From positions 1 through 64,000 of the forward strand of contig CAIQOO010000083.1 of the NCBI GenBank assembly GCA_903873485.1: 64,000 nt of DNA. The letters are read 5' to 3'. The stretch comes from an uncultured beta proteobacterium (lineage in GTDB: Bacteria; Pseudomonadota; Gammaproteobacteria; Burkholderiales; Burkholderiaceae_C). The notes beneath the pieces are model-generated. The model saw nothing but the letters and a program-made list of their open reading frames with translations, searched no databases and had not been told where the DNA came from. The translations under genes and the position numbers were made by a program. Numbering within the stretch: the stretch's first letter is position 1; every line of letters begins with the position of its first letter. Of this stretch, positions 1 to 64,000 are shown piece after piece.

Positions 1-117
1 GGCTACCTCGGACGAGCCAACGATCCACCCCCAGGCCATCAATTGATGTGGCAAGGCTATACCAATCTGCAACTGATATGCCAGGGATTTTTGCTTGGCA
101 TGGAGGGTTCGGGGTGA
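1..117 (+). mobile_element. C-terminal fragment of an IS4-like transposase (partial, runs off left edge)
   Basis: Frame 1 is open from the first base to a TGA at 115-117 and encodes 38 residues. The peptide begins GYLGRANDPPPGHQLMWQGY and continues with N-L-Q-x-I-C-x-G-F. The order Gly-x-Leu-Gly-Arg, a Pro-Gly turn, x-Trp-x-Gly, then a Leu-rich helix ending in Gly-Phe is how IS4-family transposases typically end (from memory of the family, not a search). Only the tail is in the window, so I cannot tell whether the element is intact. The terminal inverted repeat, if any, should lie in the AT-rich bases just after 117. The fragment borders an unusual gene cluster and may mark one side of acquired DNA. 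Confidence 0.5.
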
Positions 118-123
118 TTATAT

Positions 124-273
124 TTATGGGTAAAGGGCAGGTCTAGGCTGCGAAATGTACAATTTATTTCTATTTGTTTCTTCAGTTAAATGCTGATTGT
201 TCTCAGTAAAATAATCGGTTTTTGATTTCAGATAAAAAGAAGATGATTTTGAGTACTTCAGTATTTTTTCCAT
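124..273 (-). CDS. Small hypothetical protein (49 aa)
   Basis: I do not recognise this ORF. It has an ATG at 273 preceded by AGAAGG at five bases spacing, which is as good a ribosome site as those of the larger genes nearby. It encodes 49 residues starting MEKILKYSKSSSFYLKSKTD, polar and lysine/serine/asparagine-rich, with no hydrophobic segment. It lies 54 bp downstream of the UPF0175 gene on the same strand and could be the last gene of that run. UPF0175 proteins are often followed by a DUF3368 PIN-domain toxin; this ORF does not resemble one. Base composition is markedly AT-rich, so it may equally be chance or part of the flanking insertion sequence. The rest of 118-327 shows nothing else I can support. 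Confidence 0.3.
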   Translation of the reverse strand: MEKILKYSKSSSFYLKSKTDYFTENNQHLTEETNRNKLYISQPRPALYP

Positions 274-327
274 GGTTACCTTCTTTTGTATGTTTGATCG
301 TCTGTGTCAACGAAAGCGACATCAGAA

Positions 328-579
328 TCATACTGATTTCAAGCCATTAATTTCTTGAATCAACTCATCGCGACTGATATCGATGACTGCGACTTGATTC
401 TCTTTGCAAACGGTCATGAAGTCGTAGAGATCAATCCCCGCCAAGGTGGCGGCCTTGGCAAAAGTCACGCGCCCACGCTGAAAAAGCCACAACGCGTAGG
501 ACGTGCGCATCTCATGGCGAATGGTCAGCTCGGTCTGGAGTGCAACAAAATCATTGGGCAATTCGATGGCAATTTGCAT
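328..579 (-). CDS. UPF0175 family protein (83 aa)
   Basis: The protein starts MQIAIELPNDFVALQ and contains the family core: a short beta strand, a helix with E-M-R-x-S-Y-A-L-x-L-F, then G-R-V-T-F-A-K-A-A-x-L-A-G, which reads as a helix-turn-helix-like segment. UPF0175 proteins are small, probably DNA-binding and usually found as the antitoxin side of pairs with DUF3368 PIN-like toxins. I chose the ATG at 579 because it matches the family N-terminus and has an AGG-containing ribosome site; an upstream extension would run into the synthetase gene. It follows the synthetase-like gene by 37 bp. No recognisable toxin partner follows, so it may be an orphan or a regulator of the operon; function is inferred. 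Confidence 0.7.
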   Translation of the reverse strand: MQIAIELPNDFVALQTELTIRHEMRTSYALWLFQRGRVTFAKAATLAGIDLYDFMTVCKENQVAVIDISRDELIQEINGLKSV

Positions 580-616
580 GATCGACCTAAAAAAATAAGA
601 TGGTGTAGCGCATCGG

Positions 617-1921
617 TTAAACAAAATCCACATATCTTTTGAACTCGGCTGGGGATACATCCAGCAGAAATTCGTCGCACTCACCGCGCTTGATTCGCAA
701 AAACTCTTCAATAAACTTTTCACCCAGTTCTCTGGTCAAAATCTCATCGCTGGCAAGGGCTTGCAGCGCATTCGGCAAAGTCGTTGGCAAACGTTTGATT
801 CCCCTAGTCACCAATTGATCCGCATTGAACAGGTACAAATTTTCATTACAAGGTTCCCCAGGCTCAATCTCGCACGCAATGCCATCCAAGCCCGCGTAAA
901 TCACCGCAGCAGTCAAAAGGTACGGGTTGGCCGACGAATCCGGCACGCGCAGTTCAAGCCGCCCACCAGGGGCGCGGACAAACGCTGTGCGGTTGTTGTC
1001 ACCATACGCAATATTCACCGGTGCCCAGGTTGCCCCGGAGCGCGAGCCACGTGACACCAGGCGTTTGTAAGAGTTGACGCAAGGTGCAGCCAGTGCCGTC
1101 AAGCCGCTGGCATGCGCTATCAAGCCACCCAGAAAGTGATAGGCCAGCGGACTAAGTCGCAAACCCCTGGGGTCGCTGGCATCTTCAAAAGCGTTTTCAG
1201 CCAAGCTCGCACCCGCCGACATGTGCATGTGCAAGCCGCTGCCGGATCGCTCGGCAAATGGCTTGGGCATAAAAGAACATAACATGCCGTGTTTCCTGGC
1301 GATAGCCGATGCCGCCATCCTGAAAAAAATCAGGTTATCGGCCGTGCGTAGTGCCTCGGCATAAGTGAAATTCACCTCAAATTGGCCGTTGGCATCTTCA
1401 TGGTCGATTTGATAGACATCAATCTCAGCCAATTCGAGCGCGGTGCGCAACTCAGTCAAAAACCCGGATACCGAAGAGAGGTGACGAAAATCGTAGCAAG
1501 GCTTGTCCAGCGACTCTGATCCGGTGGCCACTTCATAATCGCCGTTGGGCAGAGGTTTGAGCAAAAAAAACTCCGGCTCCAGGCCGGTGAAAAACTCCAA
1601 ACCGGTTGCCTGCTTGAAAGCCGCAATGGCCTTCTTGGCGATCACCCGTGAATCCAGCGGATGCGGACTGCCCAAGACATGACCCTCGCAGGTCACGCTG
1701 GCGACACCCGGCATCCAGGCCACAGGGCGGATGGATGTTGCATCACCCACCGCCATGAATTCCTGACCATGGGGTTCCATGCCCATGCCAGCAATCGCGA
1801 AGCCCGCAAAGCCTGCACCCGCGCCAAAAATCATGTCGCGGTGTTTGGCCGGCACCAGCTTGGCTTTGGCGCGCCCGTGAATATCGACAAACTGGGCCAG
1901 GTAATAGTCAAAATCGGTCAT
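617..1921 (-). CDS. Type III glutamine synthetase-like ligase (GlnT/GMAS group, 434 aa)
   Basis: An ATP-dependent ligase of the glutamine synthetase superfamily, expected to join ammonia or an amine to the gamma-carboxyl of glutamate. It starts MTDFDYYLAQFVDIHGRAKA and has the GlnT-type AGFAGFAIAGMGMEPHG segment, E-P-E-F-F-L-L (metal-binding Glu), Y-Q-I-D-H-E-D-A-N-G-Q-F-E-V-N and the ATP/metal region F-M-P-K-P-F then H-M-H-M-S. Length fits the roughly 435-residue type III/gamma-glutamylmethylamide synthetase group rather than the 470-residue GlnA. The ATG at 1921 overlaps the asnB stop (ATGA), which fixes the start and implies translational coupling. Its neighbours suggest that it amidates or ligates a product of this cluster rather than serving nitrogen assimilation. 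Substrate unknown. A second GS-like gene (puuA) lies at 24.4-25.8 kb. Confidence 0.85.
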   Translation of the reverse strand: MTDFDYYLAQFVDIHGRAKAKLVPAKHRDMIFGAGAGFAGFAIAGMGMEPHGQEFMAVGDATSIRPVAWMPGVASVTCEGHVLGSPHPLDSRVIAKKAIAAFKQATGLEFFTGLEPEFFLLKPLPNGDYEVATGSESLDKPCYDFRHLSSVSGFLTELRTALELAEIDVYQIDHEDANGQFEVNFTYAEALRTADNLIFFRMAASAIARKHGMLCSFMPKPFAERSGSGLHMHMSAGASLAENAFEDASDPRGLRLSPLAYHFLGGLIAHASGLTALAAPCVNSYKRLVSRGSRSGATWAPVNIAYGDNNRTAFVRAPGGRLELRVPDSSANPYLLTAAVIYAGLDGIACEIEPGEPCNENLYLFNADQLVTRGIKRLPTTLPNALQALASDEILTRELGEKFIEEFLRIKRGECDEFLLDVSPAEFKRYVDFV

Positions 1922-3693
1922 GAGGCTGTTTTCAGGTTGTCTTGATTTTCCGGGAAAAACTCTTGCAGCCACAACTTGGTCATCAAAAGTGTGCGCAGTT
2001 GCCGGGTGTGGTTGTGCAGGCCGCTGCGGTGTTCTTCGAGCATCACGAGCAACTCGTTGCGGTTAAAACGCCCACCATCAGGCAACATCAGAACGTCACG
2101 CGCCCAAGGGTACAAAGAGGTCTTGATCCATTCGCCGATCGGCAATGTCGGCATGGTCTTGGGCCGGAACACAAAATCATGGTCAAAGTATTTGGCCGCT
2201 GCATTTTTAAGAAAATGCTTGCCGATGCCCTGATAAAACTTGGCGGTCAAGGGCAGCCGGGCAAACATTTCACTCACGCGGTGATCGAGAAACGGTGCCC
2301 GTCCTTCTATGGACCAGCAGGCACCCATGCGGTCACCTTTGACCGAGTTATTGCCCGGCATCAATGATGTCAGTTCATAAGCTGCGACCTGTTCCATAGG
2401 CTCCAGATCAGACCACGGCTGGGTCATCTCGATGAAGCAATCCAGCGCCCCTTGGGTATATGGCAAAAAGTTGCTGCTCATCAGACGACGGCGATCCTTG
2501 TCGGTGGTGTAGCTGATCATGTCAAAGTAACCGCGCATCGAGAAGTTGGCGCGCGTCATCTCGGAGAAATACTGCTCGTTGTGCCTGAATCCCAACATGA
2601 CCTCATCAGGCCCGTCGCCATTGAACATGACGATCTTGCCCATTTCATGGGCGCGGCGCGACAGCAGGTAAAACAGGAAAAATGAGAAATCACCGTGCGG
2701 CTGCTCGGCATGGCGCACCACTGATTGCGCAATCTCCGGAATATTGGCCGGTGTGATGTCCAGCGAGGACAGGTTGATGTTAAGTTCTGCGGCCACGCGC
2801 TGCGCATAAGAAAATTCCGAGAAACCCTTGTCTTCAATGCGCAGGCCAATCGCATCAACCTGCGGGCGGTTCCACTGGTGAACCAGCCGCGCTGCAATCA
2901 CCGATGAATCCACGCCGCCACTGAGAAACAAGCCGCCGTCCACGTCAAAGCGCATCTGTAGCCGAATGGCGTTGTCCAGCGCCTGTTCAAACTCCTCATG
3001 GGTCGCGTCTTGCCGTTGACCTGCAATCGGCCATTGCCAGTAACGCTTGGGAGCAGAAAACTGGCCGTTGCAAAAACTCATGTAGGTGCCAGGCGGCAGA
3101 TGGCAGATGCCCTCAAAACAGGTTTCCGGCGGTGGGCAGTAGTTAAAAGAAAACACATTGCCCAAGGCTTTTTCATTGACGCGGCGCTCAAACCTGGGCA
3201 GCGCCAGAATCGCCTTGATCTCGCTGGCAAAGGCCAGACCGCCCTGGTATTTGGCATAGAAGCAGGGCTTGATGCCTTGGCGGTCGCGTGCCAGCATGCC
3301 GGTCTGCGTGCGCTGATCCCAGATGAAAAAGGCAAACATGCCGACCAGGTCGTCGAGCATCTTCTCGCCTTTTTCGCACCACAGGTGCACCAGCACTTCG
3401 GTGTCGCAACGCGACTTGAATTGGTAGCCTTTGGCCTTGAGTTGCTCTCTCAGTTCAATGAAGTTGAAAATCTCGCCATTGAACACCACCCAAACCTGTC
3501 CATCGGTGTTGCTCATGGGCTGTTTGCCGTTTTCCGGGTCCACCACAGCCAGCCGTGCGTGCCCGAGGATGGCAGCGCCCAGCACCTCAACGCCTTGCTC
3601 GTCAACACCCCTGTATTTGATGCTGTTGATCATCTTCCAGACATCATTTTCTGTTGTCTCAGAGGCGTTCACTACGCCGGCGATTCCACACAT
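1918..3693 (-). CDS. asnB: Asparagine synthetase (glutamine-hydrolysing), AsnB type (591 aa)
   Basis: Two-domain amidotransferase. The N-terminal class II glutaminase domain starts MCGIAGVV, so Cys2 becomes the catalytic nucleophile after Met removal; F-N-G-E-I-F-N and the R-D-R-x-G-x-K-P motif are present. The C-terminal synthetase domain carries the PP-loop L-S-G-G-V-D-S-S that adenylates a carboxylate, and N-G-D-G-P-D-E. Full length for the family. Close relatives occur both as true asparagine synthetases and as amidotransferases in exopolysaccharide loci. It begins 9 bp after the gcvPB-like stop and overlaps the next ligase by ATGA. In this setting it may amidate a sugar acid or other carboxylate; that part is inference. 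Confidence 0.9.
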   Translation of the reverse strand: MCGIAGVVNASETTENDVWKMINSIKYRGVDEQGVEVLGAAILGHARLAVVDPENGKQPMSNTDGQVWVVFNGEIFNFIELREQLKAKGYQFKSRCDTEVLVHLWCEKGEKMLDDLVGMFAFFIWDQRTQTGMLARDRQGIKPCFYAKYQGGLAFASEIKAILALPRFERRVNEKALGNVFSFNYCPPPETCFEGICHLPPGTYMSFCNGQFSAPKRYWQWPIAGQRQDATHEEFEQALDNAIRLQMRFDVDGGLFLSGGVDSSVIAARLVHQWNRPQVDAIGLRIEDKGFSEFSYAQRVAAELNINLSSLDITPANIPEIAQSVVRHAEQPHGDFSFFLFYLLSRRAHEMGKIVMFNGDGPDEVMLGFRHNEQYFSEMTRANFSMRGYFDMISYTTDKDRRRLMSSNFLPYTQGALDCFIEMTQPWSDLEPMEQVAAYELTSLMPGNNSVKGDRMGACWSIEGRAPFLDHRVSEMFARLPLTAKFYQGIGKHFLKNAAAKYFDHDFVFRPKTMPTLPIGEWIKTSLYPWARDVLMLPDGGRFNRNELLVMLEEHRSGLHNHTRQLRTLLMTKLWLQEFFPENQDNLKTAS

Positions 3694-3702
3694 GACAATC
3701 CT

Positions 3703-5124
3703 TTACGCTGTTAAATCAATACGGGCAATTTTGCGGCTCACCGGGGCACGCAGAAGCAGCGCATCGTCAGTGGCATCTTCGTCAAACACCTTCTGAAAGA
3801 TGCCAATCTGGTAATCAAGGCTGGCCTTGGACTCGGTCTCGGTCGGCTCAATCAGCATAGCCGATTTCAGGTCACCCGGAAAATAAACACAGCCTGCGCC
3901 CACCAGCGTCGGCGGGTGGATGCCGTAGTCAATCAGACGCTTGGCAAACTGGCGTGCCGAGGTGCGCAGCCGGGCACCCGACAGCAAGGCCTCATGCTTG
4001 CAGAGCTGGTCATACACCGGTGGCAGCATGTGCGCGAGTTGGTGTTGCAGATAATTGGCGTTAAGCACGGCGTTTTGCGATGCTTGACGCAGCCCGCTTG
4101 CGCCCATGGTGCGCAGGTAGCCGTAAGCCCGCAGCAGAACCGCCACATGGCCGTGGAAGCTTTTGATGCGACCGATCGACATTGGAGTCACTTCGTGGGG
4201 CTGGGCGACGCCCTCGCGTCGTACCGCTACTGGCGTCGGAAGGTAAGGAGCAAGCACCTTTTTGACAGCTACCGGGCCGGCACCCGGACCACCGCCGCCA
4301 TGCGGTGTCGCAAAGGTTTTATGCACATTGACGTGAACCACGTCAAAACCCATGTCGCCAGGCCGAACAATGCCCATCAGCGCGTTGAGGTTGGCGCCGT
4401 CGTAGTACAGCAGGGAACCGTTGGCGTGAACCAGTTCTGCAATTTCTATGATTTGATCCTCGAAAAGGCCCAGGGTTGAGGGGTTGGTCAGCATGAAAGC
4501 CGCCACGTCGGAAGTCAGCATGCGCTGCAGTTCCACGATATCCACCCGCCCGCGCAGGTCAGACGGCACGATGCGGCATTCAAACCCGGCCATCGCCGCC
4601 GATGCAGGGTTAGTGCCGTGTGCAGAATCTGGCACCAGCACCACCGGTCTCGGATTCTTTAAATGCGCGTAATGGGCGCGAATCATCAATAGGCCCGCCA
4701 ATTCACCATGGGCACCAGCGGCCGGTGCCAGGCAGCAGGCATCCATGCCGGTAATTTCGCAAATCATGCCTTGCAGTCGCTCAAACAGCTCCCAGACTCC
4801 GCCCAGGGTATTAGGTGGCTGTAGCGGGTGTGCATGGGCGAAGCCCGGCAGGCGTGCCAGCTCGTCATTGCGCTTGGGGTTGTATTTCATGGTGCATGAT
4901 CCCAAGGGATACGGGCCGTTATCCACACCATGCGAATCAAGACTTAGCCGCGTGAAATGCCGCACCACGTCCACTTCACTGATTTCCGGCAAGCCAATCG
5001 ACAAGCGCTGTCTGGCGAAGGCGGGGGGCACTAGCCTGATCATGTTGTCGCCCCCGTCAGCAAAGACATCGCTGGCCGCACCGGGGCGGTGCAGGCCAAG
5101 AAGGGTTTGGGAACCTGTTGTCAT
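3703..5124 (-). CDS. Glycine dehydrogenase (decarboxylating) subunit 2-like (GcvPB, 473 aa)
   Basis: PLP-dependent half of a two-subunit glycine decarboxylase P-protein. Visible motifs are Y-P-L-G-S-C-T-M-K-Y-N-P-K near the N-terminus, A-G-A-H-G-E in the middle, and the cofactor lysine site V-N-V-H-K-T-F-A-T-P-H-G-G-G-G-P-G, so the Schiff-base Lys is kept. Length fits the split form of about 480 residues. The start at 5124 is set by an ATGA overlap with subunit 1; an ATG 21 bp upstream gives a less family-like N-terminus. Proteobacteria usually carry a single-chain GcvP of about 950 residues, so a split pair is notable. No gcvT or gcvH is nearby, so function within a glycine cleavage complex is doubtful; decarboxylation of another amino acid or a biosynthetic reaction is possible. 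Confidence 0.85.
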   Translation of the reverse strand: MTTGSQTLLGLHRPGAASDVFADGGDNMIRLVPPAFARQRLSIGLPEISEVDVVRHFTRLSLDSHGVDNGPYPLGSCTMKYNPKRNDELARLPGFAHAHPLQPPNTLGGVWELFERLQGMICEITGMDACCLAPAAGAHGELAGLLMIRAHYAHLKNPRPVVLVPDSAHGTNPASAAMAGFECRIVPSDLRGRVDIVELQRMLTSDVAAFMLTNPSTLGLFEDQIIEIAELVHANGSLLYYDGANLNALMGIVRPGDMGFDVVHVNVHKTFATPHGGGGPGAGPVAVKKVLAPYLPTPVAVRREGVAQPHEVTPMSIGRIKSFHGHVAVLLRAYGYLRTMGASGLRQASQNAVLNANYLQHQLAHMLPPVYDQLCKHEALLSGARLRTSARQFAKRLIDYGIHPPTLVGAGCVYFPGDLKSAMLIEPTETESKASLDYQIGIFQKVFDEDATDDALLLRAPVSRKIARIDLTA

Positions 5125-6509
5125 ATCAGTTGTGCCTTCAGGCATTGAGCGGCATGTCGGATGTAGTCATCAATATCTTCGCTGCTTTTGGTTTCGGTTA
5201 CTGCGACAAGCAGGCCACGAGGATGCCCCGCCAGCGACTGGGCCACCGCCACGCCGGCAAAAATTCCCTGTGCCTGCATACGCTGGCAAAACAGGGCGGC
5301 GTCCACGGGCAGCTCGATTGAAAATTCATTAAAGAACACGCCGCTGCGCAAGGCCTTGATGCCTGGCAATAACAGCAAACGCTGTTGCAAATCACGCGCT
5401 TTGGCTGCGTTTACCTGTGCGATCTGCATGAAGTTCACCTCGCCAAGCGTCGCCAGATAGACCACCACCCGAATCGCATTCAAGGCCTGGTTGGAACAAA
5501 TGTGGCTGGTAGCCTTGTCGCGGGCAACGTGCTGCTCGCGATCCTCCTTGACCAGGGCATAGCCGAGTTGACCATTAAGGTCGTGAACACGGCCAACCAG
5601 ACGCCCCGGCAGATACCTTTCAAGCGGCTTGGCGCAGGCAATGATGCCGATATACGGCCCGCCGGCATTGAGCGGCAAACCCAGCGGCTGGCCTTCACAC
5701 ACTACGATGTCGGCACCCAGTCGGCCAGGTGGCTCCAGCCAGCCGCACAGCAATGGGTTGACAGATACGCTCAACAACACCTGATGAGCCTGGCACAGCC
5801 CGACCAAGGCGGCAACATCTTCGATTACCCCGAATGCGTTTGGGCTTTGCAGCACAAGGCCTGCGACATCACCTTTGATCAATAGGGCTTGCACAGCGGC
5901 AGCATCGGTCAGACCGGTTTCAGGGTCTTGTGCGACGCGTTCAATCGTGATTGAGCGTGGCAACAAATAAGTCAGCAAAACATCGCTGTAGTCGCTCCAC
6001 AAGGCAAGCGGAACAACAATGCGGCGCTTGCCCGTGGCACAGCACATCATCCAGCACGACTCCGCCAATGCCGTCGCACCGTCATAGACAGAGCAGTTGA
6101 CGCATTCAAGCCCCAACAGTCGGCCAGTCAGCACCTGAAACTCGAACAGTGCCTGTAGCAGGCCCTGACTCATTTCTGGCTGATAGGGTGTGTAGGCCGT
6201 CAGGAACTCGCCACGCGCAACGATGGCCTCCACCACAGCCGGCACGTAGTGTTCATAGGCACCACTTCCGAGAAAACTTGAGTGGGTCTGGCTGTTGCTG
6301 TTCATCTGCGACATGGTGCGCACATCGCGCATCAGTTCCCATTCGCTCAGAGCGTGGGGGAGTTCAAGCTCGCGGTTCAGGCGAATCTTGGCAGGCACAT
6401 CGGCAAAGAGTTGCTCTACCGATGTCAGCCCCATGACGGTCAGCATTTCCTGAACGTCATGTTCAGTATGAACGTTGAACCCCAGCGGGCGGTGCTTAGT
6501 TTGCGCCAT
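5121..6509 (-). CDS. Glycine dehydrogenase (decarboxylating) subunit 1-like (GcvPA, 462 aa)
   Basis: Non-catalytic half of the split P-protein. It contains the family stretch S-S-F-L-G-S-G-A-Y-E-H-Y-V-P, then F-L-T-A-Y-T-P-Y-Q-P-E-M-S-Q-G and S-V-Y-D-G-A-T-A, all characteristic of GcvPA. In known two-subunit enzymes, subunits 1 and 2 together form the active site, and the ATGA overlap here agrees with a complex made in fixed ratio. I chose the ATG at 6509 ([11 protein letters not shown]) over a GTG two codons earlier. The gene overlaps the end of the sugar-transferase gene by 14 bp, which ties it to glycan genes rather than to a gcvTHP operon. What the pair decarboxylates here is unknown. Confidence 0.85.
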   Translation of the reverse strand: MAQTKHRPLGFNVHTEHDVQEMLTVMGLTSVEQLFADVPAKIRLNRELELPHALSEWELMRDVRTMSQMNSNSQTHSSFLGSGAYEHYVPAVVEAIVARGEFLTAYTPYQPEMSQGLLQALFEFQVLTGRLLGLECVNCSVYDGATALAESCWMMCCATGKRRIVVPLALWSDYSDVLLTYLLPRSITIERVAQDPETGLTDAAAVQALLIKGDVAGLVLQSPNAFGVIEDVAALVGLCQAHQVLLSVSVNPLLCGWLEPPGRLGADIVVCEGQPLGLPLNAGGPYIGIIACAKPLERYLPGRLVGRVHDLNGQLGYALVKEDREQHVARDKATSHICSNQALNAIRVVVYLATLGEVNFMQIAQVNAAKARDLQQRLLLLPGIKALRSGVFFNEFSIELPVDAALFCQRMQAQGIFAGVAVAQSLAGHPRGLLVAVTETKSSEDIDDYIRHAAQCLKAQLI

Positions 6510-7050
6510 GACCACTTAACCTTTTCAATGTGCAAACCATGATTTTCAGGTCAAGCCATGGCGATGTTTCGCGTGTGTACTGGAGGTCCAGCGCCAGGCG
6601 CCGTGCGAAGCTGCCTTCGGAACGTAAAACCACCTGTGCCAGCCCGGTAATGCCCGGCCGCACACTGCAGCGCTGCGCCCAGTCGGCATCCGAATACAGC
6701 CCGCGCTGCACCGGTACATCGGGCCGCGGGCCAACCAGGCTCATGTCGCCTTTGAGCACATTGATGAGTTGCGGCAGCTCGTCGATGCTGGTTTTGCGGA
6801 TGAAACGGCCCACCCGGGTAATGCGCGGATCGTGATCCTGTGTGAAATACGGGCCAATCGCAGCCGCGTTGTTTACCATGCTGCGAAATTTGTACATGCC
6901 AAATTCGCGTCCGCCCAAACCCAGCCGGGTCTGGCGAAACAGCACCGGCTGGCCCATGGTTGCCAACACCGCCAGCGCCACCAGCAGCAGCAGCGGGCCA
7001 AGACATGCCAGTGCCATCAGCGATATCACCATGTCGATCAACCGCTTCAT
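6496..7050 (-). CDS. Small polyprenyl-phosphate sugar-1-phosphate transferase (184 aa)
   Basis: Bacterial sugar transferase of the monotopic PGT family (the catalytic core of WcaJ/PglC-like enzymes). It moves a phospho-sugar from a UDP-sugar to undecaprenyl phosphate at the inner membrane, the first step of making a lipid-linked glycan. The N-terminus [20 protein letters not shown] is the re-entrant membrane helix with the Lys-Arg before it. Then come P-V-L-F-R-Q-x-R-x-G, Y-K-F-R-S-M, the catalytic Asp-Glu in S-I-D-E-L-P-Q-L[15 protein letters not shown], and R-P-G-I-T-G-L-A-Q. This is the short form without the N-terminal membrane domain. It follows the aldolase-like gene by 13 bp. The sugar donor cannot be read from sequence. 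Confidence 0.9.
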
Positions 7051-7063
7051 CGGCTTAGGCGAT

Positions 7064-7933
7064 TCAAGCCGTCGGCGGCACCGGTGTCACGGCTGGCTCG
7101 GCAGGCTTGCTCAGCTTTTCCGCAATCGTCACGATAAGTGCCGCAATGCGCACCCGGTCGGCCTCGACCTGCTCCGGGCTGCGGGTGGCGAGTTCAACTT
7201 CGGCCTCGCGCAGTGCCAGGATTGCATCTTCAAAAGGCGTGTCGTCACCTCTGCGGTGATAGGCAAAGGTGCGCGACAAAATCACTGCTTGCGAGCCTAG
7301 CCGCAAATGCTCGGCCAGCACGTCGCGCCCGGGCAGCAAGCCTTCGTTCATGCGCGCCATGCCGCCAAAACCAAAGCGCAGGCCGCGCCGGGCGGTGATC
7401 GCCGCTGCCCGATCGACCATGCCGTTGGCCAAAGGCTCAAACATGAAGCGCATCGCCAGGGAAATATGCAAGTCGTTCAGGCCAACGTAAATTTCTTCAA
7501 GCCCCGGAAAACCAATCCATTCGTCAATCGAGGCCAGTGCATCGGCGGTTTCAAGCAGCGGCACGATCGGGCAACGGCCTGCCACGATGTCGATAAAGCG
7601 GCGCAGCGTCTGGGCATTGGTGAACATCGGCAGCATCAGCAGGTCGGCTTGCGGCCCCTGCCCCTGTGTCAAACCCTGCGCCAGCACCGCTTCAACCTCA
7701 GCCTGGGTGCCGTCATGCAGGGGGTTGACACGCACCATCAGCCTTGACTGCCTGAGCTGTGCCTTGATCAGGCCAATGTCGTCAATCTGGTGGTTGCTGA
7801 TGTAAGTATTGCGCCCGGCTTGCCGCTCTGCCTTGCCCAAGCGCTCCAGGTCAACAAACAGCCGGATGCCGCCCAACTCGTCGCAGCGGCGGGCCAGTTC
7901 AGGGTCATTGGTGATTTTCAGCAGATCAAGCAT
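7064..7933 (-). CDS. HpcH/HpaI aldolase / citrate lyase-beta family protein (289 aa)
   Basis: TIM-barrel lyase of the HpcH/HpaI superfamily, which makes or cleaves C-C bonds to pyruvate-, glyoxylate- or acetyl-CoA-type substrates using a divalent metal. Seen in the sequence: M-V-R-V-N-P-L (the conserved Arg), M-L-P-M-F, L-L-E-T-A-D-A-L (metal Glu) and Y-V-G-L-N-D-L-H-I-S-L (metal Asp). The C-terminus ends in a Pro/Ala-rich tail. It is the second gene of the minus-strand run, 25 bp after the flippase gene. The combination of this enzyme with a PGT and PLP and GS-like enzymes suggests that it builds a small carbon unit for the product; the real substrate is unknown. Confidence 0.75.
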   Translation of the reverse strand: MLDLLKITNDPELARRCDELGGIRLFVDLERLGKAERQAGRNTYISNHQIDDIGLIKAQLRQSRLMVRVNPLHDGTQAEVEAVLAQGLTQGQGPQADLLMLPMFTNAQTLRRFIDIVAGRCPIVPLLETADALASIDEWIGFPGLEEIYVGLNDLHISLAMRFMFEPLANGMVDRAAAITARRGLRFGFGGMARMNEGLLPGRDVLAEHLRLGSQAVILSRTFAYHRRGDDTPFEDAILALREAEVELATRSPEQVEADRVRIAALIVTIAEKLSKPAEPAVTPVPPTA

Positions 7934-7958
7934 GGGATTTGGTCGGAGTAAGTTTCGA

Positions 7959-9509
7959 TTATCGTTTCAGTGCAGCACGCAACTCCGGGCTGCAAAAATA
8001 GCAAATCACTATAAACATAATAGCTGTCAGCGCACATGCCATAAGGGCTGAGAGGCTTTTTGGTTCAAAAAATACAAACAAATCATGGTGCCCGGCAAGG
8101 GCACAAATCAACAGCAAAACCGCAGGCAGCATCATCGCTTGCCATGGCAGCAAAGACAAGCGTTGATTGCACCCGAGCGCATGGCCGGGCAATTTCAGCA
8201 ACGCCACCAGGGCCACCAGGCTCAGCACGGCGTTGATGACCAGCATCAGCAAAGAACCGTCACCGTTGGCCCAGGTGCCCAAGCCCAGCAGGGCGATCAG
8301 GGCAGCAGCGTAAGCCAATACCACCGCTCGCATGCGCCCGATGGTCGCCAACACGGTCAAGGCCACAGCGATCAGCGCCTGTGGCAACAAGCCAAAGGCA
8401 CCGATGCGGCCCCAGTTGGCAACGGTAGCCAGGCTTTCGGTTGGCATCCGGCCCCAGCCAAACAGCCAGTGGGCCAGGGCGGGCGCGCCCACTTGCAAGG
8501 CAGCGGCACTGGCGCAGGCCAGGGTCCAGGCCAGCAGGAAGGCCGCGCGCACCGTGCGCACCGCCGCATCCGGCAGGCTGGGCTGGGCTGCGATGCCGAC
8601 ACCGGCGGCTGATGGCTCGGCTGCACTGCGGCTGTCTGGCGCCAGCGCCCGCGTGATCGCCGGAAAAGACAGGGTGGCGACCAGTTGAATCGCCAGCACC
8701 AAAGGCAGCTCCACCAGTTTCCAGGCGTAATTGAACGTGACCAAGGCGCCTTCGCCAGCACCCGAGGCCAGGCTGCGCGCCACAAACGGCAGCATCAGCG
8801 GCAAACCAGCCGACAGGGCGGCCCAGCACCAGAGCGACGTACGTGGCAAAAAAATTGGTGCTGGCTGGCTGGCCGTGCCGTCCTTGATGGCAAAAGCCTG
8901 TAGCCGCCAGCGCAGCCACCCCAGGCGCAAACCCATCGCCAGCCACAAAAACAAGCCCAATAACGTCAACGTGCTGATATGAAAGGCATCGATCGCCACC
9001 CCATACAGCGCAGCAATGAGAACGCCATTGACCACCAGATTGGCGGCATACAGGCCGGTGAAATCGCGCTCGTGCTGCAAGCGGGTGACCCAAAGCGCTG
9101 CCAGCAGGGCTGCCGGCAAGGCGATGGCGCTCCACACCAGGCCCAGCGCGGCTTGCGGCAGCAGGTGACTGGACAAGCCACTGGCCAGCAAGCGGACAAC
9201 CGGCATCCGAAACAGGCACAACATGCAAGCCGCCAGCACGCCGATGCTCAGCAGCCAGTGCGCCACCCGGCGTTGCGACTGCGCCTGCCCAGGCGCAGAT
9301 TGCCCGGCCCAGTGGGGCAGCAGCATATATGCCAGCGCACCGCTGGCCAGCACGCCGGTCAGCCAGTCGGGCAAGGTGAGCATCAGCACCGCCACATCGC
9401 CCATGCCCGAAGTGCCAAAGGCCGCCGCCTGGGCTGACTCGCGCAGCAAGCCCAGCAGCCGGCTGGCCAGCAACAACACAACTGAAACAAGTCCGGTCTT
9501 GAGAAACAT
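7959..9509 (-). CDS. MurJ/MviN-family lipid-linked glycan flippase (516 aa)
   Basis: Multi-pass membrane protein of the MOP superfamily, MurJ branch, which flips lipid-linked sugars across the inner membrane. The N-terminus MFLKTGLVSVVLLLASRLLG followed by L-L-R-E-S fits the first MurJ helix, which is why I use the ATG at 9509 rather than a TTG at 9545. About 14 hydrophobic segments are visible. It is divergent from the essential MurJ I would expect, and it heads a run with a sugar transferase, so it may serve this cluster's glycan. A copy of the dispersed 36-bp element lies in frame at 8020-8056, so the last hydrophobic segment (S-L-S-A-L-M-A-C-A-L-T-A-I) is partly repeat-encoded. Confidence 0.8.
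   Translation of the reverse strand: MFLKTGLVSVVLLLASRLLGLLRESAQAAAFGTSGMGDVAVLMLTLPDWLTGVLASGALAYMLLPHWAGQSAPGQAQSQRRVAHWLLSIGVLAACMLCLFRMPVVRLLASGLSSHLLPQAALGLVWSAIALPAALLAALWVTRLQHERDFTGLYAANLVVNGVLIAALYGVAIDAFHISTLTLLGLFLWLAMGLRLGWLRWRLQAFAIKDGTASQPAPIFLPRTSLWCWAALSAGLPLMLPFVARSLASGAGEGALVTFNYAWKLVELPLVLAIQLVATLSFPAITRALAPDSRSAAEPSAAGVGIAAQPSLPDAAVRTVRAAFLLAWTLACASAAALQVGAPALAHWLFGWGRMPTESLATVANWGRIGAFGLLPQALIAVALTVLATIGRMRAVVLAYAAALIALLGLGTWANGDGSLLMLVINAVLSLVALVALLKLPGHALGCNQRLSLLPWQAMMLPAVLLLICALAGHHDLFVFFEPKSLSALMACALTAIMFIVICYFCSPELRAALKR
8020..8056 (+). repeat. Dispersed element copy A (ATAGCT-N17-AAGGGCT)
   Basis: Core from ATAGCT to AGAGGC with the family's exact 17-nt spacer. 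It lies inside the 3' part of the flippase gene, read on the opposite strand, and encodes part of its last transmembrane segment without breaking the frame. Confidence 0.8.
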
Positions 9510-9653
9510 CGGACTGATTATGCTATTTTCCCAAGTCACTCCCAATGCTGTTCAATACGCTTGAATGCCGTTCAATAGCTTTCAAAATCAACAGGTTAAG
9601 CTCTCTTGAAGGGTAATTTCCGGGCTACCGCCCGGTGTGTCAGGCAGTCGTCG

Positions 9654-10664
9654 TCAAGGCTCGAAAATGTTGCGCTGGCTGTGTTGTGCCAAGTAAAACC
9701 ACTCGTTGCCGGGTGTCGCGCCATTGTTGGGAAACACGATGTAACCATCCGTCGGGGCGATGACCGGCGTGCCGTCATGCCGGGTGGCGACCGGTGTGCC
9801 GGCCGCCAGCGCATCAAAGCTGGCCCAAGGCCGGACAAACGCATCATCTACATGGTAGCGGTCGATCACCTGCGCCAGACGCAACAACTCCACCGCCACA
9901 CCCGGCGCGGGCGCGGTTGCCGCCACCAGCCCCAGATGCGCCAGCGTGTTGCAGATGGCCCGGTAGGCCACCTCGGGCGCTGCCGGGTCGGCGTGTTGCC
10001 CGCATTCGAGCGTGATGGCATAGCCGCCGACACGGCGCATGTATTCGGTGGTGCCGATGCCATAACCGGGATCGGTGCTGAGCAGTCCGGCGCGGTCTTG
10101 CACCGGCGTGCGAGCCAGCCGCTGCTGCACGCCTTGCGCATAGGTTGACAGCCAGCCTTCCACAATGCGCCTGGGTCCCAGCCGCAAGGCCAGCGCCTGC
10201 TCGGCCTGGGCGTGCGCAAATGGTTCGAGTTGACCGCTGTTGTTGGCCGGCCCAATCATCACAAACGGCTCGGAGGGGGCCTGAAACGTGTGCAAATCCA
10301 GCAGCACGTCGTGTTGCGCCAGCAGCGGGCACAGCAGGTTGGCAATGCGGTCTTCAAAATCTTGCGGGGTGTCGGTGGGCTGCAGGTTGCGGTTCAGGTT
10401 GCGCTCGCCGTTGCGCTGCAGCTTGTGGTAGGCCAGCGGGTTGGTCACCGGCACAAAAGTCACCGAGCCACAGGCCAGGGCCAGCAAACCGGCATCGAAT
10501 TCGGCCACCACCCGCTCAATGCCGCGCGTGCCGGCAATTTCATTGCCATGCACTGCACCCAGCACAATTAGCCGGGGGCCGGGCTGCAAGCCGACAAAGC
10601 GGTGCATCCGCAATTGGCTGACCGGGTAGGCTGGCGTGACCGCCATTTGGGCTGATTCAGACAT
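9654..10664 (-). CDS. Succinylglutamate desuccinylase / aspartoacylase family zinc hydrolase (336 aa)
   Basis: Zinc carboxypeptidase-fold deacylase. Motifs seen: G-A-V-H-G-N-E-I-A-G-T (zinc His and Glu), N-x-N-R-N (substrate Arg region), D-L-H-T-F (second zinc His) and T-L-E-C-G-Q-H (catalytic Glu). A C-terminal beta domain of about 90 residues carries A-G-T-P-V-A and I-A-P-T-D-G-Y-I-V-F-P. Family members remove an acyl group from an amino acid (N-succinylglutamate, N-acetylaspartate); this one lacks an arginine-catabolism operon, so the substrate is open. I chose the ATG at 10664 because AAGGGA lies 7 bp before it; an ATG five codons upstream is possible. Bases 9510-9653, between its stop and the flippase start, hold no gene. 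Confidence 0.8.
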   Translation of the reverse strand: MSESAQMAVTPAYPVSQLRMHRFVGLQPGPRLIVLGAVHGNEIAGTRGIERVVAEFDAGLLALACGSVTFVPVTNPLAYHKLQRNGERNLNRNLQPTDTPQDFEDRIANLLCPLLAQHDVLLDLHTFQAPSEPFVMIGPANNSGQLEPFAHAQAEQALALRLGPRRIVEGWLSTYAQGVQQRLARTPVQDRAGLLSTDPGYGIGTTEYMRRVGGYAITLECGQHADPAAPEVAYRAICNTLAHLGLVAATAPAPGVAVELLRLAQVIDRYHVDDAFVRPWASFDALAAGTPVATRHDGTPVIAPTDGYIVFPNNGATPGNEWFYLAQHSQRNIFEP

Positions 10665-10712
10665 CACGGTCCCTTGCATCGACTCGACTGCTCAAGGTGG
10701 CTTCGCTCATTG

Positions 10713-11858
10713 TTAAACCTCAGTGTTACGCGTTGCACAAACTCTAGCACCGTTTGCCATGTGACCAGCGGCCAAAGCCCAGTGCACATGCTCGCGCACC
10801 AGCTCGCTGGGGTGTGCCTGGCGGGTGCTCAGTGCCGCCTGCAGTGCCTGGCGCGGCTGGCCCGGCACACTGGCGTGCAAGGCATTGCCCAAAGCCACGG
10901 CAATATTGCGCAGCCAGCGCGGGTGGCCAATGCGGCGAATCGGGCTGCCCTCGGTCAGGCGCAAAAATTCGTCCTCGCTCCAGGCAAACAGCGTGCTCAA
11001 TGACTTGCCAGTGATATCAGCGCGTGCATCAAAATCGGGCAAACCACTGCGCTGGGCAAATTTATTCCACGGACAAACAAGCTGACAGTCATCGCAGCCA
11101 TAAATGCGGTTGCCCAGCAACGGACGCAAGGCCAGCGGAATCGGCCCGGCATGCTCGATGGTCAGATACGAAATGCAGCGCCGCGCATCCAACTGGTACG
11201 GCGCCACAATCGCCTGGGTTGGGCAAACGTCAAGACAGGCGCGGCAGCGACCGCAGTGGCCGGCTGCCGGTGCCGTGGCTGGCAAGGCCAGATCGACAAA
11301 AATCTCGCCCAAAAAAAACATCGACCCAGCCTGGCGTGCCAGCAGCAGCGTGTGCTTGCCACGCCAGCCCAGGCCACTGCGCGCCGCAAGCTCAGCTTCA
11401 AGCACCGGGGCCGAGTCGCAAAATACCCGGTATCCTAGGGGCGCCAGCACGGTCGCCAGACGCTGGCTCAAGGCCTGCAGCCGCTGGCGCAGCACTTTGT
11501 GGTAGTCGCGGCCGCGCGCATACAAAGACACCATGCCCTCAGCCGGGTGTTGCAGGCGACCGAATTCAAGCGCTTGCCAGCCAGCGGGCGTGCTGGACGG
11601 CAAATAGTCCATGCGGGCGGTGATCACGCTCAGCGTGCCTGGCACCAATTGGGCAGGACGGGCACGCTTGTGGCCATGCGCTGCCATGTAGGCCATGTCG
11701 CCAGCAAACCCTTTTGCCAGCCACGCCGATAATCCGGGCTCTGCTGTTGACAAATCAACCCCGGCGATGCCGATTTGGGAGAATCCCAATTGATGCCCCC
11801 AGCCCTGAATTCTGGCAACCCAATCACTGCCGCTGTCATGTTTACCGATGTTGTTCAC
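10713..11858 (-). CDS. queG: Epoxyqueuosine reductase QueG (381 aa)
   Basis: Cobalamin- and iron-sulfur-dependent reductase that converts epoxyqueuosine to queuosine in tRNA anticodon loops, in the cytoplasm. Two ferredoxin-like clusters are plain: C-G-R-C-R-A-C-L-D-V-C-P and C-D-D-C-Q-L-V-C-P, with the R-C-I-S-Y-L-T-I-E segment between. The N-terminal part has the family's G-F-S-Q-I-G-I-A. The C-terminus contains the HEAT-like A-L-G-N-A helix region. No ATG gives a family-like start; the GTG at 11858 yields 381 residues, close to the usual length, and overlaps the divergent tsaE start by 21 bp. A TTG at 11906 would add an unfamiliar leader. Both genes therefore share a very compact divergent promoter region. 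Confidence 0.9.
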   Translation of the reverse strand: MNNIGKHDSGSDWVARIQGWGHQLGFSQIGIAGVDLSTAEPGLSAWLAKGFAGDMAYMAAHGHKRARPAQLVPGTLSVITARMDYLPSSTPAGWQALEFGRLQHPAEGMVSLYARGRDYHKVLRQRLQALSQRLATVLAPLGYRVFCDSAPVLEAELAARSGLGWRGKHTLLLARQAGSMFFLGEIFVDLALPATAPAAGHCGRCRACLDVCPTQAIVAPYQLDARRCISYLTIEHAGPIPLALRPLLGNRIYGCDDCQLVCPWNKFAQRSGLPDFDARADITGKSLSTLFAWSEDEFLRLTEGSPIRRIGHPRWLRNIAVALGNALHASVPGQPRQALQAALSTRQAHPSELVREHVHWALAAGHMANGARVCATRNTEV

Positions 11859-12368
11859 CTGCCAATTGTAAAAACCCTGGTCTGGCCCAATGAAGCCGCG
11901 ACGCAACAGTTTGCCGCAGCGCTAGCCGCCTGCCCTGCCCTGCCCGATGCGCTGATCACATTGCACGGTGATCTGGGTGCCGGCAAAACCACGCTGGTGC
12001 GCCACCTGCTGCGCGCGCTGGGGGTGCCGGGCCGCATCAAAAGCCCGACTTATGCGGTGGTTGAACCCTATGAATTACCGGGTTTGGACATCTGGCATTT
12101 TGACTTTTACCGCTTTTGCGACCCGCGCGAATGGGATGACGCCGGTTTTCGCGACATCTTTGCCAGCCCCGGTCTGAAACTGGTGGAGTGGCCCGACAAG
12201 GCGGCCGGCTGCCTGCCGCAAGCCGACCTGGCGATTGAACTGCGGGTGCAAGATGAGGATGCGCGCTGGGTCACGCTAACGGCACAAACCGGCACCGGCC
12301 TGGATTTGCTGGAATCCGGGCTGGCCGCGCCGGTTCGGCGGCTCATGGCTGGTCACGGCAAGCCATGA
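11838..12368 (+). CDS. tsaE: tRNA t6A biosynthesis ATPase TsaE (176 aa)
   Basis: ATPase partner of TsaB and TsaD in making N6-threonylcarbamoyl-adenosine in ANN-decoding tRNAs. Walker A is G-D-L-G-A-G-K-T-T; downstream are S-P-T-Y-A-V-V-E and the D-x-Y-R region (H-F-D-F-Y-R-F), then V-E-W-P-D-K. The ATG at 11838 gives a normal N-terminus; upstream in-frame starts would extend into queG. It ends with an ATGA overlap into amiC, the same tsaE-amidase arrangement known from many Proteobacteria. TsaD is encoded about 16 kb away in this window. Confidence 0.92.
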   Translation: MFTDVVHLPIVKTLVWPNEAATQQFAAALAACPALPDALITLHGDLGAGKTTLVRHLLRALGVPGRIKSPTYAVVEPYELPGLDIWHFDFYRFCDPREWDDAGFRDIFASPGLKLVEWPDKAAGCLPQADLAIELRVQDEDARWVTLTAQTGTGLDLLESGLAAPVRRLMAGHGKP

Positions 12369-13861
12369 AACGCCGCAACTTTGTGCAAAGCGGTGCGCTG
12401 GTATTGCTGCTGGGCGCGCAGCACTTGGCGCGCGGTGCCAACATCATGGCAGTGCGGGTGTGGCCGGCGGCAGAATACTCGCGCGTCACCATCGAATCCG
12501 ATGCGCAACTGGCTTTCACGCAAAATTTTGTGCCCAATCCACCGCGCCTGGCGGTGGATGTGCGTGGCGTTGAGCTGAACCCGGCGCTCAAGGGCTTAGT
12601 CGCCAAGGTCGGACCCAGCGACCCGACCATCAATGGCATCCGGGTTGGCCAGTTTGGCCCTGGCGTGGTGCGGCTGGTGGTGGATTTGAAGCAAACCGTG
12701 GCACCCCAGGTTTTCACCCTGGCACCAGTTGCGGCTTATCGGCACCGACTGGTGTTTGACCTGTACCCGACGACGCTGTCAGACCCGCTCGAAACCCTGA
12801 TTGCCGAGCGGCTGCAAGATGCTGCACCAGCAAAACCAGCCGCGAAGCCAGCCGCAACCATGTCGGCATCCGCACCGCCAGCGGCAACATCATCATCATC
12901 GTCATCAGCAATCTCCAAAGTGCCGTCTGCCGCCGACCCGCTGGGCGAATTGATCGCCCAAAAGAGTGAAAAACCCGGCCCGCCGGTGCGCCCGGCCCCC
13001 GCTTTGCCGACTGCCGGCAGCACCCAGGATGCTTTTAATTCTATAGCTGACAGCGCTTTACCAGCAAGGGCTACAGCCCTAAAAGACTCTAAATTTCTGG
13101 CCAGCCCCAGCATCCGGGAAACCCCGCCGGCAGCGACCGACCGGCTGATCATCATTGCGCTGGACCCCGGCCACGGCGGTGAAGACCCCGGTGCCATCGG
13201 CCCGGGCGGCACGCGAGAAAAAGACGTGGTGCTGCGCCTGGCGCACCGGCTGCGCGAACGTATCAACGCGGCTTCGAGCAACGGCAACGCCATGCGCGCC
13301 TTTTTGACGCGCGATGCCGATTTTTTTGTGCCGCTGCATACCCGGGTGGACAAGGCCCGGCGGGTTCAGGCCGATCTGTTCATCAGCCTGCATGCCGATG
13401 CTTTTTTCACCCCCAACCCGCAAGGCGCCAGCGTCTTTGCGCTCAGCCAGGGTGGTGCTTCGAGCAGCGCCGCGCGCTGGATGGCCAACAAGGAAAACCA
13501 GGCCGACCTGATTGGCGGCCTGAATGTCAAGGCCAAAGATGCCCAGGTCACCCGTGCCCTGCTCGACATGAGCACCACTGCCCAGATCAAGGACAGCCTG
13601 AAGCTCGGCGGCGCCATGCTCGGCGAGATCAAGCGGGTCGGCAAGCTGCACAAACCCCGGGTTGAGCAGGCCTCATTTGCCGTGCTCAAGGCACCCGACA
13701 TTCCGAGCGTGCTGGTCGAAGCGGCTTTCATCAGCAACCCGGAAGAAGAAGCCAAGCTCAACAGCCATGAATACCAAGAGAAACTCGCCAATGCACTGAT
13801 GCGCGGCATTGAAGCTTATTTTTCCAGAAACCCGCCGCTGGCCAGAAATCGCAGCTTTTAG
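12365..13861 (+). CDS. amiC: N-acetylmuramoyl-L-alanine amidase, AmiC type (498 aa)
   Basis: Periplasmic zinc amidase that cleaves septal peptidoglycan during daughter-cell separation. The N-terminus MKRRNFVQSGALVLLLGAQH is a Tat-type signal (twin Arg followed by a hydrophobic stretch). Residues about 30-130 form an AMIN domain; about 255-490 form the Amidase_3 domain with D-P-G-H-G-G-E-D-P-G (zinc His, then Glu), I-S-L-H-A-D-A (zinc His) and V-E-A-A-F-I-S-N (catalytic Glu). The linker is Ala/Pro/Ser-rich with a serine run near residue 180. A copy of the dispersed 36-bp element sits in frame in this linker (residues about 227-239). Translation is coupled to tsaE by ATGA. Confidence 0.93.
   Translation: MKRRNFVQSGALVLLLGAQHLARGANIMAVRVWPAAEYSRVTIESDAQLAFTQNFVPNPPRLAVDVRGVELNPALKGLVAKVGPSDPTINGIRVGQFGPGVVRLVVDLKQTVAPQVFTLAPVAAYRHRLVFDLYPTTLSDPLETLIAERLQDAAPAKPAAKPAATMSASAPPAATSSSSSSAISKVPSAADPLGELIAQKSEKPGPPVRPAPALPTAGSTQDAFNSIADSALPARATALKDSKFLASPSIRETPPAATDRLIIIALDPGHGGEDPGAIGPGGTREKDVVLRLAHRLRERINAASSNGNAMRAFLTRDADFFVPLHTRVDKARRVQADLFISLHADAFFTPNPQGASVFALSQGGASSSAARWMANKENQADLIGGLNVKAKDAQVTRALLDMSTTAQIKDSLKLGGAMLGEIKRVGKLHKPRVEQASFAVLKAPDIPSVLVEAAFISNPEEEAKLNSHEYQEKLANALMRGIEAYFSRNPPLARNRSF
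13043..13077 (+). repeat. Dispersed element copy B inside amiC
   Basis: ATAGCT, 17 nt, AAGGGCT, then a diverged end. It is in frame in the linker between the AMIN and catalytic domains of amiC and encodes S-I-A-D-S-A-L-P-A-R-A-T-A. Confidence 0.75.
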
Positions 13862-13874
13862 AAGTGCTGCCAGT

Positions 13875-14519
13875 TCAATCCCACGCGATGCACAAATCGG
13901 CTTTGTACCGGGTGTTGGCAATGCGCACGGCATTGGGCTGGTCGGTGCTGGCAATCCAGCTCAGGGCACGCTCGCGGCTGCGGCCAAACTGCATGTGCCG
14001 CTGCAGCAGCCGCTGCTGGCGCAGGGCATCATCGACATCCAGATACCAGACTTCATCAAGCAGGCCGCGCACCCTGGCCCACGGCATCTCGCCTTGCAGC
14101 AGGTAATTGCCCTCGGTGACGATCAAGGCTGTTTGCGGTGCAATCGCAATGGCGCCGGCCACCGGCTCTTCGAGTTCGCGCCGGTATTCGGGGGCATAAA
14201 CCACCTCGGGCGCCAGTTGCGCCTGAATGCGCTGCAGCAGACTGACATAGCCAGCCGCATCAAAGGTGTCGGGCGCGCCCTTGCGGCCCGAGCGCCCGAG
14301 CCGCAGCAATTCGCTGTTGGCCAGATGAAAACCGTCCATCGGCACTACCTGCACGGCGCTGCCAAACTGCGCCAGCAAGGCCTGCGCCAGCGTCGATTTG
14401 CCAGCGCCGGGCGGGGCCACAATACCGAGGATTTTTCGACCACCGCCGGCCAGCAGTTCGGTGATGCGCTGCTGGCACACTTCGGGCAGGCAGACGGGCC
14501 AAGGCAGCTTGTCGGTCAT
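13875..14519 (-). CDS. P-loop nucleoside/sugar kinase family protein (214 aa)
   Basis: A uridine kinase/pantothenate kinase-like P-loop protein. Walker A is G-I-V-A-P-P-G-A-G-K-S-T, followed by V-P-M-D-G-F-H-L (the substrate-base motif of this group), P-D-T-F-D, and V-T-E-G-N-Y-L-L. Close homologues are annotated as nucleoside/nucleotide kinase family proteins or FrcK-like fructose transport kinases; the substrate is not evident. It faces amiC with 13 bp between stops. The 112 bp upstream (14520-14631), up to the aceA stop, contain widely spaced inverted arms (around 14533-14546 and 14602-14616) but no clear terminator. Confidence 0.75.
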   Translation of the reverse strand: MTDKLPWPVCLPEVCQQRITELLAGGGRKILGIVAPPGAGKSTLAQALLAQFGSAVQVVPMDGFHLANSELLRLGRSGRKGAPDTFDAAGYVSLLQRIQAQLAPEVVYAPEYRRELEEPVAGAIAIAPQTALIVTEGNYLLQGEMPWARVRGLLDEVWYLDVDDALRQQRLLQRHMQFGRSRERALSWIASTDQPNAVRIANTRYKADLCIAWD

Positions 14520-14631
14520 GGTGGTTTTGTCCTGTCAATACCCTGCTTATGCGAAAAATCCCGAACTTCAGCGCAAGGGATTGTCAGGCCAGCGTTGCCC
14601 GACAGCAGGGTTATTGAACCACGACCCTGTT

Positions 14632-15951
14632 TCAGTGGAACTGCTCTTCTTCGGTCGAGCCGGTCAGCGCGGTCACGCTGGATTTGCCACCCTGAATCAC
14701 GGTCGTCACTTCGTCAAAATAGCCGGTGCCGACTTCCTGCTGATGCGACACAAAACTGTAGCCACGGTCGCGGGCGGCAAATTCTGGCTCTTGCACCTTT
14801 TCGACATAAGCCGTCATGCCGCGCGCAACATAGTCTTGTGCCAGGTCGAACATGTGATACCACATGTTGTGAATGCCGGCCAGGGTGATGAACTGGTACT
14901 TGTAACCCATGGCACCGAGTTCTTTCTGAAACTTGGCGATAGTGGCATCGTCAAGGTTTTTCTTCCAGTTGAACGACGGGCTGCAGTTGTAGGCCAGCAG
15001 CTTGCCGGGGTGCTTGGCGCGCACGGCATCGGCAAACTTCTTGGCAAAGTCGAGGTCAGGCGTGCCGGTTTCGCACCACACCAGGTCAGCGTAGTCAGCA
15101 TAAGCCACGGCGCGGCTGATGGCCTGATCCAGACCTTTGCGGGTCTTGTAAAAACCTTCGGCAGTGCGTTCGCCGGTGATGAATTCCTTGTCGTTGGCAT
15201 CGTAGTCGCTGGTCAGCAGGTCGGCCGCTTCAGCATCGGTACGCGCAATCACCAGGGTCGGCACGCCATACACGTCGGCGGCCATGCGGGCTGCAATGAG
15301 CTTTTGGCAGGCTTCGGTGGTCGGCACCAGCACCTTGCCACCCATGTGACCGCACTTCTTGACAGAAGCCAACTGGTCTTCAAAGTGAACGCCACCGGCA
15401 CCGGCGCGGATCATGGCTTTCATCAATTCATAAGCGTTGAGCACGCCACCGAAACCGGCTTCGGCATCGGCGACGATCGGCGCGTGGAAGTCGATGTAAC
15501 CGGCGTCGCCCGGGCCAACACCCTTGGACCATTGAATCTCGTCAGCACGCGAGAAAGAATTGTTGATGCGCTCGACCACCTTTGGCACCGAATCCACCGG
15601 ATAGAGGGATTGGTCCGGGTACATGGCAGAGTACTCGTTGTTGTCGGCAGCCACTTGCCAGCCCGACAGGTAGATGGCTTTCACGCCGGCCTTGACCTGC
15701 TGCATGGCTTGACCGCCAGTGAGCGCGCCCAGGCAATTGACATAAGGCGTGTTGTTGACCAGATCCCACAGCTTATCGGCACCACGGCGGGCCAGCGTGT
15801 ATTCGACCTGGAACGAACCGCGCAGACGCACCACGTCGGCAGCGCTATAACCACGTTTGATGCCTTTCCAGCGCGGGTTGGTGGCCCAGTCTTGTTCGAG
15901 TGCGGCGACTTGTTGTTCGCGGCTCAGTGGTTGGGCAGGTTTTTGTGACAT
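14632..15951 (-). CDS. aceA: Isocitrate lyase (439 aa)
   Basis: First enzyme of the glyoxylate bypass, cleaving isocitrate to succinate and glyoxylate in the cytoplasm during growth on acetate or fatty acids. The signature K-K-C-G-H-M-G-G holds the catalytic Cys; also seen are W-Q-V-A-A-D, Q-F-x-tail-like F-I-T-L-A-G-I-H, and S-P-S-F-N-W-K-K. Length is that of the enterobacterial enzyme. Malate synthase is not adjacent. Upstream is a 337-bp AT-rich region with two palindromes, which suggests tight transcriptional control. Confidence 0.95.
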
Positions 15952-16024
15952 GAAAACACTCCTAGGGTTGATAGAAAAAAGGCTGCATCAGCGTGGCAAG
16001 TACGTCGATGCCATGGCCTGTATT

Positions 16025-16071
16025 CTAGTCTTCTATAAGACTAGATTTATCTCTTATGTCTTATAGAAGAC
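16025..16071. promoter_or_regulatory. Candidate paired operator upstream of aceA
   Basis: Two dyads share the core GTCTT-N4-AAGAC. The first, CTAGTCTTCTATAAGACTAG (16025-16044), has perfect 8-bp arms; the second (16058-16071) has perfect 5-bp arms. Their centres are 30 bp apart, about three helical turns, as expected for two dimers on one face. They lie 74-120 bp before the aceA start codon in an AT-rich stretch. The remaining bases of 15952-16288 hold no gene I can support. Which regulator binds is unknown. Confidence 0.55.
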
Positions 16072-16288
16072 TATTTATTATTCTTATATTTATCAATGAG
16101 TTGAAGTTTTCATATCGCAATGTGAAACCATATTTTTCACTTTAAGAAAAATTTTGTCGTTCATCTGAACTAAATTTCAAATTGTGAAATGTCTTGACTG
16201 CCATTGAAAAATGGCAGCTTGAAAGGATGTTTGGTCGTGCGTTGATGCCCAAACGGACACCCTCAGATAGAAAAAATCAGGGCGGCAG

Positions 16289-17755
16289 CTACACCGGGCT
16301 GTCAATGCGAATCCAGGTGGTCTTGGTTTCGGTGTACTTGTCAAACGCATGCAAAGACTTGTCGCGCCCCACGCCGCTTTGCCGATAACCGCCAAACGGC
16401 ACCGTGATGTCGTCCTCGTCATACTGGTTCACATGCACTGTGCCAGCCCGCAGTGCCCGCGCCACGCCAAGGGCCTTGTTGATGTCGCGCGTCCACACCG
16501 CTGCCTGCAAGCCATAGACGCTGGCGTTGGCCTGGCACACCACCTCGGCCACATCAGTGAACGATAAAACCGACAACACCGGGCCAAAAATTTCCTCCTG
16601 GCAGATGGTCATGGCCGAATTGACACCGGCAAAGATGGTCGGCTGAACATAAAAGCCGCCCGATTGCACCCGGGCTTGCTCGCCGCCGTACAGCAGGCTG
16701 GCCCCTTGCGACTTGCCGGTCTCGACATAGCGCAGCACGCTGTCCATCTGCGTCTTGTCAACAATCGCACCCATGATGGTGGCGGAATCCAGCGGGTCAG
16801 CCGGCGCAAATCGGGGTGCCAGCGCGACAGCTTTTTCAAGGAACTGCGCCTCGATGCTGGCTTCGACAAACAGGCGCGATGGTGCATTGCAGCTTTCACC
16901 CTGGTTAAAAAAGATGCTGCCCACTGCCGCTTCGACCGCCTGGTCCAGATCCGGGCAATCGGCAAACACGATATTGGGCGACTTGCCGCCCAGTTCGGTC
17001 CAGGCGCGCTTGAGATTGCTCTGGCCGGCCATCACATGAATCTGCTTGCCCACCCGCGTGGAGCCGGTAAAGCCAATGCAATCGACATCCATGTGCAGCG
17101 CCAGCGGTGAACCCGCCTCGGGGCCAAAACCCGGCACCACGTTGAAGACGCCGGGCGGGATGCCGGCCTCGATGGCCAGTTCAGCCAGCCGCAATGCCGT
17201 CAGGGGTGACTTCTCGCTGGGCTTGAGCACCACCGAATTGCCTGCTGCAAGGGCCGGCGCGATCTTCCAGGCGGCCATGATCATCGGGTAATTCCACGGC
17301 ACGATGACACCGACCACACCCACCGGTTCGCGGGTAATCAAGGCCAGCGCAGTGCTGGCGGTTGGCGCAATTTCGTCATAAATCTTGTCAACTGCCTCGC
17401 CATACCAGCGAATGCAGTTGGCGGCGCTGTTGACATCGACGGCACGCGCATATTTGATCGGTTTGCCCATGTCCAGGGTTTCCATCAGCGCCAGTTCGTC
17501 AGCATGCATCAGCAACTGGTCGGCAAACTGGATCATCACCCGCTTGCGCGCAGCGGGCGCCATGCCGCACCAGCGCTTGTCTTCAAACGCAGCGCGGGCA
17601 GCCGCAACGGCTGCATCAATGTCCGCCTCGCGGCAGCGCGCCACCTGCGTCAGCAAGCGGCCATCAACTGGCGAAAGGCAATCAAATGTCTCATGGTTTT
17701 GCGCCGCTGTTCGTTCACCATTGATGAAGGCGCGACCGTCGTAGCTTGACTCCAT
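16289..17755 (-). CDS. Aldehyde dehydrogenase, PuuC/KauB-like (488 aa)
   Basis: NAD(P)-dependent aldehyde dehydrogenase. Motifs: P-W-N-Y-P (oxyanion Asn), K-P-S-E-K-S-P (cofactor Lys), G-F-T-G-S-T-R-V-G-K, E-L-G-G-K-S-P (general base Glu) and the nucleophile in N-Q-G-E-S-C-N-A, then E-E-I-F-G-P-V. In this polyamine locus it most likely oxidises gamma-glutamyl-gamma-aminobutyraldehyde or 4-aminobutanal. It lies 44 bp after potI with AAGGAG in front of its ATG, so it is the last gene of the pot operon. Confidence 0.87.
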   Translation of the reverse strand: MESSYDGRAFINGERTAAQNHETFDCLSPVDGRLLTQVARCREADIDAAVAAARAAFEDKRWCGMAPAARKRVMIQFADQLLMHADELALMETLDMGKPIKYARAVDVNSAANCIRWYGEAVDKIYDEIAPTASTALALITREPVGVVGVIVPWNYPMIMAAWKIAPALAAGNSVVLKPSEKSPLTALRLAELAIEAGIPPGVFNVVPGFGPEAGSPLALHMDVDCIGFTGSTRVGKQIHVMAGQSNLKRAWTELGGKSPNIVFADCPDLDQAVEAAVGSIFFNQGESCNAPSRLFVEASIEAQFLEKAVALAPRFAPADPLDSATIMGAIVDKTQMDSVLRYVETGKSQGASLLYGGEQARVQSGGFYVQPTIFAGVNSAMTICQEEIFGPVLSVLSFTDVAEVVCQANASVYGLQAAVWTRDINKALGVARALRAGTVHVNQYDEDDITVPFGGYRQSGVGRDKSLHAFDKYTETKTTWIRIDSPV

Positions 17756-17799
17756 GTTGTTCTCCTTCAGTTGTCCCGCAGCAAGGCTGCTTGTTGACG

Positions 17800-18660
17800 T
17801 TATTTGGGCAATAGCGCCGCCACCTCGGCCCGGGTGGCAGCGGCAATCTCGCGCTCGCGCTTGCGAGTTTGGCGGGCGACCCAGATGCTGTAGGCAATCA
17901 CCACCGCCGTGACCGACACAATCAGCAAGGTGGCGGCGGCATAAATGGTCGGATTGATGCCGCGCCGGGCATAGCCAAAAATCACCTGTGGCAGCGTGTT
18001 GACCCCGGGGCCGGACAAAAACTCGGCAATCACCACATCGTCAAACGACAGGGTAAATGCCAGCAGATAGGCGGCAAGAATGGCTTGCAGGATATTGGGC
18101 ATGGTGATCAGGAAAAACACCTGATACGGTCGCGCGCCCAGGTCCATGGCCGCCTCTTCAATCGCCCGGTCCATCTCCAGCAGGCGCGACTGCACCACCA
18201 CCATGCCGTAAGCCATGCCCAGCAGGGTGTGGCCCAGCACAATCGTCAACATGCCGCGCTGCGGCCAGCCAAAGGCGTTTTGCACGCCGACCATCAGCAA
18301 CAGCAAAGACAGGCCAATCACCACCTCGGGCATCACCAGCGGTGCATTCACCATGCCCGAAAACAGCGTTCGCCCGGCAAAGCGCCGGTAGCGCACCAGC
18401 ACAAAGGCGGCAAAGGTGGCCAGCACCGCCGAGCAAATGCCGGCAGCGGTTGCCACTTTCAGCGACAGCCAGAAGCCTTCGACAATTTTGCTGTCCTGCG
18501 TCAAAGCCTCGTACCAGCGCAGGGAAAAGCCGGTGAACTCGGCATCTTGCCGGGTGCTGTTGAAAGAAAACACCACCATGAAAAACAGCGGCAAGTACAG
18601 AAACAGGAAAGTGGCCGCCATCCAGGCCCGGCTGACATGGCGATTAAGCAGATTTTTCAT
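17800..18660 (-). CDS. potI: Putrescine/polyamine ABC transporter permease PotI (286 aa)
   Basis: Second inner-membrane permease of the polyamine importer. Six hydrophobic segments are visible, starting with F-L-F-L-Y-L-P-L-F. The cytoplasmic EAA loop that docks on the ATPase reads E-E-A-A-M-D-L-G-A-R-P-Y-Q-V-F. The C-terminal tail is basic (R-Q-T-R-K-R-E-R-E). It follows potH by 10 bp and precedes the aldehyde dehydrogenase in one operon. Confidence 0.92.
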   Translation of the reverse strand: MKNLLNRHVSRAWMAATFLFLYLPLFFMVVFSFNSTRQDAEFTGFSLRWYEALTQDSKIVEGFWLSLKVATAAGICSAVLATFAAFVLVRYRRFAGRTLFSGMVNAPLVMPEVVIGLSLLLLMVGVQNAFGWPQRGMLTIVLGHTLLGMAYGMVVVQSRLLEMDRAIEEAAMDLGARPYQVFFLITMPNILQAILAAYLLAFTLSFDDVVIAEFLSGPGVNTLPQVIFGYARRGINPTIYAAATLLIVSVTAVVIAYSIWVARQTRKREREIAAATRAEVAALLPK

Positions 18661-18670
18661 GACCAGGCCC

Positions 18671-19588
18671 TTAAGCGCGTGCCTCGGCGGCGTCGCCGGT
18701 GTAATGGTAATAAATCGCCAGCGGGATGACGATCAGCCCAATCATGATGACGGCCAGGGCCGAGGCGCGCGGCCAGTTATTGCTGGTGAACATTTCGTCC
18801 CACACCACCCGGCCAATCATGATGTTCTCCGGCCCGCCCAGCAGCGACGGAATCACGAATTCGCCAACTGACGGAATGAACACCAGCATGAAGCCGGCCA
18901 CGATGCCAGCCTTGGACAGCGGCACCGTCACCAGCCAAAACGCCTTGAACGGTGTGGTGCCGAGGTCGTAAGCCGCCTCCAACAGCCGGAAATCCATCTT
19001 CACCAGATTGGCATACAGCGGCAGCACCATGAACGGCAGATAAACATAGGTCATGCCGACCAGCATCGAGACATTGGTGTAAAGCATCAAAACCGGCTCG
19101 TCAATCAAGCCCAGTGCCAGCAACACCTGGTTGATGACCCCCTGATCGGCCAAAATGCCTTTCCAGGCATAAACCCGCAGCAAGAATGAAGTCCAGAACG
19201 GCAGCATCACCATCATCAGCAAGGCCGGGCGAACGCTGGGCGCCGAGCGGGCGATGAAATAAGAAAACGGGTAACCAATCAACAAGCACAGCACGGCAGT
19301 ACACAGCGCATACCAGATCGAACGCAGATAGGCTTCGATGTAGATCGTCTGAAACAGCCCGCCACCGTCACCGGCGCGAAAAATCGACCAGTAGTTTTCA
19401 TATTTGAGCTTGAGCACGCCGGTCTCGGAATCCCAGATCGGCTTGAACGGCGAAATGTCGTTGCCCATATCGACAAAGCTGATGTAGAGCAGGATCAAAA
19501 AGGGCAACAAAAAAAACACCACCAGCCAGGCAAAGGGCAGTCCTATTACAAAGCCTCTGCCCGGCATCTTGAACGAAAGTGTGGTCAT
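18671..19588 (-). CDS. potH: Putrescine/polyamine ABC transporter permease PotH (305 aa)
   Basis: First permease of the importer. Its N-terminal helix (L-P-F-A-W-L-V-V-F-F-L-L-P-F) is followed by the long periplasmic segment typical of PotB/PotH, then five more helices. The EAA loop is L-E-A-A-Y-D-L-G-T-T-P-F-K-A-F. It starts 18 bp after potG. PotH/PotI heterodimers form the channel. Confidence 0.92.
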   Translation of the reverse strand: MTTLSFKMPGRGFVIGLPFAWLVVFFLLPFLILLYISFVDMGNDISPFKPIWDSETGVLKLKYENYWSIFRAGDGGGLFQTIYIEAYLRSIWYALCTAVLCLLIGYPFSYFIARSAPSVRPALLMMVMLPFWTSFLLRVYAWKGILADQGVINQVLLALGLIDEPVLMLYTNVSMLVGMTYVYLPFMVLPLYANLVKMDFRLLEAAYDLGTTPFKAFWLVTVPLSKAGIVAGFMLVFIPSVGEFVIPSLLGGPENIMIGRVVWDEMFTSNNWPRASALAVIMIGLIVIPLAIYYHYTGDAAEARA

Positions 19589-19606
19589 CGCAAGGGCCTC
19601 GGTTGA

Positions 19607-20710
19607 TCAGTCGCGCAAAACCATGGCATCGGTATCGTCCCACCAGAAGAACACCTCATCTTCCCAGGTGATGTCGAGCAAATTCAGGTGGGAGCCGTTG
19701 GGCTCGGTAATTTTCATCCGCAAGCCTTGGGGTGTGACAACAATATAGGTGTTGAAGGAGCCAAAGTAGGCAATTTCCTTGACCCGCCCGTTGAACAGGT
19801 TGCGGCTCAGGCCCTGAGGTGCTTGTTTGCCGATGCTGACTTTCTCGGGGCGTACCGCCACCGCCGCTGGCATGCCCACCGTACCGCTGATGCTATGGCC
19901 CACATGAATTTCACCAATGGCGGTCTGCACCGCGCAGTGGTCGGTTTCATCCACGCTGAGCTTGCCGTCGAGCAGGTTCACGCTGCCGATGAAATCGGCG
20001 ACAAAGCGGGTGCGGGGGTACTCATAAACCTCTTGCGGCGAACCCACCTGCAGCACCCGGCCCTTGCTCATCACCGCAATGCGCCCGGCCATGGTCATGG
20101 CTTCTTCTTGGTCGTGGGTCACCATGACGCAGGTGACGCCGACTTTTTCGATGATGTTGACCAGCTCGAACTGGGTCTGCTCGCGCAGTTTCTTGTCCAG
20201 CGCCCCGAGCGGTTCATCGAGCAACAGGACTTTGGGCCTTTTGGCCAGACTGCGCGCCAGCGCCACCCGCTGCTGCTGCCCGCCCGACAACTGGTGCGGC
20301 TTGCGCTTGGCATAGGCACCGAGTTGCACCAGATCGAGCATTTCACCGACACGCTGCTGGATGTCGCTTTTGGGCAAGCCTTCGCGCTTGAGTCCAAACG
20401 CCACGTTTTCCCAGAGATCAAGATGCGGAAACAGCGCGTAAGACTGAAACATCATGTTGAACGGCCGCTCGTAAGGTGCCAGTCTGGCTACATCTTGCCC
20501 ACTGAGCAGAATGCGGCCGGAAGTCGGTGTCTCAAAGCCGGCCAGCATGCGCAGCAAAGTCGATTTGCCGCAACCGGAGCTGCCCAGCAGCGCAAATATC
20601 TCGCCCTGTGCGATGGACAAATCGACTTCATCAACCGCCACCGCCTCGTCAAAGCGTTTCACCAGCTTTTCGGTTACCAGGTAATCTTTGGGAAGATTGT
20701 TGTCGGCCAT
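19607..20710 (-). CDS. potG: Polyamine ABC transporter ATP-binding protein PotG (367 aa)
   Basis: Importer ATPase. Walker A is G-S-S-G-C-G-K-S-T, the Q-loop F-Q-S-Y-A-L-F-P-H-L, the ABC signature L-S-G-G-Q-Q-Q-R, Walker B V-L-L-L-D-E-P-L-G-A-L-D, and the H-loop V-T-H-D-Q-E-E-A. A C-terminal TOBE-type beta domain follows from about residue 245. AAGGGT precedes the ATG at 20710. It is separated from potF by a strong terminator-like hairpin, so its expression probably depends on read-through. Confidence 0.93.
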   Translation of the reverse strand: MADNNLPKDYLVTEKLVKRFDEAVAVDEVDLSIAQGEIFALLGSSGCGKSTLLRMLAGFETPTSGRILLSGQDVARLAPYERPFNMMFQSYALFPHLDLWENVAFGLKREGLPKSDIQQRVGEMLDLVQLGAYAKRKPHQLSGGQQQRVALARSLAKRPKVLLLDEPLGALDKKLREQTQFELVNIIEKVGVTCVMVTHDQEEAMTMAGRIAVMSKGRVLQVGSPQEVYEYPRTRFVADFIGSVNLLDGKLSVDETDHCAVQTAIGEIHVGHSISGTVGMPAAVAVRPEKVSIGKQAPQGLSRNLFNGRVKEIAYFGSFNTYIVVTPQGLRMKITEPNGSHLNLLDITWEDEVFFWWDDTDAMVLRD

Positions 20711-20747
20711 GAGGACCCTTTCGCCATTGCAGATTCAAACGGGCAAT

Positions 20748-20785
20748 AAAAAAGGGCTGTTCGTGCAATTGGTACAAACAGCCCC
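20748..20785 (-). terminator. Rho-independent terminator/attenuator between potF and potG
   Basis: Read on the minus strand, GGGCTGTTTGT and ACGAACAGCCC pair as an 11-bp stem with a single G-T wobble around a loop of about nine bases, and six T residues follow at once. It lies in the 95-bp gap after the potF stop. Partial termination here would make more binding protein than transporter, a common need in ABC import operons. Confidence 0.85.
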
Positions 20786-20805
20786 GGCATCACAAGCGCT
20801 GGCGA

Positions 20806-21981
20806 TTATTTGCCTTTTTTGAAGCCGTTGTAGGCGGTTGCCATGGCTTCTCGCGCCTCATTGGTAAAACTGCTGGGGGCAATCATCTTGGCAAAGTAGT
20901 CGGCATCAACAAAGATCGTCTTGTTGCCGGTCATTTCAGGCTTGATCTTTTCAATTGCGGCCTTGTTGGCGGTCGGGTAGTTCATTTCGTTGGTCATCAA
21001 GGCGGCGTTTTCGGCACGCAAGTAGAAGTCAATGAACGCATGGGCGTTGTTCGGGTGCTTGGCATCTTTGGTCAGCGCCATGGTGTCAAAGAAGATCAGC
21101 GCACCGGTGCTCGGCAACAGGGATTCAATCTCGTCCTTGGATTTGTTGTCCCTGGCACGACCGGCGGCGATGTTGATGTCGCCCGACCAGCCAATCACCG
21201 CGCAGGCCTTGCCGCCGGCAATGTCATCGATCATGGTCGAACTGAACAGGCGCACATCCTTGCGCACCTTGGCCAGCATCTCGGCGGCCAGCTTGTAGTC
21301 GGCCGGATCGTTGGAGTAGGCATCCTTGCCAATGTAATGCAGTGCTACCGGAATGATTTCAGTCGGCGAATCCAGGTAGGCAATGCCGCAGGATTTGAGC
21401 TTGGCGGTGTATTCGGGCTTGAACACCAGGTCCCAGGCGTTCTCGGGCATCGGCAGCTTGCCGAGCGCCTTGGCCACCTTGGTCTTGTTGATGCCGACGG
21501 TGGTGAAACCCCAGGCCCAGGGCACCAGGTGCTTGTTGCCGGGGTCGGTATTTTTCGCCAGTGTGCCCATGATGGCCGGGTCGAGGTTGGCCAGGTTCTT
21601 GATCTTGGCCTTGTCCAGCGGCTGGAACATGCCGCCCTCGATTTGCGGCTTGGCAAACACCGAGCCAGGCACCACGATGTCGTAACCGGTGTTGCCGGCC
21701 ACCAGCTTGGCGTGCAACGCTTCATTGGTTTCAAAGGTGTCGTAATTGACCTTGATGCCGGTTTCTTTCTCGAACGTAGCGATCATGTCTTTGGGTATGT
21801 AGTCGGGCCAGTTGTAGATGTTGAGCAGCTTTTCTTCGGTGTTCACCGCCACCGGGGCCGAAGCCGGTGCGCTGGCCACCGGGGCCGGTGCCGCCACCGG
21901 TTTCGGTGGCTCTTCTTTTTTGCCGCAAGCGGCCAAAACCAGCGCCGACAGCGCGAAAGTCGCCAGGTACTTTTTGATCAT
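20806..21981 (-). CDS. potF: Putrescine-binding protein PotF, predicted lipoprotein (391 aa)
   Basis: Extracytoplasmic solute-binding protein of the polyamine importer. The start MIKKYLATFALSALVLAACG has a lipobox (L-A-A-C), so it should be lipid-anchored, and an Ala/Pro/Val linker of about 30 residues precedes the folded domain; Escherichia coli PotF is instead soluble. The fold begins L-N-I-Y-N-W-P-D-Y-I-P, the PotD/PotF signature, and W-S-G-D-I and S-P-T-E-I-I-P ligand-pocket segments are present. The ATG at 21981 is preceded by GGAG; a GTG four codons upstream is less likely. Divergent bases 21982-22280 should hold its promoter; I see no clear elements. Confidence 0.92.
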   Translation of the reverse strand: MIKKYLATFALSALVLAACGKKEEPPKPVAAPAPVASAPASAPVAVNTEEKLLNIYNWPDYIPKDMIATFEKETGIKVNYDTFETNEALHAKLVAGNTGYDIVVPGSVFAKPQIEGGMFQPLDKAKIKNLANLDPAIMGTLAKNTDPGNKHLVPWAWGFTTVGINKTKVAKALGKLPMPENAWDLVFKPEYTAKLKSCGIAYLDSPTEIIPVALHYIGKDAYSNDPADYKLAAEMLAKVRKDVRLFSSTMIDDIAGGKACAVIGWSGDINIAAGRARDNKSKDEIESLLPSTGALIFFDTMALTKDAKHPNNAHAFIDFYLRAENAALMTNEMNYPTANKAAIEKIKPEMTGNKTIFVDADYFAKMIAPSSFTNEAREAMATAYNGFKKGK

Positions 21982-22280
21982 AATAAAGAGCACTCCAAGT
22001 AAAAAGGTTGAAGATTAAGGGATCATTAGTTTAAGCCTAGCAAAAACCAAGCCACGACTGATCAGGTAAAAAACGTTATTCATTTCCAGAATTTTCTTGT
22101 CTGTGCGCACTTGCTGTGAAACCCGTGATAGAAAGCGGTCAATTTCAGCCGCGCAAAGAATAACGCGAATAACGCCATTTGCGCAGTGGCAGGCCCAAAT
22201 AGTACTGACGGTTCGGGCAATTGCCATTCCAGTCCCCGAGACAATGCATCGAACTTATGTTTATATGTATCATTGCACTG

Positions 22281-22550
22281 ATGAAATTCACTTGGCACGA
22301 ACCCAAGCGGAAAATCAATCTTAAATCCCATGGGTTTGATTTTTCTGATGCCGAACAGGTTTTTAGCGGGTCAACGGCTACCGTTGAGGACAAACGCGAC
22401 TATGGTGGCGAACAGCGATTCAACACGACCAGACTGCTGGGGGTGACGGTGGTGGTTATCACCCACACTGAAACCGAAGACGAAATTCATATCATTTCCA
22501 TGCGCGAGGCTGAAAAACATGAAACACGAAAATTCTTCTCATACCTCTGA
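22281..22550 (+). CDS. brnT: BrnT family toxin (89 aa)
   Basis: RelE-fold ribonuclease toxin of the BrnTA type II system. It starts MKFTWHEPKRKINLKSHGFD, in which W-x-x-x-K-x-x-x-N-x-x-K-H/S-G-F-x-F is the BrnT signature, and ends with I-S-M-R-E-A-E-K-H-E-T-R. Known BrnT proteins arrest growth by cleaving RNA under stress. brnA begins before brnT ends (32-bp overlap), the usual toxin-first order. It sits between the divergent potF and the convergent transaminase gene, a small insertion in an otherwise metabolic locus. Confidence 0.88.
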   Translation: MKFTWHEPKRKINLKSHGFDFSDAEQVFSGSTATVEDKRDYGGEQRFNTTRLLGVTVVVITHTETEDEIHIISMREAEKHETRKFFSYL

Positions 22551-22800
22551 CACCACCCGCCTGCGGGTTGGGCTCAAGGATGTCACGCAACCAGAATTCT
22601 CGCAAGCTCTGACAAAGCAAATGGGCAAGCAAAAAATCACCATCATGCTCGATGATGCCGTGGTGCAAGCCTACAAAGCGCGTGCCGGAGGGCGCGGGTA
22701 TCAGACGCTGATCAACGACACATTGCGCAAGGGCTTACAGGCCGATGCGATCAAAGAGGCTCTGCGCGAGGTTATCCGCGAGGAATTGGCGCACGGCTGA
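22519..22800 (+). CDS. brnA: BrnA family antitoxin (93 aa)
   Basis: Ribbon-helix-helix antitoxin that neutralises BrnT and represses its own operon. The C-terminal half contains the DNA-binding ribbon K-I-T-I-M-L-D-D-A-V-V followed by Y-K-A-R-A-G-G-R-G-Y-Q-T-L-I-N-D-T-L-R, the BrnA form of the motif. Its start overlaps brnT by 32 bp. The stop lies 26 bp from the stop of the convergent transaminase gene. Confidence 0.87.
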   Translation: MKHENSSHTSDTTRLRVGLKDVTQPEFSQALTKQMGKQKITIMLDDAVVQAYKARAGGRGYQTLINDTLRKGLQADAIKEALREVIREELAHG

Positions 22801-22826
22801 ATCTGGTTCATAGATACCCTGGGTTT

Positions 22827-24236
22827 TTACATCAAGCCTTTTTGGTGCAGATCATGCAGCGTCAGGTCAAGCGCCTGGCGAATCAGACGCACCAATTCGT
22901 CGATGTCTGCATGCGTCATGGTCAAGGGTGGTGCAATGATCATGCGGTCGCCCACCGCCCGCATGATCAGGCCGTTGCGAAAACAGTGGCCCCGGCAAAC
23001 CATGCCGACCGCCTCGTCGGCGCTGAAGCGCTCCCGCGTCTGCCGATTTTTGACCAGCACCAGCCCCGCCACAAAACCGCAACTCTCGGTCATGCCGACC
23101 AGCGGGTGGTCGCCCAGTTCGGCATAACGTTTGGCGAAATACGCACCCACCTCGCCTCGCACCCGCTGCGGCAGTTGCTCGGCCTCCATGATGTCCAGAT
23201 TGGCCAGCGCCACCGCGCAGGCCACCGGATGGCCGCTGTAGGTGTAGCCGTGGTTGAACTCGCCACCTTTCTCGATCAGCACTTTGGCAACCCGGTCGCC
23301 GACCATGACACCGCCGAGCGGAATGTAGCCGCTGGTAACCGCCTTGGCAAAAGTCACCAGATCGGGCTTGTAGCCAAATTTTTCATAGGCAAACCAGTGC
23401 CCGAGGCGGCCAAAGGCGCAAATCACCTCGTCACTGATCAACAAGATGCCGTATTTATCGACAATGCGCTGGATTTCGGGCCAGTAGCTAGCGGGTGGGA
23501 TGATCACGCCGCCGGCACCCTGGATCGGCTCGGCAATAAACGCCGCCACCTTGTCGGCCCCGATGTCGATGATTTTTTCTTCCAGCCAGCCGGCTGCGCG
23601 CAAGCCAAATTCATCGGCACTTTCACCCGGCAGACCATGCTCAAAGTAGTACGGCTGCTCAATGTGCGTGATGTTCGGAATTGGCAAGTCGCCCTGCGCG
23701 TGCATGCCACTCATGCCGCCCAGCGAGGCACCGGCCATGGTGCTGCCGTGGTAGGCGTTGTGCCGGCTGATGATCATTTTGCGCTGCGGCTGGCCCAGCA
23801 AATCCCAGTAGCGCCGCACCATGCGCACATTCGAGTCATTGCTTTCCGAGCCGCTGCTGGAGTAAAACACATGCTCAAAACTGCGGCCATCGACCTTCGG
23901 GGCCAGTGCTGCCAGCCGTGCCGCCAGCTTGACTGCCGGCAGATTGGTGGTCTGAAAAAAACTGTTGTAAAACGGCAGTGTCATCATCTGCTGCCAGGCC
24001 GCATCGGCCAGCTCTTTGCGGCCATATCCGACATTCACGCACCACAGCCCGCTCATGGCATCGAGCATTTTTTCACCTTCCGAGTCCCACACATAAATGC
24101 CTTCGGCCCGGACGATCACCCGCGCGCCCCGTTTGGCCAGGTCGCCGTGGTCGGTGAATGGGTGGATAAAGTGGGCACTGTCAAGTGCCTGGATGTCTTG
24201 GGTGTTCAACTGGTCTGGCGCGGTCCGGGTCTTCAT
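22827..24236 (-). CDS. Class III aminotransferase, putrescine/omega-amino-acid type (469 aa)
   Basis: PLP-dependent transaminase of the SpuC (putrescine-pyruvate) / omega-amino acid group. Features: S-S-S-G-S-E-S-N-D-S-N (phosphate cup), Y-H-G-S-T-M-A-G-A-S-L-G-G, L-I-S-D-E-V-I-C-A-F-G-R (cofactor Asp), and the Schiff-base Lys in T-F-A-K-A-V-T-S-G-Y-I-P. The ATG at 24236 with AAGGA nine bases before it is the natural start; longer reading runs into repeats. It lies beside puuA on the same strand, separated by a 195-bp repeat-filled gap. Confidence 0.85.
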   Translation of the reverse strand: MKTRTAPDQLNTQDIQALDSAHFIHPFTDHGDLAKRGARVIVRAEGIYVWDSEGEKMLDAMSGLWCVNVGYGRKELADAAWQQMMTLPFYNSFFQTTNLPAVKLAARLAALAPKVDGRSFEHVFYSSSGSESNDSNVRMVRRYWDLLGQPQRKMIISRHNAYHGSTMAGASLGGMSGMHAQGDLPIPNITHIEQPYYFEHGLPGESADEFGLRAAGWLEEKIIDIGADKVAAFIAEPIQGAGGVIIPPASYWPEIQRIVDKYGILLISDEVICAFGRLGHWFAYEKFGYKPDLVTFAKAVTSGYIPLGGVMVGDRVAKVLIEKGGEFNHGYTYSGHPVACAVALANLDIMEAEQLPQRVRGEVGAYFAKRYAELGDHPLVGMTESCGFVAGLVLVKNRQTRERFSADEAVGMVCRGHCFRNGLIMRAVGDRMIIAPPLTMTHADIDELVRLIRQALDLTLHDLHQKGLM

Positions 24237-24261
24237 GAATTGCTTCCTTTTATATACAAAA

Positions 24262-24412
24262 TAAGGCTCTAGCCCCAATGGCACTGACTTAAGGAGGTTT
24301 CCGTTCGGGCTGAGCTTGTCGAAGCCTTCATTGCCCTTCGACAAGCTCAGGGCGAACGGGAAAATTTGGCAAGCAATTGCGCTTAAGTCAGTGCCATTGG
24401 GCTCTAGCCCTT
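24262..24412. repeat. Composite nested palindrome (REP hairpin inside a 19-bp inverted repeat)
   Basis: An outer perfect inverted repeat, CCCAATGGCACTGACTTAA at 24274-24292 and its complement at 24383-24401, encloses a REP hairpin whose arms are 24301-24324 and 24334-24360. Both outer arms continue into GCTCTAGCC-type sequence. The whole fills the gap between the transaminase and puuA and could fold into a long cruciform or a double hairpin in RNA. Confidence 0.85.
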
Positions 24413-24434
24413 GTCAGTCAATCGTAGCTAGCTA
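24401..24434 (-). repeat. Dispersed element copy L, overlapping the puuA stop
   Basis: Read on the minus strand: ATAGCT, 17 nt, AAGGGCTAGAG. The puuA stop codon (TAG) lies in the element's first bases, and its far end merges with the right arm of the composite palindrome. Confidence 0.75.
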
Positions 24435-25799
24435 TACATGCAATAGCAAGTGCTCGCGTTCCCAAGGGGATATTACCTTCATGAATTCTTCAAATTCCAG
24501 CTCCTTGATCTCGGAATAGACGGTGATGAACTCCTTGCCCAGCACCTCATGCAGTTCGGATTCACGCCGCAGCCAGTCGAGTGCCTCGCCCAGGGAGCGC
24601 GGCAGCGAATAGGGCGACAGATAGGCGTCGCCCTTCATTTCCGGCTTGGGCTTGATCTTGTTCATCAGCCCGAGATAACCACAGGCCAGTGTCATGGCCA
24701 AGGCCACATAAGGGTTGGCATCGGCACCAATCACCCGGTTTTCCACCCGGCGCGCGGCCGGTGCCGAAATCGGCGAGCGGATGCCAACGGTGCGGTTGTC
24801 ATAACCCCACTCAATGTTGATCGGTGCGGCCGTGTTGCGCGACAGCCGCCGGTAGCTGTTGACGTAGGGTGCCACCAGCACCATGGCGGCCGGGATGTAG
24901 CGCTGCAAGCCGCCGATGTAATGCAGGAAGGCATCCGACTGGCTGCCGTCTTCGTTGCTGAAAATATTCTTGCCAGTTGCCTTGTTCAGAATGCTCTGGT
25001 GTACATGCATGGCGCTGCCGGGTTCGCCGGCAATCGGCTTGGCCATGAAAGTGGCGTACATGTCATGGCGCAGGGCCGATTCACGCACGGTGCGCTTGAA
25101 GAAAAACACCTCGTCGGCCAGGCCCAGCGGCTCGGCATGGAAAAAGTTGATTTCCATCTGGCCGGCACCGATTTCGTGAATCAAGGTATCGACATTGAGT
25201 TCCATCTTGTCGCTGTAATCGTAAATTTCTTCAAACAGCGGGTCAAACTCGTTGACGGCGTCAATGCTGTAGGCTTGGCGCGAGGTTTCGGCGCGGCCAC
25301 TGCGGCCAATCGGCGGACGCAACAAGGTATTAGGGTCGGTGTTGCGCGCGGTCAGGTAGAACTCCAGTTCAGGGGCGACGATCGGCTGCAGGCCCTCGGC
25401 GGCAAACAGGTCGCAGACCCGGCGCAGCACGGTGCGCGGGGCAAACGGCACCAGGTTGCCCTGGTTGTCAAAACAGTCGTGAATCACCTGGGCGGTCGGG
25501 TCAGACGCCCAGGGCACGATGCGCACGGTGGAGGGGTCGGGGCGCAACTGCATGTCCTTGTCAGTCGGGTCAATCACGTCGTAATAGGGGCCGCTGTCAG
25601 GGAACTCGCCGGTCACCCCCATCGCCACCACCGATTGCGGCAGCCGCATGCCACGGTCTTCGGTGAATTTGACCCGGGGCAGAATCTTGCCGCGTGCCAC
25701 ACCGGTCAAGTCCGGCACCAGGCATTCCACCTCGGTCACCCGGCGCTCGTTGAGCCACTGCTCAAGATCGTTGAAATTCATTGATTTTTTGTCGTTCAT
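24432..25799 (-). CDS. puuA: Gamma-glutamylputrescine synthetase PuuA-like (455 aa)
   Basis: GS-superfamily ligase that joins glutamate to putrescine, the first step of the Puu catabolic route. The N-terminus has the PuuA-type E-C-L-V-P-D-L-T-G-V-A-R-G-K-I-L-P; then P-E-L-E-F-Y-L (metal Glu), G-A-G-Q-M-E-I-N, K-P-I-A-G-E-P-G-S-A-M-H-V-H-Q-S and W-G-Y-D-N-R-T-V follow. GGAG lies before the ATG. The stop codon lies within a dispersed repeat. Neither puuB nor puuD-like genes are nearby, so the pathway is incomplete within this window. Confidence 0.88.
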   Translation of the reverse strand: MNDKKSMNFNDLEQWLNERRVTEVECLVPDLTGVARGKILPRVKFTEDRGMRLPQSVVAMGVTGEFPDSGPYYDVIDPTDKDMQLRPDPSTVRIVPWASDPTAQVIHDCFDNQGNLVPFAPRTVLRRVCDLFAAEGLQPIVAPELEFYLTARNTDPNTLLRPPIGRSGRAETSRQAYSIDAVNEFDPLFEEIYDYSDKMELNVDTLIHEIGAGQMEINFFHAEPLGLADEVFFFKRTVRESALRHDMYATFMAKPIAGEPGSAMHVHQSILNKATGKNIFSNEDGSQSDAFLHYIGGLQRYIPAAMVLVAPYVNSYRRLSRNTAAPINIEWGYDNRTVGIRSPISAPAARRVENRVIGADANPYVALAMTLACGYLGLMNKIKPKPEMKGDAYLSPYSLPRSLGEALDWLRRESELHEVLGKEFITVYSEIKELEFEEFMKVISPWEREHLLLHV

Positions 25800-25832
25800 G
25801 AGGTTCTCCGGGTGAGGTTGATGCAGGCCGCA

Positions 25833-27110
25833 TCATGGCATCTGCATGCGACACGTCGTTGGCTGCTGGGCATCGGCGGCGGCAATGGTCTTGATGATGC
25901 GAAAACCATAACCCGAGCCTTCCACGTCAAACTTGACACCAGCCGCACCCTTGCGGTCCATCACCCCCACCACCAGCGGCTGCTGAAACTGGTGATCGGT
26001 TGCGCGCATGCTGCCGGTCTGGGCATAAAAAGTGACGCTGGCCCTTGCCAGTTGTGTGCCGACTGCTACTGAATCAAGAGTACCCGCACTTTCCAGCGCC
26101 TGCACCAGGGCCTCGATCATCAGTTGCATGCGCATGTGCACATAGTCGTCTGCCGGGCTGGGAAAACGCTGGCGAAACGCCTGGTAAAACGCTTCGCTCT
26201 GGGGGGTTTGCACATTAGGCATCCAGTCGGCCACCGCCAGCACCCGGCCAATGCCGGCATCACCCATGGCGGTCGGCGCGCCCAGCGCGTTGCCGTAAAA
26301 GGTGTAAAACCGGCCTTCAAAACCAGCCTCTTTGGCCGCCTTGACCAGCAAGGTCAGGTCATTGCCCCAGTTGCCGGTGATCACCGCCTGCGCACCGCTG
26401 GCCTTGATTTTGGCGGCATAAGGCAAGAAGTCCTTGATCCGGCCCATCGCATGCAATTCGTCTCCGGCAATCTGCACATCCGGGCGAAGCCGCGTCAACT
26501 GGCGACGCGCCTCGCGCGCCACCGCCTGGCCAAAGCTGTAATCCTGGCCAATGATATAGGCACTCTTCAGGCTGGCATCGTCCTTGATGACCGACATCAA
26601 GGCCGTCATGCGCATGTCGGCATGGGCATCAAAGCGGAAATGCCAGAAGCTGCATTTGTCGTTGGTCAATATCGGATCGACTGCCGAGTAGTTCAAGAAA
26701 ATCACCCGCTTGTTTGGCTCGCGCTGGTTGTGCTTGTTGATGGCATCGATCAGCGCGGCCGCCTGCGCCGACGAATTGCCCTGCGTGACAAAGCGCGCCC
26801 CGCTGTCAATGGCCGCCTTCAGCGCGGTCAAGGCTTCTTCGTTTTGGCCCTTGCTGTCAAAGCGCTCCAGCAGCAGTGGCTGACTGCCGCCAGCACTGGC
26901 GGGCAGCTTGACGCCACCACGCGCGTTAACCCGTTCGGTAGCCCACACCAGGTTACGAAACACCGCCTCGCCGGTATTGGCAAACGGACCGCTCAAGCCC
27001 TCAATCATGGCGATCTTGATCGGGCCGCCAGCCGGCTGGGCAAAGGCCAAAACAGGCAGATATAAAGCCACAGCGAGCCATTTCAAGGCCCGGCGAAGAA
27101 GAATAAACAT
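25833..27110 (-). CDS. Branched-chain-amino-acid-type ABC transporter substrate-binding protein (425 aa)
   Basis: Periplasmic binding protein of the Leu/Ile/Val (type I) fold. A signal peptide is clear (MFILLRRALKWLAVALYLPV then L-A-F-A before the mature Q-P-A). The mature fold starts I-K-I-A-M-I-E-G-L-S-G-P-F-A-N-T-G and includes Y-I-I-G-Q-D-Y-S-F-G and A-V-I-T-G-N-W-G-N-D. No permease or ATPase gene accompanies it, so it is an orphan subunit or serves a transporter elsewhere. It begins 33 bp after the puuA-side gap; the ligand may be an amino acid or amide. The ATG at 27110 is the only start that keeps the signal peptide. Confidence 0.82.
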   Translation of the reverse strand: MFILLRRALKWLAVALYLPVLAFAQPAGGPIKIAMIEGLSGPFANTGEAVFRNLVWATERVNARGGVKLPASAGGSQPLLLERFDSKGQNEEALTALKAAIDSGARFVTQGNSSAQAAALIDAINKHNQREPNKRVIFLNYSAVDPILTNDKCSFWHFRFDAHADMRMTALMSVIKDDASLKSAYIIGQDYSFGQAVAREARRQLTRLRPDVQIAGDELHAMGRIKDFLPYAAKIKASGAQAVITGNWGNDLTLLVKAAKEAGFEGRFYTFYGNALGAPTAMGDAGIGRVLAVADWMPNVQTPQSEAFYQAFRQRFPSPADDYVHMRMQLMIEALVQALESAGTLDSVAVGTQLARASVTFYAQTGSMRATDHQFQQPLVVGVMDRKGAAGVKFDVEGSGYGFRIIKTIAAADAQQPTTCRMQMP

Positions 27111-27206
27111 GGGGTAATTTCTCTTGAAAATTGTGCTTGAGCACACAGATTGGAAGCATGCAGCGGGTTCATCGTGAACGCCGTGCAGTTTACAAGGAGT
27201 TTTAGC

Positions 27207-27593
27207 ATGTTGTTTACCCCCATCACTTCCGCCGGGCTTCGCCGTCATGTTTATGCCGCTGCCGCCCGTCCGTCGGCGCAGCAGTTCATGCAAGCCGATC
27301 AGGAACCACGCAACCCGACCGCTACCGCAACCATCGAGCAAGACGAACAGTCGTTCACCCTGGCGTTTGATGTGCCCGGTGTCAGCCGCGAACAACTGGT
27401 GGTCGGCATCGAAGGCAATGTGGTGCGCTTGTCAAGCGCCGAGGGCGCACCCCGGCAATACCGTTTTGCCTGCGAACTGCCGCAAGACATTGATGCCACG
27501 CAGAGTGCGGCCAAGCTGGAAAACGGCGTATTGACGCTGAAACTCGCCAAGGTGGTGCCGGCCAGCCGCGTCACCGAACTGGTGATTCACTGA
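27207..27593 (+). CDS. Small heat-shock protein, Hsp20/alpha-crystallin family (128 aa)
   Basis: ATP-independent holdase chaperone. The alpha-crystallin domain spans about residues 35-125 with F-D-V-P-G-V-S-R-E-Q-L-V-V and the A-x-L-E-N-G-V-L-T-L motif near the end (K-L-E-N-G-V-L-T-L-K-L). A consensus AAGGAG lies seven bases before the ATG at 27207; longer in-frame starts lack this. The 96-bp divergent space upstream contains CTTGAAA but no matching sigma-32 -10 box. Confidence 0.85.
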   Translation: MLFTPITSAGLRRHVYAAAARPSAQQFMQADQEPRNPTATATIEQDEQSFTLAFDVPGVSREQLVVGIEGNVVRLSSAEGAPRQYRFACELPQDIDATQSAAKLENGVLTLKLAKVVPASRVTELVIH

Positions 27594-27599
27594 AAAATG

Positions 27600-27635
27600 A
27601 TAGCTTGAAGCGCTTATTCCATAAGGGCTAGAGGC
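27600..27635 (+). repeat. Dispersed element copy C between hsp20 and tsaD
   Basis: ATAGCT, 17 nt, AAGGGCTAGAGGC. Within it AGCGCTTAT and ATAAGGGCT can pair around a 3-nt loop with one mismatch. It fills most of the gap between the convergent hsp20 and tsaD stops. Confidence 0.85.
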
Positions 27636-27639
27636 TGAT

Positions 27640-28713
27640 TTAACTGATAAAAATCGCATCCAGCGGCCAGCGCGGCTTGACATCAAAAGCATAGACCGCG
27701 CTGGCTTCTTGCTGGCCCGACTGCAGCCGCATCGCCGCCGCCATGGCAATCATGGCGCCGTTGTCGGTGCACAAATCAAGCTCGGGGTAATGCACACGAA
27801 TGCCGCGCTGAGCGCATTGCCCATTCAGGTGGTCACGCAGTGGCCGATTGGCGCCGACACCGCCGGCCACCACCAGCCGCTTTAAATTGGTCTGTTTCAA
27901 CGCCGCCAGCGACTTTTTCACCAGCACTTCCACAATCGCCGCCTGCGTCGAGGCCGCCAAATCCGCCAGCGTGTCAATCGGCAACGCTTCCACCTGGCAA
28001 CTCTGAGCCGCAGCGCACTTCCGGGCCTGCACCATCACCGCCGTTTTCAGCCCGGCAAATGAAAAATCCAGGTTGTCGCTGTGCAGCAGCGGACGTGGCA
28101 GCTTGAATGCTGCCGGGTTGCCGTGCTGCGCCAGCCTGGAGAGGGCCGGGCCGCCCGGATAGCCTAGGCCCAGCAGCTTGGCCGACTTGTCAAACGCTTC
28201 GCCAGCCGCATCGTCAATGGTTTCACCCAGAATCTGGTACCGCCCTACCCCATCAACTCGCATCAACTGGGTGTGCCCGCCCGACACCAGCAGCGCGACA
28301 AATGGAAATTCGGGTGGATCGGCACTTAAAAACGGCGATAGCAAATGGCCTTCAAGATGGTGCACGCCCAGCACCGGTTTGCCCAACGCCGCCGCCAGTG
28401 CGCAGGCGACACCGGCACCGACCAGCAGGGCGCCAGCCAGACCGGGGCCACGGGTAAACGCCAGCACATCCACATCGGCCAAGGTTCGGCCCGATTCGGC
28501 CAGCACCTGTTCGGTCAGCGGCAGCACGCGGCGAATATGGTCGCGGCTGGCCAGTTCAGGCACCACACCGCCATAGGCCTGGTGCATCTCGACCTGGCTG
28601 TAGAGCGCATGCGCCAGCAGCAGCGGCACGCCAGCACCGCGCAGCTCGACCAGCGCCACACCGGTCTCGTCGCAGGACGACTCGAACCCCAACACACACA
28701 GCTTTTTTTCCAT
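27640..28713 (-). CDS. tsaD: tRNA threonylcarbamoyltransferase TsaD (357 aa)
   Basis: Catalytic subunit that transfers threonylcarbamoyl to A37 of tRNA, working with TsaB and TsaE. The start [20 protein letters not shown] and the metal-binding H-H-L-E-G-H motif are diagnostic; also present are [29 protein letters not shown] and G-G-V-G-A-N. Ordinary length. A dispersed repeat copy ends just after its stop codon. Confidence 0.95.
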
Positions 28714-28863
28714 AGCGGAGAAGTTTAGGCGATGCGGCGTCCGGCACTGCCGCCCGCATCAACCCGGTGCCCGGCCAGCCTGGCGAACCGCTGCCACACA
28801 GCAAGATCGGCACCGGCGACGCAGATTAAACTGATGCCATCTGCCTCATCTGGAGCTTTCACC

Positions 28864-29469
28864 ATGGGCCTGCCGCAGCACCATCACGCCACCGGTTTTA
28901 CCTACGCCGACTACCTGAGCTGGCCCGATGAAGAACGCTGGGAACTGATTGATGGACAGGCCTACACCAAAGGCCCCACACCCAGCAATTTCCACCAATT
29001 GATCGTCGGCGAGCTGTTTCGCAATATTGCCAATTTTTTTCATGGCAAGCCCTGCCGCCCTTTCGTGGCGCCGTTTGATGTCCGCCTGCCCGGCAAAAGC
29101 ACGGCAAACCACGAGGTCGATACCGTGGTGCAGCCCGACATCAGCCTGGTTTGCGATCCAGACAAGCTCAAGGGCAACCACGGCTGCCTGGGTGCGCCAG
29201 ACTGGGTGATCGAGGTGGTGTCGCCGGGCACGGCAGTGTATGACCAGCGCGTCAAGCGCGCACTCTACGAGCGCCATGGCGTGGCCGAATATTGGCTGGT
29301 ACATCCGGGTGATCGCTCGGTGACGATCTACCGCCACGAACACAACGGCTATGGCAAGCCGCTGGTGTTTGGCTGCGGCGATGAATGCTCGCCACAAGCG
29401 TTCCCGGAACTGGTGATTGGCGTGACCGATCTGTTTGTCGATTTGCCGCCGCTCGATGCCACAGCCTGA
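28864..29469 (+). CDS. Uma2-family putative endonuclease (201 aa)
   Basis: PD-(D/E)XK-fold protein of the Uma2/DUF820 family. Typical landmarks: W-E-L-I-D-G-Q-A near the N-terminus, V-Q-P-D-I-S-L-V (catalytic Asp), W-V-I-E-V-V-S-P-G-T (catalytic Glu region), K-R-A-L-Y-E-R-H-G-V-A-E-Y-W-L-V-H. The role of these abundant proteins is unsettled. GGAG lies nine bases before the ATG at 28864. It is convergent with a second, distantly related Uma2 gene. Confidence 0.8.
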   Translation: MGLPQHHHATGFTYADYLSWPDEERWELIDGQAYTKGPTPSNFHQLIVGELFRNIANFFHGKPCRPFVAPFDVRLPGKSTANHEVDTVVQPDISLVCDPDKLKGNHGCLGAPDWVIEVVSPGTAVYDQRVKRALYERHGVAEYWLVHPGDRSVTIYRHEHNGYGKPLVFGCGDECSPQAFPELVIGVTDLFVDLPPLDATA

Positions 29470-29510
29470 GCGGCATCACCAATGCCAAGTTTGGCTGGTG
29501 CGGGCGGCGG

Positions 29511-30080
29511 TCAGGCCAGGTTTACATCCTCGTAAATGTCATCGAGCGACAAGCTCAGTGCCAGGCCCGGGCAGGTCAGATCGAGTGTGCCGCTGCCGTC
29601 GAATTCGCTGATGAGCCACTGCCCGGCATCGTCACGCAGGTGCCACTGCACCCAGCGCTGCTCTTGCGACACCAGCAGGTAATGGCGCAGCGAAGGCAGC
29701 TTGCGGTAGGCCAGCAACTTTTCGCGCCGGTCGATCGCCTCGGTTGAGGGCGACAGCACCTCCACCAGCAGGCAGGGCAGTTTTTTGAACAGCGGCTGGG
29801 TGTCTTGCGGGTCGCAGCTCACCAGCACGTCGGGGTAATAAAAGCTGTCGCTGGCGTCAATGCGCAGTTTCATGTCGCTGATGAACACGCCACAGGCCTT
29901 GCCACGGCTGACGGCACGCAAATGGAAGAAAAAGTTGCCGGCAATGCGGTTGTGCTTTTCCCCGGCCCCCGCCATGGCATACACCTCGCCGGCGAGGTAT
30001 TCATGGCGAATGTCGCTGCGGGTTTCACCCTCCAGATACTCATCAATCGAGATCAGGCGATGTTGGGCGGCAAGATTCAT
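29511..30080 (-). CDS. Uma2-family putative endonuclease (189 aa)
   Basis: Second Uma2/DUF820 member. Y-L-E-G-E-T-x-S-D-I-R-H-E-Y-L-A-G-E-V is the N-terminal signature, Y-Y-P-D-V-L-V-S-C-D the catalytic Asp segment and L-L-V-E-V-L-S-P-S-T the Glu segment. It resembles the third copy at 52.1 kb more than its neighbour. Start at the ATG at 30080. The 322-bp gap to the efflux adaptor (30081-30402) contains dispersed element copy D and no gene. Confidence 0.8.
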   Translation of the reverse strand: MNLAAQHRLISIDEYLEGETRSDIRHEYLAGEVYAMAGAGEKHNRIAGNFFFHLRAVSRGKACGVFISDMKLRIDASDSFYYPDVLVSCDPQDTQPLFKKLPCLLVEVLSPSTEAIDRREKLLAYRKLPSLRHYLLVSQEQRWVQWHLRDDAGQWLISEFDGSGTLDLTCPGLALSLSLDDIYEDVNLA

Positions 30081-30247
30081 GGTGTTGGCTTCAATGTTCG
30101 GGTGGTTTGGCTGGTGCAGGCGGCAGGACACCGGTTGCATGTCCTGCAGCAAAAGTCTATCAGGCCGGGCAACATGCGGTCAGACCCGACACGACTTCGC
30201 CCTTGATGGCCAGTTGCGCTGATGGCCTCAGGGTTAATGGCCTTTTA

Positions 30248-30284
30248 GCCTTGCAGCCCTTATGGAACAAGCGCTGTTAGCTAT
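30248..30284 (-). repeat. Dispersed element copy D
   Basis: Minus-strand ATAGCT, 17 nt, AAGGGCT, in the divergent gap between the second Uma2 gene and the efflux operon. A weaker mirrored GGCCTTTTAGCC lies at its edge. Confidence 0.8.
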
Positions 30285-30402
30285 TTAATAAGTAGCAAAG
30301 CAAGGACATGCCGTGGTCGTCTTTGTCCCCGCCTGACTTCGGAGAAAATAGCGCGTCACTTGCCATTTGCGCGCAAGCCATCGCCCTCATTCGGAAGACC
30401 CC

Positions 30403-31743
30403 ATGTTCCTGTCACCCATCCCATCCCCGGCTTGCCCCGACACCCCCCTGAATCAGCTTGCTACCCAGGCGCCGCGCACCCTGCAAATGCCGGGCCTGAC
30501 CGCCATGCTGACCGCCTTGCTGACCGCCTGTGGCCAGAGCGCAGCACCGACCGGACCGGGTGGTCCGGCTGCGGCGATGCCGCCAGCCGAGGTCGGGGTG
30601 ATTACGGTGGCACCGGCTGATATCGGCCTGATCACCGAACTGCCGGGTCGGCTCGAAGCCTCGCGCGTGGCACAGGTGCGGGCACGCGCCGCCGGCATTT
30701 TGCAAAAACGGTTGTTCACCGAAGGCAGCGACGTGAAAGCCGGGCAGGCCTTGTTTCAGATTGATGCCAGCCCCTACGAAGCCACCCTGGCCAGCGCGCA
30801 AGCCAGCGTGGCCAAGGCCGAAGCCAACCTGATGCAGGCCAGCGCGCAAGCCGAACGTTTCAAGCCGCTGATCGAGGCCAAAGCCATCAGCCAGCAGGAA
30901 TTCATCAACGCGCAAGCGGCGCAAAAGCAAGCCGAAGCCGATGTGGCTGTCGCCCGCGCCGCCGTGCAAACAGCGCGCATCAATGTCGGTTACGCCAACA
31001 TCACCGCCCCGATTGCCGGCCGCATTGGCCGGGCGCTGGTGACCGAAGGCGCACTGGTCGGCCAGGGCGAAGCCACGCAACTGGCGGTGATCCAGCAGAT
31101 TGACCCGCTGTATGTGAACTTCACCCAGTCAGCCGCTGAGGTGATGAAGCTGCGCCGCGCCCTGGAGGCAGGCCAGCTCAAGCGTGCCGGCAGCCAGGCC
31201 GCCAGCGTGCGGCTGGTGCAAGAAGACGGCAGCCTTTACCCGCGTGCCGGCAAGCTGCTGTTTTCAGACCTGACGGTGGATGCCACCAGTGGCCAGATCA
31301 CGCTGCGTGCCGAAGTGCCGAATCCGGGCGGCAGCCTGTTACCGGGGCTGTTTGTGCGGGTGCGGCTGGAGCAGGCGCAGGCCGGCAACGCCATTACCCT
31401 GCCCCAGCAAGCCGTGACCCGCTCGCCGCAGGGAGACTCGGTGATGGTGGTGGCCACTGACGGCAAGGTGGCGGCGCGCCCGGTCAAGATTGGCGGCCAG
31501 CAAAACGGTCAATGGGTGATATTAAGCGGGCTGCAAGCCGGTGAACAGGTGATGGTCGATGGCTTCCAGAAGCTGCGCGGCCCGGCCCCGGTCAAGGCCG
31601 TGCCGTGGCAGGCCAACCCGCCCGCCAAAGCTGCCGCCAGTGCAGCACCAGCCGCATCAGGCCCGCCAGCCGCCCCCGGCGCATTGCCTGGTGCAACCAC
31701 TACTGCTGCGCCAACCAGCGCCACTGCCAGCGCTGCGCGTTAA
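30403..31743 (+). CDS. RND efflux periplasmic adaptor, lipoprotein (446 aa)
   Basis: Membrane-fusion subunit linking an RND pump to its outer-membrane channel. A lipobox (L-L-T-A-C-G) follows a hydrophobic stretch at about residues 29-44, so it should be lipid-anchored. Beta-barrel and lipoyl halves are visible (I-T-E-L-P-G-R-L-E-A-S-R-V-A-Q-V-R-A-R and V-G-Y-A-N-I-T-A-P-I-A-G-R-I-G), with a coiled-coil hairpin between, rich in Ala/Gln. A low-complexity Ala/Pro tail of about 50 residues ends the protein. I use ATG 30403 with GGAAG five bases upstream; ATG 30487, nearer the lipobox, is possible. The start of the operon with pump and channel. Confidence 0.88.
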   Translation: MFLSPIPSPACPDTPLNQLATQAPRTLQMPGLTAMLTALLTACGQSAAPTGPGGPAAAMPPAEVGVITVAPADIGLITELPGRLEASRVAQVRARAAGILQKRLFTEGSDVKAGQALFQIDASPYEATLASAQASVAKAEANLMQASAQAERFKPLIEAKAISQQEFINAQAAQKQAEADVAVARAAVQTARINVGYANITAPIAGRIGRALVTEGALVGQGEATQLAVIQQIDPLYVNFTQSAAEVMKLRRALEAGQLKRAGSQAASVRLVQEDGSLYPRAGKLLFSDLTVDATSGQITLRAEVPNPGGSLLPGLFVRVRLEQAQAGNAITLPQQAVTRSPQGDSVMVVATDGKVAARPVKIGGQQNGQWVILSGLQAGEQVMVDGFQKLRGPAPVKAVPWQANPPAKAAASAAPAASGPPAAPGALPGATTTAAPTSATASAAR

Positions 31744-31773
31744 CGTGAACCAGCGCTGCGCGTTAACGTGAAA
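31728..31773. repeat. 23-bp tandem duplication at the adaptor gene's stop
   Basis: CAGCGCTGCGCGTTAACGTG plus three bases occurs twice in direct succession, at 31728-31750 and 31751-31773. The first copy contains the adaptor stop codon TAA at 31741-31743. Confidence 0.9.
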
Positions 31774-31777
31774 CACA

Positions 31778-31847
31778 CCCGTTCGTGCTGAGCTTGTCGA
31801 AGCACCGTCTCAGCAGAAAAGCCCTTCGACAGGCTCAGGGCGAACGG
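31778..31847. repeat. REP-like hairpin between adaptor and pump genes
   Basis: Arms CCCGTTCGTGCTGAGCTTGT and onward (31778-31802) and CCCTTCGACAGGCTCAGGGC and onward (31822-31847) pair with few mismatches around about 19 bases. In an operon mRNA it could stabilise the upstream adaptor message or lower pump expression. Confidence 0.85.
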
Positions 31848-31898
31848 TTTCATTATTCGGGGTAGCCGACAGACCATAATATTTAAGGACTTTTCACA

Positions 31899-34800
31899 AT
31901 GGCAAAATTTTTCATAGACCGGCCGATTTTTGCCTGGGTGATTGCGCTGTTCATCATTGTCATGGGCGCGGTTTCCATCACCCAGTTGCCGATTGCCCAG
32001 TACCCGCCGGTAGCACCGCCATCGATCATTGTGTCGGCCAACTATCCGGGCGCTTCGGCGCAAACGCTCGAAGACAGCGTGTTGTCGATTGTCGAGCAGG
32101 AGATGAACGGCTCGCCCGGCCTGATCTACATGGAGTCGGTAGCGCAAGCCAATGGCACCGGCAGCATCACGCTGAGTTTTCAGCCCGGCACCAACCCCGA
32201 TCTGGCGCAGGTCGATGTGCAAAACCGGCTGTCGCGGGCCTCGCCACGGCTGCCCTCGGCAGTCACGCAACAAGGTGTGCGGGTGGAAAAGGCCCGCAGC
32301 AACTTCCTGCTGTTTGCGATTTTGTCGTCGGATGACCCGGCCTTGAACCCGGTGGCATTGGGTGACTATGCCTCGCGCAGCATCGTGCCTGAAATCCAGC
32401 GCCTGCCGGGTGTCGGCCAGGTGCAGTTGTTTGGCACCGAGCGCGCCATGCGCATCTGGATTGACCCGGCCAAGCTGCTCGGCTTCAACCTGTCGGCAGC
32501 CGATGTCACCGCCGCCATTCGGTCGCAAAACGCCCAGGTGTCGGCTGGTGAAATCGGCAGCCTGCCCAACGTGGCGGGCCAGGGTATTTCGGCCACGGTG
32601 GTGGTCAATGGCCAGCTCGGCAGCGTCGAGCAATTTGGCAATGTGACACTGCGCGCCAATACCGATGGTTCCAGCGTGCGCCTGAAAGATGTCGCGCGCA
32701 TTGAACTCGGCGCACAAACCTACGCCACCTCGGCCCGGCTCAATGGCAAGCCTTCCACCGGCATTGGCGTGCAGTTGTCGCCCAGCGGCAATGCGCTGGC
32801 CACTGCCAAAGCGGTGCGCGCGCGGATGCAGGAGCTGGAAAAGTTTTTCCCGAAAAGCATGACATGGGCGATTCCTTACGACAGCTCGCGCTTTATTGAA
32901 ACCTCGCTGCGCCAGGTCGCCGAAACGCTGGTGGAGGCCATCATCCTGGTGTTTCTGGTGATGTTTTTGTTCATGCAGGACTGGCGTTACACGCTGATTC
33001 CGACGCTGGTGGTGCCAGTGGCGCTGCTGGGCACCTTTGCCACGCTGCTGGCGCTGGGCTTTTCGATCAATGTGCTGACCATGTTTGCCATGGTGCTGGT
33101 GATCGGCATTGTGGTCGATGACGCGATTGTGGTGGTCGAAAACGTCGAGCGCATCATGAGCGAAGAGGGTTTGTCACCGCTGCTGGCGACGCGCAAGGCG
33201 ATGGGCCAGATTCAGGGTGCCATCATTGGTGTGACGGTGGTGCTGATCTCGGTGTTTGTGCCGCTGGCGTTTTTCAGCGGCTCGATTGGCAACATTTACC
33301 GCCAGTTTGCCGCCGTGATGGGGGTGTCGATCGCGTTCTCGGCGTTTCTGGCCCTCTCCTTGACCCCGGCCCTGTGCGCCACCCTGCTCAAGCCGGTTGA
33401 AGCCGGCCACCACCACGCCAAATCCGGCTTTTTTGGCTGGTTTAACCGGGGCTTTGCCCGCACCGCCAAAAGTTACGAAAGCAGTGTGGCGCGCCTGCTG
33501 CCGCATGCGGCACGCTATCTGGTGATTTATCTGGCCATCGTGGCCGCTGCCGCCTGGACCTACCAGCGCCTGCCCACCTCGTTTTTGCCCAATGAAGACC
33601 AGGGCAACATGCTGGTCAATGTGCAGTTGCCACCCGGCGCCACGCAAACCCGCACACTGGCGGTGATGCAGCAGGTTGAGGGCTTTTTGCTCAAGCAGCC
33701 CGAGGTCAAAAGCATGGTCGGCGTGCTGGGTTTCAGCTTCTCCGGCCAGGGGCAAAACGCCGCGCTGGCTTTTGTCACGCTGAAAGACTGGTCCGAGCGC
33801 CCTGGGCCAGGCAGTTCGGCGCAGGCGCTGGCCGGGCGATCATTTGGTGCACTGTCGGGCGTGCGTGATGCGTTTATCTTTCCGTTAAGCCCGCCGCCGA
33901 TTCCAGAATTGGGGGCCTCATCAGGATTCAGCTTCAGGCTGCAAGACCGCGCCGGACTTGGCCACGCAGCACTGCTGGCGGCGCGCGGCCAATTGCTGGG
34001 CCTGGCGACCAAAAGCAAAGTGATCACCCAGGTGCGCCCGGACGGCCTGGAAGACGCGCCGCAATTGCAGCTCGACATTGACCGCGACAAGGCCAGTGCG
34101 CTGGGCGTGAGTTTTGATGCCATCAACGCCACCATCTCGACCGCGCTCGGTTCCGCCTATGCCAACGACTTTCCCAACGCCGGCCGGCTGCAGCGCGTGG
34201 TGGTGCAGGCCGATGCACCGGCGCGCATGCAGCCCGATGATTTGCTCAAGCTCAATGTGCTCAACAGCAAAGGCCAAACCGTGCCGCTGGCGGCATTTGC
34301 CAGCACCCGCTGGATCACCGGTGCCATGCAAACCGTGCGCTACAACGGCTACCCGGCCATGCGCATCAGCGGCAGCGCCGCACCCGGCTACAGCACCGGT
34401 GCCGCGCTGCTTGAAATGGAGCAGTTGGCAGCCCAGTTGCCAGCCGGTTTTGGCTATGAATGGAGCGGCACCTCGCGCGAGGAAAAGCTGGCCGGCTCGC
34501 AAGCGATGATTTTGTACGCCTTCGCCATTCTGGCGGTGTTCTTGTGCCTGGCTGCGCTGTATGAGAGCTGGACCATTCCGCTGTCGGTCATCTTGGTGGT
34601 GCCGCTGGGCGTGCTGGGGGTGATTGTGGCCACACTGCTGCGCGACTATGCCAACGACGTGTATTTCCAGGTGGGCCTGATCACCATCATCGGCCTGTCA
34701 GCCAAAAACGCGATTTTGATCATCGAATTTGCCAAAGACCTGCAAGCGCAAGGCAAGAGCGTGATCAGTGCCGCACTCGAAGCCGCGCATATCCGCTTTC

Positions 34801-35054
34801 GGCCGATTTTGATGACCTCGATGGCCTTCACGCTCGGGGTATTACCGCTGGCGCTGGCCAGCGGTGCCGGCTCAGCCAGCCAGCGCGCCATTGGCACCGG
34901 CGTGATTGGCGGCATTTTGACCGGCACCACACTGGCGGTGGTGTTTGTGCCGATCTTTTTTGTCGTGGTACGCAGCCTGTTCAAAGACAGCGCCCGCCAG
35001 CAGCAGGTGCATGCCGAACAGGCCGCCCACATGGGAGTGCATTCACATGAATAA
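31899..35054 (+). CDS. RND multidrug efflux pump, HAE1/AcrB family (1051 aa)
   Basis: Inner-membrane proton-driven drug exporter. The start M-A-K-F-F-I-D-R-P-I-F-A-W is that of AcrB homologues. Twelve transmembrane segments and two large periplasmic loops are visible. The proton-relay aspartates lie in G-I-V-V-D-D-A-I-V-V-V-E-N and the relay lysine in G-L-S-A-K-N-A-I-L-I-I-E-F. G-T-E-R-A-M-R-I-W-I-D lies in the first porter loop. It overlaps the outer-membrane-factor gene by 8 bp. No TetR-type repressor is adjacent, so the control gene is elsewhere. Confidence 0.93.
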   Translation: MAKFFIDRPIFAWVIALFIIVMGAVSITQLPIAQYPPVAPPSIIVSANYPGASAQTLEDSVLSIVEQEMNGSPGLIYMESVAQANGTGSITLSFQPGTNPDLAQVDVQNRLSRASPRLPSAVTQQGVRVEKARSNFLLFAILSSDDPALNPVALGDYASRSIVPEIQRLPGVGQVQLFGTERAMRIWIDPAKLLGFNLSAADVTAAIRSQNAQVSAGEIGSLPNVAGQGISATVVVNGQLGSVEQFGNVTLRANTDGSSVRLKDVARIELGAQTYATSARLNGKPSTGIGVQLSPSGNALATAKAVRARMQELEKFFPKSMTWAIPYDSSRFIETSLRQVAETLVEAIILVFLVMFLFMQDWRYTLIPTLVVPVALLGTFATLLALGFSINVLTMFAMVLVIGIVVDDAIVVVENVERIMSEEGLSPLLATRKAMGQIQGAIIGVTVVLISVFVPLAFFSGSIGNIYRQFAAVMGVSIAFSAFLALSLTPALCATLLKPVEAGHHHAKSGFFGWFNRGFARTAKSYESSVARLLPHAARYLVIYLAIVAAAAWTYQRLPTSFLPNEDQGNMLVNVQLPPGATQTRTLAVMQQVEGFLLKQPEVKSMVGVLGFSFSGQGQNAALAFVTLKDWSERPGPGSSAQALAGRSFGALSGVRDAFIFPLSPPPIPELGASSGFSFRLQDRAGLGHAALLAARGQLLGLATKSKVITQVRPDGLEDAPQLQLDIDRDKASALGVSFDAINATISTALGSAYANDFPNAGRLQRVVVQADAPARMQPDDLLKLNVLNSKGQTVPLAAFASTRWITGAMQTVRYNGYPAMRISGSAAPGYSTGAALLEMEQLAAQLPAGFGYEWSGTSREEKLAGSQAMILYAFAILAVFLCLAALYESWTIPLSVILVVPLGVLGVIVATLLRDYANDVYFQVGLITIIGLSAKNAILIIEFAKDLQAQGKSVISAALEAAHIRFRPILMTSMAFTLGVLPLALASGAGSASQRAIGTGVIGGILTGTTLAVVFVPIFFVVVRSLFKDSARQQQVHAEQAAHMGVHSHE

Positions 35055-36465
35055 GTTGTCATTCACCGCGCTGGCCTGCGCTAGCCTGCTGTCGGCCTGC
35101 TCGCTGATGCCCGGCTACCAGCGTCCGCCCGCACCGATCCCGGCCAACTGGCCGGTTTCACAGGCTTTTGACAGTGTTAAAAATGATAGCTACCAGCGCA
35201 ATGAGGACAAGGGCTGGAGGCATTTTTTCCTTGATAAAACACTGCAAGAGCTGATCACCCTGGCGGTCGCCCACAACCGCGACCTGCGGGTGGCCGTGCT
35301 CAACATCGAATTGGCCCGGGCACAACTCGGCATTCGCCGGGCGGACCAGTTCCCGACCCTGAACGCGGCCCTGAGCGGTTCACGCACACCCAACAGCAGT
35401 GGCGAGATCAGCAGCAGCTATAGCGGCGGGCTGATCGTGACAGCCTATGAACTGGACTTTTTTGGCCGGGTCGCCAGCCTCAAAGAGCAGGCGCTGGCCC
35501 AGTACCTGGCATCAACCGAGGCCAGTGCCACCGTGCAGATCAGCCTGATGGCCACCGTGGCCCAGAGCTGGCTCAGCCTGCTGGCTGACGAGGAACTGCT
35601 GGCGGCCTCGCGCCAGACGCTGGCCAGCCGCGAGCAGTCGCTCGCGCTGGTGGAGCTGAAACTGCGCCACGGTGCCGCCTCCGAACTCGACGTGCGGCTG
35701 GCCCAAACGCTGCTGGAAAGTGCTCGGGTCACGCTGGCGCAGCAACAGCGCCAGCGCGCGCTTGATGAAAACGCGCTGGTGCTGCTGCTGGGCCGGGCAC
35801 TGCCGGCAGCGGCACTGGCAGCGCGCACTGGCGGCAGTCTGGCCAGCCTGCAATTGGCCGACATGCCGGCCGGGCTGCCGTCCGACCTGCTGACGCGCCG
35901 TCCCGACATTCGGCAAGCCGAGCAGTTGCTGATCGCCAGCAACGCCAACATTGGCGCTGCCCGCGCCGCGTTTTTTCCGCGCATTGCGCTTACCACCGGG
36001 GCCGGTTCGGCCAGCAGCGCGCTGTCGGGCCTGTTCAAGGACGGCTCCTGGGGCTGGACCTTCAGCCCGCAACTGGTGCTGCCAATCTTTGATGCCGGGC
36101 GCAACCAAGCCAATCTGGATGCCGCCCGAGCGGCGCGCGACATCGCCATCGCGCAATACGAAAAAGCCATCCAGAGCGCCTTTCGCGAGGTAGCCGATGC
36201 GCTGGCCGGGGGCGACACACTGGCGCGCCAGCTCAAGGCCAGCCAGGCTTTGCTGCAAGCCGAATCCGGGCGCACCCGGCTGACCAAACTGCGCTTTGAC
36301 AACGGTGCCGCCAGTCAGCTTGACTGGCTGGATGCGCAGCGCAGCCTGTTTGCGGCACAGCAGGCGCTGGTGCAAACCCGCCTGGCATCGCTGCAAAACC
36401 AGGTCACGCTGTACAAGGCGCTGGGGGGTGGCTTGCTGGCAGTTACTGCCAATGGCCTGCCTTAA
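35047..36465 (+). CDS. RND efflux outer-membrane factor, OprM/NodT family lipoprotein (472 aa)
   Basis: Outer-membrane channel of the tripartite pump. The start MNKLSFTALACASLLSACSL has a lipobox (L-S-A-C). TolC-type repeats follow, with L-P-S-D-L-L-T-R-R-P-D-I-R-Q-A-E in the second half and Y-E-L-D-F-F-G-R in the first, both family signatures. A dispersed repeat copy lies in frame near residues 47-58 and contributes D-S-Y-Q-R-N-E-D-K-G-W, so a conserved Gly-Trp before the first channel helix is partly repeat-encoded. ATG at 35047 overlaps the pump stop. Confidence 0.92.
   Translation: MNKLSFTALACASLLSACSLMPGYQRPPAPIPANWPVSQAFDSVKNDSYQRNEDKGWRHFFLDKTLQELITLAVAHNRDLRVAVLNIELARAQLGIRRADQFPTLNAALSGSRTPNSSGEISSSYSGGLIVTAYELDFFGRVASLKEQALAQYLASTEASATVQISLMATVAQSWLSLLADEELLAASRQTLASREQSLALVELKLRHGAASELDVRLAQTLLESARVTLAQQQRQRALDENALVLLLGRALPAAALAARTGGSLASLQLADMPAGLPSDLLTRRPDIRQAEQLLIASNANIGAARAAFFPRIALTTGAGSASSALSGLFKDGSWGWTFSPQLVLPIFDAGRNQANLDAARAARDIAIAQYEKAIQSAFREVADALAGGDTLARQLKASQALLQAESGRTRLTKLRFDNGAASQLDWLDAQRSLFAAQQALVQTRLASLQNQVTLYKALGGGLLAVTANGLP
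35186..35221 (+). repeat. Dispersed element copy E inside the outer-membrane-factor gene
   Basis: ATAGCT, 17 nt, AAGGGCTGGAGGC, fully in frame near the 5' end of the gene. This is one of the best-preserved copies although it is translated. Confidence 0.85.
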
Positions 36466-36641
36466 AAAAGCAGCTATGGCAAAGTCGCCAGACCGGTTGA
36501 TCCGGCAAAGGCTGGCCCAAAGGCCTTTGCCCTGGTCCATCTACCCATGATCGGGTGCCAGTCGTTTTGGGCGGCATGGCTCGACCTCGGCAAGCGCCGG
36601 GATGCTGGCTTTTATGCCGCTCGAATTTTTTGAAGAAATCA

Positions 36642-36677
36642 GCCGCTAGCCCTTGTCCCCATTGCGCTGTCAGCTAT
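36642..36677 (-). repeat. Dispersed element copy F
   Basis: Minus-strand ATAGCT, 17 nt, AAGGGCT, in the 245-bp gap after the efflux operon and before the rpn tail gene, which otherwise holds no gene. Confidence 0.85.
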
Positions 36678-36710
36678 GCTATAAATAGCATTAATTTGAC
36701 CGGATAGTTT

Positions 36711-36959
36711 TTACAGCCCCAGAATAGAACGTGCCTGCGCTTCAGGGAAGCCACTCGCAACCATCTTGATCAGGGCATCTTGCAAGCCTTCTTGCTTGCC
36801 GCGTTGCTCGCCACGCTGCTCTGCTGCCTGTATCAGCGTGGCTTCATCGTGCAGGGCGCGTTCTCGCACCAGTTCGCGGTACCAGGTTTCGACATCGGAG
36901 CTGGAATCTTTGGGCTTGTTCAATGCTTGCTGCATTGGCGGATTGGACGACTGGTTCAT
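36711..36959 (-). CDS. Free-standing duplicate of the Rpn C-terminal part (82 aa)
   Basis: This short gene repeats the C-terminal third of the Rpn nuclease encoded 28 bp upstream. Shared stretches include V-R-E-R-A-L-H-D-E-A-T-L-I-Q-A-A-E-Q-R-G and the ending M-V-A-S-G-x-P-E-A-Q-A-R-S-I-L-G-L. It starts at its own ATG (MNQSSNPPMQQALNK) with AAGGAG seven bases before, aligned with an internal ATG of the long gene. No nuclease residues are present. In characterised Rpn loci an internally started C-terminal protein inhibits the full-length toxin, so this copy may be an extra antitoxin. It could also be a decaying duplicate; an intact frame and ribosome site argue against that. Confidence 0.75.
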   Translation of the reverse strand: MNQSSNPPMQQALNKPKDSSSDVETWYRELVRERALHDEATLIQAAEQRGEQRGKQEGLQDALIKMVASGFPEAQARSILGL

Positions 36960-36987
36960 GGCAGGCTCCTTGCGATGGACGATTGAT

Positions 36988-37260
36988 TTACAAACCCAGA
37001 ATGGAGCGTGCCTGCGCTTCAGGGATGCCACTCGCAACCATCCTAGTCAATGCATTTTGCAAGCCTTTTTGCTCGCCGCGCTGCTCACCGCGCTGCTCAC
37101 CGCGTTGCTCGCCGCGCTGCTCTGCTGCCTGTATCAGCGTGGCTTCATCGTGCAGGGCGCGTTCTCGCACCATTGCACGGTGCCGGGTTTCGGCATCGGC
37201 GCTGAGGTCTTTCAGCATGTCCAGTGCTTGCTGCACCGGCGGGTACGACAACTGACTCAT
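36988..37260 (-). CDS. Candidate nested gene within rpn (internal start, 90 aa)
   Basis: Inside rpn, in the same frame, the codons for S-E-E-S-A before Met188 read GAGGAGTCCGCC-ATG, a near-perfect ribosome site at eight bases. Translation from here gives the C-terminal 90 residues starting MSQLSYPPVQQALDML, without the catalytic part. The free-standing 82-residue duplicate starts at exactly the aligned Met and keeps the same leader pattern. By analogy with RpnS proteins of Escherichia coli, it would be an intragenic antitoxin. That it is translated is inference. Confidence 0.55.
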   Translation of the reverse strand: MSQLSYPPVQQALDMLKDLSADAETRHRAMVRERALHDEATLIQAAEQRGEQRGEQRGEQRGEQKGLQNALTRMVASGIPEAQARSILGL

Positions 37261-37821
37261 GGCGGACTCCTCGCTCCAGTGTTCAAAAAAGGTCACCCAG
37301 GCAGCCAGGCTTTGCGCCAAGGCGCTGTGCAGCCGGTCGGCTTTGCCGAGTTCGATGATGTTCAATTCTAATTCTGCGCCCAGTTTGGTGGCTGGCTGCC
37401 AGCGGTCGCGCATCTCAAAACACCAGTGCGCCTGGCTGAACTGCTGCGGCTCGGTGAAGATCTCAAAATCGAGCAGATGGATGCCAATCACCGGCTTGAG
37501 GTCGGCGTAACTTTCGCCGCTGGTGATCTGTTTGGTCAACGCGCTGGCCAGGTAATAGGTGCTGCGGGCACTCCAGGGGTCAAAGCGTTTGACCTGCATT
37601 TCGACGTTGATCCGCCGTCCGTGGCAGTCTTTGGCCAGAACGTCGAGCACGATGAATTTGCCCGCCAGGTCTTCGGGGTCAATGCGCGGGTTGAGTACTT
37701 CGATCACCTCCAGCGGTTCGTCTTCACTGCGGATGGCGTTGATCAACGCCGTCAGCAAGTGTGGTGCAACCGCAAACAGGCGTTTGAATACGTAATCGTT
37801 TTTCGGGTCAAGCAGGCGCAT
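36988..37821 (-). CDS. Rpn-family PD-(D/E)XK nuclease / putative transposase (277 aa)
   Basis: Member of the Rpn (recombination-promoting nuclease, PDDEXK transposase-like) family; characterised members are DNA endonucleases, some acting in phage defence. The N-terminus reads MRLLDPKNDYVFKRLF, the family signature. Catalytic residues fit I-V-L-D-V-L-A-K-D followed by I-N-V-E-M-Q-V (Asp and Glu-x-Gln). Y-Y-L-A-S-A-L-T-K-Q-I and a long helical C-terminus follow. Near the end are four E-Q-R-G units in tandem (a 12-bp repeat), against two in the downstream duplicate, so the tract is slippage-prone. It contains a candidate nested gene from the ATG at 37260. Bases 37822-38106 between it and the divergent CheB-CheR gene hold no gene. 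Confidence 0.85.
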   Translation of the reverse strand: MRLLDPKNDYVFKRLFAVAPHLLTALINAIRSEDEPLEVIEVLNPRIDPEDLAGKFIVLDVLAKDCHGRRINVEMQVKRFDPWSARSTYYLASALTKQITSGESYADLKPVIGIHLLDFEIFTEPQQFSQAHWCFEMRDRWQPATKLGAELELNIIELGKADRLHSALAQSLAAWVTFFEHWSEESAMSQLSYPPVQQALDMLKDLSADAETRHRAMVRERALHDEATLIQAAEQRGEQRGEQRGEQRGEQKGLQNALTRMVASGIPEAQARSILGL

Positions 37822-38106
37822 GGTGATGGGTGTTGGGCGTGGGGCTGGATGGCATGATAACCAGCGGCATGGTCGGCCCAAGAGTCTCGACGGGCACCGA
37901 TTGGCCAAATCCGCAATCAACCACGAACAGCTCTTGCAAGCCACGTCGTCGGTTAACCCGACCTACCGTTGCCAGCCGGAAGATGCCATCCACGCACCTG
38001 ACACAAGCCTGAAAATGCACCCAAACACCCGGTGGCAAAGCGTAAACTAGCAGGCGGTACCGGATCGTCATCAGCGGCCATCCTGATGCCACTATCGGAG
38101 ATCGCC

Positions 38107-41100
38107 ATGTCAAGAAAACCAGGTACGCCAAATCGAAACCAGCCACGCCGCCAGCGCCCGTTATTGGCTAACCAGCCCCCCCCCGCCATCATGGATAAGC
38201 CCGGCCTAGAGGCCGTCAGGGGCTTTCCGGTGGTCGGTATCGGTGCCTCGGCTGGCGGACTGGCGGCCTTCGAGGCTTTTTTCTCCGGCATGCCCGCAGA
38301 CACCGACCCCGGCATGGCCTTTGTGCTGGTGCAGCACCTCGCCCCCGACCACAAAAGCCTGCTTGCCGAACTGATTGGCCGCTGCACCCGGATGCCGGTG
38401 TCTGAGGTCGAAGACGGCGTGGTCGTGCAGGCCAACTGCGTTTATGTCATCCCGCCCAACTGCAACATGGCGCTGCTGCAAGGTGTACTGCATCTGCTCG
38501 ATCCAGCGGCCCCGCGCGGCCAGCGGCTGCCGATTGACTTCTTTTTTCAGTCGCTCGCGGCCGACTGGCAAGAGCAGGCGATTGGCATCGTGCTGTCGGG
38601 CACCGGCAGCGACGGCAGCCTGGGGCTGCGCGCCATCAAAGAGGCTGGTGGACTGGTGATGGCGCAAAGCATTGGCTCGTGCGAATACGACGGCATGCCG
38701 CAAAGCGCCATCGCCACCGGTCTGGTGGACTACCAGTTGCCGCCCGCTGACATGCCGGCCCGGCTGATCGCTTATGCTGCCCACGCGCTGCCCCGGCTGA
38801 TCGGCCCGGGCCTGCCTGCCACACCCCGGCTGGAAAGTGCGCTGAAAAAAGTCTTCATCGTGCTGCGTGCCCAAACCGGCCACGACTTTTCGCAATACAA
38901 ACCCAGCAGCGTGCAGCGGCGCATCATGCGGCGCATGGCCGTGCAGCAAATTGAAACCCTTGATGTTTATGTCAACTACCTGCAACAAACCCCGGTCGAG
39001 GCGCAAGCCCTGTTTCATGACCTGTTGATCGGCGTCACCGGTTTTTTTCGCGACCCCGAGGCGTTTTTGGTGCTGCAACACCAGGTCTTGCCCAAACTGC
39101 TGGCCAACAAGCCGGCCGGCAGCCTGGTGCGGGTCTGGTGCCCCGGCTGCAGCACCGGCGAAGAAGCCTATTCGCTGGCCATGCTGCTGGTGGAACAGAT
39201 AGAAGCCATCGGGCACAGCTTGACGGTGCAGGTGTTTGCCACCGACATCGACAGCCGGGCCATCGCCCAAGCGCGCGCCGGGCTGTACCCGGCCAGCATT
39301 GCGACCGATGTCAGTGCCCAGCGGCTGGCACGTTTCTTTGTGGCCGGGCACGATGGCGCAGACTACCGCATCCACAAGAGCCTGCGCGACATGCTGGTGT
39401 TTTCCGAGCAAGACCTGATCAGAGACCCGCCGTTTTCCAGGCTGGACCTGATCAGTTGCCGCAACCTGCTGATCTACCTCAACGCCGATCTGCTAAAAAT
39501 GCTGATCCCGCTGTTTCACTTTGCCTTGAATCCGGGCGGGGTGCTGTTTTTGGGCAACTCCGAGGGGCTGGGCGAGCTTGAAGAACTGTTTGAGGTGCTG
39601 GACCGCCCGGCCAAGCTGTACCGGCGCAATGAAGACCGGATCAGCGACCGGCGCACCCTGCTGAGCCGCTTTATGGCACCGCAGACGGCGGTTGAAGCCT
39701 CGCTGGCTGCAGTGGCACCGGCCAAAACCGCTTTCCCGGCAAGGCCGCCACTGCGCCAACTGATCGAGCAAACCCTGCTGGCGCAAGTGGCCCCGGCCAG
39801 TGCGCTGGTCAACGCCGCCGGCGATATTTTGTACCTGCATGGCCGCACCGGCAGCTACCTCGAACCCTGCCCCGGTGCAGCAGACATTCAGAACATTCTG
39901 AAAATGGCGCGTGACGGCTTACGCCCCGCCTTGAGCCTGGCCTTGCGCCAGGCGGCAAACACTGGGCAGGGCAGCGACACCCCGGCCATTCTGGTCAAAA
40001 CCAATGGCCACGACACCTGGGTCAAGCTCGGTCTTTATCCGGTGGCCATGGGGCCGGGTGCAGACCCGCCGCCACCGCTGTACCTGGTCACGCTGCAAGA
40101 CACACCGGCAGCACAGGTGCCCCTGCCCGGCAGCACGCTGCCGGGCATCGACACGGCAGCGCAGGCCCGCATTGAGACGCTGACCCGCGATCTGCAGGCC
40201 CAAGACGCTTACCTGCAAAACCTGCATGAAGAGATGGATACCGGCCAGGAGGAGTTGAAATCAAGCAATGAGGAAATGCAGTCGGTCAACGAAGAGCTGC
40301 AAAGCACCAATGAAGAGCTGGAAACCGCCAAAGAAGAGTTGCAGTCGGTCAACGAAGAGCTGGCCACCGTCAATGCCGAACTGCAAACCCGGGTCGGCGA
40401 GCTGACGCGCGCCAACAACGACATGAACAACCTGCTGGCAGGTGCCGACATCGGCATGGTGTTTGTCGATTTTCAGTTGCGCATTTTGCGTTTTACCCCG
40501 GCCATCAGCCGCATCATCAACCTGATCCCGGCTGATGTTGGCCGACCGGTCGGGCACATCATCGCCAATCTGCCGGGCTACAACAGCCTGGTGGCCGACC
40601 TGCAGGCGGTGTTGAAAACCCTGCTGCCCAAAGAGGTCGAGGTGCAAACGCAAGACGGCCAGTGGTTTACGCTGCGCATCCTGCCCTACCGCACCCTGAA
40701 CAATGTGATTGAAGGCGCGGTGATCTCGTTTGTCAACATCAGCGAAACCGTGCGTGTCCGTGAAGCACTGCGCCAGGCCAACGACCCGCTGCGTCTGGCG
40801 GTGGTGCGCGACGCGCATGATGCGGTAACGGTACAAGACCTCGACGGCCGCACGCTGGCCTGGAACCCCGGCGCGGTGCGCCTGTATGGCTGGAGCGAGC
40901 AAGAGGCGCTGCAAATGAATGTGCGCGAGCGCATCCCCGAGGGCCTGCGCCCCGGCGCGCTGGCGCAGTTGGCGCAGTTGAGCCGCGCCGAGGTGCTGCA
41001 AGCCTACCCAACCCAACGACTGACACAACAGGGCGTGGTGCTGCAAGTCGCCATCATTTCCACCGCCCTGATCAATGAGGCCGGGCAGATGTATGCGATT

Positions 41101-41139
41101 GCCACCACCGAGCGCCCCTTGCCAGGAGACCCAGCATGA
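38107..41139 (+). CDS. CheB-CheR fusion with PAS domains (1010 aa)
   Basis: One chain joins a chemoreceptor methylesterase and methyltransferase to sensory domains. Residues about 40-230 form CheB with Ser in G-I-G-A-S-A-G-G, His in L-V-Q-H-L-A-P and Asp in S-G-T-G-S-D-G-S. About 250-510 form CheR, with G-V-T-G-F-F-R-D-P, the SAM motif W-C-P-G-C-S-T-G-E-E-A-Y-S and S-C-R-N-L-L-I-Y. A coiled coil of heptads rich in N-E-E-L/M-Q-S (about 715-770) leads to two PAS domains. The CheB lacks its usual receiver domain. ATG 38107 has CGGAG before it. It overlaps the next gene by ATGA, so the two probably signal together. No chemoreceptor genes lie nearby. Confidence 0.92.
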   Translation: MSRKPGTPNRNQPRRQRPLLANQPPPAIMDKPGLEAVRGFPVVGIGASAGGLAAFEAFFSGMPADTDPGMAFVLVQHLAPDHKSLLAELIGRCTRMPVSEVEDGVVVQANCVYVIPPNCNMALLQGVLHLLDPAAPRGQRLPIDFFFQSLAADWQEQAIGIVLSGTGSDGSLGLRAIKEAGGLVMAQSIGSCEYDGMPQSAIATGLVDYQLPPADMPARLIAYAAHALPRLIGPGLPATPRLESALKKVFIVLRAQTGHDFSQYKPSSVQRRIMRRMAVQQIETLDVYVNYLQQTPVEAQALFHDLLIGVTGFFRDPEAFLVLQHQVLPKLLANKPAGSLVRVWCPGCSTGEEAYSLAMLLVEQIEAIGHSLTVQVFATDIDSRAIAQARAGLYPASIATDVSAQRLARFFVAGHDGADYRIHKSLRDMLVFSEQDLIRDPPFSRLDLISCRNLLIYLNADLLKMLIPLFHFALNPGGVLFLGNSEGLGELEELFEVLDRPAKLYRRNEDRISDRRTLLSRFMAPQTAVEASLAAVAPAKTAFPARPPLRQLIEQTLLAQVAPASALVNAAGDILYLHGRTGSYLEPCPGAADIQNILKMARDGLRPALSLALRQAANTGQGSDTPAILVKTNGHDTWVKLGLYPVAMGPGADPPPPLYLVTLQDTPAAQVPLPGSTLPGIDTAAQARIETLTRDLQAQDAYLQNLHEEMDTGQEELKSSNEEMQSVNEELQSTNEELETAKEELQSVNEELATVNAELQTRVGELTRANNDMNNLLAGADIGMVFVDFQLRILRFTPAISRIINLIPADVGRPVGHIIANLPGYNSLVADLQAVLKTLLPKEVEVQTQDGQWFTLRILPYRTLNNVIEGAVISFVNISETVRVREALRQANDPLRLAVVRDAHDAVTVQDLDGRTLAWNPGAVRLYGWSEQEALQMNVRERIPEGLRPGALAQLAQLSRAEVLQAYPTQRLTQQGVVLQVAIISTALINEAGQMYAIATTERPLPGDPA

Positions 41140-44100
41140 ACAGCATCAACAACCAGACCCCGCCCGATGCGGCACCAGCATCCGCAGAAGCCGGGGCGCT
41201 GCGCCAAAAGGCCGAGGCCCGCTGGCAAAAAATCGTCGGCACGTCAGCAGAGCGTGTTGAAGACATGACGGTGGCCGCCAGCCACAGCCTGTTACAAGAG
41301 CTGCGCGTGCACCAGATCGAGCTGGAGATGCAAAACGAAGAGCTGCGCCGCGCCAAGCTTGAGCTGGAGAACTCGCGCGCCAGTTACCTGAGCCTGTACG
41401 AGCTGGCCCCGGTGGGTTATTGCAGCGTGAGCGAGGCCGGCTTGCTGCAGCAGGCCAACCTGACGCTGGCCAACCTGCTGGGCGTGGTACGCAGCAAACT
41501 GCGCAGTTCGCTGTTTTCGAGCTTTGTCTATAAAGCCGACCAAGACCGCTGGTACCAGCTGCGCGCGCAACTGCTGGAAACCTCTGCGCCGCAGGTCATC
41601 GAACTGCGCCTGCGCCAAACCGATGGCGCGCCCTTGTGGGTGCATCTAAGCGCCACCGTGGCACAAGACGACACAGTTGGCCGCAGCTTGCGCGTCATCG
41701 TCAGCGACATCAGCGCGCGCAAACAAACCGAGGCGGCGCTGGTTGAGAGCGATGCGCGCTGGAAATTTGCCGTCGATGGCCTGGGCGACGGCCTGTGGGA
41801 CTGGCATATCCAGACCGGTGTCGCGTTCTACTCGCAGCGCTACAAAGCCATGTTTGGCTATGCCGATGCCGACCTCGGCACCACTGCCAACGAATGGAGC
41901 CAGCGCATGCACCCTGACGATGCGCCGGGCGTGATGGCCGCGCTGCAACCCTGCTTTGATGGCGATGCCGACGTGGCCAGTGTTGAATTTCGCATGCTGT
42001 GCAAAGACGGCACCTGGTGCTGGACGCTTGGGCGGGGCATGGTGATGAGCCGCGACGCACAGGGCAAGGCTTTGCGCATGATTGGCACCAACACCGACAT
42101 CAGCGAGCGCAGACAAACCGCAGCAGTGGACCAGTTTCTGGCACAAACATTTGGCGACCCGCAGGCCGAGCCTTTTTTTGTCGCGCTGGCGCGCTTTTTG
42201 GCCGACAGCCTGCAAATGGACTATGTCTGCGTTGACCGGATTGACCAAGACCGCTTGAACGCCACCACGCTGGCGGCGTTGTTCGACGGCAAGTTGGTCG
42301 ATAACCTGAGCTACGCCCTGGCCGACACCCCGTGCGCCGAAGTGGTCGGGCAACCCGTCTGCTGCTATGCGGCCCAGGTGTGTCAGCGTTTTCCCAAAGA
42401 CCTGCTGCTGCAAGAGTTGCAAATCGAGAGCTACATCGGTGCCACCCTGTGGAGCCACACCGGCGAGCCGATCGGCCTGATCGCCATGATGGGCCGACAC
42501 CCCTTGCGCAACCAGGTTTATGCCCAAACCACACTGACCAGGGTGGCAGTGCGCGCCGCTGGCGAACTCGAGCGCCTTGATGCCGAAGCCGCCTTGCGTG
42601 TCAGCGAAACCCGCTTTCGCCAACTGCTCAATGACATTCCGCTGGTGTCGGTGCAGGGTTATGGCGCAGACGGCATCACGCATTTCTGGAACCAGGCATC
42701 CGAACATTTGTATGGCTACAGCGCCGCCGAAGCCCTGGGTCGCAGCCTGTTCGACACCATTATTCCGGCAGAAATGCACGAGGGCGTGCGCTTGGGCATG
42801 CGCCAGATGTTTGAAACCGCCATGCCAATCCCGGCTGGCGAGCTGTCGCTGCGCCGCAAGGACGGCTCGCGGGTGGATGTGTTTTCTAGCCACGCCTATG
42901 TTCAGGTGCCGGGCCAAGCCCCCGAAATGTTCTGCGTCGATGTCGATCTGACCGAACGCAAACAGGCGCAGGCCCGGCTGCAACTGGCCGCCAGCGTTTT
43001 CGGCCATGCCCGCGAGGGCATCACCATCACCGATGCACAAGGCCGCATTCTGGAGGTCAACGATGCCTTTACCCGCATCACCGGCTATAACCGCAACGAG
43101 GTGATTGGCCAGAATCCGCGCATTCTCAAATCAGGCCGACACGAGCAAGCGTTTTACGTGGCAATGTGGCATGAACTGCTGAGCAACGGCCACTGGAGCG
43201 GCGAAATCTGGAACCGGCGCAAGGACGGCGAAGTCTATGCCGAGCTGCTGACGATCAGCGCGGTGCATGACTCCGGGGGCCAGATCGGGCAGTATGTGGC
43301 GCTGTTCTCCGACATCACCGCGATCAAGGAACATCAGAGCGTGCTGGAGCGGCTGGCGCACTTTGACACGCTGACCCAGTTGCCCAACCGCCTGCTGCTG
43401 TCGGACCGCTTGCAGCAGGGCATGGCGCAAGCGCTGCGGCGCGGTCAACAACTGGCGGTGGCCTACATCGACCTCGACGGCTTCAAATCGATCAACGATA
43501 TGCATGGGCATGATGCCGGCGACCAGGTGCTGATGGCGCTGGCCAATGGCATGAAGGACAGCCTGCGCGAGGGCGACACGCTGGCGCGCATCGGTGGCGA
43601 CGAGTTTGTCGCAGTGCTGATCGACCTTGACGGCAGCTCCGCCTGCCTGCCGCTGCTGACCCGGCTGCTGGCGGCAGCGGCCAAACCAGTGGTGCTGGGC
43701 GACCATGTGCCGCAGGTGTCAGCCAGTGTCGGCGTCACCTTTTACCCGCAGGCGCATGAAGTGGAGGCCGATCAACTGCTGCGCCAGGCCGACCAGGCCA
43801 TGTACCAGGCCAAACTGGCTGGCAAAAACCGCTACCACCTGTTTGATGCCGCGCAAGACAGCAGCCTGCGAGAGCACCACGAAAGCCTGGAGCGCATCCG
43901 CCGGGCGCTGGAGCTTGGCGAATTTGTACTGTATTACCAGCCCAAGGTGAATATGAAGAGCGGCTTGGTCATCGGGGCCGAGGCGCTGATTCGCTGGCAA
44001 CACCCACAGCGCGGGCTGCTGGCGCCGGTCGAGTTTTTGCCGGTGATCGAGGACCATCCGCTGGCTGTTGCGGTTGGCGAATGGGTGATTGACACGGCGC

Positions 44101-44684
44101 TAACCCAGGTCGAGCGCTGGCGTGCTGCCGGGCTGGAGCTGGCCGTCAGCGTCAATATGGGTACCCGCCAATTGCAGCAAGCCGATTTTGTGGACCGCCT
44201 GCAAGCGCTGCTGGCCCAGCATCCGCAGTTGCAGCCAAGCTGCCTGGAGCTGGAGATTTTGGAAACCAGCGCTTTAAGCGACATGGCGCAGGTATCCAAG
44301 GTGATAGCGGCCTGCGCGGCCATCGGTGTGGCGTTTGCACTCGACGACTTTGGCACCGGCTATTCGTCGCTGACTTACCTCAAGCGCCTGCGCGTTGGGC
44401 TGCTGAAAATCGACCAGAGCTTTGTCCGCGACATGCTCCACGACCCCGATGACCTGGCCATTTTGCAAGGCGTAATCAGCCTGGCTGCCGCCTTCAAGCG
44501 TCAGGTGATCGCCGAAGGAGTCGAGACGGTGGCACACGGCAGCGCGCTGCTGCAACTGGGCTGCGAACTGGCGCAAGGCTATGGCATTGCCCGACCCATG
44601 CCCGGCGACCAGTTGCCCGCCTGGGCGGCAAACTGGCAGCCGGATGCCGCCTGGCGCAGCGCTGGTGCGCCGGGCGCGCCCTGA
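41136..44684 (+). CDS. PAS/GAF-GGDEF-EAL cyclic-di-GMP protein (1182 aa)
   Basis: Multi-sensor protein that may both make and degrade cyclic-di-GMP. Order: N-terminal helix with V-H-Q-I-E-L-E-M-Q-N-E-E-L-R, PAS (about 70-195), PAS (about 200-325), GAF (about 330-480), two further PAS (about 490-720), GGDEF (motif R-I-G-G-D-E-F near residue 820) and EAL (G-A-E-A-L-I-R-W near 947, with D-D-F-G-T-G-Y-S-S-L). Both catalytic signatures are intact. No membrane segment is seen, so it is probably cytoplasmic. Its start overlaps the CheB-CheR fusion (ATGA). The first two sensory modules closely resemble those of the GGDEF protein at 54.5-57.6 kb. Confidence 0.93.
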   Translation: MNSINNQTPPDAAPASAEAGALRQKAEARWQKIVGTSAERVEDMTVAASHSLLQELRVHQIELEMQNEELRRAKLELENSRASYLSLYELAPVGYCSVSEAGLLQQANLTLANLLGVVRSKLRSSLFSSFVYKADQDRWYQLRAQLLETSAPQVIELRLRQTDGAPLWVHLSATVAQDDTVGRSLRVIVSDISARKQTEAALVESDARWKFAVDGLGDGLWDWHIQTGVAFYSQRYKAMFGYADADLGTTANEWSQRMHPDDAPGVMAALQPCFDGDADVASVEFRMLCKDGTWCWTLGRGMVMSRDAQGKALRMIGTNTDISERRQTAAVDQFLAQTFGDPQAEPFFVALARFLADSLQMDYVCVDRIDQDRLNATTLAALFDGKLVDNLSYALADTPCAEVVGQPVCCYAAQVCQRFPKDLLLQELQIESYIGATLWSHTGEPIGLIAMMGRHPLRNQVYAQTTLTRVAVRAAGELERLDAEAALRVSETRFRQLLNDIPLVSVQGYGADGITHFWNQASEHLYGYSAAEALGRSLFDTIIPAEMHEGVRLGMRQMFETAMPIPAGELSLRRKDGSRVDVFSSHAYVQVPGQAPEMFCVDVDLTERKQAQARLQLAASVFGHAREGITITDAQGRILEVNDAFTRITGYNRNEVIGQNPRILKSGRHEQAFYVAMWHELLSNGHWSGEIWNRRKDGEVYAELLTISAVHDSGGQIGQYVALFSDITAIKEHQSVLERLAHFDTLTQLPNRLLLSDRLQQGMAQALRRGQQLAVAYIDLDGFKSINDMHGHDAGDQVLMALANGMKDSLREGDTLARIGGDEFVAVLIDLDGSSACLPLLTRLLAAAAKPVVLGDHVPQVSASVGVTFYPQAHEVEADQLLRQADQAMYQAKLAGKNRYHLFDAAQDSSLREHHESLERIRRALELGEFVLYYQPKVNMKSGLVIGAEALIRWQHPQRGLLAPVEFLPVIEDHPLAVAVGEWVIDTALTQVERWRAAGLELAVSVNMGTRQLQQADFVDRLQALLAQHPQLQPSCLELEILETSALSDMAQVSKVIAACAAIGVAFALDDFGTGYSSLTYLKRLRVGLLKIDQSFVRDMLHDPDDLAILQGVISLAAAFKRQVIAEGVETVAHGSALLQLGCELAQGYGIARPMPGDQLPAWAANWQPDAAWRSAGAPGAP

Positions 44685-44733
44685 GCCGGTTTTGCCAGCG
44701 CGCTGCACGCGGTTGCAAAATGCTATTTTTAAT

Positions 44734-44770
44734 ATAGCTAGATACGCTTGACTGGCGTTGGCTAGAGGCC
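44734..44770 (+). repeat. Dispersed element copy G (diverged)
   Basis: ATAGCT, 17 nt, then GTTGGCTAGAGGCC, in which the AAGGGCT block has two or three changes. It precedes the tandem array directly, in the 473-bp gap between two cyclic-di-GMP genes. Confidence 0.7.
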
Positions 44771-44790
44771 AATTTTGTTCAAAGCATTAC

Positions 44791-44984
44791 CGTGTGCGGT
44801 GAGCTAATACCGTTCGCGGTGAGCTAATACCGTTCGCAGTGAGCTAATACCGTTCGCAGTGAGCTAATACCGTTCGCGGTGAGCTAATACCGTTCGCGGT
44901 GAGCTAATACCGTTCGCGGTGAGCTAATACCGTTCGCGGTGAGCTAATACCGTTCGCGGTGAGCTAATACCGTTCGCGGTGAGC
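44791..44984 (+). repeat. 20-bp tandem repeat array derived from a REP half-site
   Basis: Nine full units of CGTTCGCGGTGAGCTAATAC in direct succession (44791-44970) plus a partial tenth that changes into the REP arm (GAGCTTGTCGAA). The first unit is diverged (CGTGTGCGG) and units 3 and 4 have GCAGT for GCGGT; the other full units are identical. There are no spacers, so it is not CRISPR. It lies in the 473-bp gap between two cyclic-di-GMP genes, which otherwise holds no gene. Confidence 0.95.
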
Positions 44985-45042
44985 TTGTCGAACCGCAATT
45001 TTCAATTTTTACAAGCCCTTCGACAAGCTCAGGGCGAACGGG
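44971..45042. repeat. REP-like hairpin closing the tandem array
   Basis: The left arm is the partial tenth unit reading into GAGCTTGTCGAA (44971-44992); the right arm is CCCTTCGACAAGCTCAGGGC and onward (45016-45042). The left arm carries GCGG where the other copies have GCCC or GGGC, so that stem position is mispaired. Confidence 0.85.
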
Positions 45043-45157
45043 TTTGATTTGAATCGCACCGCTTAAGCGCTTGAGGATCGCTTGCAAGCGGCAACGGGAT
45101 GTATAGTCGAAAGTTCGCCAGAATCATCCGGCGTAGTCCGTCAAGGCGCTTGCATCC

Positions 45158-48100
45158 GTGTTCAGTTTTCAGCAATTTTTTGTCTCGGCCCCGGCCAATA
45201 ACCTGCTCTATGAGGGTTTTTACGATCCGGTGCTGGTTGGCTTTTCGGTGCTGGTGGCGGTGCTGGCGGCCTACGCAGCACTGCTGGTTTCCCAGCATGT
45301 CAGCCAGATCAGCGCGCCCGCCGCACGCCGGGTCTGGGTTGCCCTGGGCGGTTTGTGTCTCGGGGTTGGCATCTGGGCCATGCACTTTATTGGCATGCTG
45401 GCATTTAATTTGCCTTGCTCGACCAGCTATGACACCCGCTTGACGGTGCTGTCCACCGTGCCCGGCATTCTGGCCTGTGTGCTGGCGGTCAACATCATCA
45501 GCCGCCAACAGCTTGGCACCTGGCAGTTACTAAACGGCGGGCTGTTGATCGGGGCCGGTGTTGGCACCATGCATTACGTCGGCATGGCGGCGATGCGCAT
45601 CAACGGCTTTATTCGCTACAACCCCAGCCTGTTTGCGTTGTCGATCGGTGTCGCCGTGGTGCTGGCCTGCCTGGCACTGTGGCTCAAGTTCCGGCTGCAG
45701 GCCAGCAGCGCGCGCAGCCGGTTTGGCGTGACTGCCATCAGTGCTGGGGTGCTCGGTCTGGCGCTGTCGGGCATGCACTACACCGCCATGCTGGCGGCGT
45801 ATTTTGTGCGGGATGATGCGGTGGCGCCAGATGCCGGGCTGCAGCCGTCTTTGCTGGCGGTGATCGTGTTGCTGACTTCTGGCCTGATCATTGTGGCCAC
45901 GGTTCTTGCCACCTATGTCGAACTGCCCCGTCTGGTGTCATTCAAGCGGTCTTTGCGGGTCATCAGCTTGCTCGCCCTGGGCTGGATTGCCTTGGTCTGG
46001 CTGGGCACCGACAACTACTACAGCAAACTGTCGCGGCAGTACTACCGGCAACAGTCGGAACTCGCGCGCATGCAAATCGACCATCTCGCCAGCAGCATCG
46101 AACAAAATTTGCAGGTGCTCAAAGGCATGCCGCTGCTGCTGGCGCAGCACCCGCAAATGCAGGCCGGGCTGCGCCGTTTTGGCGCAACGGCCAGGCCATC
46201 GCCGCTGGCGCTGGCCCAGCGTCAGGCCGCCTGGCGCGCCGACCGGTCGCTGGCCGCCAGCAACCGGCTGCTAGCGCAATGGGCGACCCAGTTGGGCGCC
46301 GATGTGATCTGGCTGATGAATGCCGCCGGTGACTGTGTGGCCGCTAGCAACAGTGACACCGCTGCCAGCTTTGTCGGCGGCAATTTTGCCGACCGCGACT
46401 ACTTTGTCGCCGCCCGCAACGGCCTGCGCGGCCAGCAATACGCCTTTGGTCGCGCCAGCAGCCTGCCCGGGCTGTATTACGCCGATCCGGTGCTGCTGGC
46501 CGGACAGTTTGTCGGTGCCGTGGTGGTCAAGCGCAATATTGCCAACTTGTCGGGCTGGAGCCGCCAATTGCAGGCTTTTTTGACCGATGCCAACGATGTG
46601 GTGATTCTGGCCAGCGACAAGGACTGGGAAAACCGCTCGCTGCCCGCTGCCCGCGTCAGCCAACTCAGCGCGCCCAGCCGCCTGGCGCAATACCGCCAGA
46701 GCGACTTTGAGACCCTGCGCATTGCGGCCTGGGGCCAGCATCCCGACTACCCTGCGGCCAAGCTGGTAGGCCCCGGCCCGCAGCCCTGGCTGCTGCTATC
46801 CAAACCGGTGGCAGACGGCACCCTGCAGGTGCATCTGGCCTATCCGCTGGAGGAACTGGTGCATCACGACAGCGAACGGCTCTGGCTGTTTTGCCTGCTG
46901 GCAGCGGCGGGCAGCCTGCTGATCATGGCTGCCTCGGTGGCGGTGGTTTATTTGCGCGAATCAGGCCGGATGCAGGCCGAGCACCGGGTCGCGGCCACGG
47001 CTTTCGAGAGTCAGCAGGGCATGCTGATCACCGATGAAAACCAGAGCATTCTGCGGGTCAACCAGGCCTTTACCGACATCACCGGTTTCAGCGCCGGTGA
47101 CGTGATGGGAAAGAACCCCAGATTGCTGCAATCGGGGCAACATGATGCAGGTTTTTATGCCACTGTCTGGGACAGCATCGCGCGCACCGGTTCCTGGCAG
47201 GGTGAAATCTGGAGCCAGCGCAAGAATGGCGAAGTTTTTCCCGAATGGCTGCTGATCACCGCTGCCAAAGACGACAGCGGCAAGATTACCCACTATGTCG
47301 GCACGCTGGCCGACATCACCGAACGTAAAGAAGCCGAAAAAGAGATCAACAACCTGGCTTTCTTTGACCCGCTGACCGGTCTGCCCAATCGCCGCTTGCT
47401 GCTCGACCGGCTCAGGCAAGCCATGGCCTTGAGCGCGCGCACCGGACATTTTGGCGCGCTGCTGTTCATTGACCTGGACAACTTCAAGAACCTCAACGAC
47501 AGCCGTGGTCACCAGGTTGGCGATGTGTTGCTGCAGCAGGTGGCCGATCGACTGAAAACCTGCACCCGCGACGGCGACACCACGGCCCGCCTGGGCGGCG
47601 ACGAGTTTGTCGTGATGCTGGAAAACATGAGCTTTGACACCCAGGAGGCGGCAGAGCAGGCCCGGGTGGTCGGTGACAAGGTGCTGACCAGCCTGAACCA
47701 AAGCTACCAACTGGCCGGCTCGGCCCATCACAGCACGCCCAGCATTGGAGTGGCGATGTTTTCCGGCCAGCAGTTGGGCATCGACGAGTTGCTCAAGCGC
47801 GCCGATCTGGCGATGTACCAGGCCAAGGCGGCAGGCCGCAACACGCTGCGCTTTTTTGACCCCGAACTGCAGGCGGCCAGCGTCACCCGCGCCGCCCTTG
47901 AAGACGACTTGCGCAACGCGGTGCAAAAAGGTCAGTTTGTGCTGTATTACCAGGCGCAAGTGGTCAACGATGGCCGTCTGACCGGGGCCGAGGTGCTGCT
48001 GCGCTGGCAGCATCCCCAGCGTGGCATGGTGTCGCCGGCCGAATTCATCCCGCTGGCCGAAGAGTCCGGCCTGATTCTGCCGCTGGGCCAATGGGTGCTG

Positions 48101-48643
48101 CAAACCGCCTGCGCCCAACTGGCAGCCTGGGCCGGGCAGGAGCGGCTGGCACACCTGAGCGTCTCGGTCAATGTCAGCGCCCGCCAGTTCCGCCAGCCCG
48201 ACTTTGTCGATCAGGTGGTGTCGATCCTGGATATCTCCGGCGCCCGCCCGCAGCGGCTCAAGCTGGAGCTGACCGAGAGCATGCTGGTCAGCGATGTCGA
48301 AGACATCATCGGCAAGATGACCGCCCTCAAGGAGATCGGCGTCGGTTTCTCGCTGGATGACTTTGGCACCGGTTACTCGTCGCTGTCGTATCTGAAGCGG
48401 CTGCCGCTCGATCAGCTCAAGATTGACCAGAGTTTTGTCAAAAATATCCTGACCGATCCTAACGATGCGTCGATTGCCAAAATGGTCATCGCGCTGGCCG
48501 AGAGCATGGGGCTGTCGGTGATCGCCGAAGGGGTCGAACTTGATGCCCAGCGGGCTTTTCTGGCGCGGCTCGGTTGCCGGGCTTACCAGGGTTATCTGTT
48601 TGGCCGGCCGTTGCCGCTGGATCGCTTTGAAGACATGATGTGA
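45158..48643 (+). CDS. MHYT-sensor PAS-GGDEF-EAL protein (1161 aa)
   Basis: Membrane sensor with cyclic-di-GMP domains. The N-terminal MHYT domain has seven predicted helices and the repeated metal motifs M-H-F-I-G-M, M-H-Y-V-G-M and M-H-Y-T-A-M, thought to bind copper and sense a diatomic gas or redox. A periplasmic Cache-like region (about 290-570) follows, flanked by membrane helices, then PAS (about 600-725), GGDEF (L-G-G-D-E-F near 812) and EAL (about 900-1155). The EAL signature reads E-V-L; the metal Glu and D-D-F-G-T-G-Y-S-S-L remain, so phosphodiesterase activity is still likely. It uses a GTG start at 45158 with AAGGCG upstream; no better ATG precedes the first helix. Confidence 0.9.
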   Translation: MFSFQQFFVSAPANNLLYEGFYDPVLVGFSVLVAVLAAYAALLVSQHVSQISAPAARRVWVALGGLCLGVGIWAMHFIGMLAFNLPCSTSYDTRLTVLSTVPGILACVLAVNIISRQQLGTWQLLNGGLLIGAGVGTMHYVGMAAMRINGFIRYNPSLFALSIGVAVVLACLALWLKFRLQASSARSRFGVTAISAGVLGLALSGMHYTAMLAAYFVRDDAVAPDAGLQPSLLAVIVLLTSGLIIVATVLATYVELPRLVSFKRSLRVISLLALGWIALVWLGTDNYYSKLSRQYYRQQSELARMQIDHLASSIEQNLQVLKGMPLLLAQHPQMQAGLRRFGATARPSPLALAQRQAAWRADRSLAASNRLLAQWATQLGADVIWLMNAAGDCVAASNSDTAASFVGGNFADRDYFVAARNGLRGQQYAFGRASSLPGLYYADPVLLAGQFVGAVVVKRNIANLSGWSRQLQAFLTDANDVVILASDKDWENRSLPAARVSQLSAPSRLAQYRQSDFETLRIAAWGQHPDYPAAKLVGPGPQPWLLLSKPVADGTLQVHLAYPLEELVHHDSERLWLFCLLAAAGSLLIMAASVAVVYLRESGRMQAEHRVAATAFESQQGMLITDENQSILRVNQAFTDITGFSAGDVMGKNPRLLQSGQHDAGFYATVWDSIARTGSWQGEIWSQRKNGEVFPEWLLITAAKDDSGKITHYVGTLADITERKEAEKEINNLAFFDPLTGLPNRRLLLDRLRQAMALSARTGHFGALLFIDLDNFKNLNDSRGHQVGDVLLQQVADRLKTCTRDGDTTARLGGDEFVVMLENMSFDTQEAAEQARVVGDKVLTSLNQSYQLAGSAHHSTPSIGVAMFSGQQLGIDELLKRADLAMYQAKAAGRNTLRFFDPELQAASVTRAALEDDLRNAVQKGQFVLYYQAQVVNDGRLTGAEVLLRWQHPQRGMVSPAEFIPLAEESGLILPLGQWVLQTACAQLAAWAGQERLAHLSVSVNVSARQFRQPDFVDQVVSILDISGARPQRLKLELTESMLVSDVEDIIGKMTALKEIGVGFSLDDFGTGYSSLSYLKRLPLDQLKIDQSFVKNILTDPNDASIAKMVIALAESMGLSVIAEGVELDAQRAFLARLGCRAYQGYLFGRPLPLDRFEDMM

Positions 48644-48661
48644 GCGCCGACAATCGCACCC

Positions 48662-49609
48662 ATGCATCTGATCATTCCGTTCGCCGCCAGCCCCGGCTGG
48701 GCCGACCAGTCCGCCTTGCCGGCGCTCAAGCTGCCACACCTGCAACAACTGCTGCGCCAGCTTGGCCCGCTGCCCGCCGACTGCGGCGACGCGATGAGCC
48801 TGTCGCCGCCGCATGAACGTGCGCTGGCGCGTGCCTTGGGTCTGCCAACCGATGACGGCCTGATTCCCTGGGCGGCGCTGCAGGCCCGCCAACGCCCGGA
48901 GCTGCGCCAGCCGGGTGCGGCCTGGGCTTTCATCACGCTGTGCCATTGGCAGCTCAACAGCCACCATGTGGCAATGGGCCACCTGCCGCTGCCCGACCTG
49001 GGCGGCGCTGAGTCGGATGACTTGCTGGCCGCCATGCGCGGGTATTTTGAAGAAGACGGGATACTACTTTTCCCGGACCAGCCGGGGCGCTGGCTGGCAC
49101 AGGGCGATCTGTTTGCCGGGCTGGCCAGTGCCGCCACCGACCGGGTGGTCGGCCGCAGCCTGGAAGCCTGGATGCCCCGGTCAGCCCAGGCAGCACCGTT
49201 GCGCCGCCTGCAAAACGAGATGCAGATGCTGCTCTACACCCACCCGGTCAACGATGCGCGCGCGGCGCGCGGCCTGCCAGCAGTCAATTCGTTCTGGCTC
49301 AGTGGCACCGGTGCCCTGCCAGTTGGCTACCAAATGCCCGATGCAAGCTGCCAGCCGACGGTCATCGACACCCTGCGCCAGCCAGCGCTGACGCAAGACT
49401 GGGCCGTCTGGCAGCAGGCCTGGCAGACGCTGGATGCCAGCCAGATCGCGCCGCTGCGCCAGGTCCACCGCAGCGGTCAGCCGCTGCAGATCACCCTGTG
49501 CGGTGAACAGGGCAGCCAAAGCTGGCACACCCGGCCACTCTCGGCCTGGCAAAAAGTCAAGCATCTTTTTGGCTCGCAGCCCTTGTCCAGCCTGCTTGAA
49601 CAGCTATAA
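48662..49609 (+). CDS. RpfE-like / phosphoglycerate-mutase-like protein of unknown function (315 aa)
   Basis: Matches the family annotated either as RpfE-type regulatory protein or as a phosphoglycerate mutase homologue that is found next to recJ in beta- and gammaproteobacteria. Recognisable stretches are M-H-L-I-I-P-F-A at the start, A-W-A-F-I-T-L-C-H-W-Q, D-G-I-L-L-F-P-D-Q-P-G-R-W-L-A and Q-N-E-M-Q-M-L-L-Y-T-H-P-V-N-D-A-R. I see no phosphatase-superfamily metal motif, so the mutase name is doubtful. recJ is 3 kb away here with four genes between. A dispersed repeat overlaps the 3' end and provides the stop codon. Confidence 0.7.
   Translation: MHLIIPFAASPGWADQSALPALKLPHLQQLLRQLGPLPADCGDAMSLSPPHERALARALGLPTDDGLIPWAALQARQRPELRQPGAAWAFITLCHWQLNSHHVAMGHLPLPDLGGAESDDLLAAMRGYFEEDGILLFPDQPGRWLAQGDLFAGLASAATDRVVGRSLEAWMPRSAQAAPLRRLQNEMQMLLYTHPVNDARAARGLPAVNSFWLSGTGALPVGYQMPDASCQPTVIDTLRQPALTQDWAVWQQAWQTLDASQIAPLRQVHRSGQPLQITLCGEQGSQSWHTRPLSAWQKVKHLFGSQPLSSLLEQL
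49571..49607 (-). repeat. Dispersed element copy M at the 3' end of the rpfE-like gene
   Basis: Minus-strand ATAGCT, 17 nt, AAGGGCTGCGAGCC. It codes for the last residues S-Q-P-L-S-S-L-L-E-Q-L of the host gene and gives the T of its stop codon. Confidence 0.7.
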
Positions 49610-49655
49610 AAAACATAGTATTGACGGTTTCTCATTTCCGCCTTGAGACCACACC

Positions 49656-51014
49656 GTGCCGCGCCACCTGCTCTATCTGATCGTTTTCATTGAAGGCTTT
49701 TGCTCGCTGGGGGCCGAAGTGATTGCGCTGCGTCGGCTGCTGCCGCATGTCGGCAGCGCGATTGTGGTCACGGCACCGACCATCGGCTTGTTTTTGCTGG
49801 CGCTGGCGCTGGGCTACGCAGCGGGGGCACGGGTTGCCACGCGCTATGCCGAGGTGGTGGCACGCAATTTTCAGATGGCAGCACTGCTGGCGGGGCTGGG
49901 GCTGGCACGGGTCACGGTCGATGGCCTGTTTGCTGCTGTCCAGCCAAGCTGGGCTGCCAGCCTGTTGCTGATCGGCGGCGTGTTGTGCCCGCTGGCCTGG
50001 CTGCTCGGGCAAACCGTGCCGGTGCTGACCAACCTGCTGCAACACACACGCACCGGTGAGGCCAGCGGTTATGCGCTGTACTGGTCCACGCTGGGCTCTT
50101 TTCTGGGTTCGGTCAGCCTGTCGCTGCTGGTGATGCAATGGCTTGGGGTGTCAGCAGCGGTGCTGGTGTGTGCGTTGCTGCTGGCGCTGGGCAGCCTGCT
50201 GCTGCAACCCCCTGGCAAACCCTGGCCGTTATTGATGTCAGCCAAAGTGCTGGCCATCGGGCTGGCGAGCAGCTTGGCCCACCTGTATCCGGCGCATCAA
50301 GTGATTGACACCGCCTATGCCGACTACCGCATCGAGCCGCTCAACCGGCCCGGCGACATCAATATGCGCGCCTTTCTGATCAACAACTCGCTGGCTTCGC
50401 TGATCGACGACAGCCAGCCACCGCAATACGCCCGCTACATCCAACATCTGCGCCAGATCATCCTGAATGAACTGGGCCTGTCGGCAAAAGACATTCTGGT
50501 GCTCGGCGCTGGCGGCTTTACCCTGTCGCACCAGGAGCCGAGCAACCGCTATACCTATGTGGACATTGACCCGCAGATCCGCGCCATTGCCGAGCAGCGG
50601 TTTTTAAAGCAGCCGATTCAAGGCAGCCTGATCGAAGACGATGCGCGCCGCTTTGTTCGCCACACCAGTCGGCGGTTTGACGCGGTGGTGGTCGATGTTT
50701 TCAGCAGCCACAGCTCGATTCCCAGCCACCTGATCACGCGCGAGTTCTGGCAAGACACCCGGCGCACCCTGAACCCGCAAGGGGTGCTGCTGATCAACCT
50801 GATTCTGGATGGCCGGCTGGAAACGCCCTACGCGCGCAACCTGCTGGCCACCATCGAGAGCGTTTATGGCCGCTGCGCAGTAGAAGTGCTGCACAAATCC
50901 AAACCCTTGAGCAATGTGATTGTCAGTTGCTACCACAGCAGCAAGGCCGGGCCGGTCACACCCTACACCGACGAGCAGAACCGTGCGGATTTGGACCGAG
51001 CTAGCGCGGACTAA
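49656..51014 (+). CDS. Membrane-fused spermidine-synthase-like protein (452 aa)
   Basis: An N-terminal membrane half (about residues 1-200, six or seven helices, starting L-I-V-F-I-E-G-F-C-S-L-G-A-E-V-I) is joined to a spermidine-synthase-fold half with a SAM-type nucleotide motif (I-L-V-L-G-A-G-G-F-T-L), Y-V-D-I-D-P-Q-I and D-A-R-R-F-V followed by D-A-V-V-V-D-V-F. Such fused proteins are widespread; whether they make polyamines is unclear. GTG start at 49656. Not close to the polyamine operon at 16-26 kb. Confidence 0.82.
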   Translation: MPRHLLYLIVFIEGFCSLGAEVIALRRLLPHVGSAIVVTAPTIGLFLLALALGYAAGARVATRYAEVVARNFQMAALLAGLGLARVTVDGLFAAVQPSWAASLLLIGGVLCPLAWLLGQTVPVLTNLLQHTRTGEASGYALYWSTLGSFLGSVSLSLLVMQWLGVSAAVLVCALLLALGSLLLQPPGKPWPLLMSAKVLAIGLASSLAHLYPAHQVIDTAYADYRIEPLNRPGDINMRAFLINNSLASLIDDSQPPQYARYIQHLRQIILNELGLSAKDILVLGAGGFTLSHQEPSNRYTYVDIDPQIRAIAEQRFLKQPIQGSLIEDDARRFVRHTSRRFDAVVVDVFSSHSSIPSHLITREFWQDTRRTLNPQGVLLINLILDGRLETPYARNLLATIESVYGRCAVEVLHKSKPLSNVIVSCYHSSKAGPVTPYTDEQNRADLDRASAD

Positions 51015-51033
51015 AGGCTAACCGGGTGCAGGG

Positions 51034-51282
51034 CTAGGCAGCCACCCGGTCTTCTTCGTTGACGAAAACGGGTTTATAGAACTTGCGCCGCCACTTGTTG
51101 GCGTATTGCCCATCATCCTGATAGTAAACAGTTGTTCCTCCAAAAAGCGCAGTAACCATAGTCCCCAGCCATTTTTCACTTGACATCCCGTCGGTCTCAA
51201 GAATTTTTGCCAATTCTTGACGCAACTCTGGCAAGGTGTTGCAGTGCTCATAAAGAGCCTCAACTCTCGGATCTTTGCTCAT
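51034..51282 (-). CDS. Small hypothetical protein, partner of the HEVGH metalloprotein (82 aa)
   Basis: Not recognised. It starts MSKDPRVEALYEHCNTLPEL, is acidic and mostly helical in appearance, and has no membrane segment. Its ATG overlaps the stop of the metalloprotein gene (ATGA) and has GGAAGG six bases before it, so the pair is translated together. An ATG two codons earlier is too close to that site. The pair is less GC-rich than its surroundings. It could be an immunity or regulatory partner, or a phage remnant; none of this is shown. Confidence 0.65.
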   Translation of the reverse strand: MSKDPRVEALYEHCNTLPELRQELAKILETDGMSSEKWLGTMVTALFGGTTVYYQDDGQYANKWRRKFYKPVFVNEEDRVAA

Positions 51283-51914
51283 AACCATCCTTCCAAAGAA
51301 AAAGCACGATCAATTTCGGTCGTGATAGGCTCAAAATCTTTCGCCGTCCAGTGTCCAGCTTCTATAAATGTCGCATTTCTTGATGTCCTGGAAACAACCC
51401 ATTGAGCATAGGCTCTTGCCCAAATTTCAGGCGGATCAAGAATGTAATCTCTGATGTCCGCTGTCGGTATTGCTCGCCATTCGTCTGCCGCTCGGCTTGC
51501 CATTGCCTTTGAAACAACACGAGTTAAACGACCTGCAACATTCTTTGACTCATACATCTGCCCGTGTCCAAATGCGTGCAAATCCAATAAATGACCTACC
51601 TCATGCAGCATCGTGTCCAGCGGCCCATGTCCAAGACCAATCAGGATGCGGTTCAAACTTGGCTCATATTCACCATGGACATCGTTCTTTTGCATCAGCT
51701 TGATCGTTGTTCTTGGTAATCTGCCATCGTCGTGTGCCGCATCAATAGCCGCCAGCGCTCTACGAATTGGATCATATGCAGCAGACTCTGGAACGTCAAT
51801 CGAATGACTGACCGGCTTGATCCGAAACTTTGCTGTCGTTGCCATTTGGTCATTCATTGCGTCTTGCAGATGTGCTGATTTTATCTTTGAGCTTGTCGAT
51901 TCAACCACCCCCAT
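51279..51914 (-). CDS. Putative zinc metallopeptidase-like protein with HEVGH motif (up to 211 aa)
   Basis: The sequence D-T-M-L-H-E-V-G-H-L-L-D-L-H-A-F-G is a classic HExxH zinc site in a helix, and a later segment P-P-E-I-W-A-R-A-Y-A-Q-W-V could carry the third-ligand Glu. The arrangement recalls the metallopeptidase-like C-terminal region of phage head-morphogenesis (Mu gpF/SPP1 gp7-type) proteins, in which an H-E-x-G-H helix is followed by S/P-E-x-x-A-R-A; this is from memory. The start is uncertain: ATG at 51914, 51857 or 51845, none with a strong ribosome site. The stop overlaps the small partner gene. Lower GC than its neighbours suggests acquired DNA between rpfE and recJ. Confidence 0.6.
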   Translation of the reverse strand: MGVVESTSSKIKSAHLQDAMNDQMATTAKFRIKPVSHSIDVPESAAYDPIRRALAAIDAAHDDGRLPRTTIKLMQKNDVHGEYEPSLNRILIGLGHGPLDTMLHEVGHLLDLHAFGHGQMYESKNVAGRLTRVVSKAMASRAADEWRAIPTADIRDYILDPPEIWARAYAQWVVSRTSRNATFIEAGHWTAKDFEPITTEIDRAFSLEGWL

Positions 51915-52058
51915 CTGCACCGGCACCGGTGCCCAATCAGGCTACCCCAGCCGCAACGCATGCGACCAGTCAGGAAGCGGAGGTCTTTGCCGCAGCGCAG
52001 TTGGCCTCGAACCGCCCGCATAATCAGCAACCGTTTCACTTTAAAGAAGGCCACCAGC

Positions 52059-52625
52059 ATGGGACTAGCCGCAGAAAAACCAGTTTTTACCGCCGATGAC
52101 TACCTGGCATGGGAGAACACGCAAGAGGATCGTCATGAATTTCTTGACGGCGAGGTGTTTGCCATGGCCGGTGCTGAAGACCGGCATGTCACCGTTGCCA
52201 TGAATCTTGCATTTGCGCTGCGCCAGCACCTCAGCGGCAGCCGGTGCCGCACCTACATGAGCGACATGCGGCTGCAGGTGGCCTCGGCCAACAGCTACTT
52301 TTACCCGGATGTGCTGGTCACTTGCAGTGCCGCAGACCAGGCCAGCCGATCGGTCAAGACCGAGCCGGTGCTGATCATTGAGGTGTTGTCGCCCAGCACC
52401 GCCGCTTATGACCGGGGGCTGAAGTTCAGCCATTACCGAAATCTGGCGAGTTTGCAAGAGTATGTGCTGGTGGATCTGGAGACCCGCAGCACCGACTGTT
52501 ATCGCAAAGGTGCTGACGGGCTGTGGGTGCTGCACCCGTTTGCGCGCGGCGACACGGTGTCGCTGGCCAGCGTCGCGCTGGCAGTCACCCCAGAGCAGAT
52601 GTTTGCCGAAGTGGATGGATTGTGA
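52059..52625 (+). CDS. Uma2-family putative endonuclease (188 aa)
   Basis: Third Uma2/DUF820 protein in the window. Signature segments: D-Y-L-A-W-E-N-T-Q-E-D-R-H-E-F-L-D-G-E-V, S-Y-F-Y-P-D-V-L-V-T-C (Asp) and V-L-I-I-E-V-L-S-P-S-T (Glu), then F-x-H-Y-R-N-L-A-S-L-Q-E-Y-V-L-V. GAAGG lies eight bases before the ATG at 52059. It separates the HEVGH pair from recJ. Confidence 0.82.
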   Translation: MGLAAEKPVFTADDYLAWENTQEDRHEFLDGEVFAMAGAEDRHVTVAMNLAFALRQHLSGSRCRTYMSDMRLQVASANSYFYPDVLVTCSAADQASRSVKTEPVLIIEVLSPSTAAYDRGLKFSHYRNLASLQEYVLVDLETRSTDCYRKGADGLWVLHPFARGDTVSLASVALAVTPEQMFAEVDGL

Positions 52626-52661
52626 GTTTCGTTAACCGGTTTGTTATTTTGATGTCATTTT

Positions 52662-52698
52662 GGCTTCTAGCCCTTATCCCTATTGCCTGAGAAGCTAT
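52662..52698 (-). repeat. Dispersed element copy H, providing the recJ start codon
   Basis: Minus-strand ATAGCT, 17 nt, AAGGGCTAGAAGCC. Its ATAGCT end, read on the plus strand as AGCTATGA, contains the first two bases of the recJ ATG at 52697, so the leader of recJ is the element. Confidence 0.85.
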
Positions 52699-54475
52699 GA
52701 AATTAATAGTAAGAGAAATCCCGCCCCGCCCCGCCTGGACACTGGAGCAGGCGGGCATTCACCCGCTGCTGGCGCAGCTTTATGCAGCGCGCGGGGTGCA
52801 AGATGCGCACGAGCTTGACACCGCGCTGGCGCACCTGATCCCTCCTGCCGCGATGAAAGGCACGGCGGATGCAGCGCAGTTGCTGGCCGATGCGATTGGC
52901 GCCGACAAAAAAATCTGCATCGTCGCCGACTACGACTGCGATGGCGCCACCGCCTGCGCAGTGGCGGTGCGCGGCCTGCGCCTGCTCGGTGCGCGCCATA
53001 TCGATTACATCGTGCCCGACCGGGTGCAAGACGGTTATGGCCTGACGCCACCGATTGCCGCCCGTGTCAAGGCCAGCGGTGCCGACCTGCTGATCACCGT
53101 CGATAACGGCATTGCCAGTTTTGAGGGTGTGGCGGCGGCTCGCGCCCTGGGCTTGCAGGTGCTGGTGACCGACCACCACCTGTGCGCCAGCATCGATGGC
53201 CAGATCACCCTGCCCGCAGCGGATGTCATCGTCAACCCGAACCAGCCGGGCTGCAGCTTTGCCAGCAAGTCGATCGCCGGGGTCGGCGTGATGTTTTATG
53301 TGCTGCTGGCGCTGCGCACCGAATTGCGCCAGCGTGGCGTGTTTGCCGCCACCGAGCCAGCGGCGGGCGGCTCTGCACCGCCGCTGGCCGGCCTGGTGCC
53401 GCCGCGTGCGCAGCCCCGGCTTGATGCGCTGCTGCCGCTGGTGGCACTGGGCACGGTGGCCGATGTGGTGCGGCTTGACGCCAACAACCGCCGCCTGGTG
53501 GCGCAAGGGCTAAAACGGGTTCGCGCCCTTAGACTGCCCGCCGGACTGGCCGCGTTGTTTATCGCATCAGCGCGGGATGCCAAAACTGCCACCACCTTTG
53601 ACCTGGGCTTTGCCCTGGGTCCGCGCATCAACGCGGCAGGCCGCCTGAGCGACATGACACTGGGCATTGAATGCCTGCTGACCGATGATGAGCAACGCGC
53701 ACTGGAGCTGGCCAAGACACTTGACGGCATCAACCAGGACCGCCGCCAGATTGAGGGCCAGATGCGCGAGCAGGCGCTGGCGGCAGCCGAACTGCTGTTT
53801 GAAGACGCCAGCCAGGCACCGCCCGCCATCTGCGTGTTTGACCCCGAGTTTCATGAAGGCGTGGTCGGCATTGTGGCGGCGCGCATCAAGGACAAGCTGC
53901 ACCGCCCGGCCTTTGTGTTTGCCCCGAGTGGCGCTACCGGACATAGCCATGAACTCAAGGGTTCGGGCCGCTCGATTGCCGGTTTTCATCTGCGCGATGC
54001 GCTGGACCTGGTGGCCAAACGCTATCCCGGCGTGCTGCTGCGTTTTGGTGGCCATGCCATGGCGGCTGGCTGCACCATCGCCCGGGAGCATTTTGAACGC
54101 TTTGAGCAAGGCTTGAACGAGGTCGCGCAAGAATGGCTGGATGCCGCCACCCTGATGCGCCGGCTTGACACCGATGGCCCGCTCAAGCCCGAGTACCGCC
54201 GCGTCGATCTGGTCGATCTGCTGCACCACGAGGTCTGGGGTCAGGGCTTTGCGGCGCCGACTTTCAGCGAAGAAGTCGAAGTGCTGTCACAACGCCTGGT
54301 CGGCGAGAAACACCTGTCACTCAAGCTCAAGCACCAAGGCCAGCCGATTGATGGCATCTGGTTTGGTCATACCGAGAGCCTGCCGGCACGGGTCAAGCTG
54401 GCGTTTCGGCTGGACGCCGACAGTTGGCGTGGCGAGCGCAAGCTGCGATTTTTGGTGGAGGCGGCCGAGTTGTAA
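52697..54475 (+). CDS. recJ: Single-stranded-DNA exonuclease RecJ (592 aa)
   Basis: 5'-3' exonuclease for recombination and mismatch repair. DHH-family motifs: V-A-D-Y-D-C-D-G-A-T-A (motif I), T-V-D-N-G-I (II), T-D-H-H-L (III), G-T-V-A-D-V-V-R (IV), then the DHHA1 part with G-S-G-R-S-I-A-G-F-H and F-G-G-H-A-M-A-A-G. It is a little longer than usual, partly from a Gly/Ala/Pro-rich loop around residues 215-235. The ATG lies inside a dispersed repeat copy; GAGAAG seven bases earlier may serve as ribosome site. An earlier native start may have been replaced. Confidence 0.93.
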   Translation: MKLIVREIPPRPAWTLEQAGIHPLLAQLYAARGVQDAHELDTALAHLIPPAAMKGTADAAQLLADAIGADKKICIVADYDCDGATACAVAVRGLRLLGARHIDYIVPDRVQDGYGLTPPIAARVKASGADLLITVDNGIASFEGVAAARALGLQVLVTDHHLCASIDGQITLPAADVIVNPNQPGCSFASKSIAGVGVMFYVLLALRTELRQRGVFAATEPAAGGSAPPLAGLVPPRAQPRLDALLPLVALGTVADVVRLDANNRRLVAQGLKRVRALRLPAGLAALFIASARDAKTATTFDLGFALGPRINAAGRLSDMTLGIECLLTDDEQRALELAKTLDGINQDRRQIEGQMREQALAAAELLFEDASQAPPAICVFDPEFHEGVVGIVAARIKDKLHRPAFVFAPSGATGHSHELKGSGRSIAGFHLRDALDLVAKRYPGVLLRFGGHAMAAGCTIAREHFERFEQGLNEVAQEWLDAATLMRRLDTDGPLKPEYRRVDLVDLLHHEVWGQGFAAPTFSEEVEVLSQRLVGEKHLSLKLKHQGQPIDGIWFGHTESLPARVKLAFRLDADSWRGERKLRFLVEAAEL

Positions 54476-54484
54476 CAGTTCTGC

Positions 54485-57400
54485 TCAAACCGGGTAAAAC
54501 CGGATGGCATTGCGGCCTGCATCCTTGGCCTGGTACATGGCGGCATCTGCCCATTTCAGAATGTCGGTGTGCGAGGTTTCATGGTTGACAAACAGCACCA
54601 CGCCAATGCTGGCCGAGCAATGGTGCTCTACGACGATGTCCGTTTCGCCCTCTTTGCTGCAGGTCAGGAGATAAGTCACAGCCAGCGAAGCCCGGATTTT
54701 TTCGGCAATCACCCGGGTCTGTGCCATTGATTCAGCTTTGTCTTGATCAAGCTCGCCCAGCACCACGACAAATTCATCGCCGCCAAAGCGGGCCACGGTA
54801 TCGACCGCACGCACACAATTGAGCAATCGCCGGGCCACTTCGACCAACAGCAGGTCGCCGATCAAATGGCCGTGCTGGTCATTGAGCGGCTTGAAGTTGT
54901 CCAGGTCGAGCACCATCACGGCAGCATAGCGCCCGCTGCGTTTGCTCAGGGCCATGGTCTTGCTCAGGCGATCGACCAGCATGCGGCGGTTGGGCAGTTG
55001 CGTCAGCGGGTCAAAAAAAGCCAGTTGGCGCACCTGTTCTTCCATGCGCTTGCGCTCGGTGATATCCCGCGAAATCACATAGGCACCGCCGTATTCATGG
55101 TTGCTGTTAAAGATGAAATTGGCGTTGTCTTCGCGCCAAAAATAGTGGCCGGTTTGGTGTTTGACGCGGTAGGAATAAGTCAGGTTTTCCTGTTTGCCTT
55201 TTATCGCTTCATCTATTTTTACGAACACCGCATCAAGGTCATCGGGATGAATGATCGAAAGCACCTCAATGCTGGTCCGGGCAAGCTCTTCCTGCTCGGG
55301 GTAGCCCAGTTGTTTGATGGCTGAAGGCGAAACATACTGGATATGCCCATGCTGGTCAAAAATGGTGATGCCGTCGCTGGTGTTTTCGGCCATGAGCCGG
55401 AATTTTTGCTCGCTTTTCTGCAAGGCAGCCTCAGCTTGCTTACGCTCTGAAATGTCAGCTACAAAGGCGGTGAACCGGTAGCCATCGACCGTCTTGAACG
55501 GCACGACGGAAATTGCGGCGGGAAACTCCTCGCCGCTTCGTCGCAGGCCAGTGAGTTCAATGCGCCGGTTCAACACTTCTTTCTGGCCAGTAGCCTGGAA
55601 ACAGGCCAGCCCCTGGTGGTACGCTGCGTGGTACTGCACCGGTAAGATGGTGTCGTGCAGCATCCGGCCCAGCGCTTCATCCTTGCGCCAGCCAAAAATC
55701 GCTTGCGCCTGCTGGTTCCAGTCGGTGATGCGGCCCTGGTCATCCATGCCGATCACGGCATCGAGCGCGCAGTCAAAAACGGTGCGCAAGTGGATTTCGC
55801 TCAAACGAACCCGTTCATCGGCTTGCTTGATGGCAGTGACATCGGTGTGCGTGATGCTGGCGCCGCCCAAGTCGTTGTGAGCCAATGGCATCACCACCAT
55901 GTTGAACCAGCGCTGGCGCCCGGGCGAATGGCAGGGGTACTCCAGGCTGAAACTCGGCAAACGACCTTGCATCACCGCCCAAATGCCATTGCAGGCTTGC
56001 TGGGTAAAGGCATCCGCCTGCGCACCCAGCGCACAGATCGCCAGGTAATTGCTGCCGACATCGGTGTTGGGGGCAACCTGGCCCGGCTCAAGCCCGTTGT
56101 CTTGCGCATACTGCCGCCAGTGCTGGTTGACCGCCAGAATCACCCCGTTGCCATCAATCACCACAATTTCTGCGGCCACAGAATCGAGAATTGCCTGTTT
56201 GAAGGCTTCGCTTTGCTGCAGTGCGTCGCGGATCCGGTTTCGCTCGCTCAGATCAATGTCCAGACAAAACAGCTCAGGCTCGCGTCCAATGGGTTGGACT
56301 AGCGCATAGTTTGAAAAAACCGGGGTAAGGGCGCCACTCTTGGTTTTCAGCGTCAACTCGCCAGCCGGAATGGCCTCGCCACCTGCTGCCATCTGCTGCA
56401 TCGCCAGCCTGACACCATCCTGCAGGTCGTGCGGAATGATCAATTCGAGCAGATTGGCCCCCAGCGCCTCGGCTGCGCTGTAGCCATAAATGCGCTCGGA
56501 GGCCGGGTTCCAGAACGTCACCGTGCCATCGAGTGCATAACCCTGCACGGCCACTCCGTTAATGTTTTCCATCAGCGAGTGAAAGCGGCTCTCGCTTTCA
56601 CGAATGATTTTTTCGGCTTGTTTGCGCTCGCTGATGTCGGCATTGGTGCCAATCATGCGCGTGCCTTTGCCGTTGGCATCGCGACTGATCACCTTGCCGC
56701 GGCCCAGCGTCCAAGCCCAACTGCCGTCCTTGCACAACATGCGAAATTCAATGCTGGCGGTGCCGGTTTTGCCATCCAGATAGGGCTGCAAAGCCGCCAT
56801 CACGGCGGGTACATCATCGGGATGAACACGCTTGGACCATGCCTCAGCGTTGTTCTCAAATTCATGCTCGGCATAGCCAAACATTTCCTTGTAGCGGCGT
56901 GAAAAGAACGCTTCGCCAGTCTGAAGATTCCAGTCCCACAGGCCGTCACCACCACTCTCCAAAGCAAATTGCCAGCGTTCTTCGCTGCGTTTCAGCGCGT
57001 CTTCGGCTTGTTTGCGCTCGCTGATGTCGCTGATTACCAGGCGCAGCACGGGCGATCCCTGGTCATCCTTGGCCATCACGCTTGCCAGATGTGCCCAGAG
57101 CGGCGGGCCGTCATGCTTGTGCAATCGCAATTCGCACGACAGCGATTCACCGGAATTGCGCAGCTTGCGCCGAAGCCGGTAAAACATGACCTGGTCTTCC
57201 TTGAAAATGAAGTGGCTGATAGGTTGATTAATCAGTTCATTGCGGGGCAGGCCCAGCAGGCTGGCGGTGGTCAGGTTGGCCTGCCGGATCAGGTCGTCAT
57301 CGCCCACCGAACAGTAGCCAACCGGCGCCAGGTCGTAAAAATCAAAATAGTAGGCTTGCGAGGCTTCGAGCGCCTGTTGCGCACTTCGCAACTCGTCGTT

Positions 57401-57589
57401 TTGAATTTCCAGCTCAATCTGGTGCACTTGCAGCTCATGCAACAGTTGGGCACTGGCTTGGGGCGACAGGGACTCGGGGTTGACCGTCACATGCGCAGCA
57501 CGCTGCCGGGAAATCGCCTCAGCGGCTGCTCGAAGCACCCCTGCTGCGACAAGCGCAGCTTGAGGTGAGGGGTCATACTCGCGTTTCAT
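54485..57589 (-). CDS. Multi-PAS diguanylate cyclase (1034 aa)
   Basis: Cytoplasmic sensor-cyclase. After an N-terminal helix (V-H-Q-I-E-L-E-I-Q-N-D-E-L-R) come about six PAS/PAC modules in a row, many ending in D-I-S-E-R-K-Q-A, and a C-terminal GGDEF domain with R-F-G-G-D-E-F near residue 934. No EAL domain and no membrane segment. The inhibitory R-x-x-D site before GGDEF is not obvious. An excellent ribosome site GGAGGTG lies six bases before the ATG at 57589. Its first two modules are clear paralogues of those in the protein at 41.1-44.7 kb, including A-P-V-G-Y-C-S-V and D-G-L-W-D-W. Confidence 0.92.
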   Translation of the reverse strand: MKREYDPSPQAALVAAGVLRAAAEAISRQRAAHVTVNPESLSPQASAQLLHELQVHQIELEIQNDELRSAQQALEASQAYYFDFYDLAPVGYCSVGDDDLIRQANLTTASLLGLPRNELINQPISHFIFKEDQVMFYRLRRKLRNSGESLSCELRLHKHDGPPLWAHLASVMAKDDQGSPVLRLVISDISERKQAEDALKRSEERWQFALESGGDGLWDWNLQTGEAFFSRRYKEMFGYAEHEFENNAEAWSKRVHPDDVPAVMAALQPYLDGKTGTASIEFRMLCKDGSWAWTLGRGKVISRDANGKGTRMIGTNADISERKQAEKIIRESESRFHSLMENINGVAVQGYALDGTVTFWNPASERIYGYSAAEALGANLLELIIPHDLQDGVRLAMQQMAAGGEAIPAGELTLKTKSGALTPVFSNYALVQPIGREPELFCLDIDLSERNRIRDALQQSEAFKQAILDSVAAEIVVIDGNGVILAVNQHWRQYAQDNGLEPGQVAPNTDVGSNYLAICALGAQADAFTQQACNGIWAVMQGRLPSFSLEYPCHSPGRQRWFNMVVMPLAHNDLGGASITHTDVTAIKQADERVRLSEIHLRTVFDCALDAVIGMDDQGRITDWNQQAQAIFGWRKDEALGRMLHDTILPVQYHAAYHQGLACFQATGQKEVLNRRIELTGLRRSGEEFPAAISVVPFKTVDGYRFTAFVADISERKQAEAALQKSEQKFRLMAENTSDGITIFDQHGHIQYVSPSAIKQLGYPEQEELARTSIEVLSIIHPDDLDAVFVKIDEAIKGKQENLTYSYRVKHQTGHYFWREDNANFIFNSNHEYGGAYVISRDITERKRMEEQVRQLAFFDPLTQLPNRRMLVDRLSKTMALSKRSGRYAAVMVLDLDNFKPLNDQHGHLIGDLLLVEVARRLLNCVRAVDTVARFGGDEFVVVLGELDQDKAESMAQTRVIAEKIRASLAVTYLLTCSKEGETDIVVEHHCSASIGVVLFVNHETSHTDILKWADAAMYQAKDAGRNAIRFYPV

Positions 57590-57691
57590 CGGGCACCTCC
57601 GGTGTGGTTTGTCTTCTTCTTTTTATGCCTGCATTCTAGTCCCCTGATCAACAGCCGACCATCCGCAGGATTCCGATTTGCTATATTAGTA

Positions 57692-57728
57692 ATAGCTATT
57701 GGGGCTTGCTGGATAAGGGCTGGAGGCC
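57692..57728 (+). repeat. Dispersed element copy I
   Basis: ATAGCT, 17 nt, AAGGGCTGGAGGCC, between the divergent diguanylate cyclase and COG4315-type genes (gap 57590-57838, otherwise without a gene). Confidence 0.85.
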
Positions 57729-57838
57729 ATTTTCAATAAATATTTCAATTCTTGTGCATCCAAAACGCCATGCTGCTCGTTCTAAAGGCAGGTCGGTCGA
57801 TTCGGCCTGTTTTTCAACACTGCACAAGGAGTTCAAAG

Positions 57839-58240
57839 ATGAGAAAACACCTGCTTTACACGCTGGCCCTGGCGGGTCTGGTGGCCACCCCATTGCAGGC
57901 ACAGCCTGTTTTTCAGGACGGCGTATTGACCGATCCGGCCGGCATAACGCTGTATGTGTTCGACAAGGACCAGCCCGGCAAGAGCAACTGCCAAGGCGCC
58001 TGCCTGCAGGCTTGGCCGGCCTACACGGCGGGCACCGGGTCTGGCAAGTTGCCCGAGGTGGGACGACTGCCCGGCGACGGCGCACAGCAATGGACCTGGA
58101 ACAAGTTGCCGCTGTATTACTTTGCCGGGGATGCCAAGCCGGGCGACCGCACCGGTGATGGCAGCGGCGGCACCTGGCATGTGGTCAAGGGCAGCGCCGC
58201 CGCCCCGGCGACTGGCGTGACACCGGCCTACAAATACTGA
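57839..58240 (+). CDS. Secreted COG4315-type protein with Yx(F/W/Y)xxD repeats (133 aa)
   Basis: Small exported protein of the family described as 'lipoprotein with conserved Yx(FWY)xxD motif'. A signal peptide is clear (MRKHLLYTLALAGLVATPLQ, cleaved after A-Q-A) but no lipobox Cys follows, so it should be soluble in the periplasm. L-Y-V-F-D-K-D and N-C-Q-G-A-C-L-Q-A-W-P give the motif and a likely disulfide or metal pair; the second repeat is L-Y-Y-F-A-G-D with P-G-D-R-T-G-D-G. AAGGAG lies seven bases before the ATG. These proteins often sit next to an ECF sigma/anti-sigma pair, as here. Confidence 0.82.
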   Translation: MRKHLLYTLALAGLVATPLQAQPVFQDGVLTDPAGITLYVFDKDQPGKSNCQGACLQAWPAYTAGTGSGKLPEVGRLPGDGAQQWTWNKLPLYYFAGDAKPGDRTGDGSGGTWHVVKGSAAAPATGVTPAYKY

Positions 58241-58251
58241 CACTGAACACC

Positions 58252-58277
58252 CTGATCTGGCCGTTTTGCCAGATCAG
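58252..58277. other. Perfect 10-bp inverted repeat
   Basis: CTGATCTGGC and GCCAGATCAG are separated by CGTTTT, 11 bases after the COG4315-type stop. No T-run follows on either strand, so it is not a standard terminator; it may end transcription with a factor, stabilise the message or bind a regulator. Confidence 0.6.
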
Positions 58278-58412
58278 CGGCGCACCAGGCACCATGCAAA
58301 GGCCCAACCGTTAAACTTTGTGGGCCATCATCTGACACATTCAAGTTGAGGGCAAGTCGGCTCTCTGCCACTGCGGCAGACCACGCCCAACCCCAACCGA
58401 AAAGGTCGCAAC

Positions 58413-58982
58413 ATGGTGCAAAGCGAGGAGATTGAAGCGTTGATGGCGCGAGTGGACCTGGGTGATCATCAGGCTTTCAAGGAACTGCATAGCCGTGTTG
58501 CGGGCCACTTGATGGCGGTGGCGATGCGCATCCTCAATGACCACGGTGCTGCCGAAGACGTGGTTCAGGAGGTATTTGCCGGTTTCTGGAACAAAGCCTC
58601 TAGCCTGTCGGCACCGGTTCGCAAAGGGCCGGGCTGGCTGTGTGTGGTAACGCGCAACCGCGCGCTTGATGCGGTTCGCAAGCGGCCGTCAGAGCTTGCG
58701 CTGCAATGGCAGAACGTCGAGGGTGAAGAACTGTCGCACGATCTGGCCTCTGACAACCCCGGTGTTTTTGAACAGTTGCAATTTGAGCAAGAGCATCGGC
58801 AGTTGCAAAACTGCCTGCAGTGTCTTGAAGCCGCGCCCCGGCAAGCGGTGCTGCTGGCTTGCTGCGAAGGCCTGACCCATGCTGAACTGGCATCGCGGCT
58901 GCAACGTCCGCTGGGAACCGTCAAGGCCTGGACGCGCCGAAGTTTGCTGCAGTTGAAGACGTGCATGGAATTGTCGTCATGA
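58413..58982 (+). CDS. ECF-type RNA polymerase sigma factor (189 aa)
   Basis: Group IV sigma factor. Region 2 is at about residues 20-85 ([14 protein letters not shown], then [12 protein letters not shown]), region 4 at about 130-180 ([26 protein letters not shown] with [10 protein letters not shown]). It should direct transcription of a small stress regulon, possibly the COG4315 gene 172 bp upstream. The next reading frame, overlapping by ATGA, looks like the beginning of its anti-sigma factor but stops early. Confidence 0.9.
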
Positions 58983-59077
58983 AAACCTGCTGGTACCACC
59001 ACCCCGAAACCATCGATCGCCTGCAGGCCCGTCTTTCCGTTGGGTCAGTGTCATGGAACAAGTCGATTGTGTGGTGA
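58979..59077 (+). pseudogene. Relic of an anti-sigma factor (first residues only)
   Basis: An ATG overlapping the sigma-factor stop (ATGA) opens a 32-codon frame starting [20 protein letters not shown] and ending at a TGA inside the next gene. H-P-E-x-I-D-R-L-x-A-x-x-S/Y-V-G is how many COG5343/RskA-type anti-sigma factors begin. The resemblance stops after about 22 residues, where the FAD-oxidoreductase gene takes over, so I read it as the stump left by a deletion. The stretch is short, so chance cannot be excluded. Confidence 0.45.
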
Positions 59078-60147
59078 TCGGGGCCGGGGTGATCGGTCTG
59101 GCGGTGGCGCGCGCGCTGGCGCTGGCCGGGCGCGAGGTATGGCTGCTGGAGGCGGCAGCGGCGATTGGCACCGGCACCAGCTCGCGCAATAGCGAGGTGA
59201 TTCACGCCGGCATCTATTACCCGCCGGGTTCGCTCAAGGCGGGCCTGTGCGTGCCGGGCCGGGCGCTGCTGTACGACTACTGCGCCGAACGTGGCATCGG
59301 GCACCGGCGCTGTGGCAAGCTGATCGTCGCCAACACCAGCGCCCAGGTCAGCCAGCTCAGGCAAATTGAACAACAGGCGCTGCACAACGGCATCAACGAC
59401 CTGCGGCTGCTGGATCAGCAGGCGGTGCGGCGACTGGAACCCGAGTTGAACTGCCAGGCCGCCCTGCTGTCACCGGGCACCGGCATTGTCGATAGCCATG
59501 CACTGATGCAGAGTCTGCATGGCGATTTTGTGCAGGCTGGCGGCGTTTTGGCGCTTAATACGCCTGTAGCCCTTATGGGCTATGCGCACCATGCTATTGA
59601 ATTAGTAACGTCTGACGGCACCCGGCTGCGCACCAATGGCTTGGTCAACGCAGCCGGTTTGCAGGCGCTGGCGCTGGCCCGCCAGTTCAAGGGCTTGGCG
59701 GCACGGCATGTTCCAGCGGCTTTTTTCGCCAAGGGCAATTACTTCACTCTGGCCGGTCGGGCACCTTTTTCGCACCTGATTTACCCGGTGCCCGAGCCGG
59801 GCGGCCTGGGCGTTCACCTGACACTTGACCTCGGTGGCCAGGCCAAATTTGGGCCGGATGTGCAGTGGGTCGATTCGCCTGACGACTTGCGCGTGGACCC
59901 GGCACGTGGCGATGCGTTTTATGCCGAGGTGCGCAAGTATTGGCCGGGTTTGCCCGATGGCGCGCTGCTGCCGGGCTATGCCGGCATCCGCCCCAAAATC
60001 AGCGGCCCGCAGGCAGCGTTGGCCGACTTCCTGATTCAGGGGCCGGCCAGCCACGGCATACCCGGATTGGTCAACCTGTTTGGCATCGAGTCGCCAGGCC
60101 TGACCAGTGCGCTGGCGATTGGCCAATATGTCGCAAAACTTATGTAA
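59053..60147 (+). CDS. FAD-dependent oxidoreductase, LhgO-like (364 aa)
   Basis: DAO-family flavoenzyme similar to L-2-hydroxyglutarate oxidase. The dinucleotide motif is [14 protein letters not shown], followed by [18 protein letters not shown] (the family's substrate-side signature), G-K-L-I-V-A, and near the end G-Y-A-G-I-R-P-K-I with [15 protein letters not shown]. Length is slightly below the 400-422 residues of LhgO, so another 2-hydroxyacid is possible. A dispersed repeat lies in frame at residues about 170-182 ([12 protein letters not shown]). Start ATG at 59053, inside the anti-sigma relic. Confidence 0.83.
59562..59597 (-). repeat. Dispersed element copy J inside the FAD-oxidoreductase gene
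   Basis: Minus-strand ATAGCA, 17 nt, AAGGGCTACAGGC, in frame with the host gene on the opposite strand. Confidence 0.75.
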
Positions 60148-60158
60148 CTATCAAGGTG

Positions 60159-60194
60159 ATAGCTACAAGCGCAATAGGGACAAGGGCTAGAAGG
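60159..60194 (+). repeat. Dispersed element copy K, overlapping the pyrD stop
   Basis: ATAGCT, 17 nt, AAGGGCTAGAAGG. The pyrD stop codon (TAG, minus strand, 60187-60189) is formed by the GGCTAG part of the element. It separates the convergent oxidoreductase and pyrD genes. Confidence 0.85.
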
Positions 60195-61281
60195 TGTTTT
60201 TGATCATCAAGGCGGCACTTTTCACCAGCCCTGGCCCCTGGTAAATCAGGCCGGTATAAAGCTGCACCAAGTCGGCACCGGCGCTGATCTTGCTGACCGC
60301 ATCTTCGGCGCTCAGGATGCCGCCGGCGCCGATGATCGGAAAATTTTTGCCTAACGCCGCGCGCAGTTGCGTGATCACCTGGTTGCTCAGTGCCAGCACC
60401 GGCGCACCCGACAGGCCACCGGCCTCGGTGGCGTGGGCCATGCCCTGCACCGCAGTGCGGCTCAGCGTGGTGTTGGTGGCAATGACACCCCAGGCGTTGT
60501 TGACCCGGCCGGCGCGGTAACAGCCATAGCGTTTGAGGGTCTGGGCGATCATGGCAATCTGCTCGCCATCAAGGTCCGGGGCGATTTTCAGAAAAATCGG
60601 GATGCGTTTGCCATGCTGCTGCGCCAACTGCTCGCGTCGTTCTGACACCGCCCCAAGCAAGGCATCGAGTGCTGCGTCGTTTTGCAGGCTGCGCAGGTTT
60701 TGAGTATTGGGGCTGGAAATGTTGACGGTGACGTAATCGGCATACGGATAAACACCGTTGAGACAGATCAGGTAATCAGCAACGGCGTGCGCCATCGGGG
60801 TGGCGGCATTTTTGCCAATGTTCAGGCCCAGCAGCATCGGGGTCGCCTGGTCTTCGCCGCTGCGCCTGCGCTGGTAGAAACCGGACTGCTGAACATGGGC
60901 AATGAAGGTTTCCAGCCCGTCATTGTTGAAACCCAGCCGGTTGATCAGGGCGCGCGCCGCTGGCAGGCGAAACATGCGCGGTTTTGGGTTGCCGGGCTGC
61001 TCCAGCGGGGTGACGGTGCCAACTTCAACAAAACCAAAACCCATGGCACCCAGGCCGTCGATGCAGCGGGCGTTTTTGTCCAGCCCGGCGGCCAGACCGA
61101 CCCGATTGGGGAATGTCAGACCGGCCACTTCAATCGGGTCATCGACGCGCTGGCTGGCATAGGCCAACTGCAGCAGCGAACCCTGGCTGCGCGCCAGTGC
61201 GCGAATCGTCAGTTCATGGGCCACTTCGGGGTCCAGACCAAATAAAAACGGTCGCGCCAGCGCGTAGGGGACAAGTGCCAT
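60187..61281 (-). CDS. pyrD: Dihydroorotate dehydrogenase, class 2 (quinone) (364 aa)
   Basis: Membrane-associated flavoenzyme of pyrimidine synthesis, passing electrons to quinones. The N-terminal helix ([18 protein letters not shown]) is the class 2 membrane-docking extension. G-L-A-A-G-L-D-K-N binds FMN, the active-site Ser lies in V-N-I-S-S-P-N-T, and G-G-L-S-G and G-A-G-G-I complete the barrel. ATG at 61281 with AGGA upstream; longer in-frame sequence runs into rpiA. The stop codon lies in a dispersed repeat. Confidence 0.94.
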
Positions 61282-61332
61282 TGGATAATTCCTGTGAATA
61301 AACCGATCAATCAAACAACCGGATTTTCCCAG

Positions 61333-62160
61333 ATGGCACACTTTCCCCAGATGGCTCACCCGCCGCACCCCTCGCAAGCGGCTTTGTCGCAAGACGCGCT
61401 CAAAACCCTGGTCGGCCAGGCGGCGCTGCATTACGTGGTGCCGGGAGACATTGTTGGTGTCGGCACCGGCTCCACCGTCAACCAGTTCATCGACGCGCTG
61501 GCCGGCATCAAAGACCAGATCAAGGGAGCGGTGTCAAGCTCGGTGGCCAGTACCGAACGTCTGCAGGCACTCGGCATTGCGGTGTTTGACTGTGCGCAGG
61601 TGCCCGAGTTGTCGGTGTATATCGACGGTGCCGACGAAATTGACCACCAGGGCTACATGATCAAAGGCGGAGGTGCCGCGCTGACGCGCGAAAAAATCGT
61701 CGCCGCCCAGTCGCGCCGATTTGTCTGCATTGCCGATGAATCCAAGCTGGTGCAAACGCTGGGCAAATTCCCGCTGCCGCTCGAAGTGATCCCGATGGCG
61801 GCGCCGCGCATCATTGGGCAGTTTGCCGCCATCGGCGCACAAGCAGTGGTGCGGCTGAAAAACGGCACGCCTTTGGTGACCGACAACGGTCAACATATTC
61901 TGGATGTCACCGGTTTGCAGATCGCCGACCCGCTGGCGTTTGAAACCCGGGTCAGTCAATGGCCGGGCGTGGTGACGGTTGGTGTTTTTGCCTATCAAAA
62001 AGCCCAGGTGTGCTTGCTGGGCACGGCACAGGGTGTCAAAACCATTCATTTTTCTAACTGCTCTGATCTCCTTGCCGTTCGGGCTGAGCCTGTCGAAGCC
62101 TTGCCAATGGGTCACCAAGCCCTTCGACAAGCTCAGGGCGAACGGGACACGACCGTATGA
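61333..62160 (+). CDS. rpiA: Ribose-5-phosphate isomerase A with a repeat-encoded tail (275 aa)
   Basis: Interconverts ribose-5-phosphate and ribulose-5-phosphate. Motifs: [11 protein letters not shown] (phosphate), [22 protein letters not shown] and A-D-E-S-K. Normal RpiA proteins are near 220-230 residues and end soon after G-x-x-x-G-V-K-T-I; here about 35 more follow, mostly the translation of a REP hairpin (V-R-A-E-P-V-E-A-L and L-R-Q-A-Q-G-E-R). The start is uncertain: GTG 61294, ATG 61333 or ATG 61351; I use 61333, none having a clear ribosome site. A 21-codon frame then links to the TrpB2 gene by two ATGA overlaps. Confidence 0.88.
62075..62146. repeat. REP-like hairpin translated as the RpiA C-terminus
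   Basis: Arms CCGTTCGGGCTGAGCCTGTC and onward (62075-62098) and CCCTTCGACAAGCTCAGGGC and onward (62120-62146). The whole hairpin lies before the rpiA stop codon and is in frame. Confidence 0.9.
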
Positions 62161-62218
62161 GTTCTATCCAAGACCGACTCCAGCGCCAGCTTTTTGCTTT
62201 TTTTACCGAGGATTCTTT

Positions 62219-63589
62219 ATGAGCCAGCAAACCAAATTTTTATTGAACGAAGACCAGATGCCCCGCGTCTGGTACAACCTGCAAGCCGATTTTCCGAAGC
62301 CGCTGCCGACTGTGCTGCACCCCGGCACCCTGCAACCGATTGGCCCGGATGATCTGGCCCCGTTGTTTCCGATGGCGCTGATCATGCAAGAGGTAAGCCA
62401 GGAGCGCGAGATCGAAATCCCCGAGCCGGTGCGTGATATTTACCGCCTGTGGCGGCCGGCCCCGCTGTACCGCGCCCACCGTCTCGAAAAGATGCTCGGC
62501 ACCCCGGCGAAGATTTTTTACAAATACGAGGGTGTCAGCCCGGCTGGCAGCCACAAGCCCAACACCGCCGTGCCGCAGGCGTTTTTCAACAAAGAGGCCG
62601 GTGTCAAGCGGCTGGTGACCGAAACCGGCGCTGGCCAGTGGGGCACCTCGCTGGCGTTTGCCGGCTCGATCTTTGGCATGGAAGTCGAAGTGTTCCAGGT
62701 GCGTGTGTCGTATGACCAAAAGCCCTACCGCCGCGCCGTGATGGAGACTTATGGTGCCCGCTGCGTTGCCTCGCCATCCAATGAGACGGTGTATGGCCGC
62801 TCGGTGCTGGCCAAACGACCCGATCATCCGGGCAGCCTGGGCATTGCGATTTCTGAAGCGGTCGAACTGGCAGTGCAGCGCGACGACACCAAATATGCGC
62901 TGGGATCGGTGCTCAACCATGTGCTGCTGCACCAGACCATCATTGGCCAAGAAGCCATGCAGCAAATGGAAATGGCCGACACCTGGCCGGACGTGGTGGT
63001 GGGCTGTACCGGTGGCGGCTCCAATTTTGCCGGCATTGCCTTCCCATTCATTGGCCACGGCCTGCGCGGTGGCCCCAAGCCGCGCATGGTGGCGGTAGAG
63101 CCGGCCGCCTGCCCGTCACTGACGCGTGGCAAATACGCCTACGACTTTGGCGACACCGGCCACCTGACGCCGCTGACCAAGATGCACACGCTGGGCAGCC
63201 AGTTCACGCCGCCCGGTTTTCATGCTGGCGGCCTGCGCTACCACGGCATGGCGCCGATGGTGTCGCATTGCATGCAGCTTGGCCTGCTTGAAGCGGTGGC
63301 CTACAACCAGGTCGAGTGTTTTGAAGCCGGCGTGATGTTTGCCCGGGCCGAGGGCATTGTGCCGGCACCTGAGGCCAACCATGCGGTCAAAGGCGCGATC
63401 GTCGAGGCGCTGCGCTGCAAGGCCGAGGGCAAATCAGAAACCATTTTGTTCAACCTGTGCGGACATGGGCACTTTGACATGGTGGCTTACCAGAAGTATT
63501 TTGCCGGTGAACTGACCGACGAGAAATACGCCGAAAGCGAACTCGCCATGGCGCTGGCCGGCCTGCCCAGCGTGCCCGACACGGTTTGA
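62219..63589 (+). CDS. TrpB2-type (TrpB-like) PLP enzyme (456 aa)
   Basis: Second-type tryptophan synthase beta chain, which usually works without TrpA, perhaps on serine plus free indole or on another nucleophile. The cofactor Lys is in G-S-H-K-P-N-T-A, and E-T-G-A-G-Q-W-G is the TrpB2 version of the catalytic loop; G-C-T-G-G-G-S-N-F holds the phosphate. Length fits TrpB2 (about 450) rather than TrpB1 (about 400). GAGG lies eight bases before the ATG. No trpA is adjacent. Confidence 0.9.
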   Translation: MSQQTKFLLNEDQMPRVWYNLQADFPKPLPTVLHPGTLQPIGPDDLAPLFPMALIMQEVSQEREIEIPEPVRDIYRLWRPAPLYRAHRLEKMLGTPAKIFYKYEGVSPAGSHKPNTAVPQAFFNKEAGVKRLVTETGAGQWGTSLAFAGSIFGMEVEVFQVRVSYDQKPYRRAVMETYGARCVASPSNETVYGRSVLAKRPDHPGSLGIAISEAVELAVQRDDTKYALGSVLNHVLLHQTIIGQEAMQQMEMADTWPDVVVGCTGGGSNFAGIAFPFIGHGLRGGPKPRMVAVEPAACPSLTRGKYAYDFGDTGHLTPLTKMHTLGSQFTPPGFHAGGLRYHGMAPMVSHCMQLGLLEAVAYNQVECFEAGVMFARAEGIVPAPEANHAVKGAIVEALRCKAEGKSETILFNLCGHGHFDMVAYQKYFAGELTDEKYAESELAMALAGLPSVPDTV

Positions 63590-63596
63590 GTTGAAT

Positions 63597-64000
63597 TCAA
63601 CGCGCTGCCGGCATGGCAAGCCAGCGGCGCATCAGCGTGTCTTCAATCACCCGGATGCAAGCCTGAGCCTGCACCTCCAGGCAGACCTGGGTGTGCGGAA
63701 TGCTGTCATGCCAGCCGGGTTGCGGGTAACTGACTGGCTTGCGCTGCATCATGGTTTGCCCTTGCGCCAAGCCATCGACAGCCACCCGCACCCGGCCGGC
63801 CTGCAACCGGAACAGCTCCGGGTTGGTCAGCACCACAAAGGCCAGCACATCGTGGCCATAACAGCCGTTGATGGCACCCACCAGCGGGTCGTGCTGGCTG
63901 TAAAAACCGCTGTAAAACTGCACCGCGTGGTAGAGCATGCTGGTGGCCGGGTGCTGGTGGTGTGCGGCAATTTCCCAAAACAGGGCCAGCGGCAAAATCA
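63597..64000 (-). CDS. Nucleoside hydrolase, IUNH family (C-terminal part, runs off right edge)
   Basis: Only the C-terminal 134 or so residues are in the window and the frame is open to the last base. Y-G-H-D-V-L-A-F-V-V-L-T-N-P-E-L-F matches the region of IUNH-family nucleoside hydrolases in which His-Asp contacts ribose and calcium. F-Y-S-G-F-Y-S-Q-H-D-P-L lies before it and V-D-G-L-A-Q-G-Q-T after. Family members hydrolyse purine or pyrimidine nucleosides to ribose and base. It is convergent with the TrpB2 gene, 7 bp apart. Confidence 0.75.
   Translation of the reverse strand, partial: ILPLALFWEIAAHHQHPATSMLYHAVQFYSGFYSQHDPLVGAINGCYGHDVLAFVVLTNPELFRLQAGRVRVAVDGLAQGQTMMQRKPVSYPQPGWHDSIPHTQVCLEVQAQACIRVIEDTLMRRWLAMPAAR

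Follow-up and report, generated by a model that had tools for sequence, protein, structure and literature searches.

An operon joining a separate P-protein subfamily to a GmaS-like ligase and an AsnB-like amidotransferase: a proposed methylamine-supply and amide-transfer cassette in a surface-glycan locus

P-protein alone yields methylamine from glycine, slowly. In a docking study, Arg373 and Lys376 of P-protein form salt bridges with H-protein, according to the available text of PMC7259800. The ligase RhGmaS, in the available part of PMC7948447, takes other small amines too. Glutamate can also serve as an amine carrier with the participation of GS-like and AsnB-like enzymes, such as FzmN, FzmA and TsnB9; in the case of FzmA, the release of hydrazine was demonstrated and its transfer was not (PMC6133997, in the portion available). 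In Legionella, a surface glycan, the LPS, contains N-methylated legionaminic acid, which is a nonulosonic acid bearing N-methyl groups (PMC13306086). A literature search by title and opening of the abstract, with most subscription journals outside its range, gave, among the papers listed, no description of GcvPAB together with GmaS and AsnB, and none of a P-protein that makes methylamine for biosynthesis. N-methyl uronamide glycans did not appear among the literature matches listed, as judged in the same way.

The locus described here lies in the window, by which we mean the whole analysed stretch of 64,000 nucleotides. It is an operon of seven intact minus-strand genes without internal stops (Table 1). 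The initial annotation had placed these genes on one strand with gaps of 25 bp or less and three overlaps, and the recomputed coordinates agreed with it: from MurJ to GS, the gaps are 25, 13, -20, -25, 9 and -4 bp. The ATG at 9509 as the start of MurJ agrees with the MFLK start of its homologues. Position 1 of the window is the edge of a contig of 143,426 bases, which leaves no sequence to read to its left. A transposase gene was not seen; the first 120 bases form a 38-residue open fragment, which may be the transposase end mentioned in that annotation. Scans for promoters (2 promoter-like sites vs 3.8 expected) and terminators (16 terminator-like sites vs 11.7 expected) were uninformative.

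Table 1. Features of the operon, with positions in the window
Feature	Position	Strand	Basis
MurJ-like lipid-linked glycan flippase, distant family member	7959..9509	-	NCBIfam TIGR01695 36.7 bits, cut-off 235.55
HpcH/CitE-like protein, predicted pyruvate/PEP TIM barrel	7064..7933	-	
Small phosphoglycosyl transferase (PGT), bacterial sugar transferase	6496..7050	-	Pfam PF02397 222.9 bits, cut-off 27
GcvPA, proposed H-protein-independent subfamily	5121..6515	-	NF001696 501.5 bits, cut-off 364; tree
Ala331 of GcvPA, aligned with human GLDC Arg373	5523..5525	-	Alignment
GcvPB, PLP-binding subunit, same subfamily as GcvPA	3703..5145	-	NF003346 599.5 bits, cut-off 441
GcvPB PLP Lys276 (HKTF)	4318-4320	-	Intact
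GcvPB six-residue subfamily insert LVGAGC (HPPT-LVGAGC-VYFP)	3889..3906	-	Alignment
AsnB-like amidotransferase, proposed N-methylamide transferase	1918..3693	-	Cys2 and SGGVDSS present
GmaS-like gamma-glutamylmethylamide synthetase, annotated 'type III glutamate--ammonia ligase'	617..1921	-	TIGR03105 530.7 bits, cut-off 469.6

The view that these genes form one set was supported by their conserved co-occurrence. The seven-gene order was identical in 11 of 13 Comamonadaceae-type loci (L054-L066), which are the nearest ones and so closely related to each other that they represent few independent cases, and on a Verrucomicrobiales contig (L076), where one additional gene separates PGT and GcvPA. 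MurJ proteins with 44-58% identity occupied the equivalent place in 12 of the 13 loci. In another locus, L088, GcvPA and GcvPB are fused in a single 902-codon frame. The module was rare, being present in 4/299 genomes of the family sample, and a search with AsnB at E <= 1e-150 in the phylum sample found only the window's own genome (1/398). A plasmid search with GcvPA returned 23 records, with 34-42% identity among the matches listed. For the comparisons below, the 80 best among 573 confirmed stretches were kept as related loci, so that the 52 canonical P-protein loci in this set are the nearest rather than randomly drawn.

The GcvPA protein of the operon belongs to a separate subfamily: a branch with SH-aLRT 100 divides its 28 rows from 52 others in a tree of the quick kind, in which long branches, including those of L080 and L088, were flagged. 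These 28 rows, used for the tree and the GcvPA counts, are the window and 27 loci, with the fragment L078 left out and L088 trimmed to its first 458 residues; the 28 loci of the neighbour-gene counts are L054-L080 and L088, without the window. A gcvT or gcvH gene next to homologous gcvPAB, named in the initial annotation as an observation that would speak against its proposal, was seen in none of the 28 subfamily loci within the flanks covered, as compared with 40 of the 52 canonical loci (median flank 18.5 kb and 15.9 kb, respectively). Nine of the 12 canonical loci that showed neither gene are from Staphylococcaceae, for which our betaproteobacterial queries were possibly too distant. The same annotation had reported the absence of gcvT and gcvH from the stretch and an intact PLP lysine in GcvPB. 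Both observations held: tblastn with the genome's own proteins detected neither a gcvT-like gene nor gcvH in the 64-kb window, and K276 is in place. The full-length glycine cleavage genes that it had advised looking for elsewhere in the genome, gcvP and gcvH, are on another contig, beside a T-protein-like ORF whose identity was judged by eye, which rules out GcvPAB as the sole glycine decarboxylase of this genome. With gcvT or gcvH in 0/28 loci, GcvPAB seems to work apart from the glycine cleavage system, and we propose from the sequence comparisons that it represents an H-protein-independent subfamily rather than a spare glycine cleavage enzyme.

In support of that, the equivalent of Arg373 (human GLDC numbering, verified via K754) was lost in 28/28 subfamily rows and kept in 52/52 canonical rows, as well as in all 29 further loci, which gave the best non-own matches in the class sample. 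The residue at this position was Ala in each of the 17 rows of the operon and the other GS-linked groups, and Ala (7) or Ser (4) in the other 11 rows. The equivalent of Lys376, the second residue of the docking model, is Lys or Arg in 26/28 subfamily rows (52/52 canonical rows), including Lys in the window, so contact with H-protein may persist. Additionally, a six-residue insert was found in GcvPB of 26/26 subfamily rows with this subunit and in 0/44 canonical rows, and it is missing from the genome's own full-length GcvP. This count leaves out L062, L069, L071, L130, L114, L100, L105 and L117, in which GcvPB was absent or partial or the match was GcvPA, and L110, L125 and L133, which gave no GcvPB match; L078, a fragment from Polaromonas that carries the insert and belongs to the same MAG as L056, is counted with the subfamily.

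A GS gene was located beside GcvPAB in 15/28 subfamily loci and in 0/52 canonical loci. Of the 13 subfamily loci in which GS was not seen, six (L062, L069, L071, L073, L074, L078) had less than 1 kb covered downstream of GcvPAB. In the part of the subfamily without GS, 5/11 rows were near chemotaxis or response-regulator genes. Given these two observations, the subfamily need not always serve the formation of amides.

The 'GS III' of the operon is, by similarity and residues, a GmaS-like gamma-glutamylmethylamide synthetase, with a predicted preference for methylamine. Its best match in PDB was glutamate--methylamine ligase 9qur (E 6e-144), followed by 7cql (E 3e-91), with the first glutamine synthetase at 1.4e-63. 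We take 7cql to be the assayed RhGmaS, which its residues fit. Ala in place of Asp50, Trp in the Glu flap, and D177, E179, E186 and N188, named as GmaS residues in the available part of PMC7948447 and placed on the motif by our alignment, were present in 16/16 linked GS proteins, the window included. The Asp50 and the Glu-flap glutamate of true glutamine synthetase are absent from the window protein, and its role as an ordinary supplier of glutamine was rejected on the basis of the 9qur match and the GmaS residues. The same GcvPAB subfamily occurs with two GmaS lineages: that of the window is 53% identical to 9qur, and the proteins of L076, L080 and L088 are 58, 51 and 59% identical to 7cql, respectively, and only 38-40% identical to the window GS. 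Thus, the earlier notion of a GS-like ligase that forms amides was retained and narrowed to a GmaS-like enzyme.

The best of five PDB matches of the AsnB-like protein was 7ylz, a 'hydroxyamidotransferase' (E 9.8e-50), which is presumably TsnB9. The protein has the N-terminal Cys (Cys2) and both domains intact. AsnB proteins 54-84% identical to it were encoded after GcvPB in 15/28 subfamily loci (12 Comamonadaceae-type loci, L078, L076 and L088). The AsnBs of two glycan loci, L014 and L015, were more distant (28-36%), and the closer relationship of the linked AsnBs suggests a joint function with GcvPAB. One canonical locus, L094, had an AsnB, at 24% identity. The motifs YRG-DE.G (or like) and RCDTEV were found in 15/15 cassette AsnBs and 0/4 control AsnBs. 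AsnB resembles enzymes that remove amines from glutamate, and it probably takes methylamine from gamma-glutamylmethylamide. The claim that AsnB forms amides is thereby kept in that the amine probably ends up in amide linkage, and narrowed with respect to the donor.

PGT, MurJ and their neighbours mark a surface-glycan locus, in agreement with their earlier assignment to the lipid-carrier and export side. The 'HpcH' domain PF03328 scored below the Pfam gathering score (19.1 bits vs 25), and the predicted fold of the protein is a pyruvate/PEP TIM barrel; the VIA-align matches listed for it were pyruvate kinases, and the absence of another lyase family among them is uninformative. An HpcH-like protein was found with PGT and AsnB in the 20-kb loci L014 and L015, in which tblastn detected none of GcvPA, GcvPB and GS (the genes of L014-L019 were first chosen by a crude longest-ORF rule and then checked by tblastn). 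Conversely, L061 and L088 contained GcvPAB, AsnB and GS without it. As the two occur apart, the participation of this protein in amine formation, assumed in the initial annotation, was rejected, and we assign it to the glycan module, outside the amine route. WbuX was above the cut-off in L056, L055 (Acidovorax sp. GW101-3H11) and L076, PseG and PseI were encoded in L076, and NeuC and NeuB in L088. NeuB had no match in the window's genome (the family was found in 9/14 controls), and a nonulosonic acid as the certain acceptor in this genome was rejected. Two neighbour genes of L056 also had no match in this genome, in a search without a positive control.

From the gene identities, conservation, subfamily features and GmaS residues read in the sequence, we infer methylamine as the product, its transfer by AsnB, and the kind of acceptor. 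Glycine would be decarboxylated on PLP by GcvPAB freed from H-protein, and the carbanion would be protonated to methylamine. The GmaS-like ligase would use ATP to trap methylamine on glutamate as gamma-glutamylmethylamide, which the AsnB-like enzyme would accept in place of glutamine. Its Cys2 domain would free methylamine, and the synthetase domain would form the N-methylamide by joining it to a sugar precursor whose carboxylate has been adenylated. As the acceptor we envisage a sugar with a carboxyl group, which may be a uronic or a nonulosonic acid. PGT would load the phosphosugar onto a lipid carrier, and the MurJ-like flippase would carry the finished unit across the membrane. We give a probability of about 0.6 to this reading, in which the operon would be a self-contained methylamine-supply and amide-transfer cassette within a surface-glycan pathway. 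Weighing against it are the retained Lys376 equivalent, the subfamily loci that show no GS, the lack of AsnB at L080, the absence of N-methyl uronamide glycans among the literature matches listed, the missing NeuB match and the rarity of the module. It retains from the initial pathway proposal the conserved set, the separation of GcvPAB from glycine cleavage, the conversion of an amine into an amide and the surface-glycan setting, and drops the role of the HpcH-like protein.

One could imagine that gamma-glutamylmethylamide itself is the building block, ligated whole via its amino or carboxyl group to a glycan or another product, with AsnB using glutamine for a standard amidation at another site of the same molecule. 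Such an arrangement may be reflected in L080 (Pseudomonas caricapapayae), where GcvPAB and a GmaS-like GS accompany an ATP-grasp protein with an L-amino-acid-ligase C-terminal domain, a carbamoyltransferase, a PhyH oxygenase and an MFS protein, and where AsnB was not found at the locus. None of the seven window genes encodes an ATP-grasp ligase, however, and a single AsnB subfamily follows GcvPB in 15/28 loci, so we regard this explanation as unlikely for the operon. Similarly improbable is a reading in which the P-protein subfamily uses glycine or some other small amino acid and supplies GS and AsnB with an amine that is not methylamine, or with a product of carbon-carbon bond formation. The window GcvPA does differ further near its changed segment (V310 for Thr, H338 for Asn), and the acceptance of other small amines by RhGmaS (PMC7948447, available part) would suit such a product. 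Against it, canonical P-proteins share the conserved GcvPB blocks round the PLP lysine, and each GS lineage is more than 50% identical to one of the two solved methylamine ligases compared.

The least probable of the explanations considered, and in our opinion a very unlikely one, is ordinary nitrogen and C1 metabolism in a glycan operon, with GcvPAB as a redundant decarboxylase working with the cell's GcvH, GS making glutamine and AsnB a primary amide. The genome does encode GcvH and GcvP, NCBIfam names GcvPA, GcvPB, GS and AsnB as standard enzymes above cut-off, and split GcvPA is common in the class (299/369 genomes at E <= 1e-30, full-length GcvP counted). The preserved Lys376 equivalent would also fit, as would the AsnB homologues of the glycan loci L014 and L015, where GcvPAB was not found. 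This explanation is opposed by the uniform loss of Arg373, the insert, the lack of gcvT and gcvH at all 28 loci, and a GS with GmaS residues in place of those of the true enzyme.

If the cassette reading is true, bacteria make methylamine from glycine on purpose, as an anabolic building block, and the enzyme responsible is one that standard family models name as a glycine cleavage component. In these genomes, genes annotated as gcvPA/gcvPB or as 'type III glutamate--ammonia ligase' would then be misinterpreted, and Arg373 loss and the LVGAGC insert would be two marks separating the two kinds of P-protein. Methylamine would be added to the known glutamate-carried amines, and N-methylamides would be predicted in surface glycans. 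A wider version, to which we assign even odds, is that the P-protein subfamily is a dedicated methylamine synthase that, with a GmaS loader and an AsnB transferase, constitutes a third glutamate-carried amine route after those of hydrazine and hydroxylamine. This route would cross phylum boundaries, with occurrences in nonulosonic-acid glycan loci (Comamonadaceae, Verrucomicrobiales, Sphingorhabdus) as well as in a Pseudomonas small-molecule cluster, and would place N-methylamides on bacterial surface sugars.

Among known systems, the split-type P-protein (GcvPA/GcvPB; 1wyt) resembles the operon pair in that both subunits exceed the NCBIfam cut-offs and keep the PLP lysine and its blocks. The operon pair differs in its separate subfamily, the lack of linkage to gcvT/gcvH, the replacement of Arg373 and the GcvPB insert. 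GmaS enzymes (7cql, 9qur) are the nearest solved relatives of the window GS and share its marker residues. In the available text of PMC7948447, however, GmaS starts the nutrient use of methylamine, whereas the operon GS adjoins a proposed source of methylamine and an amidotransferase, a biosynthetic setting. As in the fosfazinomycin (FzmN/FzmA) and trichostatin (TsnB9) pathways, a GS homologue would load a nucleophile on glutamate and an AsnB homologue would unload it (PMC6133997, in the portion available). There, the nucleophile is hydrazine or hydroxylamine, whereas that of the operon would be methylamine, made by a P-protein and destined for a surface glycan. Loci for the amidation of nonulosonic acids or N-acetyl sugars (Pse, Neu, WbuX-HisH-HisF) share with relatives of the operon the WbuX, PseG/PseI and NeuC/NeuB genes noted above. 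To our knowledge, such loci do not include GcvPAB, GmaS or this AsnB subfamily. The methyl groups of legionaminic acid in Legionella are placed by a methyltransferase, whereas here N-methyl groups would enter with methylamine.

The seven tightly packed same-strand genes reported in the initial annotation were all found intact, with intergenic distances, from the MurJ-like gene to GS, of 25, 13, -20, -25, 9 and -4 bp, that is, between -25 and 25 bp. The operon could not be traced leftward, because base 1 of the window is the edge of contig C83. A small UPF0175-family gene (328-579) directly follows the operon at this edge.

Genes of the operon in the window
Gene	Positions	Strand	State and family support
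MurJ-like	7959-9509	minus	intact; far under NCBIfam cut-off
HpcH-like protein	7064-7933	minus	intact; under Pfam cut-off
PGT	6496-7050	minus	intact; family supported by Pfam/NCBIfam
GcvPA	5121-6515	minus	intact; family supported by Pfam/NCBIfam
GcvPB	3703-5145	minus	intact; family supported by Pfam/NCBIfam
AsnB	1918-3693	minus	intact; family supported by Pfam/NCBIfam
GS	617-1921	minus	intact; family supported by Pfam/NCBIfam

Among the best 80 of 573 loci retrieved by a contig scan with the window GcvPA, 13 (L054-L066), from Acidovorax, Polaromonas, Ramlibacter, Verminephrobacter and further Burkholderiaceae/Burkholderiales, had a GcvPA 68-75% identical to that of the window. The co-occurrence that the initial annotation had put up for checking is conserved in them: the seven genes had an identical order in 11/13. 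The contig of L062 reaches its edge after GcvPA, and L061 carries GcvPA-GcvPB-AsnB-GS, and none of MurJ, HpcH and PGT was matched in its 4.4 kb of available upstream sequence. The same order, plus one gene between PGT and GcvPA, was present in a Verrucomicrobiales contig (L076). In Sphingorhabdus (L088), GcvPA and GcvPB are fused in one 902-codon frame, followed by AsnB and GS, and Pseudomonas caricapapayae (L080) has GcvPA-GcvPB-GS. The gene set is rare in genome samples: it occurred in 4/299 genomes of the same family, the source genome counted, in none of the 3 genomes from the same genus included there, and in 1/398 genomes of the phylum sample (AsnB search, E <= 1e-150). The split form of GcvPA is in itself common; the window GcvPA was matched in 299/369 genomes of the class (E <= 1e-30, full-length GcvP included), with just 42-43% identity in the best match outside the source genome.

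The GcvPA tree set these proteins apart. A single branch (SH-aLRT 100) split its 80 rows into 28 (window, L054-L066, L076, L080, L088 and 11 more) versus 52 canonical ones. When the source genome's own gcvT-like and gcvH proteins were used in tblastn, gcvT or gcvH, whose presence beside homologous gcvPAB would speak against the initial annotation, appeared in 0/28 subfamily loci (L054-L080, L088), and at least one of the two in 40/52 canonical loci (flanks of comparable length, median 18.5 and 15.9 kb, respectively). The full-length gcvP that it suggested looking for is present elsewhere in the source genome, as is gcvH. Moreover, two sequence marks separate the subfamily from canonical rows. 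In the GcvPA motif REQHIRR.KATSN, the residue immediately after Ile is Arg in 52/52 canonical rows and in 29/29 further loci (L022-L050, the top class-sample matches outside the source genome); it is Ala in 14/14 operon rows and in 3/3 other rows linked to GS, and the 11 remaining subfamily rows have Ala (7) or Ser (4). This position corresponds to human GLDC Arg373: in an alignment to human chain 6i33 it lies at index 330, and K754, which falls at index 711, confirms the offset of 43. The other mark is a six-residue insert in GcvPB (window: HPPT-LVGAGC-VYFP), found in 26/26 subfamily rows versus 0/44 canonical rows.

According to the accessible part of PMC7259800, H-protein forms salt bridges with Arg373 and Lys376 in a docking model, not a structure, and mutations of these residues are a known cause of nonketotic hyperglycinemia. 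The sequences suggest that the subfamily enzyme would have kept glycine decarboxylation and lost the need for H-protein, but Lys or Arg at the Lys376 position in 26/28 subfamily rows counts against this loss. The PLP lysine of GcvPB, already described as intact, is retained together with its surrounding blocks.

By similarity, the window GS is a methylamine ligase. Its closest solved relative was 9qur, a 'Glutamate--methylamine ligase' (E 6e-144), and the next was 7cql (E 3e-91), presumably the gamma-glutamylmethylamide synthetase (GmaS) of Rhodovulum; the first glutamine synthetase among the solved relatives followed at E 1.4e-63. The 'GS III' of the initial annotation is GmaS-like by these matches. 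As described in the accessible part of PMC7948447, GmaS has Ala where GS has Asp50, and Trp where GS has the glutamate of the Glu flap; the methylamine site of GmaS includes Asp177, Glu179, Glu186 and Asn188 among others. The GmaS-distinguishing residues were observed in 16/16 linked GS proteins, including that of the window. By identity, these proteins fall into two GmaS lineages: window-type GS is 53% identical to 9qur and 42% to 7cql, and the GS proteins of L076, L080 and L088, all over the TIGR03105 cut-off, are 58, 51 and 59% identical to 7cql and 38-40% to the window GS. In the source genome, the window GS was the sole GS-family match over this cut-off; the window also carries another gene of the GS family (24447-25571), which is under it and is probably an ordinary glutamine synthetase. 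GS adjoins GcvPAB in 15/28 subfamily loci versus 0/52 canonical loci, and 6 of the 13 subfamily loci lacking it have <1 kb of sequence downstream.

The strongest hint that methylamine may be the GcvPAB product is that two different GmaS lineages adjoin one GcvPAB subfamily. In older biochemistry, P-protein without H-protein forms methylamine slowly. The accessible part of PMC7227101 deals solely with methylamine-loaded H-protein. In the proposed pathway, GcvPAB would convert glycine to methylamine, GmaS would convert methylamine to gamma-glutamylmethylamide, AsnB would transfer methylamine to form an N-methylamide, and PGT with MurJ would provide lipid-linked export of the product. The whole route, for which we estimate a probability of about 0.6, fits most of the evidence. 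Gene identities, their conservation, the subfamily marks and the GmaS residues are observations on the cassette; from them we infer every chemical step and the acceptor.

Neighbouring capsule-type, WbuX and Pse/Neu genes place the cassette in surface-glycan loci, some of which, in several cases, are for nonulosonic acids. A gene with a weak match to the capsule-synthesis family PF05159 (21.6 bits in L056, cut-off 20) lies <=1 kb past GS in 10/13 Comamonadaceae-type loci, farther away in L063 and on the opposite strand in L064; such genes also occur in L076 and in L014 and L015, glycan loci with PGT and AsnB. When L056 or L076 proteins served as tblastn queries against the 13 loci, whose flanks are of unequal length, a PP-loop amidotransferase was found near the operon in 9/13 loci, HisH-like, GFO/IDH and cytidylyltransferase-like genes in 6/13 each, HisF-like in 4/13 and NeuB-like in 2/13. 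WbuX was above cut-off in L055, L056 and L076, PseG and PseI in L076, which also has a PseF-like gene under cut-off, and NeuC and NeuB on the opposite strand in L088. The source genome gave no match to NeuB or to two L056 neighbour genes. On the other strand beside the L064 operon lie a gene (16923-18119) that resembles a glycine amidinotransferase by eye, with a weak dimethylargininase match alone in NCBIfam, and a methyltransferase gene (18150-19376) with a weak sarcosine/dimethylglycine methyltransferase match.

Subfamily members also occur in other settings. In L080 (5447-15432), carbamoyltransferase, PhyH oxygenase, ATP-grasp protein (ligase-like, C-terminal domain of L-amino-acid-ligase type), GcvPA, GcvPB, GmaS-like GS and MFS protein genes probably form a small-molecule biosynthetic cluster. 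GcvPAB without GS lies near methyl-accepting chemotaxis proteins (HAMP and MCP signalling domain) in L067, L072, L075 and L079, and a response-regulator gene adjoins it in L073 and L075.

In the literature searched, we found no description of a GcvPAB, GmaS and AsnB-type combination. YRG ahead of a conserved Asp, together with RCDTEV, was present in 15/15 cassette AsnBs and absent from 4/4 control AsnBs (L014, L015, L063), and these motifs may mark donor specificity. The closest solved relative of AsnB was 7ylz, a 'hydroxyamidotransferase', which we take to be TsnB9. As cited in the accessible part of PMC6133997, TsnB9 transfers glutamate-carried hydroxylamine onto a carboxyl group. In the system described there, FzmN, a GS homologue, loads acetylhydrazine onto glutamate, and FzmA, an AsnB homologue, releases hydrazine from glutamylhydrazine, its transfer not being reconstituted in that work.
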